Shown in pieces: positions 1-64,000 of a stretch of DNA of 64,000 nucleotides; positions within the stretch are counted from its first letter, which is position 1; each line of letters starts with the position of its first letter. Both the position numbers and the translations under genes were made by a program. The notes under the pieces are model-generated. The model was given only the letters and a program-made list of their open reading frames with translations, was not told where the DNA came from and made no database searches. Source of the DNA: Gammaproteobacteria bacterium (GTDB lineage Bacteria > Pseudomonadota > Gammaproteobacteria > Pseudomonadales > Azotimanducaceae); contig JAJFKA010000027.1 in NCBI GenBank assembly GCA_021773555.1, positions 1 through 64,000 on the forward strand, written 5' to 3'.

Positions 1-56
1 CTCAACCTTCATGGTAATCCACGAGCGTTGAGGTAGGACAGGTCAAAACATTATGT

Positions 57-500
57 CTAGTCGGAATCAGATAGTTTGTCGATAACTGAGCGCAGTCGAT
101 TGATTTCCTGACGCTCGCGCTCACTGATTTTCAGCTCTTCACGCACGGCATTGACCAGATCGTCATTGCTCCAGGGTTTTGTCAGGTATCGGTTTACTCG
201 TCCGGCATTGATCGCATCCAGGGTATGCTCGAGATCCGCATGCCCGGTCAGGATAATTCGCCGCATGCCCGGGTAGTCATGAGCGAAGTGCTGCAACAGT
301 TCAATCCCGTCCATGCCCGGCATCTTCATATCGCTGATGACCAGGTCGAACGAGCGAGACAGGCAGGCCGTGATTGCCTCCTGTGCCGACTCGACCACAA
401 CGATGTCCAGGGTAATTTCTGACAAGGAACTGCGGACCAGACGTCCGATCTGTGGCTCATCATCGACGACCAGTATGCTCTGTATCCGATCTGTGGTCAT
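57..500 (-). CDS. Stand-alone receiver-domain response regulator
   Basis: A 147-residue protein consisting almost entirely of one CheY-like receiver domain. Seen: the acidic pair in VVDDEP near residue 13, the phosphoacceptor Asp in LVISDMKMPGMDG near residue 57, the switch Thr in RRIILTGHAD near residue 86, and the Lys in YLTKPW near residue 108. A short charged helix (SERERQEINRLRS) follows, and there is no DNA-binding or enzymatic output domain. The family takes phosphate from a histidine kinase; the output must come through protein contacts or a partner gene outside the window. The NRYLTKPW ending resembles receivers of RpfG/HD-GYP-type regulators, but no such domain is present. No cognate kinase is visible next to it. 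Confidence 0.9.
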   Translation of the reverse strand: MTTDRIQSILVVDDEPQIGRLVRSSLSEITLDIVVVESAQEAITACLSRSFDLVISDMKMPGMDGIELLQHFAHDYPGMRRIILTGHADLEHTLDAINAGRVNRYLTKPWSNDDLVNAVREELKISERERQEINRLRSVIDKLSDSD

Positions 501-735
501 AAGCTATCCATGCTTTTGTCCCGTCTCAACTAGGCATTATCGCCTTGTATTCGCTGCGGATTAACGAAGAATCCGATACGCGGCAGCATTCGGGAGAGGA
601 ACGGTACCACGCCCTGGTCTTGTTAAAAGCCTGTCTCGATCCTGTATCGACATCAGTTCACAGAGCTTTAGCGGGTGCCTGAAACGATATTGCAGTGCCA
701 CTGCCTGGCAATTGATGTCCGCGATAAACGATCGT

Positions 736-759
736 CTGTCCAGGCTATCCTGTCCAGGC
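736..759. repeat. Short direct repeat beside the truncated receptor
   Basis: CTGTCCAGGC occurs at 736-745 and again at 750-759, a 14-base period. It lies just upstream of where recognisable receptor coding sequence begins (about 775), so it may mark the rearrangement that removed the front of that gene. The repeat is seen; the link to a deletion is inference. Confidence 0.5.
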
Positions 760-774
760 CTGTCAATGTACACT

Positions 775-2975
775 TCGAGGCGCGACCCGGCCGGGTTGTC
801 CCGCGGAGAAGCAGACGTTAACTGTGAGGATTCGGCAGCGCTGGAACGTGGTGGTGCACTTGGTAATCTGTTTAATCGTTGTATCTATGACTACGGTTCA
901 TTCTTCTCCATCCAGGCAGAAGAAAAACTGCGGAAATACCATGTCGATGGGCATTACGAGTTTAGCGATGAAGTCGAAATTTATTTCGAGTTCGCAAACA
1001 ACAAGTCCGAATTCCTCCGATTGAACTCGCTGAATCCTAATGCTCCGGCATTGACGATTCCGACCGGTACATCGTACGTCGACAGCAACGGTGCGCTGGC
1101 GTTTGCACCCAATCCTGGTAGCGTTGAAGACGCGTTTCGCCGTGGCATCGTGCCCATTGCCTACGCAAACCTGACTCGACTGATTGGTGGCACACGCAAT
1201 ACGCCCTATAGTCAGCGGCCACTCGACACATTTACAAAATCTGTTCGCGGTGATGACCGTGCCTTGATTGGTGCCACCTGGGACATCAATGACAACTGGG
1301 CACTCGACCTGTCTTATACAGCAAGTGAACACACCAGCCAGGTTACACAGTCCCAGGACACCTTATCAACGCATATGGAACTCGCGCTGAACGGCTATGG
1401 CGGTAACAACTGTGATCCGATCAATGGTGTGCCTGGCGAAGGCAATACCGCCTTCGCGCAGACCGGCAACTATGATGCGGGTACCTGTTACTTCTTCAAC
1501 CCGTTTGGCAGCAACCTGTTTGACCGCAATGGCAATCTTGGCCAAACAAACGGGGAACTGATCAACCCTCCAGAGCTGTATCAGTGGCTCTTGGGGCGTG
1601 CCAGTAGTCAAATACAATTTAAACAACGTGTTATCGATGCAGTTCTGGCAGGCTCCCTGATGGAAATGAAAAACGGCTCCCTGGGTCTGGCGGTTGGTGT
1701 TCAACGTCGTCGCGATACCGGTGCTGCGCTTACGATTCAGCCCTGACATCCGGCAACCTGGACTTTGTGTTTGGTGCCAACGAATGGGCTGGCTCTAATA
1801 CCGCGACCGCTGTGTTCCTGGAACTGGGTATCCCCGTCCTCGAAAACCTGCAGGTTAATCTCGCGTTCCGCTACGAGGATTTCGACGAACTTAACGTCAG
1901 CACCTCAGATCCCAAGATCACCGTCTTGTTCCAGCCGACGGATTCGGTGTCACTGCGTGCCTCGGCAGGCAGTTCTTTCCGTACGCCGTCTCTGCAGCAG
2001 GCATTCGGTTTCCTGACCACGGTTGCCAACCAGGTTGATGTTGTCGGCGGCACCGCGTTCAAACCTTCGCTAACCGTTGGTAATGAAAAGCTGAAGCCGG
2101 AAACTGCCGATAGCTGGAACCTGGGATTATCGTGGATTCCGCAGAGTGGTATCTTTGAAGGACTGAGTGTTGATGTCGATTACTTTGACTATCAGTATGA
2201 TGACATCATCACGCGGGAATCTTCATCGACATTGATTGCTGAAGACAATGCCGCATTAACGGCATACGTCGCCGCCACGCCCGGAGCAACTTTAATTGAT
2301 GCAGCGGTTAACGCGCCCGGTCGTAATTTCAGGCAGGTCATCCGGAACTCTCAAGGCATTATGGTTCGACTGTTGCCTGACTTCGCGAATGCAAACGGCG
2401 CAAACATCAGTGGCATTGACCTCAACGCCTCTTACGGCTTTGACACTGGCTTCGGCAGCTGGAAGGTCGGTACCCAGGTTGCCTACGTGAATGAGTATGA
2501 TGTCGATGTGGTGAACTCCTCCGGTGGCGTCACGACCTTTGACGCTGTAGGTAGCTACAACAGTTCCAACCCGGTGGCCAGGCCATTACCGGAAATACTG
2601 GCGAACGCGACACTCAGTTGGACGATGGATCAACATCGTGCGTTCCTGATCGTAAAGTATGTCGATGATCTCACCACCGATGTCCCTGCCGGTACTCGTG
2701 GATTCTTCGCTGCCACGGCGAGACTCGCAGGCAACACTCGAGTCGCCAGCGATCTGGGTGATACCAAGATCGAAAGCATGACCACGGCCGATATTCAGTA
2801 TACTTACAATTTCGGCGAAATCGGCGGTGTGATATCTGACAGCAGCATCTCGGTTGGTGTTCAGAATTTTCTGGATGAAGAAGCACCGGCTATCGCTGTT
2901 GTGACTGGCTTTGATGGCACGCTCCATGATGGTCGAGGTCGCATCTTCTTTGTACGATTCGGCGCGAGTCTCTAA
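775..2975 (+). pseudogene. TonB-dependent receptor, 5'-truncated and frameshifted
   Basis: Remnant of an outer-membrane TonB-dependent receptor. The first reading frame runs to a stop at 1744-1746. The barrel then continues in another frame (ALTSGNLDFVFGANEW, from about 1740) and ends at 2975 with a typical terminal beta-strand (RIFFVRFGASL) after NFLDEEAP. The frame change fits a single-base deletion near 1735-1740. Recognisable similarity starts around DPAGLSRGEADVNCED and RCIYDYGSFFSI, already inside the barrel, so the signal peptide, TonB box and plug are all missing. No frame upstream to 500 encodes a plug. The frameshift alone could be a sequencing error, but loss of the plug makes a functional receptor very unlikely. 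A strong terminator follows. Confidence 0.85.
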
Positions 2976-3004
2976 CGGGTCACTTTCAATAGAGAAACCA
3001 AATC

Positions 3005-3033
3005 GAGGCTGCCAATTGGCAGCCTCTTTTTTT
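3005..3033 (+). terminator. Rho-independent terminator after the receptor remnant
   Basis: A perfect 9-bp stem, GAGGCTGCC (3005-3013) with GGCAGCCTC (3018-3026), closes a 4-base AATT loop and is followed by seven T residues (3027-3033). This is a textbook intrinsic terminator for the rightward gene. It also separates it from the convergent hydroxylase gene, whose stop is at 3052. Confidence 0.92.
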
Positions 3034-3051
3034 ATGGAGGCTGCGCGATTG

Positions 3052-4038
3052 CTATTTTGAGGTTAACTTTTTCCTGACACTGATGAGTTTGTTCTGCAGT
3101 TGCACAACCAGATCGACCACGGGTACGTAATAGGCTTTAGCAAGTGTGTCATGGGGATTGTCTTTCCCCTCACCCAATCCGATTTCAAATGTTTCTCTTT
3201 GCCGGGGAATATACAGCGTGCCGAATGCCCAGTCCCACAGGGCGAAAATTTCGCCGTAGTTTTTCCTCATACGGTTCGGGTCGTGATGAATCTGGTGCAT
3301 AGCCGGGCTGATGAACACATGGCTGAGCGGTCTGCCCCAGGATAGCCAGATATGAGAGTGGCGCAGGTTAGCGCCAAAAAAGTTGTACACAACGTAAATC
3401 GTATTGAGACCGAAAAGGATCTCGATACCGGGTCCGCCGAGAAAGACAAAGACAAAAATACCCTGGAATAGTCCGGTCAGTAGCATCGACATCACCCGGG
3501 CAATGATGTTCCACAGGGGATGCTTGCGGAACAACGTTACCGGGGTCATGACTTCGGCCGAGTGATGCAGGGAGTGCAGTGGCCAGAATATCGCTGAGCT
3601 GTGATGGAACCTGTGGACCAGATATACCGAAAAATCTGCGGTAAGTGTGTACCCCAGTATAAAAAAAGCGTAGGTGAGCGGGCTCCACTGTCCCGTAAAA
3701 ATCGCGGTATTGTTGTTTAACGTCACCAGCCATTGGCCCAGTTCGATGGATAACCAGGCCTGCAGACCTGCGCCGACCAGCAGCCAGGGAGAAATCAGGA
3801 CATTGATCAGAAATATCCCGTAATCAATCCTCGCCGACGGATGAAGATAGATCTCTCGCGGGAAAACAAATCCGGGAAACCCACCTTTTACAGACGGGTA
3901 GTACAACCGGTAGCTGAGGTAGGCCAGCCCGATAAACGTGAGCAGGTAGACAACGTAAAACTTCTCCTGCCAGTTTATCGGCATGGAGACCAACAGCAGC
4001 GCGATGTCCTGCAGATAAGCAATGATGGGGTCAATCAT
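3052..4038 (-). CDS. Fatty acid hydroxylase / sterol desaturase family protein
   Basis: A 328-residue integral membrane di-iron protein of the fatty acid hydroxylase superfamily (ERG3, alkylglycerol monooxygenase and carotenoid hydroxylase relatives). Histidine motifs in order: HRFHH, HSLHHSAE, an NLRHSH segment and HQIHHD near the C-terminus; these bind the two irons. Several hydrophobic spans precede and separate them (FYVVYLLTFIGLAYLS, IFLINVLISPWLLVG, LTGLFQGIFVFVFLG). The family uses O2 to hydroxylate or desaturate lipids at the cytoplasmic membrane; the substrate here is unknown. It starts with MIDPII at 4038 and is transcribed away from the CHAT operon, with 182 bp between the divergent starts. 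Confidence 0.88.
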   Translation of the reverse strand: MIDPIIAYLQDIALLLVSMPINWQEKFYVVYLLTFIGLAYLSYRLYYPSVKGGFPGFVFPREIYLHPSARIDYGIFLINVLISPWLLVGAGLQAWLSIELGQWLVTLNNNTAIFTGQWSPLTYAFFILGYTLTADFSVYLVHRFHHSSAIFWPLHSLHHSAEVMTPVTLFRKHPLWNIIARVMSMLLTGLFQGIFVFVFLGGPGIEILFGLNTIYVVYNFFGANLRHSHIWLSWGRPLSHVFISPAMHQIHHDPNRMRKNYGEIFALWDWAFGTLYIPRQRETFEIGLGEGKDNPHDTLAKAYYVPVVDLVVQLQNKLISVRKKLTSK

Positions 4039-4220
4039 TTCTGGCTACCAGGCATCAAACCCGGTCACTGTAACAAAATCGAGTTCAGACTGGCGAAAAT
4101 GTCGATGACGTCTGCCAACTCACCGGATAGTACAAAACTGAAAAAGGGATATACTATCCGGGTTGCATACACGGTGAACCCCTGGGTTTGCGAGTTGGTC
4201 CCTTCAATAGACGGAAGGTT

Positions 4221-6464
4221 ATGCGAGCAGTACGACATCAACCTGGTTCGATGATACCAGCATCTGCAGTCTCCCTGTGGCTGCTTGGCTGCTTTGTCGC
4301 GTTCGGATTGTCCGGGGCAGCCTATGCCGAGGACAGCGGCGAGGAATTGCTTGCGCAGGTAATCAATGCATCGGATGCATCGGTGGCCGAGCGTTTCGCA
4401 GGACTCATGCGACTATCCAAAATGTATAGAAGCCGGGGCTTCAAGCAAAGGGCCTTGCCCCTGCTCCATGAGGCATCAAGGCTCGCTCTGGGTATGGGGG
4501 TCACAGAACGCAATCAGAGTCGACTCGAACTCGGAGGGCTGCTCTATGATCTTGGCGCCTACGCAGACGCGCAGGACATACTGCAACCGTTGCTCGATGA
4601 ATCACAGGGCCAGAATACACTCACCCGCGTGATCGTTCTCAATGAAATGGGAATGGTTCAGGGCCTCGCAAACAACCACAAGTTTGCGCTGGAATTGTTC
4701 GAGGAAGGCATTCCTCTGGCGAAACTACTGGGTGAATCTGAACTCGCGGCGAAGCTCACCGTCAACCGCATCAAATCCCTTTCCACGCTTGGGGAGTTTC
4801 GACATCTCGAAGGTGCTTTTGAGGGGCTGGACGCGCTACTTGTATCATTACCACCCGGATCAAGGAAGGCAGAGCTGCTGATTGCGGCAGCGAACGAATA
4901 CCGCAGCGGATTCTGGTACTTCAATTTTTCGCACAAATGGATCCAAAGTGCTTATGTCCACCTGATCGAGGCGGGTAAGCTCGCCGAACAAAACAGGAAT
5001 ACCAGGCTGCTCTCCTATGCCAGAGGATATCTCGGCAGGCTATACGAGGATGACAGGAATTTTGAGACCGCCCTGTCGTTGTCGAGAGAAGCAGCGTTCC
5101 ACGCCAACTCCGTACGGGCTTTTGAAAGCGCCTACCTCTGGGAATGGCAGATAGGGCGAATCCAGAAGCAAAGCAATCGACCACTTGAGGCCATCGCAAG
5201 TTATAAACAAGCTGTTAAGACCCTTGAGCACGTTCGCCAGGACCTGATTGATGGCTCGCCCTATACCTTTCACCAGAAAGTACTGCCGTTATTTACAGAA
5301 CTTTCCGATATCCTCCTGACATCAGCAAAAAAACAAACACAAGCCACGTCCAGACAACAACAATTGTCCTACGTGCAGCAGGTCCTGGAACAGGCGAAGT
5401 CAGCTGAACTGCAGGACTACTTCCAGAATGACTGTGTACTGCCGGAAACCTCTGTTGAACTGAGTCAGGTTGAATCGGGAACGGCGACAATCTATCCGGT
5501 GATTCTGCCGGACCGACTCGAGATGCTCGTCAGCGTGGACGGGGTAATTCATCAGTTCGTCTCGCCCATCCAGGTTGCTGACTTTAATGGACTGGTGAAT
5601 GAGTTTCGGGAACAACTCCAGGTTGATTTTGGTGATGAGGAATATAAGGAGCTGGGCGAAGAACTCTATGAACTTGTTATTGCTCCTTACGAGGCGCTGC
5701 TCGCCAGCGAGCAGGTAACGACGCTGCTGTTCGTACCAGACGGGGTGCTGCGGACCGTTCCCATCGCTGCGTTGTTTGACGGTGAGCAGTACCTGGTCGA
5801 AAAGTATGCAATAGCGACAACCCCTGGTCTAAAACTAACCTTGCCGACGCCGCTGACGTTGAGTGACTCAGCGGTTTTTGCCGGAGGTATCTCAGACGCC
5901 GTCCAGGGATTTCCCGGATTGCCCGGCGTTCCCATGGAACTGGAAAACCTGCGTACCACCTACGGTGCGTCGATACTCAGCAATCAGGACTTCAGTGCCG
6001 ACTCTGTCAGTAAAGAGATGGCTTCGAGTCAGTTCTCGATTGTGCATATTGCTACCCACGGGCACTTCGACAGTAACCCCCAGAAATCCTTCCTGCTGAC
6101 TCACGACGACAAACTCACGATGAATATGCTTGAACGCTCGATTGGGTACCGGAAGGTCCTGGGAGACCCGCTGGAGCTACTCGTGCTCAGTGCCTGTGAA
6201 ACGGCAGCTGGAGACAATCGTGCGGCCCTGGGTCTCGCCGGTGTGGCCTTGAAGGCAGGCGCCAGAAGTGCTGTTGCAACATTGTGGCAAATCAGCGATG
6301 CGGCGACGGTTCGCCTGATTGGGTCGTTCTACCGGAACGCCGCGACGGGTGATTCGAGTAAGGCCGAGTCATTGAGAAATGCTCAACTGGAGCTAATTGG
6401 TAACGAGCAGTTTGCGCACCCCAGCGATTGGGCTCCCTTTCTACTAATCGGCAATTGGCTATGA
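4221..6464 (+). CDS. Exported TPR-CHAT domain (caspase-like) protein
   Basis: About 747 residues. The start at 4221 is preferred because GGAAGG sits 4 bases upstream and the product (MRAVRHQPGS, then a hydrophobic stretch ending GAAYA) reads as a signal peptide; starts at 4188 and 4251 are possible. Order: signal peptide, TPR-like helical repeats over the first two thirds, and a C-terminal CHAT domain opening with LLFVPDGVLRTVPIAALF. The predicted catalytic dyad is visible: His at 6057-6059 in HIATHGHF and Cys at 6195-6197 in LVLSACETA; GLAGVALKAGARSAVATLW and the terminal WAPFLLIGNWL are also typical. CHAT proteins are caspase-fold cysteine proteases. Its TGA overlaps the next gene's ATG (ATGA), so it is coupled to the two-partner secretion genes. 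A role in processing the secreted partner is inference. Confidence 0.9.
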   Translation: MRAVRHQPGSMIPASAVSLWLLGCFVAFGLSGAAYAEDSGEELLAQVINASDASVAERFAGLMRLSKMYRSRGFKQRALPLLHEASRLALGMGVTERNQSRLELGGLLYDLGAYADAQDILQPLLDESQGQNTLTRVIVLNEMGMVQGLANNHKFALELFEEGIPLAKLLGESELAAKLTVNRIKSLSTLGEFRHLEGAFEGLDALLVSLPPGSRKAELLIAAANEYRSGFWYFNFSHKWIQSAYVHLIEAGKLAEQNRNTRLLSYARGYLGRLYEDDRNFETALSLSREAAFHANSVRAFESAYLWEWQIGRIQKQSNRPLEAIASYKQAVKTLEHVRQDLIDGSPYTFHQKVLPLFTELSDILLTSAKKQTQATSRQQQLSYVQQVLEQAKSAELQDYFQNDCVLPETSVELSQVESGTATIYPVILPDRLEMLVSVDGVIHQFVSPIQVADFNGLVNEFREQLQVDFGDEEYKELGEELYELVIAPYEALLASEQVTTLLFVPDGVLRTVPIAALFDGEQYLVEKYAIATTPGLKLTLPTPLTLSDSAVFAGGISDAVQGFPGLPGVPMELENLRTTYGASILSNQDFSADSVSKEMASSQFSIVHIATHGHFDSNPQKSFLLTHDDKLTMNMLERSIGYRKVLGDPLELLVLSACETAAGDNRAALGLAGVALKAGARSAVATLWQISDAATVRLIGSFYRNAATGDSSKAESLRNAQLELIGNEQFAHPSDWAPFLLIGNWL

Positions 6465-8434
6465 AAGCCGCCATGCAAAACCTGATACTTACCCTCCTGG
6501 TTACGTTGGTCTCCATGGGTTGTCTGGCCGAGACGGAGAAGTCATTTCATGTTGTGATCGGAAGTTTTGGCTCCGAGGCGGCTGCCGAAAGCGCCCGACA
6601 GCGCAATTCTTACCAACGGGATCTCAGCATCGTGCTCGCGAATGTGAATGATAACCAGGCAACCTGGCGTCTGCTCTCCGGACCCTTTAAATCCTATGAC
6701 GCGGCGGACAGGGAACGTGAGTCGCTGGGTCGCCTGGGTGTTATCGCTCCCTGGATTTTAGATGAGCACGCACAGCCAGGTCTGGCCACGGCACCCGTAC
6801 CCGAGATGGACCGCGAGCGCGAGCGGGCGACAGTCAAACGCAGCATGCCAATGGATCTCAGTCGGGGTGTATTTCTGCAGCCTAGCCCCGAAGTTCTGCG
6901 CCGCGCCGCGAATAGACAGGCGCTGGGGCCTGGACCGCTGCTCCCGGAAAGTAAAGCGCAATTAAGCGACCGCGTTTCACAACTACAGCGTATTGAAGTC
7001 AGCGACATTCAGATACGCGGGAGCCAGCTGCTGTCGAATGAACTTGAAACGCTGATTTCACCGTATCGGGGACGCAGTCTCTCCATGGAAGCCCTGCTCG
7101 GATTACGGGACGAGGCCAATCGTTTGTTCGTAACAAACGGCTTTATTAACTCCGGCGTTGTGATTCCTGATCAACCGGTTATAAGCGGGTTGATCTACTT
7201 TGATGCCATTGAAGGTGAGATCGATCGCATCAAAGTGTCGAGTGACCTGGCGGAAACCTATGTTAGAAACAGACTGAGGACAGAGGCGCCGTTCAACCTC
7301 AAAGACCTGCAGATGTCGTTGAAACTGCTGGAGAAGAATCCACTGGTGGAGCGGGTCAATGCACGTATTGTCCCTGGCGACGAATTGGGCCTGGCAGATC
7401 TTGAACTCTCTGTTGATGCGGCCAAGGCCTACAGGATTGGTGTACTGGCGGCAAATAATCGTTCACCGGGAATTGGTGAGAACTATGGCGAGCTCTATTT
7501 TGGCGCTGACAACCTGACGGGTCTGGGTGACTCACTTTATCTGTCCGCGGCACTGACGCGTGGGATGGACAGTGTTGAGGCTCATTACAGCATACCGTTC
7601 AATTCAAAGGACTATCGGTTCATCGCTGCTTACTCACGGAACGATGCCGATGCGGTGGAGACCCTGCTCGACATCAATAGCCTGACAGAGTCCAGCAAAA
7701 TAGGGCTGGTGATGCCAGTGATTCGAACGCTGAATTCTGAATTGAGTGTAGAGGTGAGCGCGGAAAAAAGGCGCAATGCCACGACCCTGTTCGGCACTTC
7801 ATTTTCCTTCGCTGAAGGTGCAATCAATGGTGAGTCACGAGTCGCACCAGTGCGGATTGGTGTGAGTTATGTGTTGCAGGGACTCTCCCAGTCATTTGCA
7901 GGACGCCTCGTGGTCTCCAAAGGAACTTCATCCTTCAATGCAACTGAACAGCCCAGCGGACCTGATGGAGACTTCCTGAGCGTCCTGGGACAACTGCAGT
8001 ATTCACGTCAGCTTGGCGTGAATTTTCACGTCACCGGAAAGTTGCTCGCCCAGTATGCGGCAGACCCCCTCCTGGCGATTGAAAAAGTGGCAGTGGGCGG
8101 GATGGATACCGTTCGCGGTTATCGTGAGAATCAGATCGTTCGCGACAACGTTTACCTGGCGTCAATCGAAGGCAGATACAGAACGCCCTTAAAAGCCGTT
8201 AACCTTCAACTGGTGACATTTCTCGATTGGGGCAGCGGTAAGAACCACAAGGATGCTGCATCTTCCCAGACAGACACCTTGTCCAGCATCGGAATCGGCG
8301 TCAACATCCGTGCCTTCGAGCATCTCTCTGCCAACATATACTTTGCCCATGGATTCAAGGATGTCGTCGTTGTTAACAGGAAATTACAGGATGACGGCAT
8401 TCATTTTCGGCTGAACTACGAGTACAGATTTTAG
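6461..8434 (+). CDS. TpsB-type outer-membrane transporter with N-terminal SPOR domain
   Basis: About 657 residues, ShlB/FhaC/HecB family. The ATG at 6461 overlaps the CHAT gene's stop. Order: signal peptide (LILTLLVTLVSMGCLAE); a SPOR-like domain (KSFHVVIGSFGSEAAAESAR ... WRLLSGPFKSYDAADRERE) over roughly residues 30-105; a linker; a ShlB-type POTRA (IEVSDIQIRGSQLLS to GEIDRIKV); then a 16-strand-type barrel with GMDTVRGYREN before the last strands and a terminal NYEYRF. TpsB proteins secrete and fold a cognate TpsA exoprotein. A SPOR domain, which binds denuded peptidoglycan glycan, is not standard in this family. The Cys in SMGCLAE could make the protein a lipoprotein, but the barrel fold argues against this. 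Confidence 0.92.
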   Translation: MKAAMQNLILTLLVTLVSMGCLAETEKSFHVVIGSFGSEAAAESARQRNSYQRDLSIVLANVNDNQATWRLLSGPFKSYDAADRERESLGRLGVIAPWILDEHAQPGLATAPVPEMDRERERATVKRSMPMDLSRGVFLQPSPEVLRRAANRQALGPGPLLPESKAQLSDRVSQLQRIEVSDIQIRGSQLLSNELETLISPYRGRSLSMEALLGLRDEANRLFVTNGFINSGVVIPDQPVISGLIYFDAIEGEIDRIKVSSDLAETYVRNRLRTEAPFNLKDLQMSLKLLEKNPLVERVNARIVPGDELGLADLELSVDAAKAYRIGVLAANNRSPGIGENYGELYFGADNLTGLGDSLYLSAALTRGMDSVEAHYSIPFNSKDYRFIAAYSRNDADAVETLLDINSLTESSKIGLVMPVIRTLNSELSVEVSAEKRRNATTLFGTSFSFAEGAINGESRVAPVRIGVSYVLQGLSQSFAGRLVVSKGTSSFNATEQPSGPDGDFLSVLGQLQYSRQLGVNFHVTGKLLAQYAADPLLAIEKVAVGGMDTVRGYRENQIVRDNVYLASIEGRYRTPLKAVNLQLVTFLDWGSGKNHKDAASSQTDTLSSIGIGVNIRAFEHLSANIYFAHGFKDVVVVNRKLQDDGIHFRLNYEYRF

Positions 8435-8684
8435 CCCGCATTGTTCACAAAGGCGACACAATATAATCGTTAGGAAAATGTGTTCTGATAAGTCAGGTAA
8501 AAATGGGGAACAATTCGTGAAATACAGTCTGTGTCTGAATGGTTTTCTGACTATTCTGCCTTCGAATCTTGAACAAAATCGCTCAAGACATAGCGACGGC
8601 TATGCCTTTCACGATGTTTGTCCAACCTTCTTCGCCACAATTGCCAGAAAATCCATTCCCTTCATGAACAATGCGGGCCAGGCG

Positions 8685-11600
8685 ATGAAAATGTTGATAA
8701 AAGCACTCAAATGCATCTGCCTGACGGGATGTCTGTTTCCAATAGCTTCACTCGCTGAAGTTACCCTGGACGGATCAATGGGTGGAACCGCCGGACAGCT
8801 CGTCGGTTCTGGTAACGGTTTTACCTACGATATTACCCAGGAGCTCGGTACTCGCAGCGGCGAAAATTTATTTCATAGCTTCAACGTATTCGATGTCGCT
8901 AATGCGGAGCACGCGAATTTCTCCGGAGACTTAGGCATTGCCAATATCGTCGCTCGTATCAGCGGCGGTCTTGGATCAACCATTGATGGGCGCGTCTCTT
9001 CTTCCATCTCCGGTGCCTCACTGTGGCTGGTCAATCCCGCGGGCTTTGCTTTTGGAAACGGCGCCGTGGTTGATGTAAATGGGACATTTCACCTGAGCAC
9101 GGCTGAATTTGTCGCTTTTACTGACGGCGCCAGATTCTACGCAGATATAGCGGAGGACTCAGTATTGACGACTGCACCCATTGTGGGGTTTGGATTCATC
9201 GGCAGTGGTCGCCCGCAAGGCGACGTCTCGTTCAACAGCGACCCGGCAGGACCGCCCGGCGAGACAGCAGCGACTAGCCAGAATCTTAACGTGTCTGCGG
9301 ATTCGATCACTATCAATGAGATGGATCTGTATACCCGGGAGTTAGAACTTGCAGGTGGTGATGTGACCGTTCGTGACTCGTTTGCGCTTAGTTTCGATGG
9401 AACCATATTTATATCCGGTGGTGATTTCGTTGCCGTGAATTCGGTTGTATTGACGACCGGAGGCGAAGGTGAAATTGATGTCGATACCGATTCGTTAAGT
9501 CTTCTTGGCGAGGGTGAAGGGGGCTCCAGTCGTATGCAGACAGGCAGCGTTAACTTCAGTGCCGGTGATATTAATATCAATACCGGACAGCTATTGCTGT
9601 CTGAAAGCGCCAGCTTGAAATCTTCCTCAGGCCGCGATTTCAGTGGCGGTGATATTAATATCGTGGCAGAAACAGTTGTGATTGAGCATCAAAGTAGTAT
9701 CAATCTGGAAGCCGGTGAAGACAGCACAGCTGGTTTCCTCGATATCAAAACCGGTGACATTCTGATTACTGACGAATCTACCCTGAATACTTCCAGTGAA
9801 TTTGCCAACGGAATTGCGGGAGCGATTTTCATTGAGGCCACGGGTGATTTCGAACTCTCTGCTGCCAGTACCCTGCTCGCCACATCAGCAATATCCGGGA
9901 CAGGTGGAGCGGTGGTTATCGGCGCAGAAAACATTGCAGTTCTCGAGGGTGCGTCAATCGATATTGAGACTTCAGGCTCTGACGATTCTGGTGTGGCGAT
10001 TCTTCGGGCCAACAATGAAATCGCCATTGATTCGTCGAGCATCAATGGTAGTAGCAGCGGCGCGGGTCGTGGAGGATTCATCAATCTCAATGCCGCGATT
10101 GTGAATATCAGGGACGCTGATTTGGACGCTTTCGCACTGGATTCAGGGTTCGGTGGTGCAATATTCATTGATGCGGGTGTCATCGACATAGGTGGCGCGA
10201 CGAGTATTGATGTGGCGTCGTTTGGTACTGATGGGAGTGCTGGATCTGCGGGAGAAATTGGTCTGAGCGGTGAGTCGATCCTCATCGACGAAGGTACCGT
10301 GATCAATCTTAATTCGTTCGGTGGAGGTGACGGAGGTACCCTGCGAATAGACGGTGGTGATGTTTCATTGCAGAACGCGACAGTGGTTGCGCTGGCCCTG
10401 AGTACCGGGTCTGGTGGCGAAATCGAGGTGAATGCGAGAAGCCTTCATATTGGTGAGAACTCGGTGTTCAGTGCTACCGCCCGGGGTAGTGGTAATGCCG
10501 GTATTGTGAATTTCACGGGCACGGATTCGGTACTGATTGATGGGGGTTCGAAAATTTTCCTGCGCTCGTTCGGTCAAGGTTCCGGCGGCGACCTGACGAT
10601 TACCGGAGCAGACGTCGTCCTCGGTGATATGCAGGTGCGCGCCGAGGCAGTGGACCAGGGGGATGCCGGGCTCGTTCGGTTACTGTCGAGCAGACTCGTG
10701 CTGAGTGGTACCAACATTGATGCGTCAACATTCGCTGAAGGTAGCGGGGGCAGCGTCCGCATCCAGGCAAATGACGTCGAAATTATTGATGGTGCGACCA
10801 TCGATGTGATCGCCCAGCCAGGCAGCAGCGGCGTGGGCGGAGACGTGACAATCGAGGCAGGCAGGCTACTCATTCAAGGTATCGTCGACGGGGAAAATCA
10901 GGGTGGCGGTGGCATCTTTGCGGATGCCGCAGGCTCCGGTGATGGGGGGGAGATATCGATTCTGGCTGACCAGTTTATTCTGGATCACGCGTCAGTTAAC
11001 TCGGGAACGGGGGGTCAGGGTAATGGTGGATTTATCAGCATCGCCGGCCAGGAATTTTTGATGCAAGGTGGCTTTTTGAATGCCACGGCATTCGGCAGTG
11101 GCGCTGGTGGCGATATCTCACTGGGCTCGGATATCGTTACCATCACGGCCGGTGCTGACATCAGCGCGCAGGCGCAGGCAGAGGGTAGTGGCGGTAGCAT
11201 TCAGGTCAATGCAAACAGTTTTACGCTGTCGGATGGCGCGTTTCTTCAAATCAACTCAGAAGGTTCAGGCAACGGGGGAGATATTGTGGTCACTGCCCCC
11301 CTGATTGATATCGATGGAGGCAGACTTTCCGCTTCGGCACGTGGTGCAGGCAATGCCGGATTTGTCCTGCTTGATGGCGGTCGCTTTGCCGACAGCACAG
11401 TTTTGATCAGGAACGGCAGTGTTATCGACTCAGAATCCTCCGGTACGGGTTTTGGCGGTGAAATACTGATTACCGCTGATCGGGTCAACGTAAACTCGGG
11501 CTCCCTGCTCACGGTTGAAGCCTTTGCCGAGGGTACCGGAGGCGATATACAAATTGGTTCCGGCGTGGAGCAATTGGCGGATCGGATTTTTGTTCTGGAA

Positions 11601-13766
11601 GGCAAGGGCACTGTGATGCTCGATAACACCTCACTCACCGCCTCTGCACAAGGGAAGGGCGATGGTGGATTTATCCAAATCGCTGGTACGCAGGTACTGA
11701 TCGATAATCAAAGCGGTATTCTTTCAGATACATCAGGTTCAGGAACGGGCGGTGAAATACTGTTAACCGGAACCGATATAACGATCAGCGGTGGAGCTTT
11801 TTTAACCGTTGAGGCCGGGGGCGAGGGCAGAGGTGGTGATATTCTGATTGGTTCCAGTTTGAACCTCCGTGAAGATGGTGTGTTTGACCTTACCGGCATC
11901 GGCAAGGTCACGCTAAATGACGCGTTTATTACAGCCTCCACGAGCGGCTCCGGCGACGCCGGTTATGTTCGGATCGCAGCAGCTGACATACAGCAGCTTA
12001 ACAACTCTAAGGTATTTTCCACCACGGAAGGAAGCGGCAATGGCGGGGAGATTTTATTGCAGGCGGACAATATTCTGATAGCTGCAACGACGGGCCTTTC
12101 TGTCAATGCCCGGGGTGAGGGTTCTGGTGGATTCGTCGACATTCAGGGTGGCCAGCTTGAACTCGCGGGTGGATTTATCGCATCAAGCGTTTTAGGCAGC
12201 GGTGATGGCGGCGATGTACGCATCAACACAGCCTCAGTCACCATGTCCGACGCTGCAGTGATTGGCTCCAATGTGTTCGGGTCAGGCGATGGTGGTGGTG
12301 TTCACATCACCACGGGGGACTTCCAGGCGAGCGGTGGTTCGCGAATTCTGGCGGCGGCGTTCGACGGCACCGGTAGTTCCGGATTTGTTCGTATCGATGC
12401 AGACAATACCCTGCTTGATGACAGTCGTCTGGTGGTGAGTACCCTGACGTCAGGAAACGCGGGTACCGTTGTGATCGCTGGTGGTACGCTGACGGTTCGA
12501 AATGAAGGCGGATTGCTGGCAGATACATTTGCTTCAGGTGACAGCGGGCAGGTGTTCGTTGACGTCGATAGTGTGACTGTCGAGAGCACCGGTCAGATTG
12601 CCTCGCGGACATTTGGCTCTGGTCTCGGTGGGGAAATCCGAATCCGCGGCTCGAGTCTGGTACTGCAGGATGGGGGATCTATTCTGGCGACGTCCCAGGG
12701 CAGCGCAACGGGCGGCGATGTCCAGCTTGATGTCACCGATGTGACAATTACCAGCGGTGGGAACATCAACGTCTCGACGACAGCGCCGGATGGCGGAGAT
12801 CCCGCGGGAATTACCGGTGATGCTGGCACTGTGAGCATCGCTGGTGCGAACTCGCTGACAATCAGCAATGGAGGGCACATCCTGCTTGAGACCGAAACCC
12901 GGGGAACTGGCGGGTTCCTGCTTGCCGATGCAGACAACATCAGTATTTCCGATGGTGGATTTATCACTGGCACTGCGTTTGGCGATGGCGATGCAGGTTC
13001 ACTGGTTCTGATCGGCGATACGTTCACGCTCTCTGGTGGCCTGATTGAGTCAGATACGACCGGGCAGGGCATTGGCGGTGACATATCTCTCGCCGCAAAC
13101 AATCTCAGTCTCCAGCAGGGTACGATCATTTCTACCTCCGCTACAGGTATCGCAGATGGTGGCAGTGTGACATTGCAGGTTGCAGATACCCTTAACGTAC
13201 TGGATTCTGAAGTGACCACAAGATCTGAACTGGCGGGTGGTGGCAACGTCGACATTAATGTTGTCAAAACCATCCGCCTGGATAGCTCCACGATTACGGC
13301 CACCGCCAACGGTCAGCTGGTCAACAGCGACGGCGGCAATATCTTCATTGATCCTGTGTTGTTCACCATGCGGAAAAGTGAAATTTCAGCCAATGCAGTG
13401 GTCGGCGCAGGCGGCAATATTCTCCTGGTAGCTGAAAATTTTATCGTTGATACAGAGAGTAGTATTACCGCGAGTTCACAGCGCGGAATTGATGGAACTG
13501 TTGAAATTGAGTCCGCCAACGACACCGTGAACCCCGATACCGAGTCCCTGGCCACAGATTTTCAGGATCTGCCTGATTTCCTGTCGAACGACTGCACTGC
13601 GCCTGTGTTACAAAAACGCAGTTATCTTGTGATCGAAAATCTGAATCCGGTGCAGAGTGATCCGACTGATTATCTTCACGCAGAGGTGCCGGAAGAGAAC
13701 ATCGGAGGCAGTTTGGATACTTCGTCGCTGATGAAATTGACAATAGCCGCTATAAGGCCCTGCTGA
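8685..13766 (+). CDS. TpsA-type filamentous haemagglutinin-like secreted exoprotein
   Basis: About 1693 residues from 8685. The open frame reaches back to 8478. ATG codons at 8664, 8685 and 8691 all precede a good signal peptide (IKALKCICLTGCLFPIASLA); 8691 has the best-placed AGG. The N-terminal TPS secretion domain is clear: GENLFHSFNVFDV, ARISGGLGSTIDGRV and LWLVNPAGFAFGNGAVVDVNG, the last being the NPNG-type motif. The rest is a Gly/Ser/Asp-rich beta-helix of GSGDGGDI-like repeats, including two 98-residue units. The C-terminus has an isolated Cys (SNDCTAPVLQKRSYLVIENL) resembling the tail of cyanobacterial CHAT-linked haemagglutinins. It is probably secreted by the TpsB gene 250 bp upstream and may act in adhesion or aggregation. 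No toxin domain is recognised at the C-terminus. Confidence 0.92.
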   Translation: MKMLIKALKCICLTGCLFPIASLAEVTLDGSMGGTAGQLVGSGNGFTYDITQELGTRSGENLFHSFNVFDVANAEHANFSGDLGIANIVARISGGLGSTIDGRVSSSISGASLWLVNPAGFAFGNGAVVDVNGTFHLSTAEFVAFTDGARFYADIAEDSVLTTAPIVGFGFIGSGRPQGDVSFNSDPAGPPGETAATSQNLNVSADSITINEMDLYTRELELAGGDVTVRDSFALSFDGTIFISGGDFVAVNSVVLTTGGEGEIDVDTDSLSLLGEGEGGSSRMQTGSVNFSAGDININTGQLLLSESASLKSSSGRDFSGGDINIVAETVVIEHQSSINLEAGEDSTAGFLDIKTGDILITDESTLNTSSEFANGIAGAIFIEATGDFELSAASTLLATSAISGTGGAVVIGAENIAVLEGASIDIETSGSDDSGVAILRANNEIAIDSSSINGSSSGAGRGGFINLNAAIVNIRDADLDAFALDSGFGGAIFIDAGVIDIGGATSIDVASFGTDGSAGSAGEIGLSGESILIDEGTVINLNSFGGGDGGTLRIDGGDVSLQNATVVALALSTGSGGEIEVNARSLHIGENSVFSATARGSGNAGIVNFTGTDSVLIDGGSKIFLRSFGQGSGGDLTITGADVVLGDMQVRAEAVDQGDAGLVRLLSSRLVLSGTNIDASTFAEGSGGSVRIQANDVEIIDGATIDVIAQPGSSGVGGDVTIEAGRLLIQGIVDGENQGGGGIFADAAGSGDGGEISILADQFILDHASVNSGTGGQGNGGFISIAGQEFLMQGGFLNATAFGSGAGGDISLGSDIVTITAGADISAQAQAEGSGGSIQVNANSFTLSDGAFLQINSEGSGNGGDIVVTAPLIDIDGGRLSASARGAGNAGFVLLDGGRFADSTVLIRNGSVIDSESSGTGFGGEILITADRVNVNSGSLLTVEAFAEGTGGDIQIGSGVEQLADRIFVLEGKGTVMLDNTSLTASAQGKGDGGFIQIAGTQVLIDNQSGILSDTSGSGTGGEILLTGTDITISGGAFLTVEAGGEGRGGDILIGSSLNLREDGVFDLTGIGKVTLNDAFITASTSGSGDAGYVRIAAADIQQLNNSKVFSTTEGSGNGGEILLQADNILIAATTGLSVNARGEGSGGFVDIQGGQLELAGGFIASSVLGSGDGGDVRINTASVTMSDAAVIGSNVFGSGDGGGVHITTGDFQASGGSRILAAAFDGTGSSGFVRIDADNTLLDDSRLVVSTLTSGNAGTVVIAGGTLTVRNEGGLLADTFASGDSGQVFVDVDSVTVESTGQIASRTFGSGLGGEIRIRGSSLVLQDGGSILATSQGSATGGDVQLDVTDVTITSGGNINVSTTAPDGGDPAGITGDAGTVSIAGANSLTISNGGHILLETETRGTGGFLLADADNISISDGGFITGTAFGDGDAGSLVLIGDTFTLSGGLIESDTTGQGIGGDISLAANNLSLQQGTIISTSATGIADGGSVTLQVADTLNVLDSEVTTRSELAGGGNVDINVVKTIRLDSSTITATANGQLVNSDGGNIFIDPVLFTMRKSEISANAVVGAGGNILLVAENFIVDTESSITASSQRGIDGTVEIESANDTVNPDTESLATDFQDLPDFLSNDCTAPVLQKRSYLVIENLNPVQSDPTDYLHAEVPEENIGGSLDTSSLMKLTIAAIRPC
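11463..12050 (+). repeat. Two tandem 98-residue repeats inside the TpsA exoprotein
   Basis: Two in-frame units of exactly 294 bp (11463-11756 and 11757-12050) give aligned protein blocks. Each runs from an ILIT/ILLT strand through LTVEA, EGxGGDI, IG, a longer loop (VEQLADRIFVLEGKG against LREDGVFDLTGIG), TASxxGxGD and ends GSGxGGE. A third, divergent unit begins at 12051 (ILLQADN). The 98-residue spacing is read directly. Most of the remaining beta-helix is built from shorter units, so this block looks like a recent internal duplication. Confidence 0.8.
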
Positions 13767-13874
13767 AACTGTGTTCCGCGTGTGCTTTGAGGCAACTGAA
13801 CCGGTCTTACCGGGCAGGCTGATCCTGGGGAGAAAGTATGCTGTTAAGAAAGGACTTTAGTAAGAAAGGTGAAA

Positions 13875-13950
13875 TGGAGCGGGAAACGAGATTCGAACTC
13901 GCGACCCCAACCTTGGCAAGGTTGTGCTCTACCAACTGAGCTATTCCCGC
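13875..13950 (-). tRNA. tRNA-Gly (anticodon GCC)
   Basis: The reverse strand folds as a complete cloverleaf. The acceptor stem pairs GCGGGAA with TTCCCGC, the D arm contains AGCTCAGTTGGTAGAGC, the anticodon stem is CAACC/GGTTG around loop TTGCCAA (anticodon GCC), and the T arm has GTTCGAATC. The 3' CCA is encoded (TGG at 13875-13877). It lies 114 bp downstream of tRNA-Glu on the same strand and is probably in the same transcript. Confidence 0.97.
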
Positions 13951-14034
13951 TTTGTCTGGCTTAAACGCTTTGCGCCTGGTTAAACTGGACTTCATTCCTG
14001 GTAAACCATTTTGGCAAGCATTCCAGTGTTCTGC

Positions 14035-14062
14035 AATGTGCATTCCAAAATGTGCATTCCAA
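14035..14062. repeat. 14-bp tandem duplication between the two tRNA genes
   Basis: AATGTGCATTCCAA occurs twice in perfect tandem (14035-14048 and 14049-14062), ending two bases before the encoded CCA of tRNA-Glu. It lies in the spacer that must be removed when the tRNA-Glu/tRNA-Gly transcript is processed. Confidence 0.85.
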
Positions 14063-14064
14063 AA

Positions 14065-14140
<76 letters not shown>

Positions 14141-14161
14141 AGGCAACGATTGAAGGCGCGA

Positions 14162-14190
14162 ATTCTATGTATCTTCTCTGCTCTCGTCAA
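14162..14190 (-). promoter_or_regulatory. Sigma-70 promoter of the tRNA-Glu/tRNA-Gly unit
   Basis: Read on the reverse strand: TTGACG (-35, at 14185-14190), a 17-bp spacer and TAGAAT (-10, at 14162-14167), followed by a GC-rich discriminator (CGCGCC) before the likely start near 14155. GC-rich discriminators are usual for stable-RNA promoters under stringent control. The tRNA 5' end is about 15 bases further on. Confidence 0.85.
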
Positions 14191-14303
14191 GCGCGGGGCG
14201 CGATTGTTTGGCTGGTTATCAGTCGTTGTGTTCTGTCGATTGGATTTGACAGCTTCTCGTAAATTATCTAATTTTGAATGATCAAAAAATGGGAGTAGTT
14301 GCC

Positions 14304-14447
14304 ATGGCGGAAAACAAAGAGGATAAATCCGAGGAACGTCGGACGGGGCCTGAAGATCGCCGGAAGGATGAAGACCGCCGTGGTGAAGGCCGGGTTGTTA
14401 CCGAAGATGAAAGCAGGCGAAAGAATCCCAACCGTAGAGATAAATGA
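14304..14447 (+). CDS. Small, highly charged hypothetical protein
   Basis: A 47-residue open frame starting MAENKEDKSEERR and ending NPNRRDK. GGGAG lies 8 bases before the ATG at 14304; an upstream in-frame ATG at 14289 would add five residues. Well over half the residues are charged (RR, ED and KD clusters), with no hydrophobic core, membrane span or cysteine, so it is probably disordered. It stands alone between the tRNA promoter and the convergent frmA-type gene. I do not recognise the family. The ribosome-binding site and coherent charge pattern favour a real gene. Confidence 0.55.
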   Translation: MAENKEDKSEERRTGPEDRRKDEDRRGEGRVVTEDESRRKNPNRRDK

Positions 14448-14502
14448 TACCGGATGGACGCGCTAATTAAATGACTTTGATCAGCGCTTCTCTGGTAAAC
14501 AT

Positions 14503-15648
<1,146 letters not shown>

Positions 15649-15666
15649 TTATTACCTGAACAGGGA

Positions 15667-17694
15667 CTAAAACTCGACCCCTATGCCGAGGAACAGGGAC
15701 CGGGGTTCACCGATAAAGTAGCGTTCATTGCCAAAGGCCAGGTCAGCACGTTCGGCATAATCAGCGTTGGTCAGATTTGTCAGCCTGGCGGATACCGACC
15801 AATGCGAGGCGAAATCAATGTTCAGCCGCAGATTGATAAGGTCGTGCCCCGGGTATTGGCGGGTGTTCTCCGGATCCAGATAGTATTCACCCAGATGTAC
15901 CCATTCGAGCTCTGTACGTACACTGGAATTAACAATCCACTGCAGATTGGCAGAGCCCATACTCCGCGGTGCTGTGTCGATATCGTTACCTGCCAGCGGC
16001 GCGGAGCTTAAGCGTGGATTATTGTCGTATTCATGCCGCGCATAACTCCAGAAAAAGTTAGCGGTCAGGTTCTTTGCCAGATCCGTATGGGCGGTGATTT
16101 CAATGCCACGATGGGAGGTTTCACCGTTGTCGATATTGGCGCGGCTGGTATCCCGAAAAATAAAATTCTCCTTGCGCATGTAATAACCCGATAGCGCATA
16201 GTCAAATCCTCCGAGATTGCCGCGAAATCCCAGCTCGAAACTGTCCAGTGACTCAGAGTGAATTTCACTCACTGATTGATTCGCCTGCAATCGATAAAGT
16301 TCAGTCGCCTGTGGCGCCCGGAAGCCACGAGCCACCTGTATATGCAACTGGTGATCTGGGTGAAACTGGTAAACCAAACCCAGTTTGGGTGAGAAGTTAG
16401 TAAAAGTGTCATCACGGTCCGCGGGTCGATTGAATCGACATCCACCAAAACCACAGGCACTTCCGTCTGGCTTGCGTCTGCCATCTGTCAGCTTGTTGTC
16501 ATATTCATAAGCCAGCCATTCATACCGAGCGCCAAGGGTGACCTCTGCATTTGCACCCACGCCAAACTGGTATTGGCCGAAGACTGCGGCAGTTTTTGCA
16601 TCTACGTCGTAGTGGTAGTGCGCCCCGGCCGGAATCGTTGCAACCAGAAATGCGCTACCGGTGGTTGGGTTCGCCTGTGTTTCCTTCAGAAATCCACGGG
16701 TGACTTCACCGTCAAAACCGGCTAACCAGTCCATGGCGGGCGCGAAACTCAACTGCAGACCGACACTGCGCTGACCGTTTTCTTCCTTCGCCTGCCCCGG
16801 CAGAAAATGCTGCAGGAAATCCATGTCTGCATAACGGGCATAGGGTGTTAATACCAGGCTTCCGTGGGTGGTGTCCCTGGTCATGCGAGATTGAAGGCGC
16901 AGGGAGCGGGCATCCCGATAGGCTTCCGGGTTTGGATTATCCCTCTTCAGTCCATTGAACTTGTACGCGCGCGGCGCCTGGACGAAACCGGAGGTTTCCT
17001 GGTTGAGGTTGGAGGCAGATACGGTGGTTGTGGTATCGAATCCACCGAGGCGGGTTTGATACTTGGTGGTTAGTTTCTGTTGCCCATACCCCGAGGCATC
17101 TTTATAGCCCCCATCCGAAGTACCGCTGAAATCCAGACGCCAGTTGTCTCGCGCTGTCGCTAATTTGAGCCGATTGTATTCATGAGGACCCGATTCCCAA
17201 CGCAGATTTGTTTCAGGATTCTCCCGAATGCGTGGTGTGATGACGTTGATTAAGCCGTGCATTGCGTTTGAACCGTGAAACGCAGACCCGGGCCCTTTGA
17301 TAACCTCGATCTGTTCTGCCATTTCACTGTGGGATTCGAACAGTTCGTTGACGTTGCAGAAACCTGCGGCTCGAAGTGGAACGCCGTCTTGTGCCATCAG
17401 AAAAGCACCACAACCGCCCGCACCGGTGAGCACCGGAGAACGGATGGCCGTGAGGTGTTCCTGACCGTTGCCACGACTGATCCACGCGCCAGACACCCGC
17501 TGCATGATCTCGTTGATATGCGTGTGGCTAACGTCATCGAGGGCGTCTTTGCGCAAAACGCCAACGCTACTCGCGAGTTCTCCGGCAGCTTGATCCACAC
17601 GAGATGCAGTGACAACAATCTCCTCAAGGGGGTTGGCAGAGCCGATTTGAGCGAACGCCCACATTGCTATCAGGGTTAATGATTTCAGTCGCAT
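15667..17694 (-). CDS. TonB-dependent outer-membrane receptor
   Basis: About 675 residues from the ATG at 17694, chosen because MRLKSLTLIAMWAFAQIGSA reads as a signal peptide; the open frame begins at 17775. The mature protein starts with the TonB-box-like EEIVVTASR. The plug follows (SVGVLRKDAL, AIRSPVLTGAGGCGAFL, IEVIKGPGSAFHGSNAMHGLINVITP) and then a full barrel with FSPKLGLVYQF, RGFRAPQATELYRLQ and a terminal SLFLGIGVEF. It imports an unknown ligand using TonB energy. Paired cysteines occur in the plug (GGCGAFL ... GFCNVNEL) and in an outer loop (SACGFGGCRF), suggesting disulfides. The gene lies 54 bp upstream of frmA on the same strand, but joint function is not shown. Confidence 0.93.
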   Translation of the reverse strand: MRLKSLTLIAMWAFAQIGSANPLEEIVVTASRVDQAAGELASSVGVLRKDALDDVSHTHINEIMQRVSGAWISRGNGQEHLTAIRSPVLTGAGGCGAFLMAQDGVPLRAAGFCNVNELFESHSEMAEQIEVIKGPGSAFHGSNAMHGLINVITPRIRENPETNLRWESGPHEYNRLKLATARDNWRLDFSGTSDGGYKDASGYGQQKLTTKYQTRLGGFDTTTTVSASNLNQETSGFVQAPRAYKFNGLKRDNPNPEAYRDARSLRLQSRMTRDTTHGSLVLTPYARYADMDFLQHFLPGQAKEENGQRSVGLQLSFAPAMDWLAGFDGEVTRGFLKETQANPTTGSAFLVATIPAGAHYHYDVDAKTAAVFGQYQFGVGANAEVTLGARYEWLAYEYDNKLTDGRRKPDGSACGFGGCRFNRPADRDDTFTNFSPKLGLVYQFHPDHQLHIQVARGFRAPQATELYRLQANQSVSEIHSESLDSFELGFRGNLGGFDYALSGYYMRKENFIFRDTSRANIDNGETSHRGIEITAHTDLAKNLTANFFWSYARHEYDNNPRLSSAPLAGNDIDTAPRSMGSANLQWIVNSSVRTELEWVHLGEYYLDPENTRQYPGHDLINLRLNIDFASHWSVSARLTNLTNADYAERADLAFGNERYFIGEPRSLFLGIGVEF

Positions 17695-17932
17695 AGATTT
17701 TGCTGAAGTTTGCACCGCTGCGACTTTACCCAAGTTCCTTGGTGCTGGGAACCTTTTGGTTCGTTGTAGCGGCATATGGAGGGTCGACGCCTGGAGGTTT
17801 GCGGGTGTTCAATCGCGTATTTATCCGGCAAGTTGTACCGCTCACGCAGGGCAGCTAGTGAAATATTGACAAATGATCCCTTATCAAGTGAACTGAAGCG
17901 CTTGCAAAGCCCGTAATCGGGAGCCTTGGGCC

Positions 17933-18751
17933 ATGGTTGATAATACGGCGACGAAAAGTCGGCCGGAATATGTGACGACTTACACTCCGTCCTTACTGGA
18001 ATCGCTGCCGCGAGGCGTCCAGCGTAAAACGCTGGGTATTACGGAAGATAATCTGCCCTTCAAGGGCCTGGATATCTGGAATGCCTATGAGTTTACCTGG
18101 CTCAATAGCAAGGGTAAGCCGGAAGTGGCGATGGCTCAGTTCCAGATCCCTGGAAAATCTCCAAATCTGATTGAGTCGAAATCCCTAAAACTCTATCTGG
18201 GTTCCTACAGCAATACGCCTTTTAAGCATCGCAACGAGGTGATTACCACGCTGGAGTCCGATCTGACTCTGGCCGTGCGAGCACCAGTGAGTGTCTCACT
18301 CATGGCACCGGATCACGTTCAACATGAAGGTCTGGGGCTGCTTGTGGGAAATAGTCTTGATGCCATCGACACCGAGATTTCAGATTACTACTGGAATCCT
18401 GATTTCCTTGAGATTGAAAGCAGTACCATCGTCAGGGAGTCGGTGTACACACACTTGTTCAAGTCGCTATGCCCGATGACAGGTCAGCCGGATGTTGCCA
18501 GCATCCTGATCCAGTACAACGGCAACAGCATCAGCCACGAAGGGCTGCTCAAGTATCTGATTTCATATCGGGAGCATGCGGAGTTTGCGGAACAGGTCAC
18601 CGAGCGTATTTTTGTCGATATCAGCAATCGATGTATGCCTGAACGCCTGGGTGTAAGTGCCCGGTTCGCGCGAAGGGGAGGTATTGATATCAATTCCCAC
18701 CGCACCCATGAGGAAGCGCTGCCAGCGGAAGTCAGAGTCTGGCGCCAGTAG
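17933..18751 (+). CDS. queF: NADPH-dependent 7-cyano-7-deazaguanine reductase QueF
   Basis: A 272-residue bimodular (long-form) QueF, which reduces preQ0 to preQ1 in queuosine synthesis. Seen: the substrate-side motif LIESKSLKLYLGSYSNT (Glu81), the catalytic Cys180 in SLCPMTGQPD with Asp187 as the acid, and the later His-Glu of ISHEGLL. Length and the bimodular layout match E. coli-type enzymes. GGGAG is 9 bases upstream of the ATG. A perfect TTGACA lies at 17866-17871, but the expected -10 region is poor. No preQ1 riboswitch is visible, and other queuosine genes are not adjacent. Confidence 0.96.
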   Translation: MVDNTATKSRPEYVTTYTPSLLESLPRGVQRKTLGITEDNLPFKGLDIWNAYEFTWLNSKGKPEVAMAQFQIPGKSPNLIESKSLKLYLGSYSNTPFKHRNEVITTLESDLTLAVRAPVSVSLMAPDHVQHEGLGLLVGNSLDAIDTEISDYYWNPDFLEIESSTIVRESVYTHLFKSLCPMTGQPDVASILIQYNGNSISHEGLLKYLISYREHAEFAEQVTERIFVDISNRCMPERLGVSARFARRGGIDINSHRTHEEALPAEVRVWRQ

Positions 18752-18783
18752 CACAAGCATCATAGCCCCTGGCACGATACCCA

Positions 18784-19509
18784 CTAGCCCAGCGGCAGCA
18801 TCAGCTCAAAACAGGTCCCATCGTTGGGACTACTGTACACATCCAATTGACCGTTGTGGTGTTCGATAATCGTGCTGCATTCCAGCAGGTCCTCATTGGC
18901 GATCATCAGGCTGGACATGATGTCCTGACTGAGTCCGGATTTGTTTTCCTCAGCAGAAATCATGACAAATTGCCCGAGTCGTTGCGCCGCTACCGTGATA
19001 TGACCTCCGGGTGAACCAATGTGCTGGTTAAGAAAAAATATGATGCTCTCAAGCACCCATTGTATAGCACCGGCGTCACATTCTACCTCGGGCAGATCTG
19101 TCAGATTAAGGTCGACCTCACAGGCTTCGCTAAGCTGGTCGTCCATGCTGGTTACGGTCAGCATGATGACGCTGTTCAGGTCGACCTTCTGCCAGGGTAT
19201 CACTTGACTGGCTGCGTCTGGTCCAAGCTGTGAGGTAATTTGTGAGATCAGCGTGAGCCCCAGGGTCGTCTCGTCGATCAGGTGCAGGGAATCGGCGAGC
19301 AGACGATGTGACTCGGGTGAGTCATCTGAGATTCGTGCAACGATTTCGGCAAATCGGTCATTCAGGCGTTTCATATTTGCCAGTGCGTGATCAACAGGTT
19401 CCTTAAGTTCTCCGATGATTTCAGACGATTGAAATTGCACGAGATCATGCAATCCCGTGCCGCTGATCGGGAAAGTTTCTGCGTTTGTCATTTCCAGTTC
19501 TGCTCTCAT
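18784..19509 (-). CDS. Degenerate histidine-kinase-like protein without the phosphorylated His
   Basis: About 241 residues from the ATG at 19509 (GAGG upstream; a TTG at 19548 is also possible). It has the layout of a small histidine kinase: a DHp-like helical pair, then an ATPase-like domain (VDLNSVIMLTV, DLPEVECDAGAIQWVLESI, EHHNGQLDVYSSPNDGTCFELMLPLG). The key residues are gone. Where H-E-x-x-x-P is expected, it reads IIGELKEPVDHAL, with Gly33 at the His position. The N-box Asn is not in register (VLESIIFF), and the DxGxG loop reads ISAEENKSGLS. It probably does not bind ATP or phosphorylate. It could act as a scaffold like pseudokinases or DHp-type phosphotransfer dimers. It lies on the same strand 174 bp beyond fdsD. 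Assignment rests on pattern reading only. Confidence 0.65.
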   Translation of the reverse strand: MRAELEMTNAETFPISGTGLHDLVQFQSSEIIGELKEPVDHALANMKRLNDRFAEIVARISDDSPESHRLLADSLHLIDETTLGLTLISQITSQLGPDAASQVIPWQKVDLNSVIMLTVTSMDDQLSEACEVDLNLTDLPEVECDAGAIQWVLESIIFFLNQHIGSPGGHITVAAQRLGQFVMISAEENKSGLSQDIMSSLMIANEDLLECSTIIEHHNGQLDVYSSPNDGTCFELMLPLG

Positions 19510-19683
19510 ACCTGCCTCGTTTTGTAAAATGTGCGTACTAACTGACAATTTCGGTCACCGGTGTGTTGGTATGGCCGTTGTATAGCCTGTTTTTTTCGCA
19601 TTCACTGCGCTATGCATGGAATATCGCAAGAAGCTTGCCAACATCAGAATTTTGGTGCGCGTCGGGATAAAAAGCACCAGGGC

Positions 19684-19917
19684 CTAGCGTGTCGGCGGGA
19701 TAATCCCGTCGAGGGCGGCCCGGGCGACAGGGCACAGTTCCGTGGCGGTTTCCCTGTTTGCAACCAGCAAGGATTGCATACCGGGGGACCAGAAACGCCT
19801 GATATGCGCAGCGACAGCAGAAGTAGCGTCTGCCTCGGACTTGCCCGGGCTGATGTTGGCGGCGATATCGTTGGCCATCTGCACAAGGTGGCGCAATTGC
19901 GTATCCGGTCCGCTCAC
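19684..19917 (-). CDS. fdsD: Formate dehydrogenase delta subunit
   Basis: A 77-residue protein of the FdsD family: LRHLVQMANDIAANIS near the start and AAHIRRFWSPGMQSLLV in the middle are characteristic. It is the last gene of the fds operon. Its start (19917) overlaps the fdhD stop by 4 bases. In related NAD-dependent formate dehydrogenases the delta subunit is needed for, or assists, cofactor insertion and complex assembly. No cofactor-binding motif is present. Confidence 0.9.
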   Translation of the reverse strand: MSGPDTQLRHLVQMANDIAANISPGKSEADATSAVAAHIRRFWSPGMQSLLVANRETATELCPVARAALDGIIPPTR

Positions 19918-20738
19918 GGATTCGCCTCAATGCGGTCAGCGTGGCTGTACACGTTGAAACGGTTCTCACGGACGAAACCCACCAGCGTGATATTGGCGCG
20001 CTCAGCCTGACTGATTGCGTACGAAGTAGGGGCCGATGCGGCGACGATCACAGCGATATTACCGCGTGCTGCTTTCTGTACGATTTCGAAACTGATCCTG
20101 CTGGACAGAATCATAAAACCGTTATCCGGATGCTCATCCGCCCGGGCGTTGGCACCCAGCAATTTATCGACTGCATTGTGCCTGCCTATATCCTCCCGGA
20201 GTCGGATGATACTGCCATCGGCACGGCACCAGGCCGCTCCGTGATGGCTGCCGGTGGCAGCTCGCAACACCTGCTTGTAGTTGAAGATGGTCATGGCATC
20301 GACTAGCGTGCTGGCGGTAATGCGTGCCTCACTTGTCACCGGGGGTGGATCGACGTTCAGCATTGTCAGTGATTCTTTACCGCAAATTCCGCAACCCGAG
20401 ACACCGGCCAGACTACGCTTCTTAAGTTTGAGCGCATGGAACTGGCCAGCAGGAATACTCATTTGTATCTCGATGCCACGATCAGTGTATTGCAGGTCAA
20501 TACTGCGAAGATCTTGTTTTGATTCAATGATCTGCTCGCCCAGACTGAAGCCCAGAGCAAAATCTTCGAGGTCCAACGCGGTAGCCATCATCACCGCGTG
20601 CGATATATCGTTGTACACTAGTGCGATAGCTGATTCACCCGCAATATCATCCTGCGACCAGGTAAACTCGTTATCTCGCCATCGTGAAACGGTGACCCTG
20701 GCGACCGGTTCATCCGGCTTAGTTGTCTTCAATGGCAT
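19914..20738 (-). CDS. fdhD: Formate dehydrogenase accessory sulfurtransferase FdhD
   Basis: About 274 residues from the ATG at 20738, which begins MPLKTTKPDEPVARV and overlaps the end of fdsA by 20 bases; the open frame extends further upstream without family-like sequence. FdhD passes sulfur from the cysteine desulfurase IscS to the molybdenum cofactor of formate dehydrogenase. The catalytic CGIC pair is seen (Cys116 and Cys119 in SGCGICGKESL), along with LREDIGRHNAVDKLLG and SSRISFEIVQKAARGNI, which are signature blocks. Its position between fdsA and fdsD matches the fdsGBACD arrangement of Cupriavidus-type operons. Confidence 0.96.
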   Translation of the reverse strand: MPLKTTKPDEPVARVTVSRWRDNEFTWSQDDIAGESAIALVYNDISHAVMMATALDLEDFALGFSLGEQIIESKQDLRSIDLQYTDRGIEIQMSIPAGQFHALKLKKRSLAGVSGCGICGKESLTMLNVDPPPVTSEARITASTLVDAMTIFNYKQVLRAATGSHHGAAWCRADGSIIRLREDIGRHNAVDKLLGANARADEHPDNGFMILSSRISFEIVQKAARGNIAVIVAASAPTSYAISQAERANITLVGFVRENRFNVYSHADRIEANP

Positions 20739-23586
20739 GATCGAGATGGGTTTCCTGTTGCTCGCTAAAGTGAGCGTAACGTGACTGCCACTCGGAAGGT
20801 GATGAAACTTTTTCGACCTGTACCGCGGTGACCTTGTACTCGGGACAGTTAGTTGCCCAGTCTGAATTGTCCGTGGTGATGACATTGGCACCACTGAATG
20901 GATGATGAAAGGTGGTGTACACAACGCCAGGCTGAACACCGTCAGAAATTACTGCCCGCAGCACGGTTGTACCAGCACGACTGGTAATGCCCAGCCAGTC
21001 CTGATCGTCGATACCGCGCTCTTCGGCATCGTGCGGGTGGATCTCCAACAGGTCTTCGGGGTGCCACAGATTGTTTCTGGTGCGCCGGGTCTGCGCGCCC
21101 ACGTTGTACTGACTCAGCACTCGGCCGGTTGTCAGCAGCAGCGGGTAAGTACGGGTGGCGCGCTCCGTAGTGGCGATATATTCTGTGATCGCAAAGCGTG
21201 CCTTACCAATTGGAAAACTTGTCTCGTGCATGACCGGAGTGCCCGCAGGGAAGGCATTATTGCAAGGCCATTGAATACTGCCCAACTGGTCCAGTTTTGT
21301 GTAACTGACACCGGCGAAGGTCGGAGTCAGGCGGGCAATTTCATCCATGATCTCGCCGGGATGTGAGTAGTTCATCGGATAACCCATGGCATTGCTAAGG
21401 GCCATGGTGACTTGCCAGTCGGCCTTACCGGAAAGTGGGGTAATTACCTTGCGAACCCGGTTGATTCTTCGTTCGGCGTTGGTGAAGGTACCGTCTTTTT
21501 CGAGAAAGGTCGCGCCTGGAAGAAATACATGGGCGTATTTTGCGGTTTCGTTCAGAAATATGTCCTGAACAATCAGACAGTCCAGCGCTTCAAGTGCGGC
21601 CTGAACATGCTGTGTGTTTGGATCGGACTGGGCAATGTCTTCCCCCTGGCAATAAAGTCCCTTGAATTGGCCGCTTAATGCAGAATCGAACATGTTGGGA
21701 ATACGCATGCCTGGTCGCTCATCGAGCGTCACCCCCCATGCCTGTTCAAACATCACCCGGGTTGGCTCGTCGGAAACATGACGGTAACCGGGGAATTCAT
21801 GGGGAAAGGAACCCATGTCGCATGAACCCTGGACATTGTTTTGCCCGCGCAAGGGATTGACGCCGACACCGGGCCGGCCAATGTTGCCGGTAGCCAGAGA
21901 TAAGTTAGCAATTCCCATGACCGCTGTTGAGCCCTGGCTGTGTTCGGTCACGCCAAGACCGTAATAAATTGCCGCGTTGCCGGCCTCGGCAAATAACATC
22001 GCTGCGGCACGTAGATCTGCGGCAGGGATGCCGGTAACTGATTCGGATTGCTCGGGAGAGTGGCGAGGCTCGGCGATAAATCGCCGCCAGATCGCGAATG
22101 CATCCGGGTCACAGCGTGCTGAAACGAAAGGTTCATCAATTAATCCTGAGGTCACAACCACATGCGCCATCGCATTGATAAAGGCCACATTGGTTCCTGG
22201 TTTGAGCGGTAAATAGAAACTTGCCTGCACATGTGGCGTGCGCACCAGTTCGATGCTCCTGGGGTCCGCGACGATCAGTTTTGCACCTGCGCGCAGTCGT
22301 TGTTTCAGTTGTGCGGCGAAAACCGGATGTGCCTGGGTCGGGTTGGCGCCCATGACCATGATAACGTCGGCATGCTGAACTGACTCGAAGGTTTGAGTGC
22401 CTGCAGATTCTCCTAACGTTGATTTCAAACCGAAACCAGTAGGTGAATGGCAAACGCGAGCGCAGGTATCCACATTGTTGGAGCCGAAACCAGCCCGCAC
22501 CATTTTTTGTACAAGGTAGGTTTCCTCATTGGTGCATCGTGAAGAAGTGATCCCGCCAATGCTGTCAATTCCATATTTGGCCTGAATGGTTTTCAGCCGG
22601 GTGGCGGCATGATCTATTGCCTGCGTCCAGCCGACGACTTTCCAATCGTCAGAGATCTGATCTCGTATCATGGGCCGGGTAATCCGGTCGTTGTGAGTCG
22701 CGTAGCCAAATGCGAATCGGCCCTTTACGCAACTGTGACCCTGATTGGCATCACCTCCTTTATAGGGCACCATGCGGACTACCTGTTCACCGCGCACCTC
22801 GACTTTGAATGAACAGCCAACTCCACAATAAGCACAGGTAGTAATCGTTGCACTTTCCGGTTGCCCGATCGCGATCACCGATTTTTCGGTCAGGGTGGCT
22901 GTTGGACACGCCTGAATACAGGCGCCGCAGGATACACAATCAGATGACATGAAGTCCTGCCCCTGACCTGCAGCCACTTTCGATTCGAATCCCCTGCCTT
23001 CGATGGTGAGCGCAAATGTCCCCTGGATCTCATCGCAGGCACGCACGCACCGTGAGCAGACAATGCATCGCGTTGGGTCAAAGTTGAAATAGGGATTGCT
23101 GTTATCAGTCGCCAGTTGCTGATGATTTTCTCCCTGCAATCCATAGCGCACGTGACGCAAGCCAACAGCACCGGCCATGTCCTGAAGTTCGCAGTCTCCG
23201 TTTGCGGGACAAGTCAGACAGTCCAGCGGGTGATCAGAAATATACAATTCCATCACGTTGCGTCGTAGCTTCTGAAGTACAGGCGTTTCGGTGTGAACAA
23301 CCATATCCTGGCTGACAGGTGTGGTGCAGGATGCGGGCTTACCAGAAACTCCTTCGATCTCGACCAGGCACAATCGGCAGGATCCGAAAGCATCGAGACT
23401 GTCAGTTGCACAGAGTTTCGGTATGTTGGTACCTGCGATTGCCGCTGCCCGCATGACGGATGTGCCTTCCGGAACTGTGACTTGTCTGCCGTCGATGCGA
23501 AGTGTTATGTCCTTGCTGCTGGTAACCGGGGGGGTACCTGAATCGCGCTCGATTTGCCCGGCTCGGGGGTCAAAAAATTTAAGCAT
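20719..23586 (-). CDS. fdsA: NAD-dependent formate dehydrogenase, molybdenum (alpha) subunit
   Basis: About 955 residues from the ATG at 23586, which overlaps the fdsB stop by 8 bases. Order: an N-terminal NuoG-like part with a 2Fe-2S ferredoxin domain (FGSCRLCLVEIEG), a CxxC/His cluster segment (HPLDCLTCPANGDCELQ) and paired 4Fe-4S motifs (CIVCSRCVRACDE, CVSCGACIQACPT); a further 4Fe-4S set (CAYCGVGCSFKVEV); then the bis-MGD oxidoreductase domain. The molybdenum ligand is Cys379 in CARVCHSPTG, with the adjacent His. It oxidises formate to CO2 and passes electrons through the clusters to FdsB. Soluble cytoplasmic complex; no Tat signal. Confidence 0.97.
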   Translation of the reverse strand: MLKFFDPRAGQIERDSGTPPVTSSKDITLRIDGRQVTVPEGTSVMRAAAIAGTNIPKLCATDSLDAFGSCRLCLVEIEGVSGKPASCTTPVSQDMVVHTETPVLQKLRRNVMELYISDHPLDCLTCPANGDCELQDMAGAVGLRHVRYGLQGENHQQLATDNSNPYFNFDPTRCIVCSRCVRACDEIQGTFALTIEGRGFESKVAAGQGQDFMSSDCVSCGACIQACPTATLTEKSVIAIGQPESATITTCAYCGVGCSFKVEVRGEQVVRMVPYKGGDANQGHSCVKGRFAFGYATHNDRITRPMIRDQISDDWKVVGWTQAIDHAATRLKTIQAKYGIDSIGGITSSRCTNEETYLVQKMVRAGFGSNNVDTCARVCHSPTGFGLKSTLGESAGTQTFESVQHADVIMVMGANPTQAHPVFAAQLKQRLRAGAKLIVADPRSIELVRTPHVQASFYLPLKPGTNVAFINAMAHVVVTSGLIDEPFVSARCDPDAFAIWRRFIAEPRHSPEQSESVTGIPAADLRAAAMLFAEAGNAAIYYGLGVTEHSQGSTAVMGIANLSLATGNIGRPGVGVNPLRGQNNVQGSCDMGSFPHEFPGYRHVSDEPTRVMFEQAWGVTLDERPGMRIPNMFDSALSGQFKGLYCQGEDIAQSDPNTQHVQAALEALDCLIVQDIFLNETAKYAHVFLPGATFLEKDGTFTNAERRINRVRKVITPLSGKADWQVTMALSNAMGYPMNYSHPGEIMDEIARLTPTFAGVSYTKLDQLGSIQWPCNNAFPAGTPVMHETSFPIGKARFAITEYIATTERATRTYPLLLTTGRVLSQYNVGAQTRRTRNNLWHPEDLLEIHPHDAEERGIDDQDWLGITSRAGTTVLRAVISDGVQPGVVYTTFHHPFSGANVITTDNSDWATNCPEYKVTAVQVEKVSSPSEWQSRYAHFSEQQETHLDHAIEDN

Positions 23587-25165
23587 CGATGTCGGCTCCT
23601 GACATTTGATCATCGTTGACATCCCCGAAGTCCTGACGGAAATGCTGGACCGCACTGCGTACTGGAGATGGCGTTAAGGATCCCATAGCGCACAATGAGC
23701 CTGCCACCATTGTTTCGCAGAGATCTTCCAGTAACACAAGGTTATCCTTTCGGGACTCGTTGCGGCGAATTTTTGCAATCGTCTCGGCGCCTCGCACCGA
23801 ACCGATTCGACAGGGTGTGCATTTCCCGCAGGACTCTGCCGCGCAGAAGCGCATTGAAAATTCTGCCTGCTCGGCCATATCAACGGTGTCGTCAAAGCAA
23901 ACGAGTCCACCATGCCCGAGCATTGCGCCGACACTGGCCATCGATTCATAATCCAGACTGGTCTGCCAGAGGCTGGACGGTAAATACGCGCCTAATGGAC
24001 CGCCAATCTGGATTGCCCGAAGTGGGCGGCCGGTCGCCGAACCCTTGCCGTAGGTCCGAACTAATTCGTCAATCGTTATACCAAATGCGAGTTCCACCAG
24101 GCCTGCCTGAGCTACGTTCCCACTGAGCTGGATTGCCAGTGTTCCTCTTGATTCTCCTTGTCCGAACTGTTGGTAGTGTTCCGCACCTTGCTGCAGGATC
24201 ATTGGAACTGTCGCGAGCGTAATAACGTTGTTAACCACCGTCGGCTCCCCGAACAAGCCATTTATGGCAGGCAAAGGGGGTTTTACCCTTACCATTCCTC
24301 GCTTGCCTTCGAGACTGTCGAGCATTGAAGTTTCCTCTCCACATATATAGGCGCCAGCGCCGATACGAAGGTGCAGGTGGAATGCGTGTGCGCTTGCCCG
24401 TATTGCCTCGCCGAGCAGTTGCTGTTGGTATGCGAGTTCAATCGCCCTGGTCAGTACCTCCGCGGTATGAGGATATTCAGAACGCAGGTAAATGTATCCG
24501 TGGGTCGCGCCCACGCCAAGACCGGCGATGACCATGCCTTCAATCAGTGAGAATGGATCGCCTTCCATGAGCATACGGTCGGCGAAGGTTCCGCTATCAC
24601 CCTCATCGGCGTTGCAAACGATGTACTTGTTTTTGTCTGATCCTGAAACAGACGCATCCAGCACAGTTTGCCATTTGATGCCTGTTGGAAACGCCGCGCC
24701 GCCCCGCCCGCGAAGTCCCGACGCCTTTATCTCATCTATAATTTGCTGCGCGCTCAGGCAGAGTGCCCGATCCAGACCCTGCAATCCGCCCTCGGACTCA
24801 TAATGTTCGATGGACAAAGGATCGATCACGCCTACCCTTGCGAAGGTAAGGCGTTGCTGGGATTTGAAATACGGTATCTGTTCGGTTAAACCCTGGCAGA
24901 GCGGGTGTTCGGTGTTTCCTTTTAACAAGCCAGTATCGATAAGTTCATCCACCATGGTCTCGGTCACTGGGCCATAACCGATACGTCCATTGGGGGTGAG
25001 CACCTCGACATAGGGTTCGAGCCATGCCATCCCACGAGATCCGGTTCGAATGATCCTGATGGGCTCACCGACTTTGACGGCGGCAGTTGCTATCGCCTGT
25101 ACGGTCTCATCTGCACCGAGTGCGAGACTGATTGAGTCCTGAGAGATGTAGATGCTGGTGGTCAT
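23579..25165 (-). CDS. fdsB: NAD-dependent formate dehydrogenase, flavin (beta) subunit
   Basis: A 528-residue NuoF-like diaphorase subunit. An N-terminal thioredoxin-like segment (residues about 1-90) is followed by the FMN/NADH-binding domain (GLRGRGGAAFPTGIKW, NADEGDSGTFADRMLMEGDP, GAYICGEETSMLDSLEGKRG) and the C-terminal 4Fe-4S motif ESCGKCTPCRIG. It accepts electrons from the FdsA clusters and reduces NAD+. The start at 25165 overlaps the fdsG stop (ATGA) and the end overlaps fdsA, so translation of the three subunits is tightly coupled. Confidence 0.97.
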   Translation of the reverse strand: MTTSIYISQDSISLALGADETVQAIATAAVKVGEPIRIIRTGSRGMAWLEPYVEVLTPNGRIGYGPVTETMVDELIDTGLLKGNTEHPLCQGLTEQIPYFKSQQRLTFARVGVIDPLSIEHYESEGGLQGLDRALCLSAQQIIDEIKASGLRGRGGAAFPTGIKWQTVLDASVSGSDKNKYIVCNADEGDSGTFADRMLMEGDPFSLIEGMVIAGLGVGATHGYIYLRSEYPHTAEVLTRAIELAYQQQLLGEAIRASAHAFHLHLRIGAGAYICGEETSMLDSLEGKRGMVRVKPPLPAINGLFGEPTVVNNVITLATVPMILQQGAEHYQQFGQGESRGTLAIQLSGNVAQAGLVELAFGITIDELVRTYGKGSATGRPLRAIQIGGPLGAYLPSSLWQTSLDYESMASVGAMLGHGGLVCFDDTVDMAEQAEFSMRFCAAESCGKCTPCRIGSVRGAETIAKIRRNESRKDNLVLLEDLCETMVAGSLCAMGSLTPSPVRSAVQHFRQDFGDVNDDQMSGADIDA

Positions 25166-25626
25166 TCCTGCTGCAGCCGTTCAAGGGTTGACAGTAATTG
25201 CTGCTCGGTGACACGTCCGTACAACCTGCCGTCCACCATCATTGCCGGTGCGGCCGCACAAAGTCCGAGGCAATAAACTGATTCGAGATCAAATTGCCGA
25301 TCGCTGGAATCAAACTCAATCGACAGGCACTTAACGGCTGTTTTCTCAAGGTTTCTGCCACCCATGGACTGGCAGGCCTCAGCGCGACAGATGGCTATCT
25401 GGTGCTTTGCGGGCTGGCAGGTTTTCAGCGCCTTGTAAAAACTGATGACGCCATAAACCTCGGCTGCGGACAGATTGAAATCGTCGGCAATGGTTTGCGT
25501 CCATTCTGGCGCCAGGTATCCGTAGGCGTTCTGGATTGCCCACAGGGCCGGTAGTAATCCACCGGGTGTATCAACAAAGGACTTGCAGATCTCGCTGACA
25601 CGCTCGTGGCAATCGACACTTTTCAT
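25162..25626 (-). CDS. fdsG: NAD-dependent formate dehydrogenase, gamma subunit
   Basis: A 154-residue NuoE-like 2Fe-2S protein with a helical front (ALWAIQNAYGYLAPEWTQTIADDFNL) and a thioredoxin-like back. The four cluster ligands are visible as Cys80 and Cys85 (ICRAEACQSMGG), then Cys119 and Cys123 (VYCLGLCAAAPAMMV). It is the first gene of the operon fdsG-fdsB-fdsA-fdhD-fdsD. I see no dedicated regulator next to it; the gene upstream on the same strand is an acetyltransferase 51 bp away. Confidence 0.96.
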   Translation of the reverse strand: MKSVDCHERVSEICKSFVDTPGGLLPALWAIQNAYGYLAPEWTQTIADDFNLSAAEVYGVISFYKALKTCQPAKHQIAICRAEACQSMGGRNLEKTAVKCLSIEFDSSDRQFDLESVYCLGLCAAAPAMMVDGRLYGRVTEQQLLSTLERLQQE

Positions 25627-25677
25627 GCTAATTAGTCGCTACGATGGATGCCCTCGGCATTGTAGCAAAAAAGCACT

Positions 25678-26400
25678 TCAATCGCCCCGACGAGGCGCCA
25701 GCAATGTACGTAGCCAATTGAGCGTGGAGTTTGGTTGCAGGAGATAACGTTCCAGTGCAGCCATGTCCCGGTTGAGTGCGGTGGTGTCCTTAAACAAGGT
25801 CGCACGTGTGATGAGTTCCCGGTCGTGCGCAAGCGGTTTGATGACCCTGGCTGGATTACCGGCTGCAATCACGTTAGCGGGAATATTTGAGGTCACGATT
25901 GATCCCGCGCCAATGATTGAATTTTCACCGATGGAAACACCTTTGCAGACGATGGCACCGTCCCCAATCCAGACATTCTCTGCCAGGTTCACTTCACGGG
26001 TATTACCTACCGGTCTCGTTCGATCATAAATGTCGTGCCAGTCGGCGTCCGTTACGTAGCTGCCGGCGGCGAACATGCAGTTGTCTCCGATACTAATCGA
26101 AGTTGCGCAATCCAGTCGGACGCCAGGACAAAGCAGCACATTGTTACCAATGTCGATATGCCCCTGGTGCGCTTCAAAAGCCCAGGTAGACAGTGAAACG
26201 GTTCGATCCGAGGTCGTGACCACGTGCAGGTTGTCACCGACCCGTATGTGTCCGCCATTAATCCGGATATTCCACGGCTTCATGATGTTATGACCGGACC
26301 CCAGGGCCGCCATTTGGGGCGCGACGAAATGATTTGTGTACCAGCGCTCCAGATGGCCTGCGAAACGCTTTACGTAGTAGGGACGTCGATCCTTGATCAT
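25678..26400 (-). CDS. Left-handed beta-helix (hexapeptide) acyltransferase
   Basis: A 240-residue protein dominated by hexapeptide repeats: IRINGGHIRVGDNLHVV, HIDIGNNVLLCPGVRLDCATSISIGDNCMF, and NVWIGDGAIVCKGVSIGENSIIGAGSIV, closing with the family signature PANVIAAGNPARVIK. These proteins act as trimeric acetyl- or acyl-CoA-dependent O- or N-acyltransferases, often on sugars; the catalytic His is probably in DADWHDIYD. The fold is certain; the substrate is not. It precedes fdsG by 51 bp on the same strand, but a functional link to formate oxidation is doubtful. Confidence 0.85.
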   Translation of the reverse strand: MIKDRRPYYVKRFAGHLERWYTNHFVAPQMAALGSGHNIMKPWNIRINGGHIRVGDNLHVVTTSDRTVSLSTWAFEAHQGHIDIGNNVLLCPGVRLDCATSISIGDNCMFAAGSYVTDADWHDIYDRTRPVGNTREVNLAENVWIGDGAIVCKGVSIGENSIIGAGSIVTSNIPANVIAAGNPARVIKPLAHDRELITRATLFKDTTALNRDMAALERYLLQPNSTLNWLRTLLAPRRGD

Positions 26401-26538
26401 GATTTTTAGAGATCTTGAACAAAACCTGAGTTTAGCAATACCCGATGTTAAATGTGTGGGCGGTTTTTTGCAGCCTGGTTTTATCGGGTCAGGGAATCGC
26501 GTATGGTAGCGGCATGATAACTATTGGTCTGGATTATC

Positions 26539-27099
26539 TTGGACGCACTGGAATTGTTACATTCGAGGGTATCGTCAGCGAGGCTGACAGGTTCTGTTGA
26601 TGATGTCCAACTGGAAAATATTCTCAAAGCGGCTATGCGAGCACCTGATCACGCCCAGTTGAAGCCGTTTCGTTTTTTGAAAATCGCAGGGAATGCCAGG
26701 GAAACGCTCGGCTCTCTTTTTGCCAGGGCACGGTTAACGGCTGATCCTTCGATCAGTTCGGGGGATCTGGAAAAAACCAAGGTGAAGCCACTCCGCGCAC
26801 CACTCATCCTGGTGGCAGTTGCGCGCATTGTCGAGCATCCAAAAGTCCCGGAAATCGAGCAGCTTCTGGCGACCGGTGCCGCCGTTCAAAATATATTACT
26901 GGCGGCTTATGCGCAGGGGCTGGGTGCGATCTGGCGGACCGGCAGCATGGCGTATAACCAGATTGTCAACGAGGGGCTGGACCTTGCGCCTGATGAACGA
27001 GTCGTTGGCTTTGTTTATCTTGGCGAAGTGGAAGGTAACGCACGCAAGCCAAACCAGTTACCCGTTCAGGACTTTGTTCGAGACTGGACCGGCCGTTGA
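26539..27099 (+). CDS. Nitroreductase family flavoprotein (YdjA-like)
   Basis: About 186 residues. The TTG at 26539 is preferred because the protein then starts MDALELLHSRVSSARL, matching the E. coli YdjA start pattern; a TTG at 26524 is also open. It is a compact FMN-dependent NAD(P)H nitroreductase fold: AMRAPDHAQLKPFRFLKI near the flavin site, QLLATGAAVQNILLAAYAQGLGAIWRTG, and the final YLGEVEGNARKP. These enzymes reduce nitro or quinone-like substrates; the physiological substrate is unknown. A small hypothetical gene starts at its stop codon. Confidence 0.88.
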   Translation: MDALELLHSRVSSARLTGSVDDVQLENILKAAMRAPDHAQLKPFRFLKIAGNARETLGSLFARARLTADPSISSGDLEKTKVKPLRAPLILVAVARIVEHPKVPEIEQLLATGAAVQNILLAAYAQGLGAIWRTGSMAYNQIVNEGLDLAPDERVVGFVYLGEVEGNARKPNQLPVQDFVRDWTGR

Positions 27100-27455
27100 G
27101 AGAGGTTACTGCGGAAATGTTGCTAGGTGCGCAGTGGCAGGCACTGCGTATTGAGGTGTTCGAGTGGGATAAGGGTGAAGGACCGGGGGAGACAGGTTTC
27201 GATGGTTATTCGCGCTTCTGGTGCGAGTACGCGGTGCTGGGGATTTATTGGATCGCGGAATTTAGCCACACCCGTCTGGAGATTCAACTGACACCGGATA
27301 TCGAACTCGTCGCGTTTAACTGCCGGTTTGAGTTCGAACCAGAAACGATATTGAAGCGACGCCTGGTGGAAAATACTGACTGGCTGCAGTGTGCACGCCG
27401 ATCGATTCGAGCCGACTCGCGTCAGGAGCTACAGCCTGTCGAAGCAGCCGATTAA
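27096..27455 (+). CDS. Hypothetical 119-residue protein
   Basis: Starts with a TTG at 27096 that overlaps the nitroreductase TGA; an ATG at 27117 with AGAGG upstream is an alternative. The sequence is acidic and rich in aromatic residues (FEWDKGEGPGETGFDGYSRF, WIAEFSHTRLEIQLTPDIEL). No signal peptide, membrane span or known motif is seen. Its place between two clear same-strand genes, with only 19 bp to the BRCT gene, supports a real gene of unknown function. Confidence 0.6.
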   Translation: MREVTAEMLLGAQWQALRIEVFEWDKGEGPGETGFDGYSRFWCEYAVLGIYWIAEFSHTRLEIQLTPDIELVAFNCRFEFEPETILKRRLVENTDWLQCARRSIRADSRQELQPVEAAD

Positions 27456-27474
27456 TGATAACGAGGAGTTCATA

Positions 27475-28089
27475 ATGAGCAAGGCATCCCGCTCGAAGAA
27501 TGCCAGCCGTGTACAGGATCGACTGATTGATGAACTCATCGGCATCAGTCGAGGTGTGATCGCCGACGGCATGGTGGATGAAAGTGAAGCGATTTTCCTC
27601 GGCCAGTGGATAGAGAACCATCGGGAGATTGCCGATAAATGGCCCGTGAATGTGCTCTACGCGCGGCTCACAGAAATGCTTAAGGACGGTGTGCTTAGCC
27701 TTGATGAACAACAGGAGTTGATGGAGACATTACGTGATCTGACTGGTGAATCGCAGCAGTTTCAGGAAACCAATCGGCCGACAACACTGCCGGTGGACAA
27801 GCCTGCGCCTGCCATTGAGTTTACCGACAAGACTTTCTGTCTTACCGGTCGTTTTGTGTTTGGCTCAATGCTGGACTGCGAGGAAACCATTGCAGAATTG
27901 GGTGGTCATCTGGTACAGACGCCGGGGAAAGAAACCGACTATCTGGTCATCGGTGAGTTGTGCAGTCCCGACTGGATTCATACGACCTTTGGGCGCAGTA
28001 TCGAGAAGGCAGTAGAGTTGAAGACGCAAGGTGTACCATTGCGTATTCTGACCGAAGAACACTGGGTTAACAGTTTGGCTGATGCCTGA
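27475..28089 (+). CDS. BRCT-domain protein with TerB-like N-terminus
   Basis: 204 residues, started at 27475 where GAGGAG lies 6 bases before the ATG. The N-terminal half is helical and acidic (RLIDELIGISRGVIADGMVDESEAIFLGQWIENH), resembling TerB/tellurite-resistance-type helical domains. The C-terminal half is a BRCT domain of the NAD-dependent DNA ligase type (FTDKTFCLTGRFVFGSM, ELGGHLVQTPGKETDYLVIG, ILTEEHWV). BRCT domains bind DNA ends or phosphopeptides. No catalytic domain accompanies it. It is probably a DNA-transaction adaptor; the role is unproven. Confidence 0.85.
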   Translation: MSKASRSKNASRVQDRLIDELIGISRGVIADGMVDESEAIFLGQWIENHREIADKWPVNVLYARLTEMLKDGVLSLDEQQELMETLRDLTGESQQFQETNRPTTLPVDKPAPAIEFTDKTFCLTGRFVFGSMLDCEETIAELGGHLVQTPGKETDYLVIGELCSPDWIHTTFGRSIEKAVELKTQGVPLRILTEEHWVNSLADA

Positions 28090-28097
28090 TCTGGTGG

Positions 28098-28126
28098 TTG
28101 TTTGCCCGAGAGTAGCTGGGTACAAT
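28098..28126 (+). promoter_or_regulatory. Sigma-70 promoter of the SRP RNA gene
   Basis: TTGTTT (28098-28103), a 17-bp spacer and TACAAT (28121-28126) sit exactly where an RNA starting near 28133 needs them. The -35 box overlaps no coding sequence; the BRCT gene stops at 28089. Confidence 0.8.
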
Positions 28127-28133
28127 GCGAGTT

Positions 28134-28233
28134 CCACCTTGGTCCTCTCGCAATAAAGAGTTGCGAACCCCGCCAGGCCCGGAAGGGAGCAACGGTAGTG
28201 ATGAATTTATGTGCCGGGATGTGGCTAAGGTGG
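28134..28233 (+). ncRNA. ffs: Signal recognition particle RNA, 4.5S small type
   Basis: Contains the conserved SRP domain IV core: the asymmetric and symmetric loops around CCAGGCCCGGAAGGGAGCA, and GTGCCGGGATGTGGC on the returning strand. The ends pair (CCACCTT at 28134 with AAGGTGG at 28227-28233), giving the ~100-nt hairpin typical of Gammaproteobacteria. It is followed by TCTTCTTTTT, a likely termination tract. The RNA binds Ffh and directs nascent membrane proteins to FtsY. It has its own promoter upstream. Confidence 0.96.
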
Positions 28234-28242
28234 TCTTCTTTT

Positions 28243-28482
28243 TCACGTGTTCTTAATTGCTTCAGCCCTGGACCCGACATCCGAACTGATTAAGTACTCC
28301 GCAACCAGCAGATCTGCCTCCGGTAACAGTTCCTCATCCTCGTCAAGATGGCGCAAAACTTTTGCAATCACTCGATCATTCTTATCCAGAAACCTGGATT
28401 CGAGATAATCGTGCTCATCTGAGACGCAATAGGCCTGTAAAACCCGATCAAACACCTGGGTTGTCACGTTACGGTAGTGCAC
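28243..28482 (-). CDS. Hypothetical 79-residue acidic protein
   Basis: Starts at a GTG (28482) and reads as a soluble helical acidic protein (VFDRVLQAYCVSDEHDYLESRFLDKNDRVIAKVLRHLDEDEELLPEADLLVAEYLI). The amphipathic pattern looks coding, but there is no clear ribosome-binding site and I do not recognise a family. Its 3' end faces the SRP RNA. It may be a small conserved gammaproteobacterial protein. Confidence 0.45.
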   Translation of the reverse strand: MHYRNVTTQVFDRVLQAYCVSDEHDYLESRFLDKNDRVIAKVLRHLDEDEELLPEADLLVAEYLISSDVGSRAEAIKNT

Positions 28483-28556
28483 TCGGGATACTCATCGAAG
28501 CGATTTGGCTAATACCTGAATTTCCCATACTATTGCGGCTTGCACGCTTTCATCTG

Positions 28557-28598
28557 TACGAGACTATATATACGAGACTATGAATACGAGACTATGCA
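28557..28598. repeat. Three tandem 14-bp repeats upstream of the enoyl-CoA hydratase gene
   Basis: TACGAGACTATATA, TACGAGACTATGAA and TACGAGACTATGCA follow each other without gaps (28557-28570, 28571-28584, 28585-28598); the first 11 bases are identical. They are 90 bp before the hydratase start, in a position where a regulator could bind, or they may be a simple slippage repeat. Confidence 0.85.
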
Positions 28599-28687
28599 TG
28601 AAGGGAAATCGTTGATCAACATGACATGTCCCGCTACGCAGATGGATTTACACTTTCTTAACTGAAGACTTCAAGGCAGGTTAACCT

Positions 28688-29506
28688 ATGTCCGAGCATT
28701 TACTGGAATCACACGAAAATGGGGTTTGTACCCTGACCATGAACCGTCCTGAGGCGCGCAACGCCATGAGCGGCTCTATGATGGCCGGCCTGAACGAGGC
28801 GATTCCCAGGGTAGCGGCAGACCCCAGCGTGCGCGCGGTCGTACTGACAGGTGCCGGTGGGGCATTCTGCTCCGGTGGAGACGTGAAGGGTTTTGCGGCG
28901 GATACAAGTGATTCCGAGAGTGGTTCCAGCCGAAACGAGCCAGTAAGTCTGGAGCAACGAGTACAGGGATTACGAACCGGTATGGAATTGAGCCGCCTGT
29001 TGCATGAAATGCCCAAGCCAACCCTCGCCATCATTCCTGGTCCTGCTGCCGGGGCCGGGCTTTCACTGGCACTGGCTTGCGACTTAAGGTTTGCGTTAGA
29101 CACCGCCAAGATTACAACGGCCTTTTCAAAAATCGGTGCATCTGGTGATTACGGCGGGTCTTATTTTCTTCCTCAACTGGTGGGTGCCGCCAAGGCACGA
29201 GAATTGTATTTCACAGCAGAAGTAATCACCGGGCAACAAGCGTTCGACATGGGTCTCGTCAGCAAGGTTGCCAGCGCTGATACCTTCGCGGAAGAAGCCC
29301 ACGCATACGCACAATATCTGGGTTCACTGCCAACAGTTGCGATTGGTTACATGAAAAAGAACCTGAATGCAGCGGAGTCATCTTCCTTAAGTGATGTGTT
29401 CGACCTGGAAGCAATGCATATGATGCGTTGTTTTATGACTGACGATCACAAAGAGGCGGCCCAGTCGTTCGTAAAGAAATTGCCACCTTCCTTCAAAGGT
29501 CGATAG
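28688..29506 (+). CDS. Enoyl-CoA hydratase/isomerase family protein
   Basis: 272 residues of the crotonase fold, with AGG about 8 bases upstream. Seen: VCTLTMNRPEARNAMS near the N-terminus, the first oxyanion-hole block VVLTGAGGAFCSGGDVKGFA, and the second PGPAAGAGLSLALACDLRFA followed by FSKIGASGDYGGSYFLPQLVG. The position where hydratases carry the second catalytic Glu reads SGDYGGSYFL, so isomerase or other crotonase activity is possible. It probably acts in acyl-CoA breakdown; the convergent acyl-CoA dehydrogenase pair lies 56 bp beyond its stop. Confidence 0.9.
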   Translation: MSEHLLESHENGVCTLTMNRPEARNAMSGSMMAGLNEAIPRVAADPSVRAVVLTGAGGAFCSGGDVKGFAADTSDSESGSSRNEPVSLEQRVQGLRTGMELSRLLHEMPKPTLAIIPGPAAGAGLSLALACDLRFALDTAKITTAFSKIGASGDYGGSYFLPQLVGAAKARELYFTAEVITGQQAFDMGLVSKVASADTFAEEAHAYAQYLGSLPTVAIGYMKKNLNAAESSSLSDVFDLEAMHMMRCFMTDDHKEAAQSFVKKLPPSFKGR

Positions 29507-29562
29507 TCATTACGATCGAGAAAGCAGGTTAGCAGGTTCCGGCGGTACCTCGTGAGGTCTGC

Positions 29563-30702
29563 TCAGGCCGCTTTGCCGATCATCAGGTCGGCGAGTCGCG
29601 AGCGGTGATAACGCGCGTCCCCAAACAGAACCTGGCTGTGCATCTGCCGTTTGAAGAACAGATGCACGAAACATTCCCAGGTAAAGCCGATCCCGCCATG
29701 AAACTGCACCGCACGGCTGGCTGAAAATACTGCCATGTCACCAGCCTGCGATTTGGCCATTCGCGCCAGTTTTTCTGCTTCTTCATCACCCGTATCGACT
29801 GCGCAGGCAGCACTGTAGGCGAGCGACTTGGCGCGATCGATATCCAGCATGACGTTGACCAGTGGATGTTTGACGGCCTGGAAGAAGCCCAGAGGTCGAT
29901 CAAACTGGATTCGGGTTTTCGCGTACTCGACAGTAGTTTGCAGCAACCACTCGCCTGCGCCGACCATATCAGCCGAGAGGATGCTCAGAATAGCAGGCAG
30001 TGCAGTATCAATCGCTTTGTTACCGGTTCCCGGCCTGGCCAGTTCAATCGCGGTAACGCCGCTGAAAGCGACGTGGGCCTGATCGCGCGTCAGGTCGATG
30101 ATGGCATCTGGTACGACTTCGACACCTGTGGCCGCGGTATCCACCAAATAGAGACCGACGCCTTCGGTGGTCTTTGCGCTGACAACCAGTTGATCACACT
30201 TCCGAGCCTCCTGAACGAAATATGCAGTGCCTGTTAGTTTGCCATCGCTGACCTGGACATCCGTGTCACTGGAGTTCCAGCTGCCTTGCTGGTTTGTCAC
30301 CGCGAGTGTCGTGGCTTTTCCAGCGGCGATGTCGATGAGTGCTTTAGTTGCAGCATCCGATGAGCAGGCATTCAGTACTAAGGTCGCGTTGAATGTCGCC
30401 AGGAGTGGCGACGGGAAGGCGGCTTTTCCGACCTGCTCGGCCAGAGCAACGGCGGCAACGACTGGCATACCGATTCCGCCTGCAGCCTCGGGGACACAGA
30501 CGGCGGTCCAGCCTAGCTCGACAATCTGTTGCCACAGGGACTGGTCCCAGTGACATTGGTTTTCGCGATCGATGTGATGGTCCGCTGCAACAAGTGCATG
30601 GATCTTGTCAGCGGAACAGTGGTCCGCGAAAAATTTGGCCGCTGAATCGCGCAACATTGTTTCGTCTTCGCCAAATCCAAAATTTTTGAGGGTCTCTGCC
30701 AT
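29563..30702 (-). CDS. Acyl-CoA dehydrogenase, shorter subunit of a tandem pair
   Basis: 379 residues, with strong AGGAGA upstream. It has the acyl-CoA dehydrogenase fold: a helical N-terminus (ETMLRDSAAKFFADHC), VPEAAGGIGMPVVAAVALAEQVG, the FAD-contacting RIQFDRPLGFFQAVKHPLVNVMLDID, and AVQFHGGIGFTWECFVHLFFKR near the C-terminus. It lies 12 bp after the longer dehydrogenase. Adjacent long and short acyl-CoA dehydrogenases of this sort form alpha2beta2 enzymes in steroid side-chain breakdown (FadE26/27, FadE28/29 types). Which subunit carries the catalytic Glu cannot be settled by eye. Confidence 0.92.
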   Translation of the reverse strand: MAETLKNFGFGEDETMLRDSAAKFFADHCSADKIHALVAADHHIDRENQCHWDQSLWQQIVELGWTAVCVPEAAGGIGMPVVAAVALAEQVGKAAFPSPLLATFNATLVLNACSSDAATKALIDIAAGKATTLAVTNQQGSWNSSDTDVQVSDGKLTGTAYFVQEARKCDQLVVSAKTTEGVGLYLVDTAATGVEVVPDAIIDLTRDQAHVAFSGVTAIELARPGTGNKAIDTALPAILSILSADMVGAGEWLLQTTVEYAKTRIQFDRPLGFFQAVKHPLVNVMLDIDRAKSLAYSAACAVDTGDEEAEKLARMAKSQAGDMAVFSASRAVQFHGGIGFTWECFVHLFFKRQMHSQVLFGDARYHRSRLADLMIGKAA

Positions 30703-30714
30703 TGAATTGTCTCC

Positions 30715-31956
30715 TTATTTTGACTTGGGCATGCCGAGCACACGCTCGCCCAGAATATTGCGTTGAACCTCGTTTGCTCCTGCGGCAATGGTGACGCCGA
30801 AGCTGTTCATATAAGCGAGTTGCCATTGGCCACCGGCCGCGGCTTGCGGGTCGGTCACGCCAAGTGAACTGGCTGCCCCCTCGATCTGGTAGCTGAGTTC
30901 GGACAGGTCCTGATTAAATTCGGTGGCGACGAGTTTTCCCTGCAGGGGAATGCGCGCTGGGTGATCCACCAGGGCAGGGACGGCTGCACGACGACTATTT
31001 TGACGCATCGCCTCCTGACGAATAGCGAGTTTCATGAGTTCATCCCGGATGACGGCGTCATCAGCAGCAGGCTTCCCATCTCGCTGCTGCCTTTTTGCGA
31101 GCTCAATCAACGAGGCGACACTACCCGTGGACACGCCTTCTCCTTGTTCCACGGTCATGCCACCGGACGATGGCGTGACCAGAGGACCCGCACCGCGTTC
31201 ATGGGAAAGGGTTGTCATCGCAACTTTCCATCCTGCACCCACTTCATCAAGCCGGTAGCGGTCCGGCACGACCAGGTTTTCAAACAGGACCTCGTTGAAA
31301 CCGGTTTCGCCTGTCATTTTGATCAGCGGCCGGACAGTAACGCCGTTACCCAGGGCTGATTTGATGGGCACGACAAAGTAGGAAAGACCATTGTATTTGT
31401 CAGCTTTGTCGGTTCGGCACAGGAGGATCATCCAACTGGCGAAGTGCGCTAGTGAGGTCCAGACCTTGTGGCCGTTGATCACCCAGTTGTCACCGTCGCG
31501 TTCTGCAAATGTCTGCTGATTGGCGAGATCAGAGCCAGCGCCGGGTTCACTGAAGCCCTGGCACCAGATTTCTTCCCCCGATAAAAGCCCCGGTAGCAGT
31601 TCTGCCTTTACATCGTCTCTGGCATGGAAAAAGATCGTTGGCGCAGCCATGCCCATGCCAATAATGTTTGGCAGATAGGGTGTTTTGGCACGTTGCATTT
31701 CCTGATTGGCAATTGCCTGGCAGTCAGTCTTGCCGCCGCCGCCAACTTCCACGGGGTAGTCGCAACCAATAAGGCCTGCGTCGTACGCGGATTTCTGCCA
31801 TTTTTGCAACCAGCCAAGTGCCTTTGGATCGCTGAGTTCCAGCGCGCCCTGAGGAATTTTGACATCAGGCCTGCCTGGGTGGTTCTTCTCGAGCCATTCC
31901 TGGCACTGACTGCGAAACTCGGCTTGATCCTGGGTATCTTTTTGCGCCTCGGACAT
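30715..31956 (-). CDS. Acyl-CoA dehydrogenase, longer subunit of a tandem pair
   Basis: 413 residues from the ATG at 31956, which has AAGGAGG upstream; the frame stays open to 32049 but lacks family-like sequence there. Seen: FRSQCQEWLEKNHPG near the start, CDYPVEVGGGGKTDCQ, the substrate/FAD block GFSEPGAGSDLANQQTFAERDGD, HKVWTSLAHFASWMILLCRTD, and FGVTIAAGANEVQRNILGERVLG at the end. It introduces a double bond into an acyl-CoA thioester with FAD. It is the first gene of the pair, reading away from the CrtC/AttH-like gene. Confidence 0.93.
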   Translation of the reverse strand: MSEAQKDTQDQAEFRSQCQEWLEKNHPGRPDVKIPQGALELSDPKALGWLQKWQKSAYDAGLIGCDYPVEVGGGGKTDCQAIANQEMQRAKTPYLPNIIGMGMAAPTIFFHARDDVKAELLPGLLSGEEIWCQGFSEPGAGSDLANQQTFAERDGDNWVINGHKVWTSLAHFASWMILLCRTDKADKYNGLSYFVVPIKSALGNGVTVRPLIKMTGETGFNEVLFENLVVPDRYRLDEVGAGWKVAMTTLSHERGAGPLVTPSSGGMTVEQGEGVSTGSVASLIELAKRQQRDGKPAADDAVIRDELMKLAIRQEAMRQNSRRAAVPALVDHPARIPLQGKLVATEFNQDLSELSYQIEGAASSLGVTDPQAAAGGQWQLAYMNSFGVTIAAGANEVQRNILGERVLGMPKSK

Positions 31957-32143
31957 GAGGGCCTCCTTAATATAGTTTGCTGCGCATCGGTTTGCAGCGG
32001 ACGGGGCTTTTTGTACAGTAATACCGGGTAGATGCCAACCTTTACTCACGGTTGTTTTGTCGTTCCATTTCTCTGGTTGATGGCATGGCGCGGAAATATG
32101 TCAGAATGAGGCTATCTATTAAAAAGCGGAACAGGAGCGGCAG

Positions 32144-33103
32144 ATGATCAGGATCGTAGGAAATTTGAGCGCCGAGGACGATTACACCCATGAGTTGGGC
32201 CCGGAAGAGAACTTCAATGAGTCTGTGTACTTCAATTTCTTCGACAAGGCGCAGAATCGCGGAGGGTTTGTCCGCATCGGCAATCGTGCCAATGAGGGTT
32301 ATGCAGAGATGACGGTGATTGTCTGGAATCCGGACGGTTCTGCGATGTTCAACTACGCGAAACCTTCAATCAGTGACAATCACGGTTGGGATGCGGGCGG
32401 TCTCAAAATCGATGTAGTCAAACCTGCTGAAACAATTCGGACGATCTATGCAGGTGAGGCACTGTTTCTGGCAGATCCAAGGTCCATGAGCGATCCTGGT
32501 ACGGCCTTCAGGGAGAATCCAAAACAACCGCTCGCCATCGAGCTGACCCATGAGGCTGTTGGTCCGCTCTATGGTCATGTTGGCGATCCTGAGGATGACA
32601 ATCAGTTTGCGCGCTCACATTCGGAGCAGCACATGCGGGTGACTGGCACCATCAGGATGGGCGAGGGCGATGCGATTTCGTTCTCGGGCCATGGGTTGCG
32701 GGATCATTCCTGGGGACCTCGATACTGGCAGGCGACGCCTTCCTATCGATGGATCACAGGCAATTTCGGTGATGACCTGGGGATGATTGTCAGAACCAAC
32801 GATCAGGGTGAAGGCGGCGGTCTGTTCCATGAAGGCCAGGAACTGGTACGAATCACCAGTACGAAACTCAAGACGACTTACGAGCCTGGTTCCAATTACC
32901 ACAGCAACCTGCACGCGGAACTCCAACTGGAAGACGGTCGAAAACGGGTATTGGAGGGCAGGGTGATGGGATTTATTCCGCTCAGGAATCGGCGTAGCGG
33001 ACAGAACACCCATGTGGGTGAAGGTATGACTGAATATACCCTGGACGGCGAGCGAATCGGATATGGACTCAGCGAATACCTTGACCAGCCACGTGAGGAT
33101 TGA
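32144..33103 (+). CDS. CrtC/AttH-like (DUF7064-type) protein
   Basis: 319 residues, soluble, with GGAG upstream of the ATG. The pattern GLRDHSWGPRYWQATPSYRWITGNF is characteristic of lipocalin-like CrtC/AttH relatives and of the DUF7064 proteins that occur among acyl-CoA and steroid-degradation genes; NESVYFNFFDKAQNRGGFVRIGNRANEGYAEM is another conserved-looking block. Some relatives act as hydratases on hydrophobic isoprenoids. It is divergent from the acyl-CoA dehydrogenase pair across 187 bp. Function unknown; family name given from memory. Confidence 0.65.
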   Translation: MIRIVGNLSAEDDYTHELGPEENFNESVYFNFFDKAQNRGGFVRIGNRANEGYAEMTVIVWNPDGSAMFNYAKPSISDNHGWDAGGLKIDVVKPAETIRTIYAGEALFLADPRSMSDPGTAFRENPKQPLAIELTHEAVGPLYGHVGDPEDDNQFARSHSEQHMRVTGTIRMGEGDAISFSGHGLRDHSWGPRYWQATPSYRWITGNFGDDLGMIVRTNDQGEGGGLFHEGQELVRITSTKLKTTYEPGSNYHSNLHAELQLEDGRKRVLEGRVMGFIPLRNRRSGQNTHVGEGMTEYTLDGERIGYGLSEYLDQPRED

Positions 33104-33184
33104 TTCGGTGTGCGTATTCACTGAAATACCGGAATTGAAAAACATGCCCCGCGGTATTAAGAGCAGCATAAAGGAATGCATTCC

Positions 33185-34402
33185 ATGACGAATGGCTTGA
33201 TACATCGCCGCGATCTGCTCAAAGCCGGCTCGATCGGACTCATCGCGGGTTCCGCTACACCCGTCATGGCGCGTGAGCCATGGATGACCGGGCCTGGGCA
33301 ACCAATGAGCGGCAGTGGCGAATCATCTCGTTATGTCAGTCTTGCGCGCGAGCAAGTCGGTGCGCATGCCTTTGGTCCAGGTGCGGGTTCTTCATCCAGT
33401 CCGTTGCAACACCTGAATGGAACCATCACACCGTCACGATTGCATTTTGAGCGTCATCATAGCGGCATTCCGGATATTGATCCGGACAAGCATCGTCTTA
33501 CCGTCCATGGCGCGGTGAGGCAGCCGTTGCGGTTCAGCTACGCAGACCTGCTGCGGTACCCGCAGGAGACACATCTGTATTTTCTGGAATGCTCTGGTAA
33601 CAGCTACCGCAACACGCTGGCGGAACCACAGAATCAGACCGCTGGCGAACTAAATGGGCTGGTCTCCGGTTCGGAATGGACTGGTATCCCGCTGCACTAT
33701 CTCCTGGATGAAGCTGGTGTGACCGCCGATGCCGAATGGATCGTTGCTGAAGGTGCGGATGCGGCAGGCTTAACGCGGAGTGTCCCGTTATCACGGGCAC
33801 TTGATAATGTTCTCGTCGCGCTTTATCAGAATGGAGAGCCGCTTCAACCTGCCCAGGGGTTTCCGGTCCGGCTGTTTGTGCCAGGCTGTGAAGGCAATAT
33901 CAGCGTCAAATGGCTGCAGACCATCAAGGTTCAGGCAAAACCAGGCTACACCCGGGATGAAACCAGCAAGTACACGGACCTTTTACAAGATGGTCAGGCA
34001 GAGATGTTTACCCTGCAAATGGAGGTCAAGTCGGTCATTACATCCCCTTCCGGGAGAATGCGACTACCGGAACACGGTGTCTACGACGTCAGTGGTATCG
34101 CCTGGTCAGGGGCCGGAACAATAGCGAAAGTTGAGGTGAGCGCCGATGGTGGAAAAAACTGGGTGACGGCAGCTCTTCAGTCTGACGCCAGACCACTGGC
34201 ACTCACGCGGTTCAGGATACCCTGGCACTGGCAGGGGCAAAGTGCTGTTCTGTTGAGCCGGGCGTTCGATGATCGGGGCAATATCCAGCCGACGCGGGAA
34301 GCGGCGCTTGCCCGATACTCAAGTGCGGTGATTTATCATTACAACGGATACCAGAGCTGGCGAGTCGGCAAGTCAGGCGAGGTCAGCAATGTTTATGTCT
34401 AG
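33185..34402 (+). CDS. soxC: SoxC-type molybdenum sulfite/sulfane dehydrogenase
   Basis: About 405 residues from the ATG at 33185 (AGGA 9 bases upstream; an ATG at 33176 is too close to it). A Tat signal is visible (HRRDLLKAGSIGLIAGSATPVMA), so it is exported folded. The sulfite-oxidase fold shows ITPSRLHFERHHSGIPDIDPDKHRLTVHG, the molybdenum ligand Cys136 in FLECSGNSYRN, PVRLFVPGCEGNISVKWL and a C-terminal dimerisation domain (IAKVEVSADGGKNWVTAAL). SoxC with SoxD oxidises sulfane sulfur or sulfite in the periplasm. No soxXYZAB genes are in the window. It overlaps the cytochrome gene by 14 bases. Confidence 0.92.
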   Translation: MTNGLIHRRDLLKAGSIGLIAGSATPVMAREPWMTGPGQPMSGSGESSRYVSLAREQVGAHAFGPGAGSSSSPLQHLNGTITPSRLHFERHHSGIPDIDPDKHRLTVHGAVRQPLRFSYADLLRYPQETHLYFLECSGNSYRNTLAEPQNQTAGELNGLVSGSEWTGIPLHYLLDEAGVTADAEWIVAEGADAAGLTRSVPLSRALDNVLVALYQNGEPLQPAQGFPVRLFVPGCEGNISVKWLQTIKVQAKPGYTRDETSKYTDLLQDGQAEMFTLQMEVKSVITSPSGRMRLPEHGVYDVSGIAWSGAGTIAKVEVSADGGKNWVTAALQSDARPLALTRFRIPWHWQGQSAVLLSRAFDDRGNIQPTREAALARYSSAVIYHYNGYQSWRVGKSGEVSNVYV

Positions 34403-34928
34403 TCGTGAGCAGGGTTACTGGTGGCGCTTGTTGGTGTGGGTATTTGCGCTGGTTCCTGCGTTAGTCCAGGCGGACAGCATAGGACACGGATTGAAGCCGG
34501 GGCTGGGCGAGCCATTGACCGAATTTAAGGGAACTATCATTTCAGTAGACGGTTCTAATCTGCCTGAAGGTAGTGGCAGTGTCGCAGCCGGCAAAGTACT
34601 CTACGAGACCCGGTGCGCAGCCTGCCATGGAATGAAAGGTGAGCAGCCCGGTAATCAGCTGGCAGGCGGCAGGGGTAGCCTATCGGGTCCGCGCCCGCTT
34701 AAAACGGTCGGTAGCTACTGGCCCTATGCCACCACATTGTTCGACTACATCTGGCGTGCGATGCCCTACGATGAGCAAAAATCCCTTGATCCGGACCAGG
34801 TGTACGCAGTTACCGGCTATGTCCTGAGGCTTAATGGTATTGTTGGACTGCCGGAGGTACTTAACGCCAAGAACCTGGCGGGAATCAAAATGCCAAACCG
34901 GGGCGGCTTTGTGGAGATGTCGGAATAG
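34389..34928 (+). CDS. Monohaem cytochrome c partner of SoxC (short SoxD-like)
   Basis: 179 residues with a signal peptide (WWRLLVWVFALVPALVQA) and one haem site, Cys76-Ala-Ala-Cys79-His80 in ETRCAACHGMKGEQPG; the Met ligand is probably in IWRAMPYDEQ. The C-terminal part (VYAVTGYVLRLNGIV, KMPNRGGFV) matches the SoxD-type cytochrome domain. Typical SoxD is diheme and about twice as long, so this is a shortened form, closer in size to SorB-type partners. It starts inside the soxC end and presumably takes electrons from it in the periplasm. Confidence 0.87.
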   Translation: MFMSSREQGYWWRLLVWVFALVPALVQADSIGHGLKPGLGEPLTEFKGTIISVDGSNLPEGSGSVAAGKVLYETRCAACHGMKGEQPGNQLAGGRGSLSGPRPLKTVGSYWPYATTLFDYIWRAMPYDEQKSLDPDQVYAVTGYVLRLNGIVGLPEVLNAKNLAGIKMPNRGGFVEMSE

Positions 34929-34938
34929 CGGGCGGTAA

Positions 34939-34956
34939 ACGCGGTTTCGTCCGCGT
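34939..34956. terminator. Possible weak hairpin between convergent genes
   Basis: ACGCGG (34939-34944) pairs with CCGCGT (34951-34956) around a TTTCGT loop, in the 30-bp gap between the convergent cytochrome and SDR genes. No T-run follows on either strand, so intrinsic termination is doubtful. Confidence 0.3.
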
Positions 34957-34958
34957 CA

Positions 34959-35789
34959 CTATTTAACCGAAATCCCGCCATCCACAGCAACGATCTGCCC
35001 GGTAATCATTCGCGCTTTCTCGCTCGCATAAAATACCGCCAGGTTACCAATATCCTCTGGTGTCTGTTCGCCGCCTAAGGGTGTGATGTTTTCAACCACA
35101 GATTCAAACACCTGCCGGTTGGTCATATTGGCAAGTTCCGGCTGGTTGATTTTCATCTGGCTTGTCAGCAGTTCCCAGGCACGCGTCCACAGGAGGCCGG
35201 GGCAGATACAGTTGACGCGAATTTGCCTGGGTGCAAGTTCGATGGCGAGCGTTCGGGTCAGATGCACGACCCCCGCCTTGGCAGCGCCATAAGCGGGTAG
35301 GGTAACCGTGGGGCCGAGTGCAGCGATTGAGGCGATATTGACAATGCTACCTCCGTTTGACAGTGCCGGAATGACCGCATGAGCGGAGGAAAAGGCGGTG
35401 CGCAGGTTGTACATCAACTGTCGGTCCCATTCCTCGTCTGTCATACCCGTCAGCGCTGTCGTGGACGCCGAAATCTCGGTGAATTCCGTGGTCGGCCCGC
35501 CGATACCGGCATTGTTGACGAGTACATCGAGGCTGCCACAATCGGCAATGATTGTCGCAACTGCGCTGGCCATATCTACCTGGTTGGCGGCATCTGCGAC
35601 GACACCGGTCACCTGGCCGGAAGCGATGCCGGCTTCTGTGCTGATATCAGCCACACCCTTGTCAATCAGGTCCTGATCGAGATCAGTGACGATGACGCGC
35701 GCCCCCTGGGCAGCGAAACATCGGGCAATGCCGGCGCCGATGCCACGCGCTGCACCAGTAATCAATACGACCTTATTGTCAAAATCCAT
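34959..35789 (-). CDS. Short-chain dehydrogenase/reductase (classical SDR)
   Basis: 276 residues with AAGGA upstream. The cofactor motif is LITGAARGIGAGIA, followed by LVNNAGIGG, a catalytic Ser in NIASIAALG, and YGAAK with the catalytic Tyr and Lys. The C-terminus ITGQIVAVDGGISV is the common SDR closure. The Asp in VTDLDQDLI, after the second strand, suggests NAD(H) preference. It probably oxidises a hydroxy-acyl or hydroxysteroid substrate, judged only from the acyl-CoA neighbours. The VOC gene lies 53 bp upstream on the same strand. Confidence 0.92.
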   Translation of the reverse strand: MDFDNKVVLITGAARGIGAGIARCFAAQGARVIVTDLDQDLIDKGVADISTEAGIASGQVTGVVADAANQVDMASAVATIIADCGSLDVLVNNAGIGGPTTEFTEISASTTALTGMTDEEWDRQLMYNLRTAFSSAHAVIPALSNGGSIVNIASIAALGPTVTLPAYGAAKAGVVHLTRTLAIELAPRQIRVNCICPGLLWTRAWELLTSQMKINQPELANMTNRQVFESVVENITPLGGEQTPEDIGNLAVFYASEKARMITGQIVAVDGGISVK

Positions 35790-35842
35790 GGTTTCATCCT
35801 TCTGGTTATTTTCCGGTGTGAGGTTATTGGTCCAGCTGTCGT

Positions 35843-36247
35843 CTAGCCCATTTGCAGCAGCTCAACCCAGTTGCCGTCAGGATCTTCGATCATCGAAATT
35901 GTAATGCCGCTGCGAATTTCTGTTGGCGGTACAACAACCTTGTAACCGGCGCTCGCGCACTGCTCGGTCGCAGTTGCGAGATTACTTACGGAAATCGTGA
36001 AGTACCGGTAACCGGTGGCGCCACCGATGCCACCGGCGGGAGCGGTAGCCCCGGGTTCTTTGGCATTAACAACGATCTTGACGGTTGTGGTGCCGCAACG
36101 CAGGCGCGTCATATGACCGCCACCCGGCATGGCCATTTCGCCATCAGCCTCAAGTCCCAGGGTATCCTGATAAAAAGCAATTAACGGTGCAGCGTCTTTG
36201 GTAACGATGCCGAGATCGATAGAATCTTTGGTAATTTCAAGTGCCAT
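35843..36247 (-). CDS. VOC family (glyoxalase-like) protein
   Basis: 134 residues; AGGA lies 7 bases before the ATG. Two beta-alpha-beta-beta-beta modules are visible: DLGIVTKDAAPLIAFYQDTLGLEADG ... MTRLRCGTTTVKI and YFTISVSNLATATEQCASAGYKVV ... ISMIEDPDGNWVELLQMG. The terminal DPDGNWVELLQ Glu is a usual metal ligand. VOC proteins bind a divalent metal and catalyse isomerisation, dioxygenation or binding reactions; the substrate is unknown. It is probably co-transcribed with the SDR downstream. Confidence 0.88.
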   Translation of the reverse strand: MALEITKDSIDLGIVTKDAAPLIAFYQDTLGLEADGEMAMPGGGHMTRLRCGTTTVKIVVNAKEPGATAPAGGIGGATGYRYFTISVSNLATATEQCASAGYKVVVPPTEIRSGITISMIEDPDGNWVELLQMG

Positions 36248-36433
36248 GGTTCGGTCCTGTGTTGCAGTTAAGTGTTGCAGTTAGTGTTGCGTTTAAGTTT
36301 TGCCATTCTCTGTTGGTCGGCGAGCCAAGGTTAGTTCGCCGGGCGAGTGGTGTCAAAATTGTTATTAGAGTGGAAATTTACGTTGTTTGAGCGTCGTGAT
36401 ATGGTATCGGTGCTGCCATCGATAGGAACGCCC

Positions 36434-37540
36434 ATGCCATTTCGACTATTCCTGTTTTGTCTGTTGTTTGTGATGCATCCCCTGCGTGCGGATATTACCA
36501 CCGAGACTTTGAAAGTTGAGGAATTCAACGGTGCGGGACCACACGGTATTCTGGTAATGAATTTCGAGAACAAGGCCGAGATCTATGATGCGGACACAGG
36601 CGCCTTACACGGCCAGATTTCGCTTGGCTATGGTGCGAACTATGTGGAGATTGACAGACACAACAAACAATTTCATGTGGCTGAGACGTACCTGAGCCGA
36701 CATACCCGCGGCGAGCGTACCGACGTGGTCAGCAGTTACAGTTTCCGCAATCTCTCTTCCGAGCAGGAAGTGATGATACCGGCCAAACATTCTTCCGGTT
36801 CGCCGATCCGCAGTTATTCAGGCATTTCAGGTGACGGCAGGTTTATGCTGGTCAACAACATCACTCCAGCCATGTCTGTTTCCGTGGTTGATCTGAAACG
36901 CGCAGCGTTCATTGGCGAGATTGCCACAGCCGGGTGCGGGCTGGTGTACCCCGTGGGCAAACGTGATTTTCTGCAGCTCTGTGGTGACGGTCGCATGCAG
37001 TTGATCAGCCTGGACAAGACTGGCAAGGAAGCGTCGCGGACGCATTCTGAAAAATTCTTCGAAATGGAACAAGATCCGGTGATGGAAAAGGCCGTGAAAA
37101 CTGATGCCGGTTGGATCTTCATGACTTTTAAAGGCCAGCTTTTCCTGGTTTCGGCGTCACGAGATGCACAAATCGCGATCAAGCCCTTGTTCACCCTCGA
37201 TGCTGAAATGGCAGGTTGGCGACCTGGCGGATTACAGCCAATTGCTTATCACCAGCCAAGCCACTCCCTGCTGGTGTTGATGCACGAAGGCGGTGACGAT
37301 ACCCACAAGGATCCCGGAACAGAGGTATGGCTTTTTGATCTGACGTCGCAGCGATTATTGCATCGACAGAAACTCGAGCAGATAGCATCGGCGATCGAAG
37401 TCAGTCAGGATGAAAATCCGCTGATCTACACTTTGTTTATCGGAAGCGAAACTCTGGATATTTACGATCTTCGCAAGGGCAGGAAAATCCGAAGTATCGA
37501 AGGGCTGGCATCCGCGCCCACATTTGTAATGAACCTTTAA
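36434..37540 (+). CDS. mauB: Quinoprotein amine dehydrogenase heavy chain (MauB/AauB type)
   Basis: About 368 residues from the ATG at 36434 (TAGGA upstream), beginning with a signal peptide (RLFLFCLLFVMHPLRA). It is the beta-propeller heavy subunit of a tryptophan tryptophylquinone amine dehydrogenase: GAGPHGILVMNFENKAEIYDADTG, GYGANYVEIDRHNKQFHVAETYLSR, GDGRMQLISLD, LLVLMHEGGDDTHKDPGTEVWLF and IYDLRKGRKIRSIEGL. The identity is supported by the order mauB-mauE-mauD-mauA. The periplasmic enzyme oxidises a primary amine to aldehyde plus ammonia. Whether methylamine or an aromatic amine is used cannot be told from sequence. Confidence 0.9.
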   Translation: MPFRLFLFCLLFVMHPLRADITTETLKVEEFNGAGPHGILVMNFENKAEIYDADTGALHGQISLGYGANYVEIDRHNKQFHVAETYLSRHTRGERTDVVSSYSFRNLSSEQEVMIPAKHSSGSPIRSYSGISGDGRFMLVNNITPAMSVSVVDLKRAAFIGEIATAGCGLVYPVGKRDFLQLCGDGRMQLISLDKTGKEASRTHSEKFFEMEQDPVMEKAVKTDAGWIFMTFKGQLFLVSASRDAQIAIKPLFTLDAEMAGWRPGGLQPIAYHQPSHSLLVLMHEGGDDTHKDPGTEVWLFDLTSQRLLHRQKLEQIASAIEVSQDENPLIYTLFIGSETLDIYDLRKGRKIRSIEGLASAPTFVMNL

Positions 37541-37542
37541 CG

Positions 37543-38067
37543 ATGGATCCTACCATTTTAGTGGTTGTCCAGGGCGCCTTTGCGCTTCTGTTCGCGCTTA
37601 GCGCAGCTGAGAAAAGACTGAACCGGGAAACCTTTCAATTTAATCTGGCTGAATACAGAATTGTACCAACGCGATTGGTGCCACTGGTATCCGGGATGAT
37701 CATCCCGATGGAAGCGATTGTCGCAATTTTACTGGTGCTGAGTAATCCGTTTGCCGGGGTTGTCATTGGACTCGCGATGCTTTCTTTGTACACCCTTGCG
37801 ATCTGGATCAATCTCTTGCGCGGTCGGGTCTGGATGGATTGCGGCTGTCTTGGTTCGAGCGGGGAAGGTCTCAGCTACTGGCTTGTGCTGCGCAATTTGG
37901 GTCTGATTGGGATACTCAGCCTCGCTCTTCTGCCGAGGACGGGGCGATCCCTTGTATGGTTGGATTATGCGTCGATTTTCCTGTGCGTTGGTGCGCTTGC
38001 AACCGCGTATATCGCGATCAATTCGCTGATTGCAGCGAACACACGAACCAAAATGTGGTGGGCGTGA
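37543..38067 (+). CDS. mauE: Amine dehydrogenase maturation membrane protein MauE
   Basis: 174 residues, about five membrane spans (ILVVVQGAFALLFALSAAE, LVPLVSGMIIPMEAIVAILLVL, FAGVVIGLAMLSLYTLAIWI, NLGLIGILSLALLP, YASIFLCVGALATAYIAI). It has the MauE/DoxX-like fold and a loop Cys pair (Cys100-Gly-Cys102 in WMDCGCLG), similar to VKOR/DsbB-like redox membrane proteins. MauE is needed to form the many disulfides of the light chain, working with MauD. Its stop overlaps the mauD start (TGATG). Confidence 0.9.
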   Translation: MDPTILVVVQGAFALLFALSAAEKRLNRETFQFNLAEYRIVPTRLVPLVSGMIIPMEAIVAILLVLSNPFAGVVIGLAMLSLYTLAIWINLLRGRVWMDCGCLGSSGEGLSYWLVLRNLGLIGILSLALLPRTGRSLVWLDYASIFLCVGALATAYIAINSLIAANTRTKMWWA

Positions 38068-38672
38068 TGGGTGCAGCACTGATTATTTCCAATCTGTTGC
38101 TATGGTTTGTGGTGATTATCCTGCTGTTAGCAGTGCTTGCGCTTGCGCGACAGATCGGGGTGTTGCATGAACGGGTAGCCCCGGTGGGTGCGTTGATGCC
38201 GATGGAAGGGCCAAGAATTGGGGAACTGGTAACGCCGCTTGATGCTCCATTGCTGGCTGGTGGGAATATTCGTATTGGCGGTGAACAGCCCATTAAGACC
38301 TTCATATACTTTCTTTCACCGACCTGCCCCATTTGTAAATCGTTGTTGCCAGCGGTGCGCAGCCTGGCTGAGCATGAAAACGACAAGATTAAACTCATAT
38401 TCGCGAGTGACGGCGACGATGTGGCGACCCATCAGCAATATGCTAAAGAACAGGACCTGGGCGGGTATGATTATGTACTGTCTCAACCGCTGGGACTGGC
38501 GTTGGGTGTCAACAAACTACCGTTCGCAGTGTTGATTAATGAACAGGGGGTGCTACGTGGTCGCGGACTCGTGAACAGTCGTGAACACCTCGAAAGCCTG
38601 CTCCAGGCCGATGAAATAGGTGTCGCCTCGTTACAGGAATATCTCGGAATCTCGGAAAAAACTGCCTTGTGA
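38067..38672 (+). CDS. mauD: Amine dehydrogenase maturation thioredoxin-like protein MauD
   Basis: 201 residues from the ATG at 38067. An N-terminal membrane anchor (LIISNLLLWFVVIILLLAVLALA) carries a periplasmic thioredoxin fold with the active-site pair Cys87-Pro-Ile-Cys90 (FLSPTCPICKSLLPAV) and a cis-Pro loop (VNKLPFAVLINEQG). MauD assists correct disulfide pairing of the light chain, whose mature part here has 14 cysteines. The mauA start (GTG) overlaps its stop by 4 bases. Confidence 0.92.
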   Translation: MGAALIISNLLLWFVVIILLLAVLALARQIGVLHERVAPVGALMPMEGPRIGELVTPLDAPLLAGGNIRIGGEQPIKTFIYFLSPTCPICKSLLPAVRSLAEHENDKIKLIFASDGDDVATHQQYAKEQDLGGYDYVLSQPLGLALGVNKLPFAVLINEQGVLRGRGLVNSREHLESLLQADEIGVASLQEYLGISEKTAL

Positions 38673-39214
38673 AAATGCCAATGAAAAAACCGTCACGCAA
38701 TGATTTCATGTCCCGCATAGACCAGCGTGTGGGAAAGTCAACGCGACATTCCGCACGCCAGATGTCACGCCGCAGCATGCTGACCCGATTGGGCCAGCTA
38801 CTGGTTGGAACGGCGCTGGTGCCGGTACTGCCAGTAGCCCGGGCGAGTGGGCCGGTCCGGGTTCCGGAAATTGGAGACCCGCAAAGTTGCGATTACTGGC
38901 GGTACTGTGCGATCGATGGCTATTTGTGCAGTTGCTGCGGAGGATCATCCAGCAGTTGTCCACCCGGGGCAGAACCCTCGCCCGTTACCTGGGTCGGTAC
39001 CTGTGAAAATCCTGTGGACGGTAAACGATACATTATCTCCTACAACGACTGTTGCGGTAAGGCAGAATGCGGCAAATGTTTTTGCAATCGCAACGAAGGC
39101 GACAGGCCGGTTTACTACCCGCCGAAAAGTAATGACATCAACTGGTGTGTGGGTACGAAATCGAATGCCTACCATTGTTCAACTGCCGTTGTCGTCGGGC
39201 TTGATGAAGATTGA
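38669..39214 (+). CDS. mauA: Quinoprotein amine dehydrogenase light chain with TTQ tryptophans
   Basis: 181 residues. A long Tat-type leader (SRRSMLTRLGQLLVGTALVPVLPVARA) precedes a compact Cys-rich domain. Both tryptophans that form the tryptophan tryptophylquinone cofactor align with Paracoccus MADH: Trp108 (VTWVGTC) and Trp159 (NDINWCVG). The active-site aspartates align too: Asp83 (AIDGYLC) and Asp127 (NDCCG). The mature part has 14 cysteines against 12 in Paracoccus (from memory); the extra two are in CSCC and AEC, so a seventh disulfide is possible. It needs MauD/MauE for folding. In methylamine systems it also needs MauG, which is not present in the window. Confidence 0.93.
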   Translation: MKMPMKKPSRNDFMSRIDQRVGKSTRHSARQMSRRSMLTRLGQLLVGTALVPVLPVARASGPVRVPEIGDPQSCDYWRYCAIDGYLCSCCGGSSSSCPPGAEPSPVTWVGTCENPVDGKRYIISYNDCCGKAECGKCFCNRNEGDRPVYYPPKSNDINWCVGTKSNAYHCSTAVVVGLDED

Positions 39215-39600
39215 TGAAATGGCTGGTGCTCGGAATTGCTTGCGGGTTTGCCCTGGATCTCGGCGCCAGTCCGAAAAGCGACTACATGATTCACTGTATG
39301 GGATGCCATCAGCAAAATGGCCAGGGTATGCCGCCGGAAGTACCGGCATTCGATACGACCCTCGGAACTATTGCGGCGACACCTGAAGGACGAGCTTATC
39401 TGGTCCGCGTTCCCGGTGCCTCACAGGCTCTGTTGGACGATGCAGAACTGGCCGGACTGATGAACTGGTTGCTGTTGCGTTACGCATCAATGAGTCCGGA
39501 CTTTGTTGCCTATGACGCAGATGAAGTCGGTCGTTATCGGCGTTCACCGCTGGCCAGCCCCGCGCAGGCAAGACAAAAAATATTGTCGCAGTCCAGATGA
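39214..39600 (+). CDS. Small periplasmic monohaem cytochrome c of the amine dehydrogenase cluster
   Basis: 128 residues from the ATG at 39214, which overlaps the mauA stop (TGATG). It has a short signal peptide (KWLVLGIACGFALDLGA) and one haem site, Cys28-Met-Gly-Cys31-His32, in YMIHCMGCHQQNGQGMPPEVP. The axial Met may lie in LLRYASMSPDFV. It is probably the electron acceptor of the amine dehydrogenase, or a subunit that hands electrons to it; mono-haem cytochromes follow the light chain in aromatic amine dehydrogenase clusters as I recall them. It is not MauG, which is diheme and far longer. Confidence 0.87.
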   Translation: MKWLVLGIACGFALDLGASPKSDYMIHCMGCHQQNGQGMPPEVPAFDTTLGTIAATPEGRAYLVRVPGASQALLDDAELAGLMNWLLLRYASMSPDFVAYDADEVGRYRRSPLASPAQARQKILSQSR

Positions 39601-39695
39601 TTATCTACTGTCGTCCGGCAGGATTATCAGTTGCATCGATATACCACTACCGGTGGTTAAAAAAGTAATTCAGAGTGCCAAACAAAAGGAGAAAA

Positions 39696-39941
39696 ATGAT
39701 GGTCGGAATAATAAAAGGAATCGGCGTTATTGTGATGGGCGTTTTGCTGGCAGCTTGTGGAAACGATAATCCACCGCCACAGAGCAAGGCTGCGGTGGAA
39801 ACAACAACTGCGAAGGCAGAACCAAAAGCGAATAATCCACTGGCCAAAGAGCAGCAGTTAATAGAGCAGGCGAAAGGTATACAGAGCATGCTGGACAAGG
39901 ACACCGAAGAGAAGAAAAAGGCCATGGACGAATTAAACTAG
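39696..39941 (+). CDS. Small lipoprotein
   Basis: About 81 residues from the ATG at 39696, directly after AAAAGGAG. The signal peptide ends in a lipobox (VLLAACGND), so Cys would be lipidated. The mature part is a short low-complexity charged segment followed by a helix (LAKEQQLIEQAKGIQSMLDKDTEEKKKAMDEL) that could form a coiled coil. It is 95 bp after the amine dehydrogenase cytochrome. Function unknown. Confidence 0.75.
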   Translation: MMVGIIKGIGVIVMGVLLAACGNDNPPPQSKAAVETTTAKAEPKANNPLAKEQQLIEQAKGIQSMLDKDTEEKKKAMDELN

Positions 39942-39992
39942 CCTCGGAACGCAAAAATCCACGACACCTGCTCACCGGTTTGGATTTCAGGC

Positions 39993-40880
39993 TTAGCTGG
40001 GAAAAGGATCGCTGTCTGTAACTGCGGGAGACTGATCAAAACTTTGGGCCAGGTAATCCTCGAGACTTCGCGCAGGTCTGCCCAGTAAATCTGCAACCCG
40101 GGAATTGGCAACATCACCGAGTCCCTGAAGAAATGCCTGGTTGAACTGGAGCAGGATATTAATGTGCCAGTCCGGTTGACCGCTCGTGCGGAGATTCGCC
40201 TTAATCGCATCCAGTGTCTGGGGCGAGTAGATCACCACCCGCCCAAAATGCTTCGACATCAGGCTGGCAACCTCCGGGTAGCTGACGCTTCGGTTAGTCG
40301 TCAGGGTCACCGTCTCATTCATCCAGGGAGAAACCTCAACCAGTAATTTAGCGCATACATCCGCAATGTCAGCCACATCAATCATTGCAATTCGGGCATC
40401 GCCGACACCCGCGCGTATCACACCCTCGTTCTTGGCTGTGGTCAATTGAAAATCAAGGTTCTGCATAAAAAACAGTGGGCGCAGAAAGGTATACGGCAAG
40501 CCTGACAAGACTATTTGCTGTTCAGTTTCCGCGTGCCACCGACCGCAATCCACGTTTGAATCCTGTGCTGTTCCAAGACCGGAAATTTTGACAATGTACG
40601 GACTACCCGCCTTGCTTGCGGCCCTGACCACATTACCTTGCAAGGTGACTTGTTCAGGATTGACGGGCGACACCAGCAACAGTGAAGTAACCCCTTCGAG
40701 GGCGCTGACCAGAACGTCTGGGTCTGCCATGTCACCGACAACAAGTTCAGTGTGACCCGGCAGTCGCGCCGTTGCCTTTTCCCGGTCACGAACGAGGGCA
40801 CGGACCTTGTGTCCTTCCGGGATCAGATTGTGAACGACTTGCCGGCCAATACGGCCTGTGGCCCCACAGATTAGAATCAT
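39993..40880 (-). CDS. NmrA-like NAD(P)-binding oxidoreductase
   Basis: About 295 residues from the ATG at 40880 (MILICGATGRIGRQVV). It is an atypical/extended SDR: Rossmann motif GATGRIG, RALVRDREKA after the second strand (Arg suggesting NADPH), VVGDMADPDVLVSALEGVTSLLLVSP, and YTFLRPLFFMQNLDF. The classical YxxxK pair is not evident, which is usual in the NmrA/HSCARG group that senses redox state or reduces quinones. It is divergent from the amidohydrolase gene across 161 bp. Confidence 0.85.
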   Translation of the reverse strand: MILICGATGRIGRQVVHNLIPEGHKVRALVRDREKATARLPGHTELVVGDMADPDVLVSALEGVTSLLLVSPVNPEQVTLQGNVVRAASKAGSPYIVKISGLGTAQDSNVDCGRWHAETEQQIVLSGLPYTFLRPLFFMQNLDFQLTTAKNEGVIRAGVGDARIAMIDVADIADVCAKLLVEVSPWMNETVTLTTNRSVSYPEVASLMSKHFGRVVIYSPQTLDAIKANLRTSGQPDWHINILLQFNQAFLQGLGDVANSRVADLLGRPARSLEDYLAQSFDQSPAVTDSDPFPS

Positions 40881-41041
40881 AGGTTTCTCAATCCGGACAT
40901 TATCTGGGTCCTGCGCCCCGGGGGACAACGGAAAGGACAGTAGCGGGAGATTGCCACGATGATCCGGCACGGGCAACCGTCAATGGCACCAAACGGGGGG
41001 ATGGTGATATATTGATTGCAATTGCTTTCTGGAGTTTCTCG

Positions 41042-42277
41042 ATGAGCACGATTCCCGCACCCGATGAACAAAATGCCTGGCGATTAGATACACCCGGTTC
41101 AGCGAACTGGATCAGATCTGCACGTCCAGACTCACCCAACAAGTTCTTTATGGTTTCAACCGACGGTCACGTTCAGGAGCCTTCAGACTTGTGGGCCACA
41201 CGAATGGATAAAAAATATCGGGAGCGGCTTCCCGGGGTTGTGGTTGATCCCAAGGGCGATAAGTTCCAGAAGACAGAGGGTTTTCGACCGGTACGAATTC
41301 GTAACATTGCCTTTTCCGGTGAGGACATGCTCCGGAACAAGTCCGGTTATACGCCTGCTGAGCGAATTGCTGACCTGGCGGCGGACGGGGTGGATGCGGA
41401 AATACTTTTCCCGAACAAGGGGCTTACCATCTGGGCGACGCCTGATGCGAAATTCAGTCAGGAGATGTGTAAAGTCTATAACGACTGGGCATGGGAAACT
41501 TTTGCAGAGGTCAATGATGTGTTGTCTCCGATGGCGTGCATTGCGGCTGCTGACATCAATGGTGCGATTACCGAGGTTGAGCGGTCTGCGATGCGAGGAT
41601 TTCGCGGTCTGGCCCTGCCGTGTAAACCGGTATGGGGTGCGCCGAATCACGAGGACCTGAACTACAATTTGCCTGAATTTGACCCGCTCTGGGCGACCAT
41701 TCATGAGACAGGATTACCAGTGACCTTTCACGTTTCCACCGGTCGTGATCCAAGAACCTCCCGGGGTAATGGCGGGGCAGTCATTAATTACGCGGTCCAT
41801 TCGCTGGCGCCAACGATGGAGCCCATTGCTAATCTATGTGCTTCAGGTGTGCTGGAGCGGTTCCCCGGCTTGAAGTTCGGATCGGTCGAGGCAGGCATCG
41901 GCTGGGTGGCCTGGGCGATTCTGGCGATGGATGAAGCCTACAGGAAACATCATATGTTCGTTCGTCCGAAACTTGCGATGTTACCGAGTGAGTATTTCAA
42001 ACGTAATGGTTTTGCGACCTTCCAGGAAGATAAGGCTGGTCTGGATCTGGCCCGTGAACACGGCCTCGTGGACAATTTTATGTGGGCCAATGATTATCCT
42101 CACCATGAAGGAACCTGGCCGCATTCTGCTGCCGCGATCGAGCGGACCATGGGTAAACTGGATGATCTGGAACGCGCGCGAATTCTTGGGCTTAACGCGG
42201 CAAGAGTATTCGGGTTTTCCATTCCGTCGCGGTACCACGATTATGATGACGTTCGTGCGCAGGTAGAAAACGGTTGA
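41042..42277 (+). CDS. Amidohydrolase family protein (amidohydrolase_2)
   Basis: 411 residues from the ATG at 41042, with GGAG upstream. It has a TIM-barrel metal hydrolase/decarboxylase pattern: STDGHVQEPSDLW near the N-terminus (the family's DxHxxE-like site), LAADGVDAEILFPN, CIAAADINGAITEVERS, PVTFHVSTGRDPRTSRG with the barrel His, GSVEAGIGWVAWAI and FMWANDYPHHEGTWPHS with the Asp. These proteins often sit in steroid or aromatic catabolic clusters as hydrolases or decarboxylases. Its stop overlaps the thiolase-like gene's TTG start, so it heads an operon with the thiolase-like and DUF35 genes. Confidence 0.9.
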   Translation: MSTIPAPDEQNAWRLDTPGSANWIRSARPDSPNKFFMVSTDGHVQEPSDLWATRMDKKYRERLPGVVVDPKGDKFQKTEGFRPVRIRNIAFSGEDMLRNKSGYTPAERIADLAADGVDAEILFPNKGLTIWATPDAKFSQEMCKVYNDWAWETFAEVNDVLSPMACIAAADINGAITEVERSAMRGFRGLALPCKPVWGAPNHEDLNYNLPEFDPLWATIHETGLPVTFHVSTGRDPRTSRGNGGAVINYAVHSLAPTMEPIANLCASGVLERFPGLKFGSVEAGIGWVAWAILAMDEAYRKHHMFVRPKLAMLPSEYFKRNGFATFQEDKAGLDLAREHGLVDNFMWANDYPHHEGTWPHSAAAIERTMGKLDDLERARILGLNAARVFGFSIPSRYHDYDDVRAQVENG

Positions 42278-43458
42278 GCGCGGAGCGAACCTTACGCGGA
42301 CGCGCTGTCGTTGCCGGGGTTGCCGAAACGACCTATTACAAACGGGGTGAATCTCCCGACGACGAATTCAAGCTTGCGCTGGAAGCGATAACAGGTGCCT
42401 GTCGCAGTGCGGGTATCTCACCGCAGGAAATCGATGGATTTGCGTCCTACAGCAACGATCGCAGCGACGCCTCAAGGCTGGCTGCCGCACTGGGCATCCA
42501 CGATTTACGCTTTGCGAATATGCAATGGGGCGGTGGTGGTGGCGGCGGGTCCGGCGCAATCGGTAATGCGGTTGCAGCAATCGCGACCGGCATGGCAGAG
42601 TGTGTGGTTGTTTTCCGGGCACTGGCACAGGGGCAGTTTGGTCGCTTCGGTCAGGGCCCAAGGCGCAATACTATAAGCGGGGAGTTCGCGCACACTGTCC
42701 CGTATGGACTCATGTCACCAGCTCAAATGTTTGCCATGAAAGTTACTCGATTTATGCATGATCACCAGGTTCAGCAGGCGGCGTTACGTGCAATTTCTCT
42801 CGCGTCCTATCAACACGCGCAGAACAATCCCCGGGCAGTCATGTATGGACGGCCTCTGGATGAACAGCAATATGATGAATCCAGATGGATTGTTGAACCT
42901 TTCCATCTCTACGACTGCTGCCAGGAAAATGATGGTGCTGCAGCGATCATTCTGGTCTCTGCCGAGCGCGCACAGGAATTCGATCATCCCGGGTGTTATC
43001 TGTTAAGTGCGGCCGCGGGCTCTCATCATCGTGCAGGTGCCCCGGTCCACAATGCGCCTGACTACGCGACATCGGCTTTTAAAACATTGGCACCCAGGCT
43101 TTTTGAGATGGCAGGGGTTGGCGTAAGCGAAGTTAACGTACTGCAGAGTTACGAGAATTTTACCGGCGGCGTGCTGATGAGCATTGTTGAGCACGGATTT
43201 TGCACTCCTGAGGAGTGTAACGATTTCTTCACACTGGAAAACCTGACTGCTCCACGAGGGCGCGTACCCCTGAACACAAGTGGTGGTAACCTGGCCGAAT
43301 GTTATATGCACGGGCTTGGCTTGAATATCGAGGCCGTCCGACAAGTATGGGGTGAATCAAGCAACCAGGTTAGCGGGGCAGATATTTCCATGGTCATTTC
43401 CGGGCCCATGGTAACGCCGGTGAGTGCCTGCATATTTGGCTCGGAGGCGACCTTATGA
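42274..43458 (+). CDS. Thiolase-fold (SCP2/Ltp-like) protein lacking the catalytic cysteines
   Basis: 394 residues starting with TTG at 42274 and ending with an ATGA overlap onto the DUF35 gene. The thiolase fold is clear (AVVAGVAETTYYKRGESPDDE, GISPQEIDGFASYSNDRSDASRLAAALG, VLQSYENFTGGVLMSIVEHGF, PLNTSGGNLAECYMHGLGLNIEAVRQ). The nucleophile Cys is absent: the loop reads WGGGGGGGSGAIG (Gly86-92). The C-terminal catalytic Cys is also missing (MVISGPMVTPVSA). His346 follows Tyr344 in ECYMHG. Loss of cysteines plus a coupled DUF35 partner resembles Ltp2-type aldolases that release the steroid side chain, rather than a thiolase. Inference. Confidence 0.87.
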   Translation: MSAERTLRGRAVVAGVAETTYYKRGESPDDEFKLALEAITGACRSAGISPQEIDGFASYSNDRSDASRLAAALGIHDLRFANMQWGGGGGGGSGAIGNAVAAIATGMAECVVVFRALAQGQFGRFGQGPRRNTISGEFAHTVPYGLMSPAQMFAMKVTRFMHDHQVQQAALRAISLASYQHAQNNPRAVMYGRPLDEQQYDESRWIVEPFHLYDCCQENDGAAAIILVSAERAQEFDHPGCYLLSAAAGSHHRAGAPVHNAPDYATSAFKTLAPRLFEMAGVGVSEVNVLQSYENFTGGVLMSIVEHGFCTPEECNDFFTLENLTAPRGRVPLNTSGGNLAECYMHGLGLNIEAVRQVWGESSNQVSGADISMVISGPMVTPVSACIFGSEATL

Positions 43459-43895
43459 GTGCGTACCTGCAGGACGGATTACCCAGTCCGGTTGCTAATA
43501 ATCTTGACGCGCCTTTCTGGAAAGGTTTGCAGGACAATCGCCTGCTGATCCAGCGTTGCGCTAACTGCAGCAACTGGCAATGGGGCCCCGAATGGATCTG
43601 CCATCACTGTCACAGTTTTGAGCTCGATTTTGAAGAGACAAAGGCCAGCGGGGTTATTTATAGCTACGAGCGCGTCTGGCACCCAGTGCATCCGGCGCTG
43701 GCAAGCCAGGGACCTTATCTCATCGTCCTGGTAGCCTTGCCGGCCGCAGGTGCTGTGCGCCTGGTGGGGAATCTGCTGGGCGATCCCCGACAGGATGTTG
43801 AGATCGGCGGCCGGGTCGAGGGAGTATTTGAGCATCATCTCGATGCAGAATCGAACTACAGCCTGCTGCAATGGCAAAATATACCCCTTGAATAG
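43455..43895 (+). CDS. Zn-ribbon/OB-fold (DUF35, ChsH2-like) protein
   Basis: 146 residues. The N-terminal helical segment (NNLDAPFWKGLQDNRLLIQRC) leads into a rubredoxin-like zinc ribbon with four cysteines (CANCSNWQWGPEWICHHC), then an OB fold (GVIYSYERVWHPVHPA, LIVLVALPAAGAVRLVGNLLG, IGGRVEGVFEHH). DUF35 proteins bind acyl-CoA and form complexes with thiolase-fold partners. The 4-base overlap with the preceding gene predicts a 1:1 complex with it. Confidence 0.92.
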   Translation: MSAYLQDGLPSPVANNLDAPFWKGLQDNRLLIQRCANCSNWQWGPEWICHHCHSFELDFEETKASGVIYSYERVWHPVHPALASQGPYLIVLVALPAAGAVRLVGNLLGDPRQDVEIGGRVEGVFEHHLDAESNYSLLQWQNIPLE

Positions 43896-43946
43896 AGTGA
43901 TGGGTGATCCGCCTGGCGGGAGCCAACTATTGAACCAGCATCTACC

Positions 43947-44777
43947 TTGAGCGCCAGTGTCAGCGATGTTCTCCGTTGCCCCATATGCGCAACGCCACTT
44001 CTAGATGCATCCAGACAGCTCGTTTGTGTGGCCGGCCATAGCTTCGATCGTGCCAGCGAAGGCTATGTGAATTTGCTGGCGGCCAATATGAAAAGCACCG
44101 GCTTGCCCGGGGACACAGCGGGAGCGGTACAGGCCCGGAACAGGCTGCTGCAGGGTGGCTGGTTCGCACCCGCAGTGCAAAAAATTGCAGAGGTTATTGG
44201 CGCGTCCGACCTGGGCGATGCCTGGATTGGTGATCCAGGCTGTGGCACTGGCTATTTCCTGAATCAGCTCCGGGAAAAAAATGGCGGGATCTCGATTGTC
44301 GGCTTCGATATCTCGAAGGCAGCCATCAAGGTCGCGGCTAAAAATTATCCGCTGGGTAACTGGTTTGTGGCTAACGCCCGCAAGCTCCCGCTGGGGCCTG
44401 GTTGTCTCGACGCCCTGTTACTTACTTTCAGTCCAGCCTTCAGTGACCTCGGCCAGCATGTCAAACCGGGAGGCAGGATTATTGTGGTTAATGGCGGTAA
44501 TGATCACCTCGCCGAGGTTCGTACCGCGCTTTACCAGCAGGAACGCAACCGGACATTTGAGCCGCCGGAATTTGCGGTTGGCATCGAGCAGACGGATGAA
44601 CAGGTACTCACCTATGAGATCAGGATCGAGGACAGTGAAACACTCGCGGACCTCATCGACATGACGCCTTTTCGCCATACAAGCTCCCGGAATCGTCAGG
44701 AAGCATTTATCTCCCAGGGCAAGGCGACAATCACGATTGATCTGGTGTTACATGTTTACCGGGTTGAGGGCGGGTAA
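43947..44777 (+). CDS. rlmA: 23S rRNA (guanine-N1)-methyltransferase RlmA-like
   Basis: 276 residues starting at a TTG (43947) with a weak ribosome-binding site. The N-terminal zinc site is visible (CPICATPL, then CVAGHSFD), followed by the RlmA-specific EGYVNLLAANMKSTGLPGDTAGAVQARNRLLQGGWFAP and a class I SAM domain (WIGDPGCGTGYFLNQL, VGFDISKAAIKVAAKNYP). E. coli RlmA methylates G745 of 23S rRNA. The motif DPGCGTG in place of DxGCGEG is a small variation. It follows the DUF35 gene by 51 bp, probably by chance. Confidence 0.9.
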   Translation: MSASVSDVLRCPICATPLLDASRQLVCVAGHSFDRASEGYVNLLAANMKSTGLPGDTAGAVQARNRLLQGGWFAPAVQKIAEVIGASDLGDAWIGDPGCGTGYFLNQLREKNGGISIVGFDISKAAIKVAAKNYPLGNWFVANARKLPLGPGCLDALLLTFSPAFSDLGQHVKPGGRIIVVNGGNDHLAEVRTALYQQERNRTFEPPEFAVGIEQTDEQVLTYEIRIEDSETLADLIDMTPFRHTSSRNRQEAFISQGKATITIDLVLHVYRVEGG

Positions 44778-44782
44778 CCGGA

Positions 44783-45544
44783 TCACGCCTGCTCAACCTT
44801 GTGCACGTTTTTCCAGATCATATCGGGGAACCAGCGACGCATGCGCCAGATTGTACGTGTGGATTTTCCCGGAAACACAAAAAGTTCCCCCCGGTCCAGT
44901 CCGAGATCAATCGCTGCAAGCACCTCGTCCGGTTCGATAGGATCGCCCTGATCGAAAACCTTTGGCCAGACTGTTTGCCTGGCCTGGTCCAACAGCGGTG
45001 TGCGCACCGGCGGTGGGCAGACACAAACAATTTTGACATTGCTGTCCCGGTGTTCGTGATATAGCACTTCGGTAAAGGCAACAACAGCAAACTTCGAAGC
45101 GTCATAAGCTGCCATGTATATAGTTGGCAGCCAACCGGCGATCGACGCGAAGTTGACCAGTTCGCCCTGGTTGCGTTCAAGCAGTTTCGGCATAACCGCC
45201 TTGCTGACGTTGACCACGCCACTGTAGTTAATCGCCATCACTCGATGAAATATTTCGACGTCCTGATCAATGATTTTTCCAAGCGGCATGATTGCCGCAG
45301 CATTGTAAACCCGTTTGATCGGTCCGAGTTTAGCCTCGGTTTCCTCAACAACCTCGATTACCGCTTGATAATCCGTTACATCTGTCTGAAAAGTGCGGAT
45401 ATTTTGATGGTTTTCGGCTGTTTCGAGTAAACCTGCCTCATTAACATCGATTGCAGCCACCGCGTAGCCCTGTTCAGCCATATTTCGGGCGGCGAGCCTG
45501 CCCATACCACTGGCAGCGCCGGTAATCAGAATGGATTCCTCCAT
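44783..45544 (-). CDS. Short-chain dehydrogenase/reductase
   Basis: 253 residues with AAGGAG upstream. Cofactor motif ILITGAASGMGRLAAR; Asp in AAIDVNEAG suggests NAD(H); NAAAIMPLGK stands in for the usual NNAG; the catalytic Ser is in FASIAGWLP, and Tyr and Lys in AAYDASK. The C-terminal region (VFPGKSTRTIWRMRRWFPDMIWK) is basic and aromatic-rich, perhaps membrane-touching. Substrate unknown. It is convergent with rlmA, 5 bp apart. Confidence 0.9.
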   Translation of the reverse strand: MEESILITGAASGMGRLAARNMAEQGYAVAAIDVNEAGLLETAENHQNIRTFQTDVTDYQAVIEVVEETEAKLGPIKRVYNAAAIMPLGKIIDQDVEIFHRVMAINYSGVVNVSKAVMPKLLERNQGELVNFASIAGWLPTIYMAAYDASKFAVVAFTEVLYHEHRDSNVKIVCVCPPPVRTPLLDQARQTVWPKVFDQGDPIEPDEVLAAIDLGLDRGELFVFPGKSTRTIWRMRRWFPDMIWKNVHKVEQA

Positions 45545-45661
45545 AATGTGCTCCTTGATGATGTGTCACCCATCCCCTCCAACTGTTCAGTGCAAATAAT
45601 GGAATAACAGGTGGAATACAAGATACCATAGGTTGCCATTTGTCTCGTTTGGAGTCACCGC

Positions 45662-46498
45662 ATGTCACGTGTCATTTTGATGTTGGGTTTTATTGTACTC
45701 ACCAGTTGCTCGACGTTACGGGACTCGAGTTCGCCATCGCCCGCGCTGTACGTATTTGATTGTGGAAAATTGTACTTCAGTGATGTTACGAGCTTTGGCC
45801 TGACGAACCAGGAGACTGCCGTGCGGGATTTGTTCGTACCCTGCTATCTGATCCGGCACAAGGACGGCATGTTGTTCTGGGATGCCGGTTTGTCCCTGGA
45901 TGTGGTAGGTCAGGGTGATGTGGCACTACAACCCGGTACGACTATGTCCTACGACCGATCGGTGCTCGATCAACTGGGCGATCTGGGGGTCCAGCCTTCC
46001 GATGTCGACTTCATCGCGCTTTCTCATATGCATTTCGATCATGCCGGGGCAGCTAACGCTTTTACGGGAGCCACGCTGCTCATTCAAAAAACCGAGTACG
46101 AGGCGGCGTTTACCCCTGCGGACGAAAATCCTATATTTGATCCTTCGCTCTACAGTGAACTGGCCAACAATGAAACCAGGCTGCTGAACGGCGATCATGA
46201 CGTATTTGGCGATGGCAGCGTGCGTATTCTTAGCGCCCCCGGACATACGCCCGGGCATCAGGTGCTGTTTCTGGATCTGGACGATTACGGTCCGCTCGTG
46301 CTGTCAGGTGACCTCTATCATTTTCGGGCCAGTCGCACTCTGCGCCGCACGCCGGAATTTAATACCGATGCAATGCAAACCCTCAAGTCCATGGACAAAA
46401 TTGAGGCGTTTCTAAAGCAATCGGGTGCGACTCTGTGGATTGAGCATGACAAAGCGCTTGCCGATACGCTTGAATTGGCGCCTGCGTTCTACAAATAA
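45662..46498 (+). CDS. Metallo-beta-lactamase fold lipoprotein (AHL-lactonase-like)
   Basis: 278 residues with GGAG upstream. A lipobox (MLGFIVLTSCSTL) predicts a membrane-anchored lipoprotein. The metal motif HMHFDHAG is followed by GHTPGHQVLF, the bridging Asp in VLSGDLYHF and the late IEHDKAL. The layout (PCYLIRHKDGMLFWDAGLS) matches the N-acyl-homoserine lactonase/AttM-like branch. It may hydrolyse lactones or esters in the periplasm; quorum quenching is only a possibility. Confidence 0.88.
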   Translation: MSRVILMLGFIVLTSCSTLRDSSSPSPALYVFDCGKLYFSDVTSFGLTNQETAVRDLFVPCYLIRHKDGMLFWDAGLSLDVVGQGDVALQPGTTMSYDRSVLDQLGDLGVQPSDVDFIALSHMHFDHAGAANAFTGATLLIQKTEYEAAFTPADENPIFDPSLYSELANNETRLLNGDHDVFGDGSVRILSAPGHTPGHQVLFLDLDDYGPLVLSGDLYHFRASRTLRRTPEFNTDAMQTLKSMDKIEAFLKQSGATLWIEHDKALADTLELAPAFYK

Positions 46499-46509
46499 CT
46501 TATCGCGGG

Positions 46510-48120
46510 CTAGGATCTTGCGACGCTGGAATCAAGCTGCTGGCTGGCTAGATATTCATCGTAGGTACCGGGAAAATCCACAAGCTTGTGCGATTTGATC
46601 TCGATAATCCGATTGGCGAGTGATGAAACAAACTCACGGTCGTGGCTGACAAAAATCAAGGTGCCTTCGTAGTGCTCCAGAGCCAGATTGAGTGATTCGA
46701 TGGATTCCATATCAAGGTGGTTTGTGGGTTCATCGAGAATCATCACGTTGGTTTCCTGCATCACCAGCTTGCCGAACAACAGTCGATTCTTTTCCCCGCC
46801 GGAACAAACCCGAACAGGTTTGCTGAAGTCCTCAGTGGAGAACAGCAATCGCCCCAGGGTTGCGCGAACGATCTGGTCATCGTGGCCCGGCTTTCGCCAC
46901 AAGCTCATCCAGTCAAACAGGGTTGTATCGTGATTGAAAACGGCACTGCTATCCTGCGGGCAGTATCCCAGCGTTGCATTTTCGGACCACTTGATGGTGC
47001 CCTTGTTAGCCGTTATGTCGTTCATCAGGCAGCGCAGGAAGGTGGTTTTGCCGACGCCATTTTCCCCGATGACTGCCAGACGTGTCCCTGCATTCAGAAT
47101 AAGGTTGCCCCCCGAAAATAAAACCTCCGAGTCATATCCGTGCTCCAGATCCTCGATAACTGCTGCCTGGCGATGCAGCTTTTTTTCCTGGGTAAAACGA
47201 ATATACGGGCTGACCCGACTCGAGGGTTTAATGTCCGCCAGTTCAATTTTCTCGATCTGCCTTGCACGGGAGGTTGCCTGCTTTGCCTTCGACGCATTCG
47301 CAGAAAATCGACTGACAAATTGTTGCAGTTCAACAATCTGCGCTTTTTTCTTGGCATTTTGTGACTGCAGTCGCTCCCGTGCCTGGGTCGACGCGATCAT
47401 AAAATCGTCGTAATTTCCCGGATAGACGCGCAATTCGCCATAGTCGATATCTGCCATATGGGTACACACGGCATTCAGGAAATGCCGGTCATGGGAAATA
47501 ATGACCATTGTGCTGTCGCGTTCGTTCAACACATTTTCCAGCCAGCGAATGGTGTTGATGTCCAGATTATTGGTCGGCTCATCCAGCAACAAGATTTCCG
47601 GATCTGAGAACAATGCCTGTGCAAGCAGCACACGTAATTTCCATCCGGGAGCGATTTCGCTCATGGGACCAAAGTGCAGTGCCTGGTCAATCCCGGCACC
47701 CATTAATATTTCACCTGCACGGCTTTCGGCGCTATATCCATCCATCTCGGCAAACTGGATTTCGAGGTCAGCAACCTTCATGCCGTCTTCCTCAGATATT
47801 TCCGCGAGTCCGTAGATTCGATCCCGCTCCTGTTTTATGGCGAACAGTTCTGCATGACCCATGATCACCGTGTCGATGACCGTGTGATTTTCGAATGCAA
47901 ACTGATCCTGACTCAGTTCTCCGATCCGCTCATTCGGACTGATGGAAACATTTCCGGATGTTGGCTGCAGATGGCCGTTAAGAATGTTCATAAACGTGGA
48001 CTTGCCACTGCCATTGGCGCCGATGAGGCCGTATCGATTACCCTCCCCAAATTTGACTGAGATATTCTCGAATAATGGCTTGGCACCGAATTGCATGGTG
48101 ATGTTGGCGGTGGTAATCAC
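46510..48120 (-). CDS. ABC-F family ATPase (YbiT-like ribosome-associated protein)
   Basis: 536 residues starting at a GTG. Two fused ATPase domains without membrane spans: Walker [10 protein letters not shown] and GENGVGKTT; Walker [14 protein letters not shown] and [12 protein letters not shown]; signatures [14 protein letters not shown] (degenerate, with W in place of the canonical SGG as in YbiT) and [12 protein letters not shown]. The linker between the domains is long and basic ([37 protein letters not shown]), as in ABC-F factors that enter the ribosomal E site. It probably modulates translation or relieves stalled ribosomes. Confidence 0.94.
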
Positions 48121-48321
48121 AATGGTTCCTGAAGGTTAAGCGATAAAGCGAGGACAATGAGTTTGCTGCACCGCATTGGGCGCTGGCGCACTATAGAGAT
48201 TTGTGAACGATTCGTCGAGTAAAAAAAGGCGAACTGCTAAAGGATTCTCCGGGTGCCTGCTTTTCTCCGCAGCCAAAAGTCACTAGTATGGGACACCAAA
48301 TTTTTTAATCGAGAACATGTT

Positions 48322-49203
48322 ATGCCTATCACGTTGGAAGAAGTAAATCAGATCGTCGGCCAGGAATCAGAAGAAGCACCAGGTGGTTACACAGACCGCG
48401 ATTCGCTGCTGTACGCGGTCGCCGTGGGCATGGGACGGGATCCTTTGGATGCAAAGGAGCTTGAGTACGTTTGCGAGACGGTTGGTAGTCGCGTTTTACC
48501 GACCGCGTCCACAGTGATAACCAGGACTAAAAAACCCGGTGGTGGCGGCGGACTCGGCGCGGTCATGGCCAAGATGAATTTTGCCCTGATGTTGCACGGC
48601 GAGCAGCGGTTGCAGATTCATCAGGTTATCCCTGCGGCCGCAGAGACGCTGGTCAGCAACAAGACTACCGGGGTCTATGACAAGGGAGAAGGCAGGGGTG
48701 CACTAGTAACCAGTGAAACACTGGTTAAACTCAGCGATGGTTCGCCGCTGTTTACGCTGGGATCTACATTGTTTTTCAGGGGTGATGGGGGCTTTGGCGG
48801 CAAGGCTGACGGTGCGCCGGTACCCCATGTGCTACCCGAGCGCGAACCTGATGCGGTTTGTGAAATGCCTGGCAGGGTCGATCAGGCCATGGTTTATGCC
48901 TTGTGTGGAGATCGCAATCCGCTGCATCGGGATCCTGAGTTTGCTAAAAAGGCAGGGTTTGACGTACCAATCCTGCATGGTTTGTGTTCCTACGGCATCG
49001 CCTGCCATGCGGTGGTTAAAACCATGTTGGACTACGACCAGACCCAGATGACAGGCTTCGATGTGCGCTTTTCATCCCCGGTTTTTCCGGGAGAGACCCA
49101 GGTAGTGGAGATGTGGAAGGATGACAAGGTCATCAGCTTCAGGGTCCGATTGAAGGAGCGAAATGTTGTCTCCATCAACAACGGAAAATGCACTATCCGC
49201 TAG
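48322..49203 (+). CDS. MaoC-like acyl-CoA hydratase
   Basis: About 293 residues from the ATG at 48322; a longer frame from 48253 has no family-like front. It is a double hot-dog protein. The N-terminal half shows SLLYAVAVGMGRDPLDAKELEYVCE and MLHGEQRLQIHQVIP. The C-terminal half carries the hydratase-2 motif QAMVYALCGDRNPLHRDPEFAKKAGFDVPILHGLC, with the catalytic Asp and His. This matches (R)-specific enoyl-CoA hydratases of fatty-acid or steroid side-chain oxidation (peroxisomal MFE-2 hydratase type). Confidence 0.93.
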   Translation: MPITLEEVNQIVGQESEEAPGGYTDRDSLLYAVAVGMGRDPLDAKELEYVCETVGSRVLPTASTVITRTKKPGGGGGLGAVMAKMNFALMLHGEQRLQIHQVIPAAAETLVSNKTTGVYDKGEGRGALVTSETLVKLSDGSPLFTLGSTLFFRGDGGFGGKADGAPVPHVLPEREPDAVCEMPGRVDQAMVYALCGDRNPLHRDPEFAKKAGFDVPILHGLCSYGIACHAVVKTMLDYDQTQMTGFDVRFSSPVFPGETQVVEMWKDDKVISFRVRLKERNVVSINNGKCTIR

Positions 49204-49220
49204 CCGGGCTCGCACGGACT

Positions 49221-49967
49221 TCACCCTTTGAGCGTATCGTCGAAGAAAGCGAGGACCTTGGTCCAGGCATCCTCGCTTTGTTCGTGTCGGTAACGTTCCG
49301 GCGTTGGAAAGTTCTGGAAGGCGTGTCCGGCACCATCGTAGCGATGGAAGGTGTGGGTAACCCTGGCCGCGGTTAAGGCAGCACTATAGTCGTCGACATC
49401 CCCGGGGCCGGGATTCTTATCGTCATTGCCGAAGAATCCCGCCATCGGGCATCGGATATTGGCCGCCAGTTCGATTAAAGGCGGATTGCCTTCACCCAGG
49501 GGCAGTTTTACGCGTCCTCCGTAGAAAATTGCGCAGGCCGCCAGAGACTCAATATGAGACGCCGCTAACCAGGCTACCCGGCCTCCCCAACAGTGACCGG
49601 CAACGCCGATTCGCTGCGCATCGACAGTCTCCTTATGGCTAAGTAAATCAAAAGTTGCCCGGAGGTCAGGTACCGTCCAGTCGTCTCTGAATTCTCGTGC
49701 CTTGGTTGTCATCTCCTCATCTTTGGGCCACCAGTGGAAGATAAAGGGAACGGCGACATAGTATCCGTGTGCGGCGAATCTCTCGGCCGTGCGCAGCGTA
49801 AATTCGTCATTCTCGATACCAGTGTGACCAACAGGAATGTGCTGAGCGAGGATCAGCCCGGGATGTGGACCTTCTCCGTCAGGTTCGAAGATAAATACTT
49901 CCATGGGACTCGAGAGCACGGTGACAGTTTCTATCCGGTATGGCCGGGGCGATTGGGTTACGGGCAT
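49221..49967 (-). CDS. Dienelactone hydrolase family protein
   Basis: 248 residues of the alpha/beta hydrolase fold. The nucleophile is the Cys of GHCWGGRVAWLAA, which fits the dienelactone hydrolase GxCxGG elbow. FGNDDKNPGPGDVDD probably provides the Asp and YDGAGHAFQNF the His. The N-terminal segment (MEVFIFEPDGEGPHPGLILAQ) is standard for the family. A cytoplasmic ester or lactone hydrolase; substrate unknown. Confidence 0.9.
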   Translation of the reverse strand: MPVTQSPRPYRIETVTVLSSPMEVFIFEPDGEGPHPGLILAQHIPVGHTGIENDEFTLRTAERFAAHGYYVAVPFIFHWWPKDEEMTTKAREFRDDWTVPDLRATFDLLSHKETVDAQRIGVAGHCWGGRVAWLAASHIESLAACAIFYGGRVKLPLGEGNPPLIELAANIRCPMAGFFGNDDKNPGPGDVDDYSAALTAARVTHTFHRYDGAGHAFQNFPTPERYRHEQSEDAWTKVLAFFDDTLKG

Positions 49968-50006
49968 TGGATGCTCACTCGATAATGAGATGGAGAGGTG
50001 ATGATG

Positions 50007-51095
50007 TCATGGTCGAATCTCGTAAAATGCATTAAATATATCACCCTCGTAATCGATGGTGCGGAAACGGGAGAATCCAGCCGCGCCGGTCATCTCCCGT
50101 GCTTTTTGTTCGTGAAATCCCAGTGTACCCAGACCAGCACCGCCGGGCACGGAGAGACCCGCCGACATACAGACCATCACGGAAAAAGAATAGGCAAGGG
50201 TCGCGGTGGGATTTTCACGCAGGTTTTCGGCGAAGCTCGGCCGACCTTTGATATCTGCACAGAGCCATGTGCCATCGGTTTTTAATGATTGCCTGATGGC
50301 GTCGATCAGCAGCGCCGGATGGGTTGAATCGTGGACCACATCGAAGGTGGTAATAAAGTCGATGCTGCTGTCTTCCGGTAGTGGATTGTCGATGGCATTG
50401 GCCAATCGGACATTATTGATTCCGGCATTCTGGATGTTAGTTCTCGCCCGGCCCAGCGCATTCAGGGAAATGTCATATCCGGTAAACTCGCTGTTTGGAA
50501 ATGCCTTTGCCATAGCGATAGTTGACGTGGCTGCACCACAGCCGACATCGGCGACGCGGGCACCGTGTTCAAGCTTCTCGATTACCTGATCCAGGGCAGG
50601 TAACAGTCTTGGTACCAGATAGCTCGACTGGAATTTTTTGCTCATCCTTTCAATGCCGCAGGCACAGTTCTCGCCTTTATCATCAAAACTCTGGCCGATG
50701 CCCGACCTGAACGCGCCTGGTAAGGTGTCGACGGTTTCAAACATGGCCACCACGGACTGCAACATGCCCCCAAGGTACGCCGGATGATCCGGTTCTGCCA
50801 GGACCAGTCGGGCCTCCGGCGAGAGATAAAAACTATCAGTTTCTTCCGTATACTCGATCTGGCCAATGCAGGCCTGCTGGTAAAGCCATTCGCGTACCCA
50901 GCGCTCAGAGAGATTAGTTTTTTGCGCCAGGGATTCGCTGTTCGCTGGTCCGATTTGAGCGAGCGCGGTATACAAGCCCAGTTGTTCGCCGACGAAAGAC
51001 AATGCGCAGTTAAGTCCACCGACTACGCTACCGGAAACGTTCTTTGAAAATTTTTGTAGTTGAGCCGGGTCTACTCGCTGGCTGACGTCTGACAT
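50007..51095 (-). CDS. SAM-dependent methyltransferase with winged-helix N-terminus
   Basis: 362 residues from the ATG at 51095, with CAGGAG upstream; the frame is open to 51296 but the front is not protein-like. An N-terminal dimerisation/winged-helix part (LGLYTALAQIGPANSESLAQKTNLSERWVREWLYQQACIG) precedes a class I methyltransferase fold (ARVADVGCGAATSTIAMAKAFP, FTGYDISLNALGRAR, IDFITTFDVVHDSTHP). This two-part layout resembles Rv2258c-type and O-methyltransferase-like proteins; the acceptor is unknown. It lies 55 bp downstream of the giant cytochrome gene on the same strand. Confidence 0.9.
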   Translation of the reverse strand: MSDVSQRVDPAQLQKFSKNVSGSVVGGLNCALSFVGEQLGLYTALAQIGPANSESLAQKTNLSERWVREWLYQQACIGQIEYTEETDSFYLSPEARLVLAEPDHPAYLGGMLQSVVAMFETVDTLPGAFRSGIGQSFDDKGENCACGIERMSKKFQSSYLVPRLLPALDQVIEKLEHGARVADVGCGAATSTIAMAKAFPNSEFTGYDISLNALGRARTNIQNAGINNVRLANAIDNPLPEDSSIDFITTFDVVHDSTHPALLIDAIRQSLKTDGTWLCADIKGRPSFAENLRENPTATLAYSFSVMVCMSAGLSVPGGAGLGTLGFHEQKAREMTGAAGFSRFRTIDYEGDIFNAFYEIRP

Positions 51096-51150
51096 TGTTA
51101 CTGCTCCTGATATTGTGCATGGGTGTATGAATTGGCTGTGAAGGGTTGAG

Positions 51151-54100
51151 TTAGTCCATGAAGATGAGGAACTCGTTGCTGAGTAGTCCGTCAGGGGTTT
51201 GCACCTGCAGCAGATGCATACCCTGGGACGTATCGACCTGTCCAAAATTGATGCGTATCTGGTCCTTATAGCAGTTGGGCAGCGTTTCCGCGCCACGACA
51301 ACTCACCTCGGCCTGGATGAATCGACCGTCAAGCAAAACCCTGGCCCCGGGAAAAATGTGCCGTCCATTCAGCTGCACCGGGTTGTCCGCGGGCAATCTG
51401 GGAAACTTGTGCATGACAAGCGGGAAATCTACGGGTGACCAAAGCGCGGGCTGAAGATCAGCGTTTGGTCCGAGTCGGCCGGTGAAAGTGATCAACAGGT
51501 TTCCTGCAACAGCCTGGTCGAACAGGGCACTCCGCGTAAACTTGTCCTGCGTGGCAATGTTAATGTAGGTACCCTGCAAAAATGCCAGTGAGACGGGTGA
51601 TTGTTCACCACCCAGACCTTCACCCTGCAGCCGTATGGTTCCGTTCGACGCAGCCTGTTCGAGGGCGATCAGCAGTTTCTCGGACTGTGCTCGCCCCGGG
51701 CCCGCAGTCTGCGCATTGAGCGTTAATTGCCGGGCGAATGCGCCGGAATGACCCATACTGCCTTCCAGAAACATTTGCCAGGGGCCGAGGGGTCCAAACC
51801 CGCTGTCAATTCGATTCTGGGACGGATTGGCCTGGGTCCCGAAGGTCAGCCCCCACATGGACAATTCATCAAACCCTTTGCTGGCGTTGAAAGGAATTTC
51901 GTTGCCAGCAGGTCCGACCACGGAAACGAGTTCCCACATATTGATACGACCCTGGGGCAGGATAAGCCAGCGGTCCGGCAGCCCTCGAAATGACGGGGCA
52001 TCCATGCCGGTTCCACTAATGTTGGTGCTGTTCCAGAAAGGCATTTCATGGCAACCCACTCGACCACAGCTTGGCACACCGTTGTTGTGAAAGAATTCTC
52101 GAAATCCCTGTAGGGCGAGCGGTGTTAACTGATCGTCAAAGGGGCGCTCACGAGCTGGTGGGTAAGGCAGGTTTAGCAGGAAGACCGCCATCGCCTCACG
52201 TTCCTTCTCGGACAGCAGACCGGACTGGCCCGAATCATTGGTCGGGCAATCGCTCTGGTCACACATAGTGGAAGCCAGTGCGCCATCCAGCAGGTTTCGA
52301 ATACAACTGGTGGCATCCGTGCAGTTAGGCGCCACGGTTGAGCGAGGGAACTGGCCGTTAATACCACCAAATGGATCACCGGGAACACCGTCCCAGTGAT
52401 ACGGTGCAGTATCACGTAATCCCCGGGTCGGCATGGTCACCCGGGGTGGAATCTGCCGGCATCCCGGAATTTCACATTGCGGACCGCCGAGTACCCACAG
52501 GAGCTGATCGGTATTGCCATCAGGATGACAGCTCTCACAGGAAAATGTCCCTGTGCTGGAGGCGCGGGCATTGTTAAATGCCGCACGACCTGATTTCATC
52601 ATCGGATTGGTTGGATCATCCAGGGTGATTGATGCGGTCAGTGTTGGCGTCGAGGGGAAACGAAGGTCAACGACGGATACCGTGTTTTCCACGGCATTCA
52701 GTACAAAGGCGAGTTCGGCAGCACCGCCCGTGCCAGAGCGCAGCGCGATACCCCGCGGCACCTGACCAACAATGACTTCTCCAAGCACCTTGTCGGTCAT
52801 CGTATCAATGGTGAACAGCTTGTTCGATCCCGCCGCCGTCGCGATTAACAGGGCGTCATCATCGCTGATTGACAGGGCAAAAGGCGTGGCCAGCGCCGCT
52901 TCCGGATCAGGATTTCGGGGCGGCAATGGTTCAAGGTCGATCATCACCGGTCGTGAACAATTGCCACCACAATTCAGTGTCGCGACCTGATTAAGGAAAG
53001 CGCGATTGCCCAGGTCCTTCAATGTATGCTTTTTAGTCCCGGCCCGACCGTTAGCGTCATTTCGCGCTTCGGTCTGGGCAATATAGACCCGGCCAGTTGA
53101 ATCCACGGTGATCCCATACAACAGCGTTCCAATCGTTTCTACCGTATCGATCAGTTGATCAGTGTCGGTATCAAACACGAACAGATCGCGATCAGGCACG
53201 CGACGATCGCGAACTATATCGGCGTCGTAAAACAGCGACAGCACGTTGTTGTTGTCGACCACATGTTCCTGCAAATCAAAGGTGCATTGATCGCCATCTG
53301 GCACACCAAAGCACCCGGCCAGCTCCGTCTGGTTTCCCGATTCGAAAGGGATGACGTAGAGTCGGCCGTCTCGCACGAACACTGCGCGTGGATCCTGCGC
53401 GCCAATTTCCAAAAATCCCTTCACTGATCGAGCCGGAACATCGATGATGGCAATCCGGTTCTCTGAGGAAAGTGCGACGTAGGCTTTTTGGTTGTCGGCA
53501 AAGCTGATCCCAACGGGCTCATCAAAGCGCGTTGATCGAGTTTGCTCATCAAACGCCTGGATTGTCGCTACTACCTGATGTTCTGTCGGACTTTCCCTCA
53601 CGATGTCGATGATGCTGACGGAATCCGAGACGTGGTTGGTGACCCAGACCTCTTTGCCATCGGGTCTCACGGCGATGCCAACCGGGTCTATGCCGACGGG
53701 TATCGTGCTGATGATGTCGTTGGTCCGGGCGTCAATAACAACTACTGTGTCCGCAGGCGTGTTAACCACGTAAAGCCTGTTTCCATCCGGACTGAGGCTG
53801 ATGGGATTTGACTGCGGGCTTGCAAAAATCGGGTGGCCGACCGGTTCCTGAGGAATTATCGTGTTGATCGGGTAGCCGGCCAGCACCAGAAATTCCTCAA
53901 GGTTCCGATAGTTCTGGCCTGGGTTCGGGAAGATTTCTCCACCCTCGTGGGGTGTTTCACCACTGACTTTGTCGAGCAATACCCGGGCGGAATTTTGATC
54001 AAGGTAGTCTTGCAGATCACCGGCTTCGTCGATGACTAAAACGGTTGATGCCGATCCTGCCTGGTGGCAGCTGCTGCACGCTTCACTTAATGTGGCTGCA

Positions 54101-55203
54101 AGTGTGTCTGCATAAAACGTTTCGGCAGAGACTGCCACAGGTAATCGGCCAACCGCTGCCAGCTGCCACTGGCTATCATCTACACCAGGCAGGTTGAGTA
54201 CAGTTGTTCTGCTTGTACCCTGCATCAGCCAGACCTGGTTTTCGCCTAGATTGTTGCGCCAGAAAATATCCGCGCTACCGTCGTCGTTGACATCGATCAG
54301 CTCAGCCGGTTTCCAGTCCACGGATAACGGCGGGATAGTGGTGCGATTGTTGAGTGTTGCGCCATTCATTAACCAGATTGTATTTAAGCCAGTTTCTGCA
54401 TGACGCCAGAGTAAATCGTCAAACCCGTCGTTGTTAAAATCGGTGACACCTGCGATGGACCAGGTCGGATCGACGGTGGGGAGTGCGGCTCGTGAGGAAA
54501 CTTCTGCTCCCTGCATCAGCCAGATAACGTTGGCCCCTGTAGTTGTGTTCCGCCACACAAGATCGTTGCGGCCGTCGTGATTAAAGTCACCCGTGTGGGT
54601 TGCGTTCCAACCGGCATCAACAAGTACAGATCTCATGGCCTGGGAGCTGAGTCTGGCCATTCCCGACATTTCCCAATAGCGATTTGCACCGGTTCTCACG
54701 TTTCTCCAGATCAGGTCAATGTCCTGGTCGGCGTCAAAGTCTCCAGCGGCGAGCAGAATAAAATCGGCAGGTGCAGAGGTGATGGAAGTCGAAGCGATGC
54801 GCCGATGAGCAACTACATTCCAGATTCTGTTCTCTCCCGAAACCTGATTCCGGAAGAAGATTTCATCGTGCCCGTCATCGTCAAAGTCGGCCACACCTTC
54901 CACCTGCCAGGAGGCATCAACAATGCCTGGCAGGGCGTGGCGTGCTGCTCGCTCGGCTCCAGTCATTTGCCAGAGAATATTCTGGCCATTGGTTCTGTTT
55001 CGCCAGAGAATTTCATAAGCTGACGATGAAGTTTCCTGCTCGGCAACGACGACGAGGGGAACAAGCGTCATTGGCATTAAGAACAATGCTGATACCATGG
55101 TCAGGGCAGGAGATGGAAGGCATCGTCGCAAAACCCGGATAGCAACACCGTGAGATCTGGCGGTCCCGGGCTGCCGTTGTTTATGTCTGGCGGAACAGGT
55201 CAT
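51151..55203 (-). CDS. Large exported FG-GAP / cytochrome c / beta-propeller protein
   Basis: 1350 residues. A long basic N-region and hydrophobic stretch (VSALFLMPMTLVPLVVVA) form a signal peptide or anchor. Residues about 60-365: six FG-GAP/VCBS-type repeats (LLWRN-TG-N-IWLM patterns) with Ca-binding loops such as DFNNDGFDD. Cys376-Ser-Ser-Cys379-His380: first haem c site. Residues about 460-870: YVTN-type beta-propeller (LSPDGNRLYVVNTPADTVVVIDARTN). Cys889-Glu-Ser-Cys892-His893 opens a cytochrome c peroxidase/MauG-like domain whose second haem position reads Cys1046-Gly-Arg-Val-Gly-Cys1051-His1052, a CX4CH. The C-terminus is an IPT-like beta domain. Probably periplasmic or surface-exposed, in electron transfer. 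Neighbours give no substrate. Confidence 0.9.
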   Translation of the reverse strand: MTCSARHKQRQPGTARSHGVAIRVLRRCLPSPALTMVSALFLMPMTLVPLVVVAEQETSSSAYEILWRNRTNGQNILWQMTGAERAARHALPGIVDASWQVEGVADFDDDGHDEIFFRNQVSGENRIWNVVAHRRIASTSITSAPADFILLAAGDFDADQDIDLIWRNVRTGANRYWEMSGMARLSSQAMRSVLVDAGWNATHTGDFNHDGRNDLVWRNTTTGANVIWLMQGAEVSSRAALPTVDPTWSIAGVTDFNNDGFDDLLWRHAETGLNTIWLMNGATLNNRTTIPPLSVDWKPAELIDVNDDGSADIFWRNNLGENQVWLMQGTSRTTVLNLPGVDDSQWQLAAVGRLPVAVSAETFYADTLAATLSEACSSCHQAGSASTVLVIDEAGDLQDYLDQNSARVLLDKVSGETPHEGGEIFPNPGQNYRNLEEFLVLAGYPINTIIPQEPVGHPIFASPQSNPISLSPDGNRLYVVNTPADTVVVIDARTNDIISTIPVGIDPVGIAVRPDGKEVWVTNHVSDSVSIIDIVRESPTEHQVVATIQAFDEQTRSTRFDEPVGISFADNQKAYVALSSENRIAIIDVPARSVKGFLEIGAQDPRAVFVRDGRLYVIPFESGNQTELAGCFGVPDGDQCTFDLQEHVVDNNNVLSLFYDADIVRDRRVPDRDLFVFDTDTDQLIDTVETIGTLLYGITVDSTGRVYIAQTEARNDANGRAGTKKHTLKDLGNRAFLNQVATLNCGGNCSRPVMIDLEPLPPRNPDPEAALATPFALSISDDDALLIATAAGSNKLFTIDTMTDKVLGEVIVGQVPRGIALRSGTGGAAELAFVLNAVENTVSVVDLRFPSTPTLTASITLDDPTNPMMKSGRAAFNNARASSTGTFSCESCHPDGNTDQLLWVLGGPQCEIPGCRQIPPRVTMPTRGLRDTAPYHWDGVPGDPFGGINGQFPRSTVAPNCTDATSCIRNLLDGALASTMCDQSDCPTNDSGQSGLLSEKEREAMAVFLLNLPYPPARERPFDDQLTPLALQGFREFFHNNGVPSCGRVGCHEMPFWNSTNISGTGMDAPSFRGLPDRWLILPQGRINMWELVSVVGPAGNEIPFNASKGFDELSMWGLTFGTQANPSQNRIDSGFGPLGPWQMFLEGSMGHSGAFARQLTLNAQTAGPGRAQSEKLLIALEQAASNGTIRLQGEGLGGEQSPVSLAFLQGTYINIATQDKFTRSALFDQAVAGNLLITFTGRLGPNADLQPALWSPVDFPLVMHKFPRLPADNPVQLNGRHIFPGARVLLDGRFIQAEVSCRGAETLPNCYKDQIRINFGQVDTSQGMHLLQVQTPDGLLSNEFLIFMD

Positions 55204-55284
55204 GCGAACCAGTTTAACATGCGTTTCTGATATGGCAGCGCACTCAAGTAGAATGGCGGCCGAGAACTAAAACAGGAGATTAAG

Positions 55285-55713
55285 ATGCGAAACTTGATGT
55301 GGATGTTAGCCCTTATTGTAGTACTTACCGGCTGTAGTGATCCGCTGGCGACGATTCCGGGCGGAAAACTGACCGGTGAAGTGGGTGAGCCACCGGATAG
55401 CTGGGCAGAGGTTCCGCAGACTGTGCAACTGGAGTCTCGACCTGACGACCCTTATTCGGTCAATATCTGGGCTGCCGGGCTGGGCGCAGATCTTTATGTG
55501 GCTACCAAAGATGCCAAATGGATTGAATTCATTGCTGCCGATGCACGGGTCCGGGTACGTATGGGCACTTCCGTCTATGAGCTTAAAGCTGATCGGGTGC
55601 TGGAGGACGAAGAGATTGCGCGAGTGTTTGCCCGCTACATTGAAAAATATGAAGTGGACGAGGATGACGACTGGTTTCAGGTTGGCCAGGTGTTCAGGCT
55701 AGATCGTCGTTAG
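55285..55713 (+). CDS. Lipoprotein with split-barrel-like domain
   Basis: 142 residues with AGGAG before the ATG. The signal peptide ends in a lipobox (LIVVLTGCSDP). The mature part (YSVNIWAAGLGADLYVATKDAKWIEFIAADARVRVRMGTSVYELKADRV) resembles the flavin/F420 split-barrel fold of nitroreductase-like proteins, but a lipid-anchored form outside the cytoplasm is unusual and the flavin may be absent. The ending is very acidic (YEVDEDDDWF). It is divergent from the giant cytochrome gene across 81 bp. Confidence 0.72.
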   Translation: MRNLMWMLALIVVLTGCSDPLATIPGGKLTGEVGEPPDSWAEVPQTVQLESRPDDPYSVNIWAAGLGADLYVATKDAKWIEFIAADARVRVRMGTSVYELKADRVLEDEEIARVFARYIEKYEVDEDDDWFQVGQVFRLDRR

Positions 55714-55797
55714 CCAGGGCGGAAGTCTTGCCGAACCGGGTTCGGCTGGTTTACATTCCCATGAAGTCGAAATCGGTAACGAAAGTGAGGGTAACGA

Positions 55798-56493
55798 ATG
55801 AACAAGGTTGAAGGACTGCATCACCTGGCGATCTGCACAGGCGATATGAAAAAGCAGATTGATTATTTCACTGACGTACTGGGCATGGAACTGCAGGCAC
55901 TCTACTGGATGCATGGAGTGGAGAATACTTTCCACGCATTCCTGCGCCTGAACGACGAAAGCTCCATCGCCTTTGTTCACAATCCTGACATCGCAGGCAT
56001 TGATTCAGAACTGGGCAAGACTCATGCCGGTAATGCCGGTCAAAATTGTGCGCCGGGAACGATGCAGCATCTTGCCATGAAAGTGAAAGATCATGACCAG
56101 CTACTGGCAATGCGTGATCGCCTCCGTTCGAAGGGCATCCCGGTGCTTGGTCCAATCGAACATGGTATGTGCGCATCCATCTATTTTGCCGGGCTGGAAA
56201 ATATGACGCTTGAATTCTCCTATTCGAATGAACCGATCAACAACGAGGAATGGATTGATCCCGAGGTGGTCGAATTACTGGGCATCACGGAGGAGGAACT
56301 GGTTAGTTACAAGCATCCCCAGGATTATCAGAATCAGGGCGGGAAGGTACCGCAGCCGCCCGCCAGTAGTCCCGGGCCTCATATGAGCAATTATCCTCCA
56401 GGTGCCTATGAGGCGATGATTGCCATTCCGGATGAAGTGGTCCTGAACATGGTGGAGAGCGAACCACCGGTAAAAATTAAGGCCATCGGTTAG
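55798..56493 (+). CDS. VOC family dioxygenase/glyoxalase-like protein
   Basis: 231 residues with GAGGGT upstream. The VOC module shows GLHHLAICTGDMKKQIDYFTDVLGMELQALYW (first metal His) and MQHLAMKVKDHDQLLAMRDRLRSKGIPVLGPIEHG, ending with FAGLENMTLEFSYSNE (metal Glu). A longer C-terminal tail (residues about 155-231) is Pro-rich and outside the fold. It may act on an aromatic or lactone intermediate, but nothing fixes the substrate. Confidence 0.88.
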   Translation: MNKVEGLHHLAICTGDMKKQIDYFTDVLGMELQALYWMHGVENTFHAFLRLNDESSIAFVHNPDIAGIDSELGKTHAGNAGQNCAPGTMQHLAMKVKDHDQLLAMRDRLRSKGIPVLGPIEHGMCASIYFAGLENMTLEFSYSNEPINNEEWIDPEVVELLGITEEELVSYKHPQDYQNQGGKVPQPPASSPGPHMSNYPPGAYEAMIAIPDEVVLNMVESEPPVKIKAIG

Positions 56494-56558
56494 TATCTTG
56501 TGACCGGTGGCGTTTCAGTAATGCCTGCCATCGCCACGGTCACCGACTAAAACAACCC

Positions 56559-56969
56559 TCACTCCTTCGGTGGTTGTTCGGTGTCCTCACCGGATTTCGT
56601 TTCACGGAATTCCTTGTAGGCTCCTTTTCCCTGTTCACGCCAGTAGTCGCGAAACGTTTCATCGTCATTGAGACGATTTCCATGCTCGTCTTTCATCCAG
56701 GCGTAACGTCCATACTGCTTCTTCCACTTGTAGCCTGCAGGAGAGCCACTGCCGCCGAAACCGAAGAAGAGCTTGGCCAGGAAGAACAGACCAAATGCCT
56801 GCCAGAATGAAATGGCGGTCAAACTAAACATCGACGCAATGGTCTCGTTCCATAAAAACTTGACCAGAAAACCGAAGACCGCTCCGGCGACAACAGCCAG
56901 GATCAGTCCGCCGAGCACATAGCTGACAACTTTGTAGATTTTGTAATTTGCATATTTACCTGAAGACAT
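56559..56969 (-). CDS. Two-span membrane protein in an ECF sigma operon
   Basis: 136 residues with AGGAGG upstream. Two membrane spans (VVSYVLGGLILAVVAGAVFGFLVKF and ISFWQAFGLFFLAKLFFGFGG) are followed by a charged cytoplasmic tail rich in aromatic residues (YKWKKQYGRYAWMKDEHGNRLNDDETFRDYW). It lies 48 bp behind an ECF sigma factor on the same strand. By position it is a candidate regulator of that sigma factor, but it shows no classical anti-sigma domain. Confidence 0.75.
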   Translation of the reverse strand: MSSGKYANYKIYKVVSYVLGGLILAVVAGAVFGFLVKFLWNETIASMFSLTAISFWQAFGLFFLAKLFFGFGGSGSPAGYKWKKQYGRYAWMKDEHGNRLNDDETFRDYWREQGKGAYKEFRETKSGEDTEQPPKE

Positions 56970-57017
56970 AGGTCCTCCTGAAAGATTGAGTTAGACGTTT
57001 AATAAAAGTTGCTTAAG

Positions 57018-57509
57018 TTATTTCATCGCTCTGGACTTGTGTGACAGCAGCGTATTGAGTGGCATATCCCAGGCCCCGGCAAGTTCACGGAATGAAACAC
57101 CCTCGAATTCATGGGCGATGATGACTTGTCTTTCCATATCGCCGAGCATCTCCAGCGCTTCAAACAACACAGCTTTTCCCTGGTGAGTCTGCAACAACTG
57201 CAGAGGGTCGAGCTTAAGTTCGTGGAGCAGTTCGATGAGATTGCCGGAACCTTCTTCCGTTTCCATCGATGACATCGGCTTGTCAGTCCGAAAATTATCG
57301 ATGACACGGTTCCTGAGTGATCGAAAAACATAGGCAGCCATGTTATCCAGGGGTGCCGTGTTATCTGGCCGCTCAAGCATTTTAACCAGCACGTCATGGA
57401 CCACGTCTTCGGCGTCCATTGCTGCTGTTTCAGCCAGTAAGTTGCGCACGTAGTTAACGAGTCGGTGACGTTCACCGGCCATAAATGAACGTAACTCAGG
57501 GTCATTCAT
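57018..57509 (-). CDS. ECF-type sigma-70 family RNA polymerase sigma factor
   Basis: 163 residues; GGAGG precedes the ATG. Region 2 is visible (YVRNLLAETAAMDAEDVVHDVLVKMLER ... AAYVFRSLRNRVIDNFR) and region 4 reads LGDMERQVIIAHEFEGVSFRELAGAWDMPLNTLLSHKSRAMK, the helix-turn-helix that binds the -35 element. The linker between them is short. It directs RNA polymerase to a stress or envelope regulon that cannot be named from sequence. The membrane protein gene downstream is probably its partner. Confidence 0.93.
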   Translation of the reverse strand: MNDPELRSFMAGERHRLVNYVRNLLAETAAMDAEDVVHDVLVKMLERPDNTAPLDNMAAYVFRSLRNRVIDNFRTDKPMSSMETEEGSGNLIELLHELKLDPLQLLQTHQGKAVLFEALEMLGDMERQVIIAHEFEGVSFRELAGAWDMPLNTLLSHKSRAMK

Positions 57510-57601
57510 CTTGTCCTCCGTTACTCACAACGATAAAGGACGGTAAAATATTGCAGATCCGGGCGATCTTTTTGATGAACGGCTGCGAGGGTCCCAGGTT
57601 T

Positions 57602-58255
57602 TTAGTTGTTTTCTGGAGAAAGGATTCTTGCATATTGCTGCGGAGTGATAGCCCCGCCTGCCTCATCCAGGCGCCCTGCATCTTTGGCAGGCAGGACATC
57701 CTGTAGTCCATCGATGCGTTTCCAGGGGGCAAATGGGGTCTGACTATCCGGCCTGGGGATGTGCACAGAGTCCGAAACCTTCTGCAGCTTCGGCAAATAA
57801 CGCGGGCAGTTAACCCACAATTTGGACAGTGTGACTCTGATGATCAACTCGGCTTCAGGGTAGTTTGCCAGCAGTGCACCGTCGGCAGAGACCGATGCGC
57901 GACCATGAAAACGTAATCGTTTGGGATTTTCAAAATCGATGAACAGCAGGCCAACCTCCGGGTGTCCCTGCAGATTGCCGAGGGAGTAGTACATGCCGTT
58001 GCCGTCATAGCTGGGGAAGGCGATTGTGTGATTGTCAATGACAGTGACGAAACCCCTGGCACCACCTTTAAAAGAGACCGTCGGCTGGCCATCCGGGTCG
58101 ACCGTGGAAAGGAAAAAGAACTCAGCCCCGTTTACAAATGCTGCGTGCTCATCTGAGATCGATTCAGCAACAATCATTTGTTCGAGGCGATCGGCCAACC
58201 GTCGGGAATCAAACTGATCCTGAAGGGTGCGGTGATGCTCGTTGTAAATACTCAA
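57602..58255 (-). CDS. Pyridoxamine 5'-phosphate oxidase-like flavoprotein
   Basis: 217 residues from a TTG start with GAGG upstream. It has the split-barrel FMN-binding fold of the general-stress/pyridoxamine oxidase-like group: AAFVNGAEFFFLSTVDPDGQPTVSFKGG, IDNHTIAFPSYDGNGMYYSLGNLQGHPEVGLLFIDFENPKRLRFHGRA. The YPEAELIIRVTLSKLWVNCPRYLPKL block is typical. It probably reduces or binds an electrophilic small molecule; it is not a true PdxH. Confidence 0.88.
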   Translation of the reverse strand: MSIYNEHHRTLQDQFDSRRLADRLEQMIVAESISDEHAAFVNGAEFFFLSTVDPDGQPTVSFKGGARGFVTVIDNHTIAFPSYDGNGMYYSLGNLQGHPEVGLLFIDFENPKRLRFHGRASVSADGALLANYPEAELIIRVTLSKLWVNCPRYLPKLQKVSDSVHIPRPDSQTPFAPWKRIDGLQDVLPAKDAGRLDEAGGAITPQQYARILSPENN

Positions 58256-58282
58256 TGCATTTTTCCTCAGGTAAAGTTTGCT

Positions 58283-59347
58283 TCAGGTTGATTTAAGTAA
58301 TTTCACAGTCTCAAGTTCGTGGCTCATCTGGCTGCTCCGGGTCCCCATCGCCATAAACATATCGTTACCGCGGTCGGTCTCGCCAACAATCATGGACGCG
58401 ATGACTGCCATGACGAGTCCAGCAGGGGCATAGTGTCGATAGAGCTCCCAGCCGTCATTGAAAGACATATCCACTTTGTAACTCTTGAGTACTTCCAGAT
58501 AGTGTTTTAATAAAGCCCTTTCTTCGGCGGCGCGGATATCTGGTGCCAGGGAGGTGCCTAAAAAGTAGCTGACGTCGTTCAGCGCACAACCCAGATTGAC
58601 GGATTGCCAATCGACTACCGCCAGTGGATAGCGGCCACCAAACATCATATTGTCCAACCGGTAGTCGATGTGAATCAGTGTCAGATCGCCTGCATATCGG
58701 GAGTAAGCGTCGAAGTGCTCGCCGATCCTGGCCACCATCTGACTTTGCTCGTTAGTCAGTCGTCCGCTGTAGCGATCAAGGAAGCCATTTTGAACCATGC
58801 TGTAGATAGATCCCGCAGGATCAGGCGCCTCACTGAATTTGGCTGAGTCGAGCAGATCAAACGCCTGTAAGGTCGGATCACCCCATCTTGGTCCATGGAG
58901 CTTCGCCAGTTGTTCAAGCGCCATTGCAGCATCGTCAGCGGAGCATCCTGCCAGTTGGTCTCCCTGGTGCGCTGGCGCGAGGTCCTCCATGATGATCGCG
59001 AAATCGTGATTCTCCGGATTAATATCGGCGTAATAAACCTCGGGGGTCTGTATGTCGACACTGGCGCGAATCTCGTTGTAGAAAAACACCTCGCGAATAT
59101 AATTTTGCAGGGTTATGCCGGTTTGTTTGCTCACCGGATCGGTGGATGCGAATTTACCGACAATCGATTCCGGGATGCCTCCGTGCCCAACCAGATCGAA
59201 GCGGACATTCTCGCCCACCTGACCCGTGCCAATGCTGTGGCTGGATATGCCGTCGATCTTGCCCTGGATTCCCGCCCAGTTAAGTACCGCAGTCAACCAC
59301 TCCGGCGTGATTGCATCAGGATCGTGCACAAGCGAGGGTTTTTCCAT
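58283..59347 (-). CDS. Aminoglycoside-phosphotransferase-like kinase (ACAD10/11 type)
   Basis: 354 residues with AGGAG upstream. It has a protein-kinase-like fold: a nucleotide-binding front (SHSIGTGQVGENVRFDL), EVFFYNEIRASVDIQTPEVYYADINPENHDFAIIMEDL, the Brenner motif TLIHIDYRLDNMMFGG and the metal Asp in AVVDWQSVNLG. In acyl-CoA catabolic clusters these proteins are thought to phosphorylate hydroxylated acyl-CoAs ahead of elimination. It lies 39 bp downstream of the thiolase/DUF35 pair on the same strand, consistent with one operon. Confidence 0.88.
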   Translation of the reverse strand: MEKPSLVHDPDAITPEWLTAVLNWAGIQGKIDGISSHSIGTGQVGENVRFDLVGHGGIPESIVGKFASTDPVSKQTGITLQNYIREVFFYNEIRASVDIQTPEVYYADINPENHDFAIIMEDLAPAHQGDQLAGCSADDAAMALEQLAKLHGPRWGDPTLQAFDLLDSAKFSEAPDPAGSIYSMVQNGFLDRYSGRLTNEQSQMVARIGEHFDAYSRYAGDLTLIHIDYRLDNMMFGGRYPLAVVDWQSVNLGCALNDVSYFLGTSLAPDIRAAEERALLKHYLEVLKSYKVDMSFNDGWELYRHYAPAGLVMAVIASMIVGETDRGNDMFMAMGTRSSQMSHELETVKLLKST

Positions 59348-59386
59348 TGCACTTAACTCCTGGAGTACAAAACCGATGTCAGGCGG

Positions 59387-60532
59387 CTAGGGAATAGCAT
59401 TGCCCATGATGACAGTACCGCTGGCTGCAAACATACCGCCAACCCCATGACACACGGAGATACTGGCATTGTCCACCTGGGCGGGTGCCGTGCCGCGCAG
59501 CTGGCGGACACTCTCCTGCAGCGCGTACATGCCGTACATGCCAGAGTGCATATAGGAGAGACCACCGCCGTTGGTGTTGAGCGGTAACTGGCCTCCAGGT
59601 GCGGTATTGCGCGCTTCGATAAAACCGGCGGCTTCTCCCTTCCTGCAGAATCCCAGATCTTCCAGGCCATAGAAAGGCAGGTGCGCAAAGGCATCATAGA
59701 TCATCAGATGGTCAACATCTGAGTGCGAAATTCCTGCTTCGGCGAATGCTTTCGCACCTGAAACCCGGAATGCCTTCGACGTCGTCATGTCCTCCATCTG
59801 GCTTATCATGGGCGTCTCGACACTCTCGCCTGTGCCAAGTATGTAGACGGGCTTATGCGGGAAATCCTTCGCCCTTGCAGCAGCCGTCAGGATAAGAGCG
59901 CCCCCCCCATCGGTGACCAGGCAACATTCGAGCTTCGTGAAGGGATACGCGATCATGCGTTCATTCATGACATCTTCGACGGTTAGGGGGTCCTTGAAGG
60001 AAGCCCGCGGATTCATCGCCGCCCATTCGCGTTGAATCACAGCCACGGTCGCGAGTTGTTCCAGGGTAGTTCCCGTTTCCTTCATGTATCGCAGGAAGGG
60101 AATCGTAAATATCGTTGGTGGACCCATGGCGCAGTAAGGTGATTCGAACTGGCCCTGCAACGACGCGCCACCACCTCCCCGGAACATTCCCCTGCCAATC
60201 CCGGAACGACCGCTCTCCCCATGCGTGATGAGTACGGTCTCGCAGAGACCCTCATTAATTGCCGCAGCCGCATGGCGCACATGCAGCATAAATGAACAAC
60301 CACCGACCGAGGTCCCGTCTACCCAGGTAGGGGTGATGCCGAGATAGTGCGCAACATTTGTGGGCGACTCTCCGGCAGTAGCAACGCCATCAATGTCTGA
60401 GAGCCCGAGACCGGCGTCTTTAAGGGTGTTGAGTGCGGCATCTGCATGGAGTTGGAGTTGACTTAAAGACGGGATCTTACCGAGCTCTGTTGTTTCTGCA
60501 GCACCAACAATTGCAACCGAATTAGGCTTCAT
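59387..60532 (-). CDS. Thiolase family protein with intact catalytic cysteines
   Basis: 381 residues. Thiolase fold: SVAIVGAAETTELGKIPS, LGLSDIDGVATAGESPTNVAHYLGI, and the nucleophile Cys79 in TSVGGCSFMLHV. The C-terminal catalytic block has PLNTNGGGLSYMHSGMYG and Cys361 in ISVCHGVGGMF. Both cysteines needed for a Claisen/thiolytic cycle are therefore present, unlike the paralogue at 42274. It starts with an ATGA overlap on the DUF35 gene, pointing to a complex. Probable role: thiolytic shortening of a branched or ring-derived acyl-CoA. Confidence 0.9.
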   Translation of the reverse strand: MKPNSVAIVGAAETTELGKIPSLSQLQLHADAALNTLKDAGLGLSDIDGVATAGESPTNVAHYLGITPTWVDGTSVGGCSFMLHVRHAAAAINEGLCETVLITHGESGRSGIGRGMFRGGGGASLQGQFESPYCAMGPPTIFTIPFLRYMKETGTTLEQLATVAVIQREWAAMNPRASFKDPLTVEDVMNERMIAYPFTKLECCLVTDGGGALILTAAARAKDFPHKPVYILGTGESVETPMISQMEDMTTSKAFRVSGAKAFAEAGISHSDVDHLMIYDAFAHLPFYGLEDLGFCRKGEAAGFIEARNTAPGGQLPLNTNGGGLSYMHSGMYGMYALQESVRQLRGTAPAQVDNASISVCHGVGGMFAASGTVIMGNAIP

Positions 60533-60948
60533 GATGTAGCCCCCCCTGGTTGAAAGTAGGGCAGATGGATATCGTCACTCAGAGGTTTAAAGGTCACTTC
60601 CAGTGGCATATCGAGGATGAGTGCCTCAGGTGTCTGGTCCACATTGATAATGTTGGTCATCATTCTGGGACCCTCTTCCAGCTCGACTACCGCGATCGAA
60701 TACGGACCGTCGAATGCAGGATGGGGACGGTGGTTGATGACATAACTATAAAGTGTCGCTTTTCCCGACGCTTTAAAGATGCTGACTTTTCGTGAAGCAC
60801 AACCCGGGCAAAAGGGCCTTGGCGGGAAGTAGACGTGACTGCACTCATCACATTTCTGCAATCTGAGTTCCCCGGACTTCGTTCCTTCCCAGAAATGCAG
60901 TGTCTCGGGAGTTGCGACAGGGACCGGGATTTTTGCTGTGTTTGCCAT
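60529..60948 (-). CDS. Zn-ribbon/OB-fold (DUF35) partner of the second thiolase
   Basis: 139 residues from the ATG at 60948 (MANTAKIPVPVATPETLHFWEG); the frame is open to 61065 without family-like sequence. The zinc ribbon is CDECSHVYFPPRPFCPGC, followed by the OB fold (GKATLYSYVINHRPHPAFDGPYSIAVVELEEGPRMMTNIINV). It overlaps the thiolase start, as in the pair at 42274-43895. It is the first gene of the leftward cluster DUF35-thiolase-phosphotransferase. Confidence 0.92.
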   Translation of the reverse strand: MANTAKIPVPVATPETLHFWEGTKSGELRLQKCDECSHVYFPPRPFCPGCASRKVSIFKASGKATLYSYVINHRPHPAFDGPYSIAVVELEEGPRMMTNIINVDQTPEALILDMPLEVTFKPLSDDIHLPYFQPGGATS

Positions 60949-61332
60949 CCAATATACTCGTTCTGGGTTTTTGTGGGTAAAGTCGAACTGACCCGCATTA
61001 TTATCGCCTCCGGGCCGTTGAGTCCAGTCTTGACAGCCACCCCCAAAATCTGCCCACGCGACCAATTGAGGACACCCAGGATTTTTAACCGACCAGGATA
61101 TTTAAGGACACACAACAAATTCATCAGAGAAATTGCGACCGCCCACCGAACCGGCAACTGAGCCAGCGCTCAGGATTGGCAACGACCGGTGTGCGACAGC
61201 TTTATACTCATGTGTCATTCCCGGTTAGAATGGTGGTCTGCATGGACCAGGGCCCGCAACGGTTTCGAATACCAGGTTGTGGTGCAGAAAGCGGTGATAA
61301 CTCGAGGACTCGGTACTTTGAACGAAACTGGT
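60949..61332. other. Intergenic region between divergent genes
   Basis: About 384 bp between the DUF35 gene and the Sel1-SPOR gene. It has no coding sequence I trust, although the Sel1 frame is open back to 61189. Its only notable content is the direct repeat at 61076-61105. Confidence 0.5.
61076..61105. repeat. 13-bp imperfect direct repeat upstream of the DUF35/thiolase operon
   Basis: CCAGGATTTTTAA (61076-61088) and CCAGGATATTTAA (61093-61105) match at 12 of 13 bases, 17 bp apart. GGACAC lies on each outer side (61070-61075 and 61106-61111). The layout could be a regulator-binding site for one of the divergent genes. Confidence 0.5.
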
Positions 61333-62454
61333 GTGAAAAGGTTAATTGTGCTGCTCCTGCTCTTGTTCGCACACCAGAACCAGGCGAACGACTATAGCGA
61401 TGCCGCCATCGCCTGCTATCAGGCTTTTGCGAGTGAGCAGTACGCCCTGGCATTTGGGCATTGTTCCACAGCCGCCAGCCAGGGCGATGATGAGTCCCAG
61501 TTCAAGCTGGCGACCTTGTATGCCAGAGGACTTGGGGTCAGCAATGACGCCGCGGAATCGGTGTACTGGCTGCGGCAAGCGGCCGATCAGAAGCATGGGG
61601 AAGCCGAATACAACCTGGGTTCTGCCTTCCAGAACGGTAATGGCGTTGAAATAGACCTCGAAGCTGCAGCGCACTGGTTTCGCCGTGCTGCCTCCCAGGG
61701 CAATCTCAAGGCTCAGCGCAACCTGGCCGAAATGTATGCCTCTGGCATGGGTGTCGGTATGGACCTGCACAAGGCTTACCTCTGGCATCTGAAAGCGGCG
61801 GAATCCGGGATGTCCGGCAGCCAGCTACGTGTGGGCTTGATGGTGCTGCAGGGGCAGGGTGTTGAACCCGACAGGGAAGAGGCGCTTCTCTGGATTAATA
61901 AAGCAGCGCGACGCGGTAATGCCGATGCACAGTTTGCCCTTGGCGTGCTGCTGATTGATGAAGCGGAAACCACGGCGATTGACTGGTACAAGCAAGCCGC
62001 CGCGCAGGGGCAGGTCAACGCAATGTTCAATCTGGCGACGCATCTCTCGCTGCCACCGGCTCCAACCGAATCACAATTGGAAGAGGCGTACCGACTCAGT
62101 GACAAGGCTGTAAAAGCGGGCCACGCTGACAGTCTTGCGCTAAACCGTAAAATCGCTGAGCAGCTTGCCCTTGTCGTCGCAGGCCAAACGCCGCATCCGA
62201 GTGCTGCTACCGATCCCTATACCATTCAGTTGGTGATGTCGTCGTCGAGCGCTGGTGTAGAATCCTTTATCGATCAGTATTCGCTGAGGGGTCAGGCGCG
62301 TCGTTACGAAATCTTGAGAGAGGGAGAAAGGGCCCATGTGGTAGCGCTAGGAGAATATGTGGACCATGCAGCCGCGAGTCGCGCACTGGCTGCGCTTCCG
62401 GCTACTTTGAAGGCTTTAAAGCCATTTGTACGAAGACTCGCCGAATTTGACTAA
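61333..62454 (+). CDS. Exported Sel1-repeat protein with C-terminal SPOR domain
   Basis: About 373 residues from the GTG at 61333, where the product starts with a short signal peptide (MKRLIVLLLLLFAHQNQA); the frame opens at 61189. Sel1-like repeats fill residues about 45-285 (SQFKLATLYARGLGVSNDAAESVYWLRQAA, AEYNLGSAFQNGNGVEIDLEAAAHWFRRAA and so on). The C-terminus is a SPOR domain (YTIQLVMSSSSAGVESFIDQYSL ... HVVALGEYVDHAAASRAL), which binds denuded peptidoglycan. Probable periplasmic scaffold at division sites or in the envelope. Confidence 0.85.
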   Translation: MKRLIVLLLLLFAHQNQANDYSDAAIACYQAFASEQYALAFGHCSTAASQGDDESQFKLATLYARGLGVSNDAAESVYWLRQAADQKHGEAEYNLGSAFQNGNGVEIDLEAAAHWFRRAASQGNLKAQRNLAEMYASGMGVGMDLHKAYLWHLKAAESGMSGSQLRVGLMVLQGQGVEPDREEALLWINKAARRGNADAQFALGVLLIDEAETTAIDWYKQAAAQGQVNAMFNLATHLSLPPAPTESQLEEAYRLSDKAVKAGHADSLALNRKIAEQLALVVAGQTPHPSAATDPYTIQLVMSSSSAGVESFIDQYSLRGQARRYEILREGERAHVVALGEYVDHAAASRALAALPATLKALKPFVRRLAEFD

Positions 62455-62620
62455 GCGCCACCGCGAAGCGATTTTAGCGCAGCGTGTGCCCTTTGGATGC
62501 TTAGGGACACCTCAGATCAGGTAGCCGCAGTGGCCTCGTCTGGAAATTATGCGTCACTTGACGCTGATCATACCGCTTGACGGGAAAGCGAAATATTATG
62601 TCTGTGCGAGGTGTAGCACC

Positions 62621-63067
62621 ATGGATCTGGATACAAGATTTGAGGCCAGTTACCAGCGTGTCATTGGCGAAGGTGTGGGGCTGACCGAACTTGGTCGGAA
62701 CTTCTTTGAACGTTTTTACGAAAATTTCTTCGGCACCTCCGAAGAAATTCGTGCCAAGTTTGCCAATACCGACATGAGCAAGCAGGTACAGATACTGCAA
62801 AAGTCCATGTACCACATGGTGAGCTTTTACCTGCTAAAGACCGAGAGTGCATTCCTGCGCGGCATCGCCCTGACGCACAATCAGGATCATCTGCAAATTG
62901 AGCCGCACCTTTATGATATCTGGCTGGATTCGTTGCTGCTCACCGTGGAACAGATGGATCCGGAGTTCGAGCCTGAAACACGGCTTGCCTGGACGCTGGC
63001 AATGATGCCCGGCATCGTTTACCTGAAATTCTATTATTCCCGGCCGATACCCGCAGAGTTTGAATAG
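62621..63067 (+). CDS. Single-domain globin
   Basis: 148 residues from the ATG at 62621, with GAGGTG 7 bases upstream; an upstream frame from 62549 is not family-like. The globin fold reads through RFEASYQRVIGEGVGLTELGRNFFERFYENFFGTSEEIRAKFANTDMSKQVQILQKSMYHMVSFYLL and the proximal-His region around LTHNQDHLQIEPHLYDIWLDSLLLTVEQMD. It resembles bacterial haemoglobins of the flavohaemoglobin-type branch without the reductase domain. It may bind O2 or NO. Confidence 0.85.
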   Translation: MDLDTRFEASYQRVIGEGVGLTELGRNFFERFYENFFGTSEEIRAKFANTDMSKQVQILQKSMYHMVSFYLLKTESAFLRGIALTHNQDHLQIEPHLYDIWLDSLLLTVEQMDPEFEPETRLAWTLAMMPGIVYLKFYYSRPIPAEFE

Positions 63068-63198
63068 ACACGGCAGTAGTCACTTTTCACTTCATCAATT
63101 CGCCTATTTACATGATTGTTGAGTGCATGCGCTCGTCCCTGACTGTTTCGCTTTAGGGCAGTCATGTATAGTCGGTTAAAAAAGCGGGCTAAAACTAA

Positions 63199-64000
63199 AT
63201 GAGCAGTCGCGAACACTATTCGCCAGGCTATCGGAATTATGCGCTTGGCGTACTATTCCTGGGCTACGTCGTAAACTTTGTTGATCGTTCTATCCTGTCT
63301 ATTCTGCTGGAACCGATCAAGCTGGATCTGGCGCTTAACGACTCCCAGCTTGGTCTGCTCGGTGGCCTCGCCTTTGCCATTTTCTACACCACCATGGGGA
63401 TTCCCATCGCTGCCCTGGCGGACCGCTGGAGTCGGGTGAAAATTCTGTCGATCGCCATCGTCATCTGGAGCGGTATGACAGCGGTGTGTGGTCTGGCATC
63501 GAACTTTGTCTGGTTGTTGCTGGCAAGGATTGGGGTAGGCGTCGGGGAAGCGGGCGCAAGCCCACCTTCGCATTCCTTGATTTCAGATTACTTCCCCATC
63601 GAATCCAGGGCGACGGCGCTGTCTATTTATGCCCTCGGTATTCCCTTTGGCTCAATGGTTGGTAATTTTGTTGGCGGCTTCGGGGCTGCCGAATTTGGTT
63701 GGCGCATCACTTTTTTTATGGTTGGCTTACCCGGTATAGCCGTCGCCCTGTTGGTCTGGTTCACCTTGCGTGAGCCTCCCAGGGGTCTGTCAGAGAAACT
63801 GGCCCCGATTGAACCGGCACCTGGACAAAAATCCAATGCGCCAAAAGTGTCCGAAGTCCTGGCTTTCCTGTGGCAACGCAAGTCCTTCCGGCATCTCGGT
63901 TTTGCCGCGGGATTGCATGCCTTTGTCGGTTATGGCGCGGGCACCTGGAATGCCCCGTTTTTGATCAGGATTCATGATATGCCGATCACCGAAGTGGGCT
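63199..64000 (+). CDS. MFS transporter, partial at window end
   Basis: Starts with the ATG at 63199 (MSSREHYSPGYRNYALGVLFLGYVVNFVDRSILS) and runs off the window after about 267 residues. Typical major-facilitator first half: the motif-A-like loop ALADRWSRVKILS, span GVGVGEAGASPPSHSLISDYF, and ALSIYALGIPFGSMVGNFVGGFGAAEFGWRITFFMVGLPG, then a central loop. The sequence style matches the spinster/hexuronate-type MFS group common beside acyl-CoA catabolic genes. Substrate unknown. Standard membrane transporter in the inner membrane. Confidence 0.9.
   Translation, partial: MSSREHYSPGYRNYALGVLFLGYVVNFVDRSILSILLEPIKLDLALNDSQLGLLGGLAFAIFYTTMGIPIAALADRWSRVKILSIAIVIWSGMTAVCGLASNFVWLLLARIGVGVGEAGASPPSHSLISDYFPIESRATALSIYALGIPFGSMVGNFVGGFGAAEFGWRITFFMVGLPGIAVALLVWFTLREPPRGLSEKLAPIEPAPGQKSNAPKVSEVLAFLWQRKSFRHLGFAAGLHAFVGYGAGTWNAPFLIRIHDMPITEVG

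Follow-up and report, generated by a model that had tools for sequence, protein, structure and literature searches.

Hydrazine synthase (HZS) is among the closest described systems to the protein reported here: its beta subunit is a YVTN-type propeller, thought to be structural (PMC12607021), and its gamma subunit a CCP/MauG-like di-haem domain. Fused beta-gamma homologues related to hydrazine synthase are reported to be prevalent in environmental bacteria, with one clade carrying one additional haem motif and several of the gene clusters flanked by FG-GAP (CRTAC1) genes; a Trp stands at the place of gamma-His144 both in bCCP/MauG and in the non-anammox homologues of clades I-III (PMC12758564). 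We identified, in a 64,000-nucleotide stretch of gammaproteobacterial DNA (the window), a gene whose product joins such parts in a single chain. The component parts are known, but their combination is not: neither Pfam nor NCBIfam has a named family with the full architecture, and a literature search returned no paper on an FG-GAP, mono-haem, propeller and di-haem architecture. The initial annotation of this DNA had found the combination unfamiliar, which holds for the full architecture but not for the propeller and di-haem core, which is not new in kind given the fused homologues already described (PMC12758564).

The encoded protein comprises, in order, FG-GAP repeats, a mono-haem domain, a YVTN/YncE propeller, a di-haem domain, an alpha/beta domain that has no name and a beta-rich C-terminus (Table 1). 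Pfam and NCBIfam matches together with sequence motifs bear out the order noted at first inspection, namely, FG-GAP repeats, CxxCH, YVTN propeller and CCP/MauG-like domain.

Table 1. Coordinates of the gene and of the features of its product in the window
Feature	Residues	Window position	Strand	Basis or remark
Whole gene	1-1350	51151..55203	(-)	1350-aa ORF on a 76-kb contig (G000:C114)
Signal peptide region	1-54	55042..55203	(-)	Basic stretch, hydrophobic core, VVVA|EQ; read from sequence
FG-GAP/VCBS-type repeats, six units	60-357	54133..55026	(-)	Pfam PF13517, PF01839; Ca loops
Mono-haem domain	358-440	53884..54132	(-)	Comparable domain immediately ahead of the propeller in several relatives
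First haem motif, CSSCH	376-380	54064-54078	(-)	Motif reading
YVTN/YncE-type propeller	455-858	52630..53841	(-)	Pfam, NCBIfam, model match to 5c2v_B
CCP/MauG/HZS-gamma-like di-haem domain	859-1190	51634..52629	(-)	Profile against 5c2v_C; CCP_MauG in relatives
Haem site 1, CESCH	889-893	52525..52539	(-)	Cys/Cys/His invariant in family and distant cousins
Trp937	937	52393..52395	(-)	Invariant, including distant cousins; aligned with HZS gamma-His144 (5c2v_C)
Haem site 2, CGRVGCH	1046-1052	52048..52068	(-)	CX4CH, not CxxCH
Conserved alpha/beta domain following the di-haem part	1155-1245	51469..51741	(-)	pLDDT mostly above 90
C-terminal beta domain	1262-1350	51154..51420	(-)	Predicted strands, pLDDT mostly 75-90; IPT-like by eye

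Judged from its sequence, the protein looks exported and is likely to be surface-exposed. Besides the cysteines of the haem motifs, many others are conserved (910/915, 961/967 and 981/986 are examples); they look like disulphides, which would fit an exported protein. In two relatives (L006 and L028), the di-haem domain has lost six cysteines together, which suggests three disulphides in the remaining relatives. Downstream, a SAM-methyltransferase-like ORF on the same strand (50007-51296) reaches into the 3' end of the gene only with a GTG start, and translation from an internal ATG (MSDVSQR) is more likely.

The N-terminal third matches FG-GAP_3 (PF13517; E 5e-16, 59.5 bits against a curated cut-off of 26.9) and FG-GAP (PF01839; E 1.7e-14) in Pfam. 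The six FG-GAP-like repeats initially described are indeed present, but Ca-binding loops of the D-x-[DN]-x-D type occur in only five of them (near residues 106, 155, 206, 255 and 304). A 612-aa exported-looking protein encoded in the same genome (L002, G000:C101:21110-21988) contains, between other parts, an FG-GAP module 46% identical to that of the window protein, and this copy inside another gene points to shuffling of the module within the host genome. In the mono-haem domain, His419 is a candidate sixth ligand, and the His of an HxGG motif is kept in most of the displayed relatives that have the domain. A match to the rubber oxygenase RoxC in NCBIfam (E 0.048) is confined to the mono-haem region, and RoxC was rejected as an assignment.

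We consider it very improbable that the gene is an assembly chimera, a doubt raised in the initial annotation, in which two genes of one genome, one with FG-GAP repeats and one of the core family, would have been joined wrongly. Such an error would be consistent with the lack of any second fusion of FG-GAP repeats to the core in the genomes searched, and with the presence of the second FG-GAP module, but identical DNA shared with that paralogue runs to 13 bases at most and the G+C content is even across the domains (0.52-0.57). Furthermore, the junction is in frame and falls at a domain edge, the mono-haem domain that follows it also precedes the propeller in relatives, and the N-terminus varies at this same place throughout the family.

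Residues ~451-1350 constitute a conserved, unnamed family, with ~50% identity over ~900 aa in relatives. Of the 207 genomes in the GTDB family to which the host belongs, 64 carry this core. Within a sample of the order, three genomes outside that family have it, and further members come from a MAG labelled Planctomycetaceae (L028) and another labelled Deltaproteobacteria/Myxococcota (L025). The core was absent from the four other genomes of the host genus, and a sample of the class contained none beyond the host. A phylum-level profile search likewise recovered the host only, although the genomes listed all belong to the same order, so that this search has little bearing on other classes.

In about 50 relatives, a constant core is flanked by variable ends. 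The N-termini range from short or lipobox-like leaders through Ca-rich repeats of the DxDxDG/TSP3 type to long repeats followed by a mono-haem domain, which is present in some relatives and absent from others. At the C-terminus, most relatives have an extra ~160 aa, recognised as CBM_4_9 in several; Pfam finds no CBM_4_9 in the window protein, and the region is missing from this protein, L057, L025 and L028, with L025 having a different 114-aa tail instead. The alpha/beta domain has no Pfam name, and the IPT-like end has no Pfam match in the window protein; the structure model predicts, with fair confidence, a beta-rich fold for this end. More distant cousins, ~25% identical, share the propeller and di-haem plan. 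In the tree, the window protein groups with L057, a 58% identical protein from another family of the same order, and with L025 (support 99/94 and 100/99), a join that is not certain because long branches meet there.

The propeller is recognised as YNCE in Pfam (E 1e-7, above the cut-off) and by YVTN repeats in NCBIfam (TIGR02276, E 1.3e-27). We obtained a 991-residue structure model in which the propeller and the C-terminal domains are confident and the di-haem part is poor. This model matches hydrazine synthase beta (5c2v_B) with E 6e-19 and a TM score of 0.78 by target length, its best PDB match apart from an archaeal surface-layer YVTN propeller (1l0q). The beta-propeller of the initial annotation is confirmed by both profile and model.

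For the di-haem part, the window protein on its own falls just below the curated CCP_MauG cut-off (PF03150; E 1.9e-4, 22.5 bits against 25.6) and has a sub-threshold NCBIfam match to MbnH, but CCP_MauG matches all 30 of 30 family members (best E 1.2e-6), which makes the assignment stronger than the single-sequence score and upholds the CCP/MauG-like domain originally proposed. A profile search with this domain placed hydrazine synthase gamma (5c2v_C) first (E 1.4e-7), with bCCPs and a di-heme enzyme far behind (E 0.04-0.9). The pairing of Trp937 with gamma-His144 comes from the 5c2v_C alignment, with the position counted from CxxCH; the alignment stops beyond this Trp, leaving gamma-Cys165 (the third thioether) and gamma-Asp168 outside the aligned part. 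Haem 1, the Cys and His residues of haem 2 and Trp937 are invariant both in the family and in the ~25%-identical cousins. Modelled separately, the domain gave a low-confidence structure (pLDDT 67) with no significant foldseek match (5c2v_C at E 0.88); fold searches of the PDB and viral libraries with this low-confidence model returned nothing informative.

Motifs for the predicted haem c sites were found, with a qualification: CSSCH and CESCH have the canonical spacing, but the third site, CGRVGCH, is CX4CH rather than CxxCH and might lack a bound haem. Most relatives have CxxCH at this second site of the di-haem domain. The lengthened motif is common to the window protein, L057 (CGSVGCH, also CX4CH) and L025 (CX5CH), and the window protein and L025 also share an insertion near it.

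The affinity to hydrazine synthase raises the question of whether the protein is a beta-gamma-like enzyme with a haem 1 that would reduce NO or some other nitrogen oxide. The beta-then-gamma order is that of HZS, HZS ranks near the top of the PDB matches to each half, and NCBIfam reports, in addition to a sub-threshold hydrazine synthase beta match (E 1.9e-23), a match to the beta-gamma fusion NF052342 (E 1.2e-15). However, the latter scores 56.8 bits against a curated cut-off of 1250, gamma-His144 is replaced by Trp937, and no HZS_alpha gene was found in the host genome (99% complete) or in ten other carriers tested, a meaningful negative because the same probe gives matches in two genomes, G453 and G1292. 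Hydrazine synthase proper was rejected on these three grounds. No core homologue adjoins the alpha genes of G453 and G1292, and we regard reduction of nitrogen oxides by the window protein as quite improbable. The HZS_alpha-domain genes themselves lie at G453:C20:20360-20539 (L083, L107), in a genome belonging to the host's order, and on contigs C122, C9 and C90 of G1292 (L084-L086), the MAG that carries L025. At L107, the HZS_alpha gene has neighbours that carry haem motifs; one of these ORFs, of 962 aa, has two.

In a manual alignment to the CCP consensus, Thr979 apparently occupies the place of the distal catalytic Glu of bCCP/MauG, a tentative placement. This apparent loss of the distal acid, together with three haem sites, two propeller-type modules and the structural role ascribed to the HZS beta propeller (PMC12607021), could indicate a scaffold rather than an enzyme, or a non-enzymatic electron-transfer or adhesion protein whose haems would hand electrons to an extracellular partner or take them from it, with the propellers as scaffolds only. 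Such a role seems rather unlikely, given that the inter-haem Trp and many residues around haem 1 are strongly conserved, suggesting a retained active site, and that the three haems are distributed over 1350 aa with no evident wire.

No conserved gene neighbourhood or operon that would point to a substrate was detected among 24 loci. At five loci from three lineages (L092, L096, L097, L099 and L102), the core gene is followed immediately on its 3' side by an ORF that looks by eye like an acyl-CoA dehydrogenase, which may be due to chance, as such genes are probably abundant. A regular-expression search found no sulfatase motif near the core genes of relatives; at L027, ORFs that start like sulfatases are located on both sides of the core gene (4506-5922 and 11500-12967).

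On balance, we lean towards interpreting the product of this gene as a redox protein with three haems that is exported and probably sits in the periplasm or at the cell surface, and the core of which represents an unnamed family within the bCCP/MauG/hydrazine-synthase-gamma superfamily. In such a protein, the FG-GAP module, like the Ca-rich repeats or CBM of relatives, would serve to anchor the enzyme to a matrix, a polymer or a partner; haem 1 would be where a substrate reacts, or else a small oxidant such as peroxide or O2; and the mono-haem domain and haem 2 might exchange electrons with haem 1 through Trp937. As originally suggested, this may plausibly be a surface enzyme with redox chemistry and a grip on a polymer, in view of the apparent export signal, the binding-type and Ca-rich modules at the same place in relatives, and the frequent CBM_4_9 and several lipobox-like starts among them. 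Only tentatively do we extend this to the whole core family, which could be an unrecognised class of extracellular di-haem oxidoreductases, related to bCCP/MauG and HZS and aimed at surfaces or polymers by module exchange.

The unnamed, modular core family is a more interesting finding than the fusion itself: a propeller and di-haem family with exchangeable binding ends is present in roughly one in three genomes of a single gammaproteobacterial family. From members that have no HZS alpha partner, the role of a beta-gamma-like module outside hydrazine synthase could be learned, and they could also bring to light an exported redox enzyme for polymers or surfaces.

To place the protein among known systems, it resembles HZS beta and gamma (5c2v, chains B and C) in that a YVTN-type propeller precedes a CCP/MauG-like di-haem domain, and the non-anammox beta-gamma homologues (PMC12758564) in the Trp that replaces gamma-His144. 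It differs from both in the missing alpha partner, a score far below the NCBIfam cut-off, the extra C-terminal domains and an FG-GAP module that is fused rather than encoded next door. With the bCCP/MauG/MbnH/BthA superfamily (PF03150), it shares the context of the N-terminal haem motif, an inter-haem Trp followed by Asp-Gly, and a second haem motif ~160 residues further on, but its scores are weak, the distal Glu is apparently Thr, the second site is CX4CH, and a propeller and modules are fused to the domain. YncE/YVTN propeller proteins (1l0q, 3vgz) have the propeller repeats without the haem domains, whereas CRTAC1/FG-GAP proteins (9etn), which match residues 59-175 at E 2.9e-4, have the FG-GAP module without haem or YVTN parts. 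Finally, the exchange of N-terminal (FG-GAP, Ca-repeat) and C-terminal (CBM) modules that we tentatively propose for the core family would be much like that among modular polysaccharide-active enzymes.
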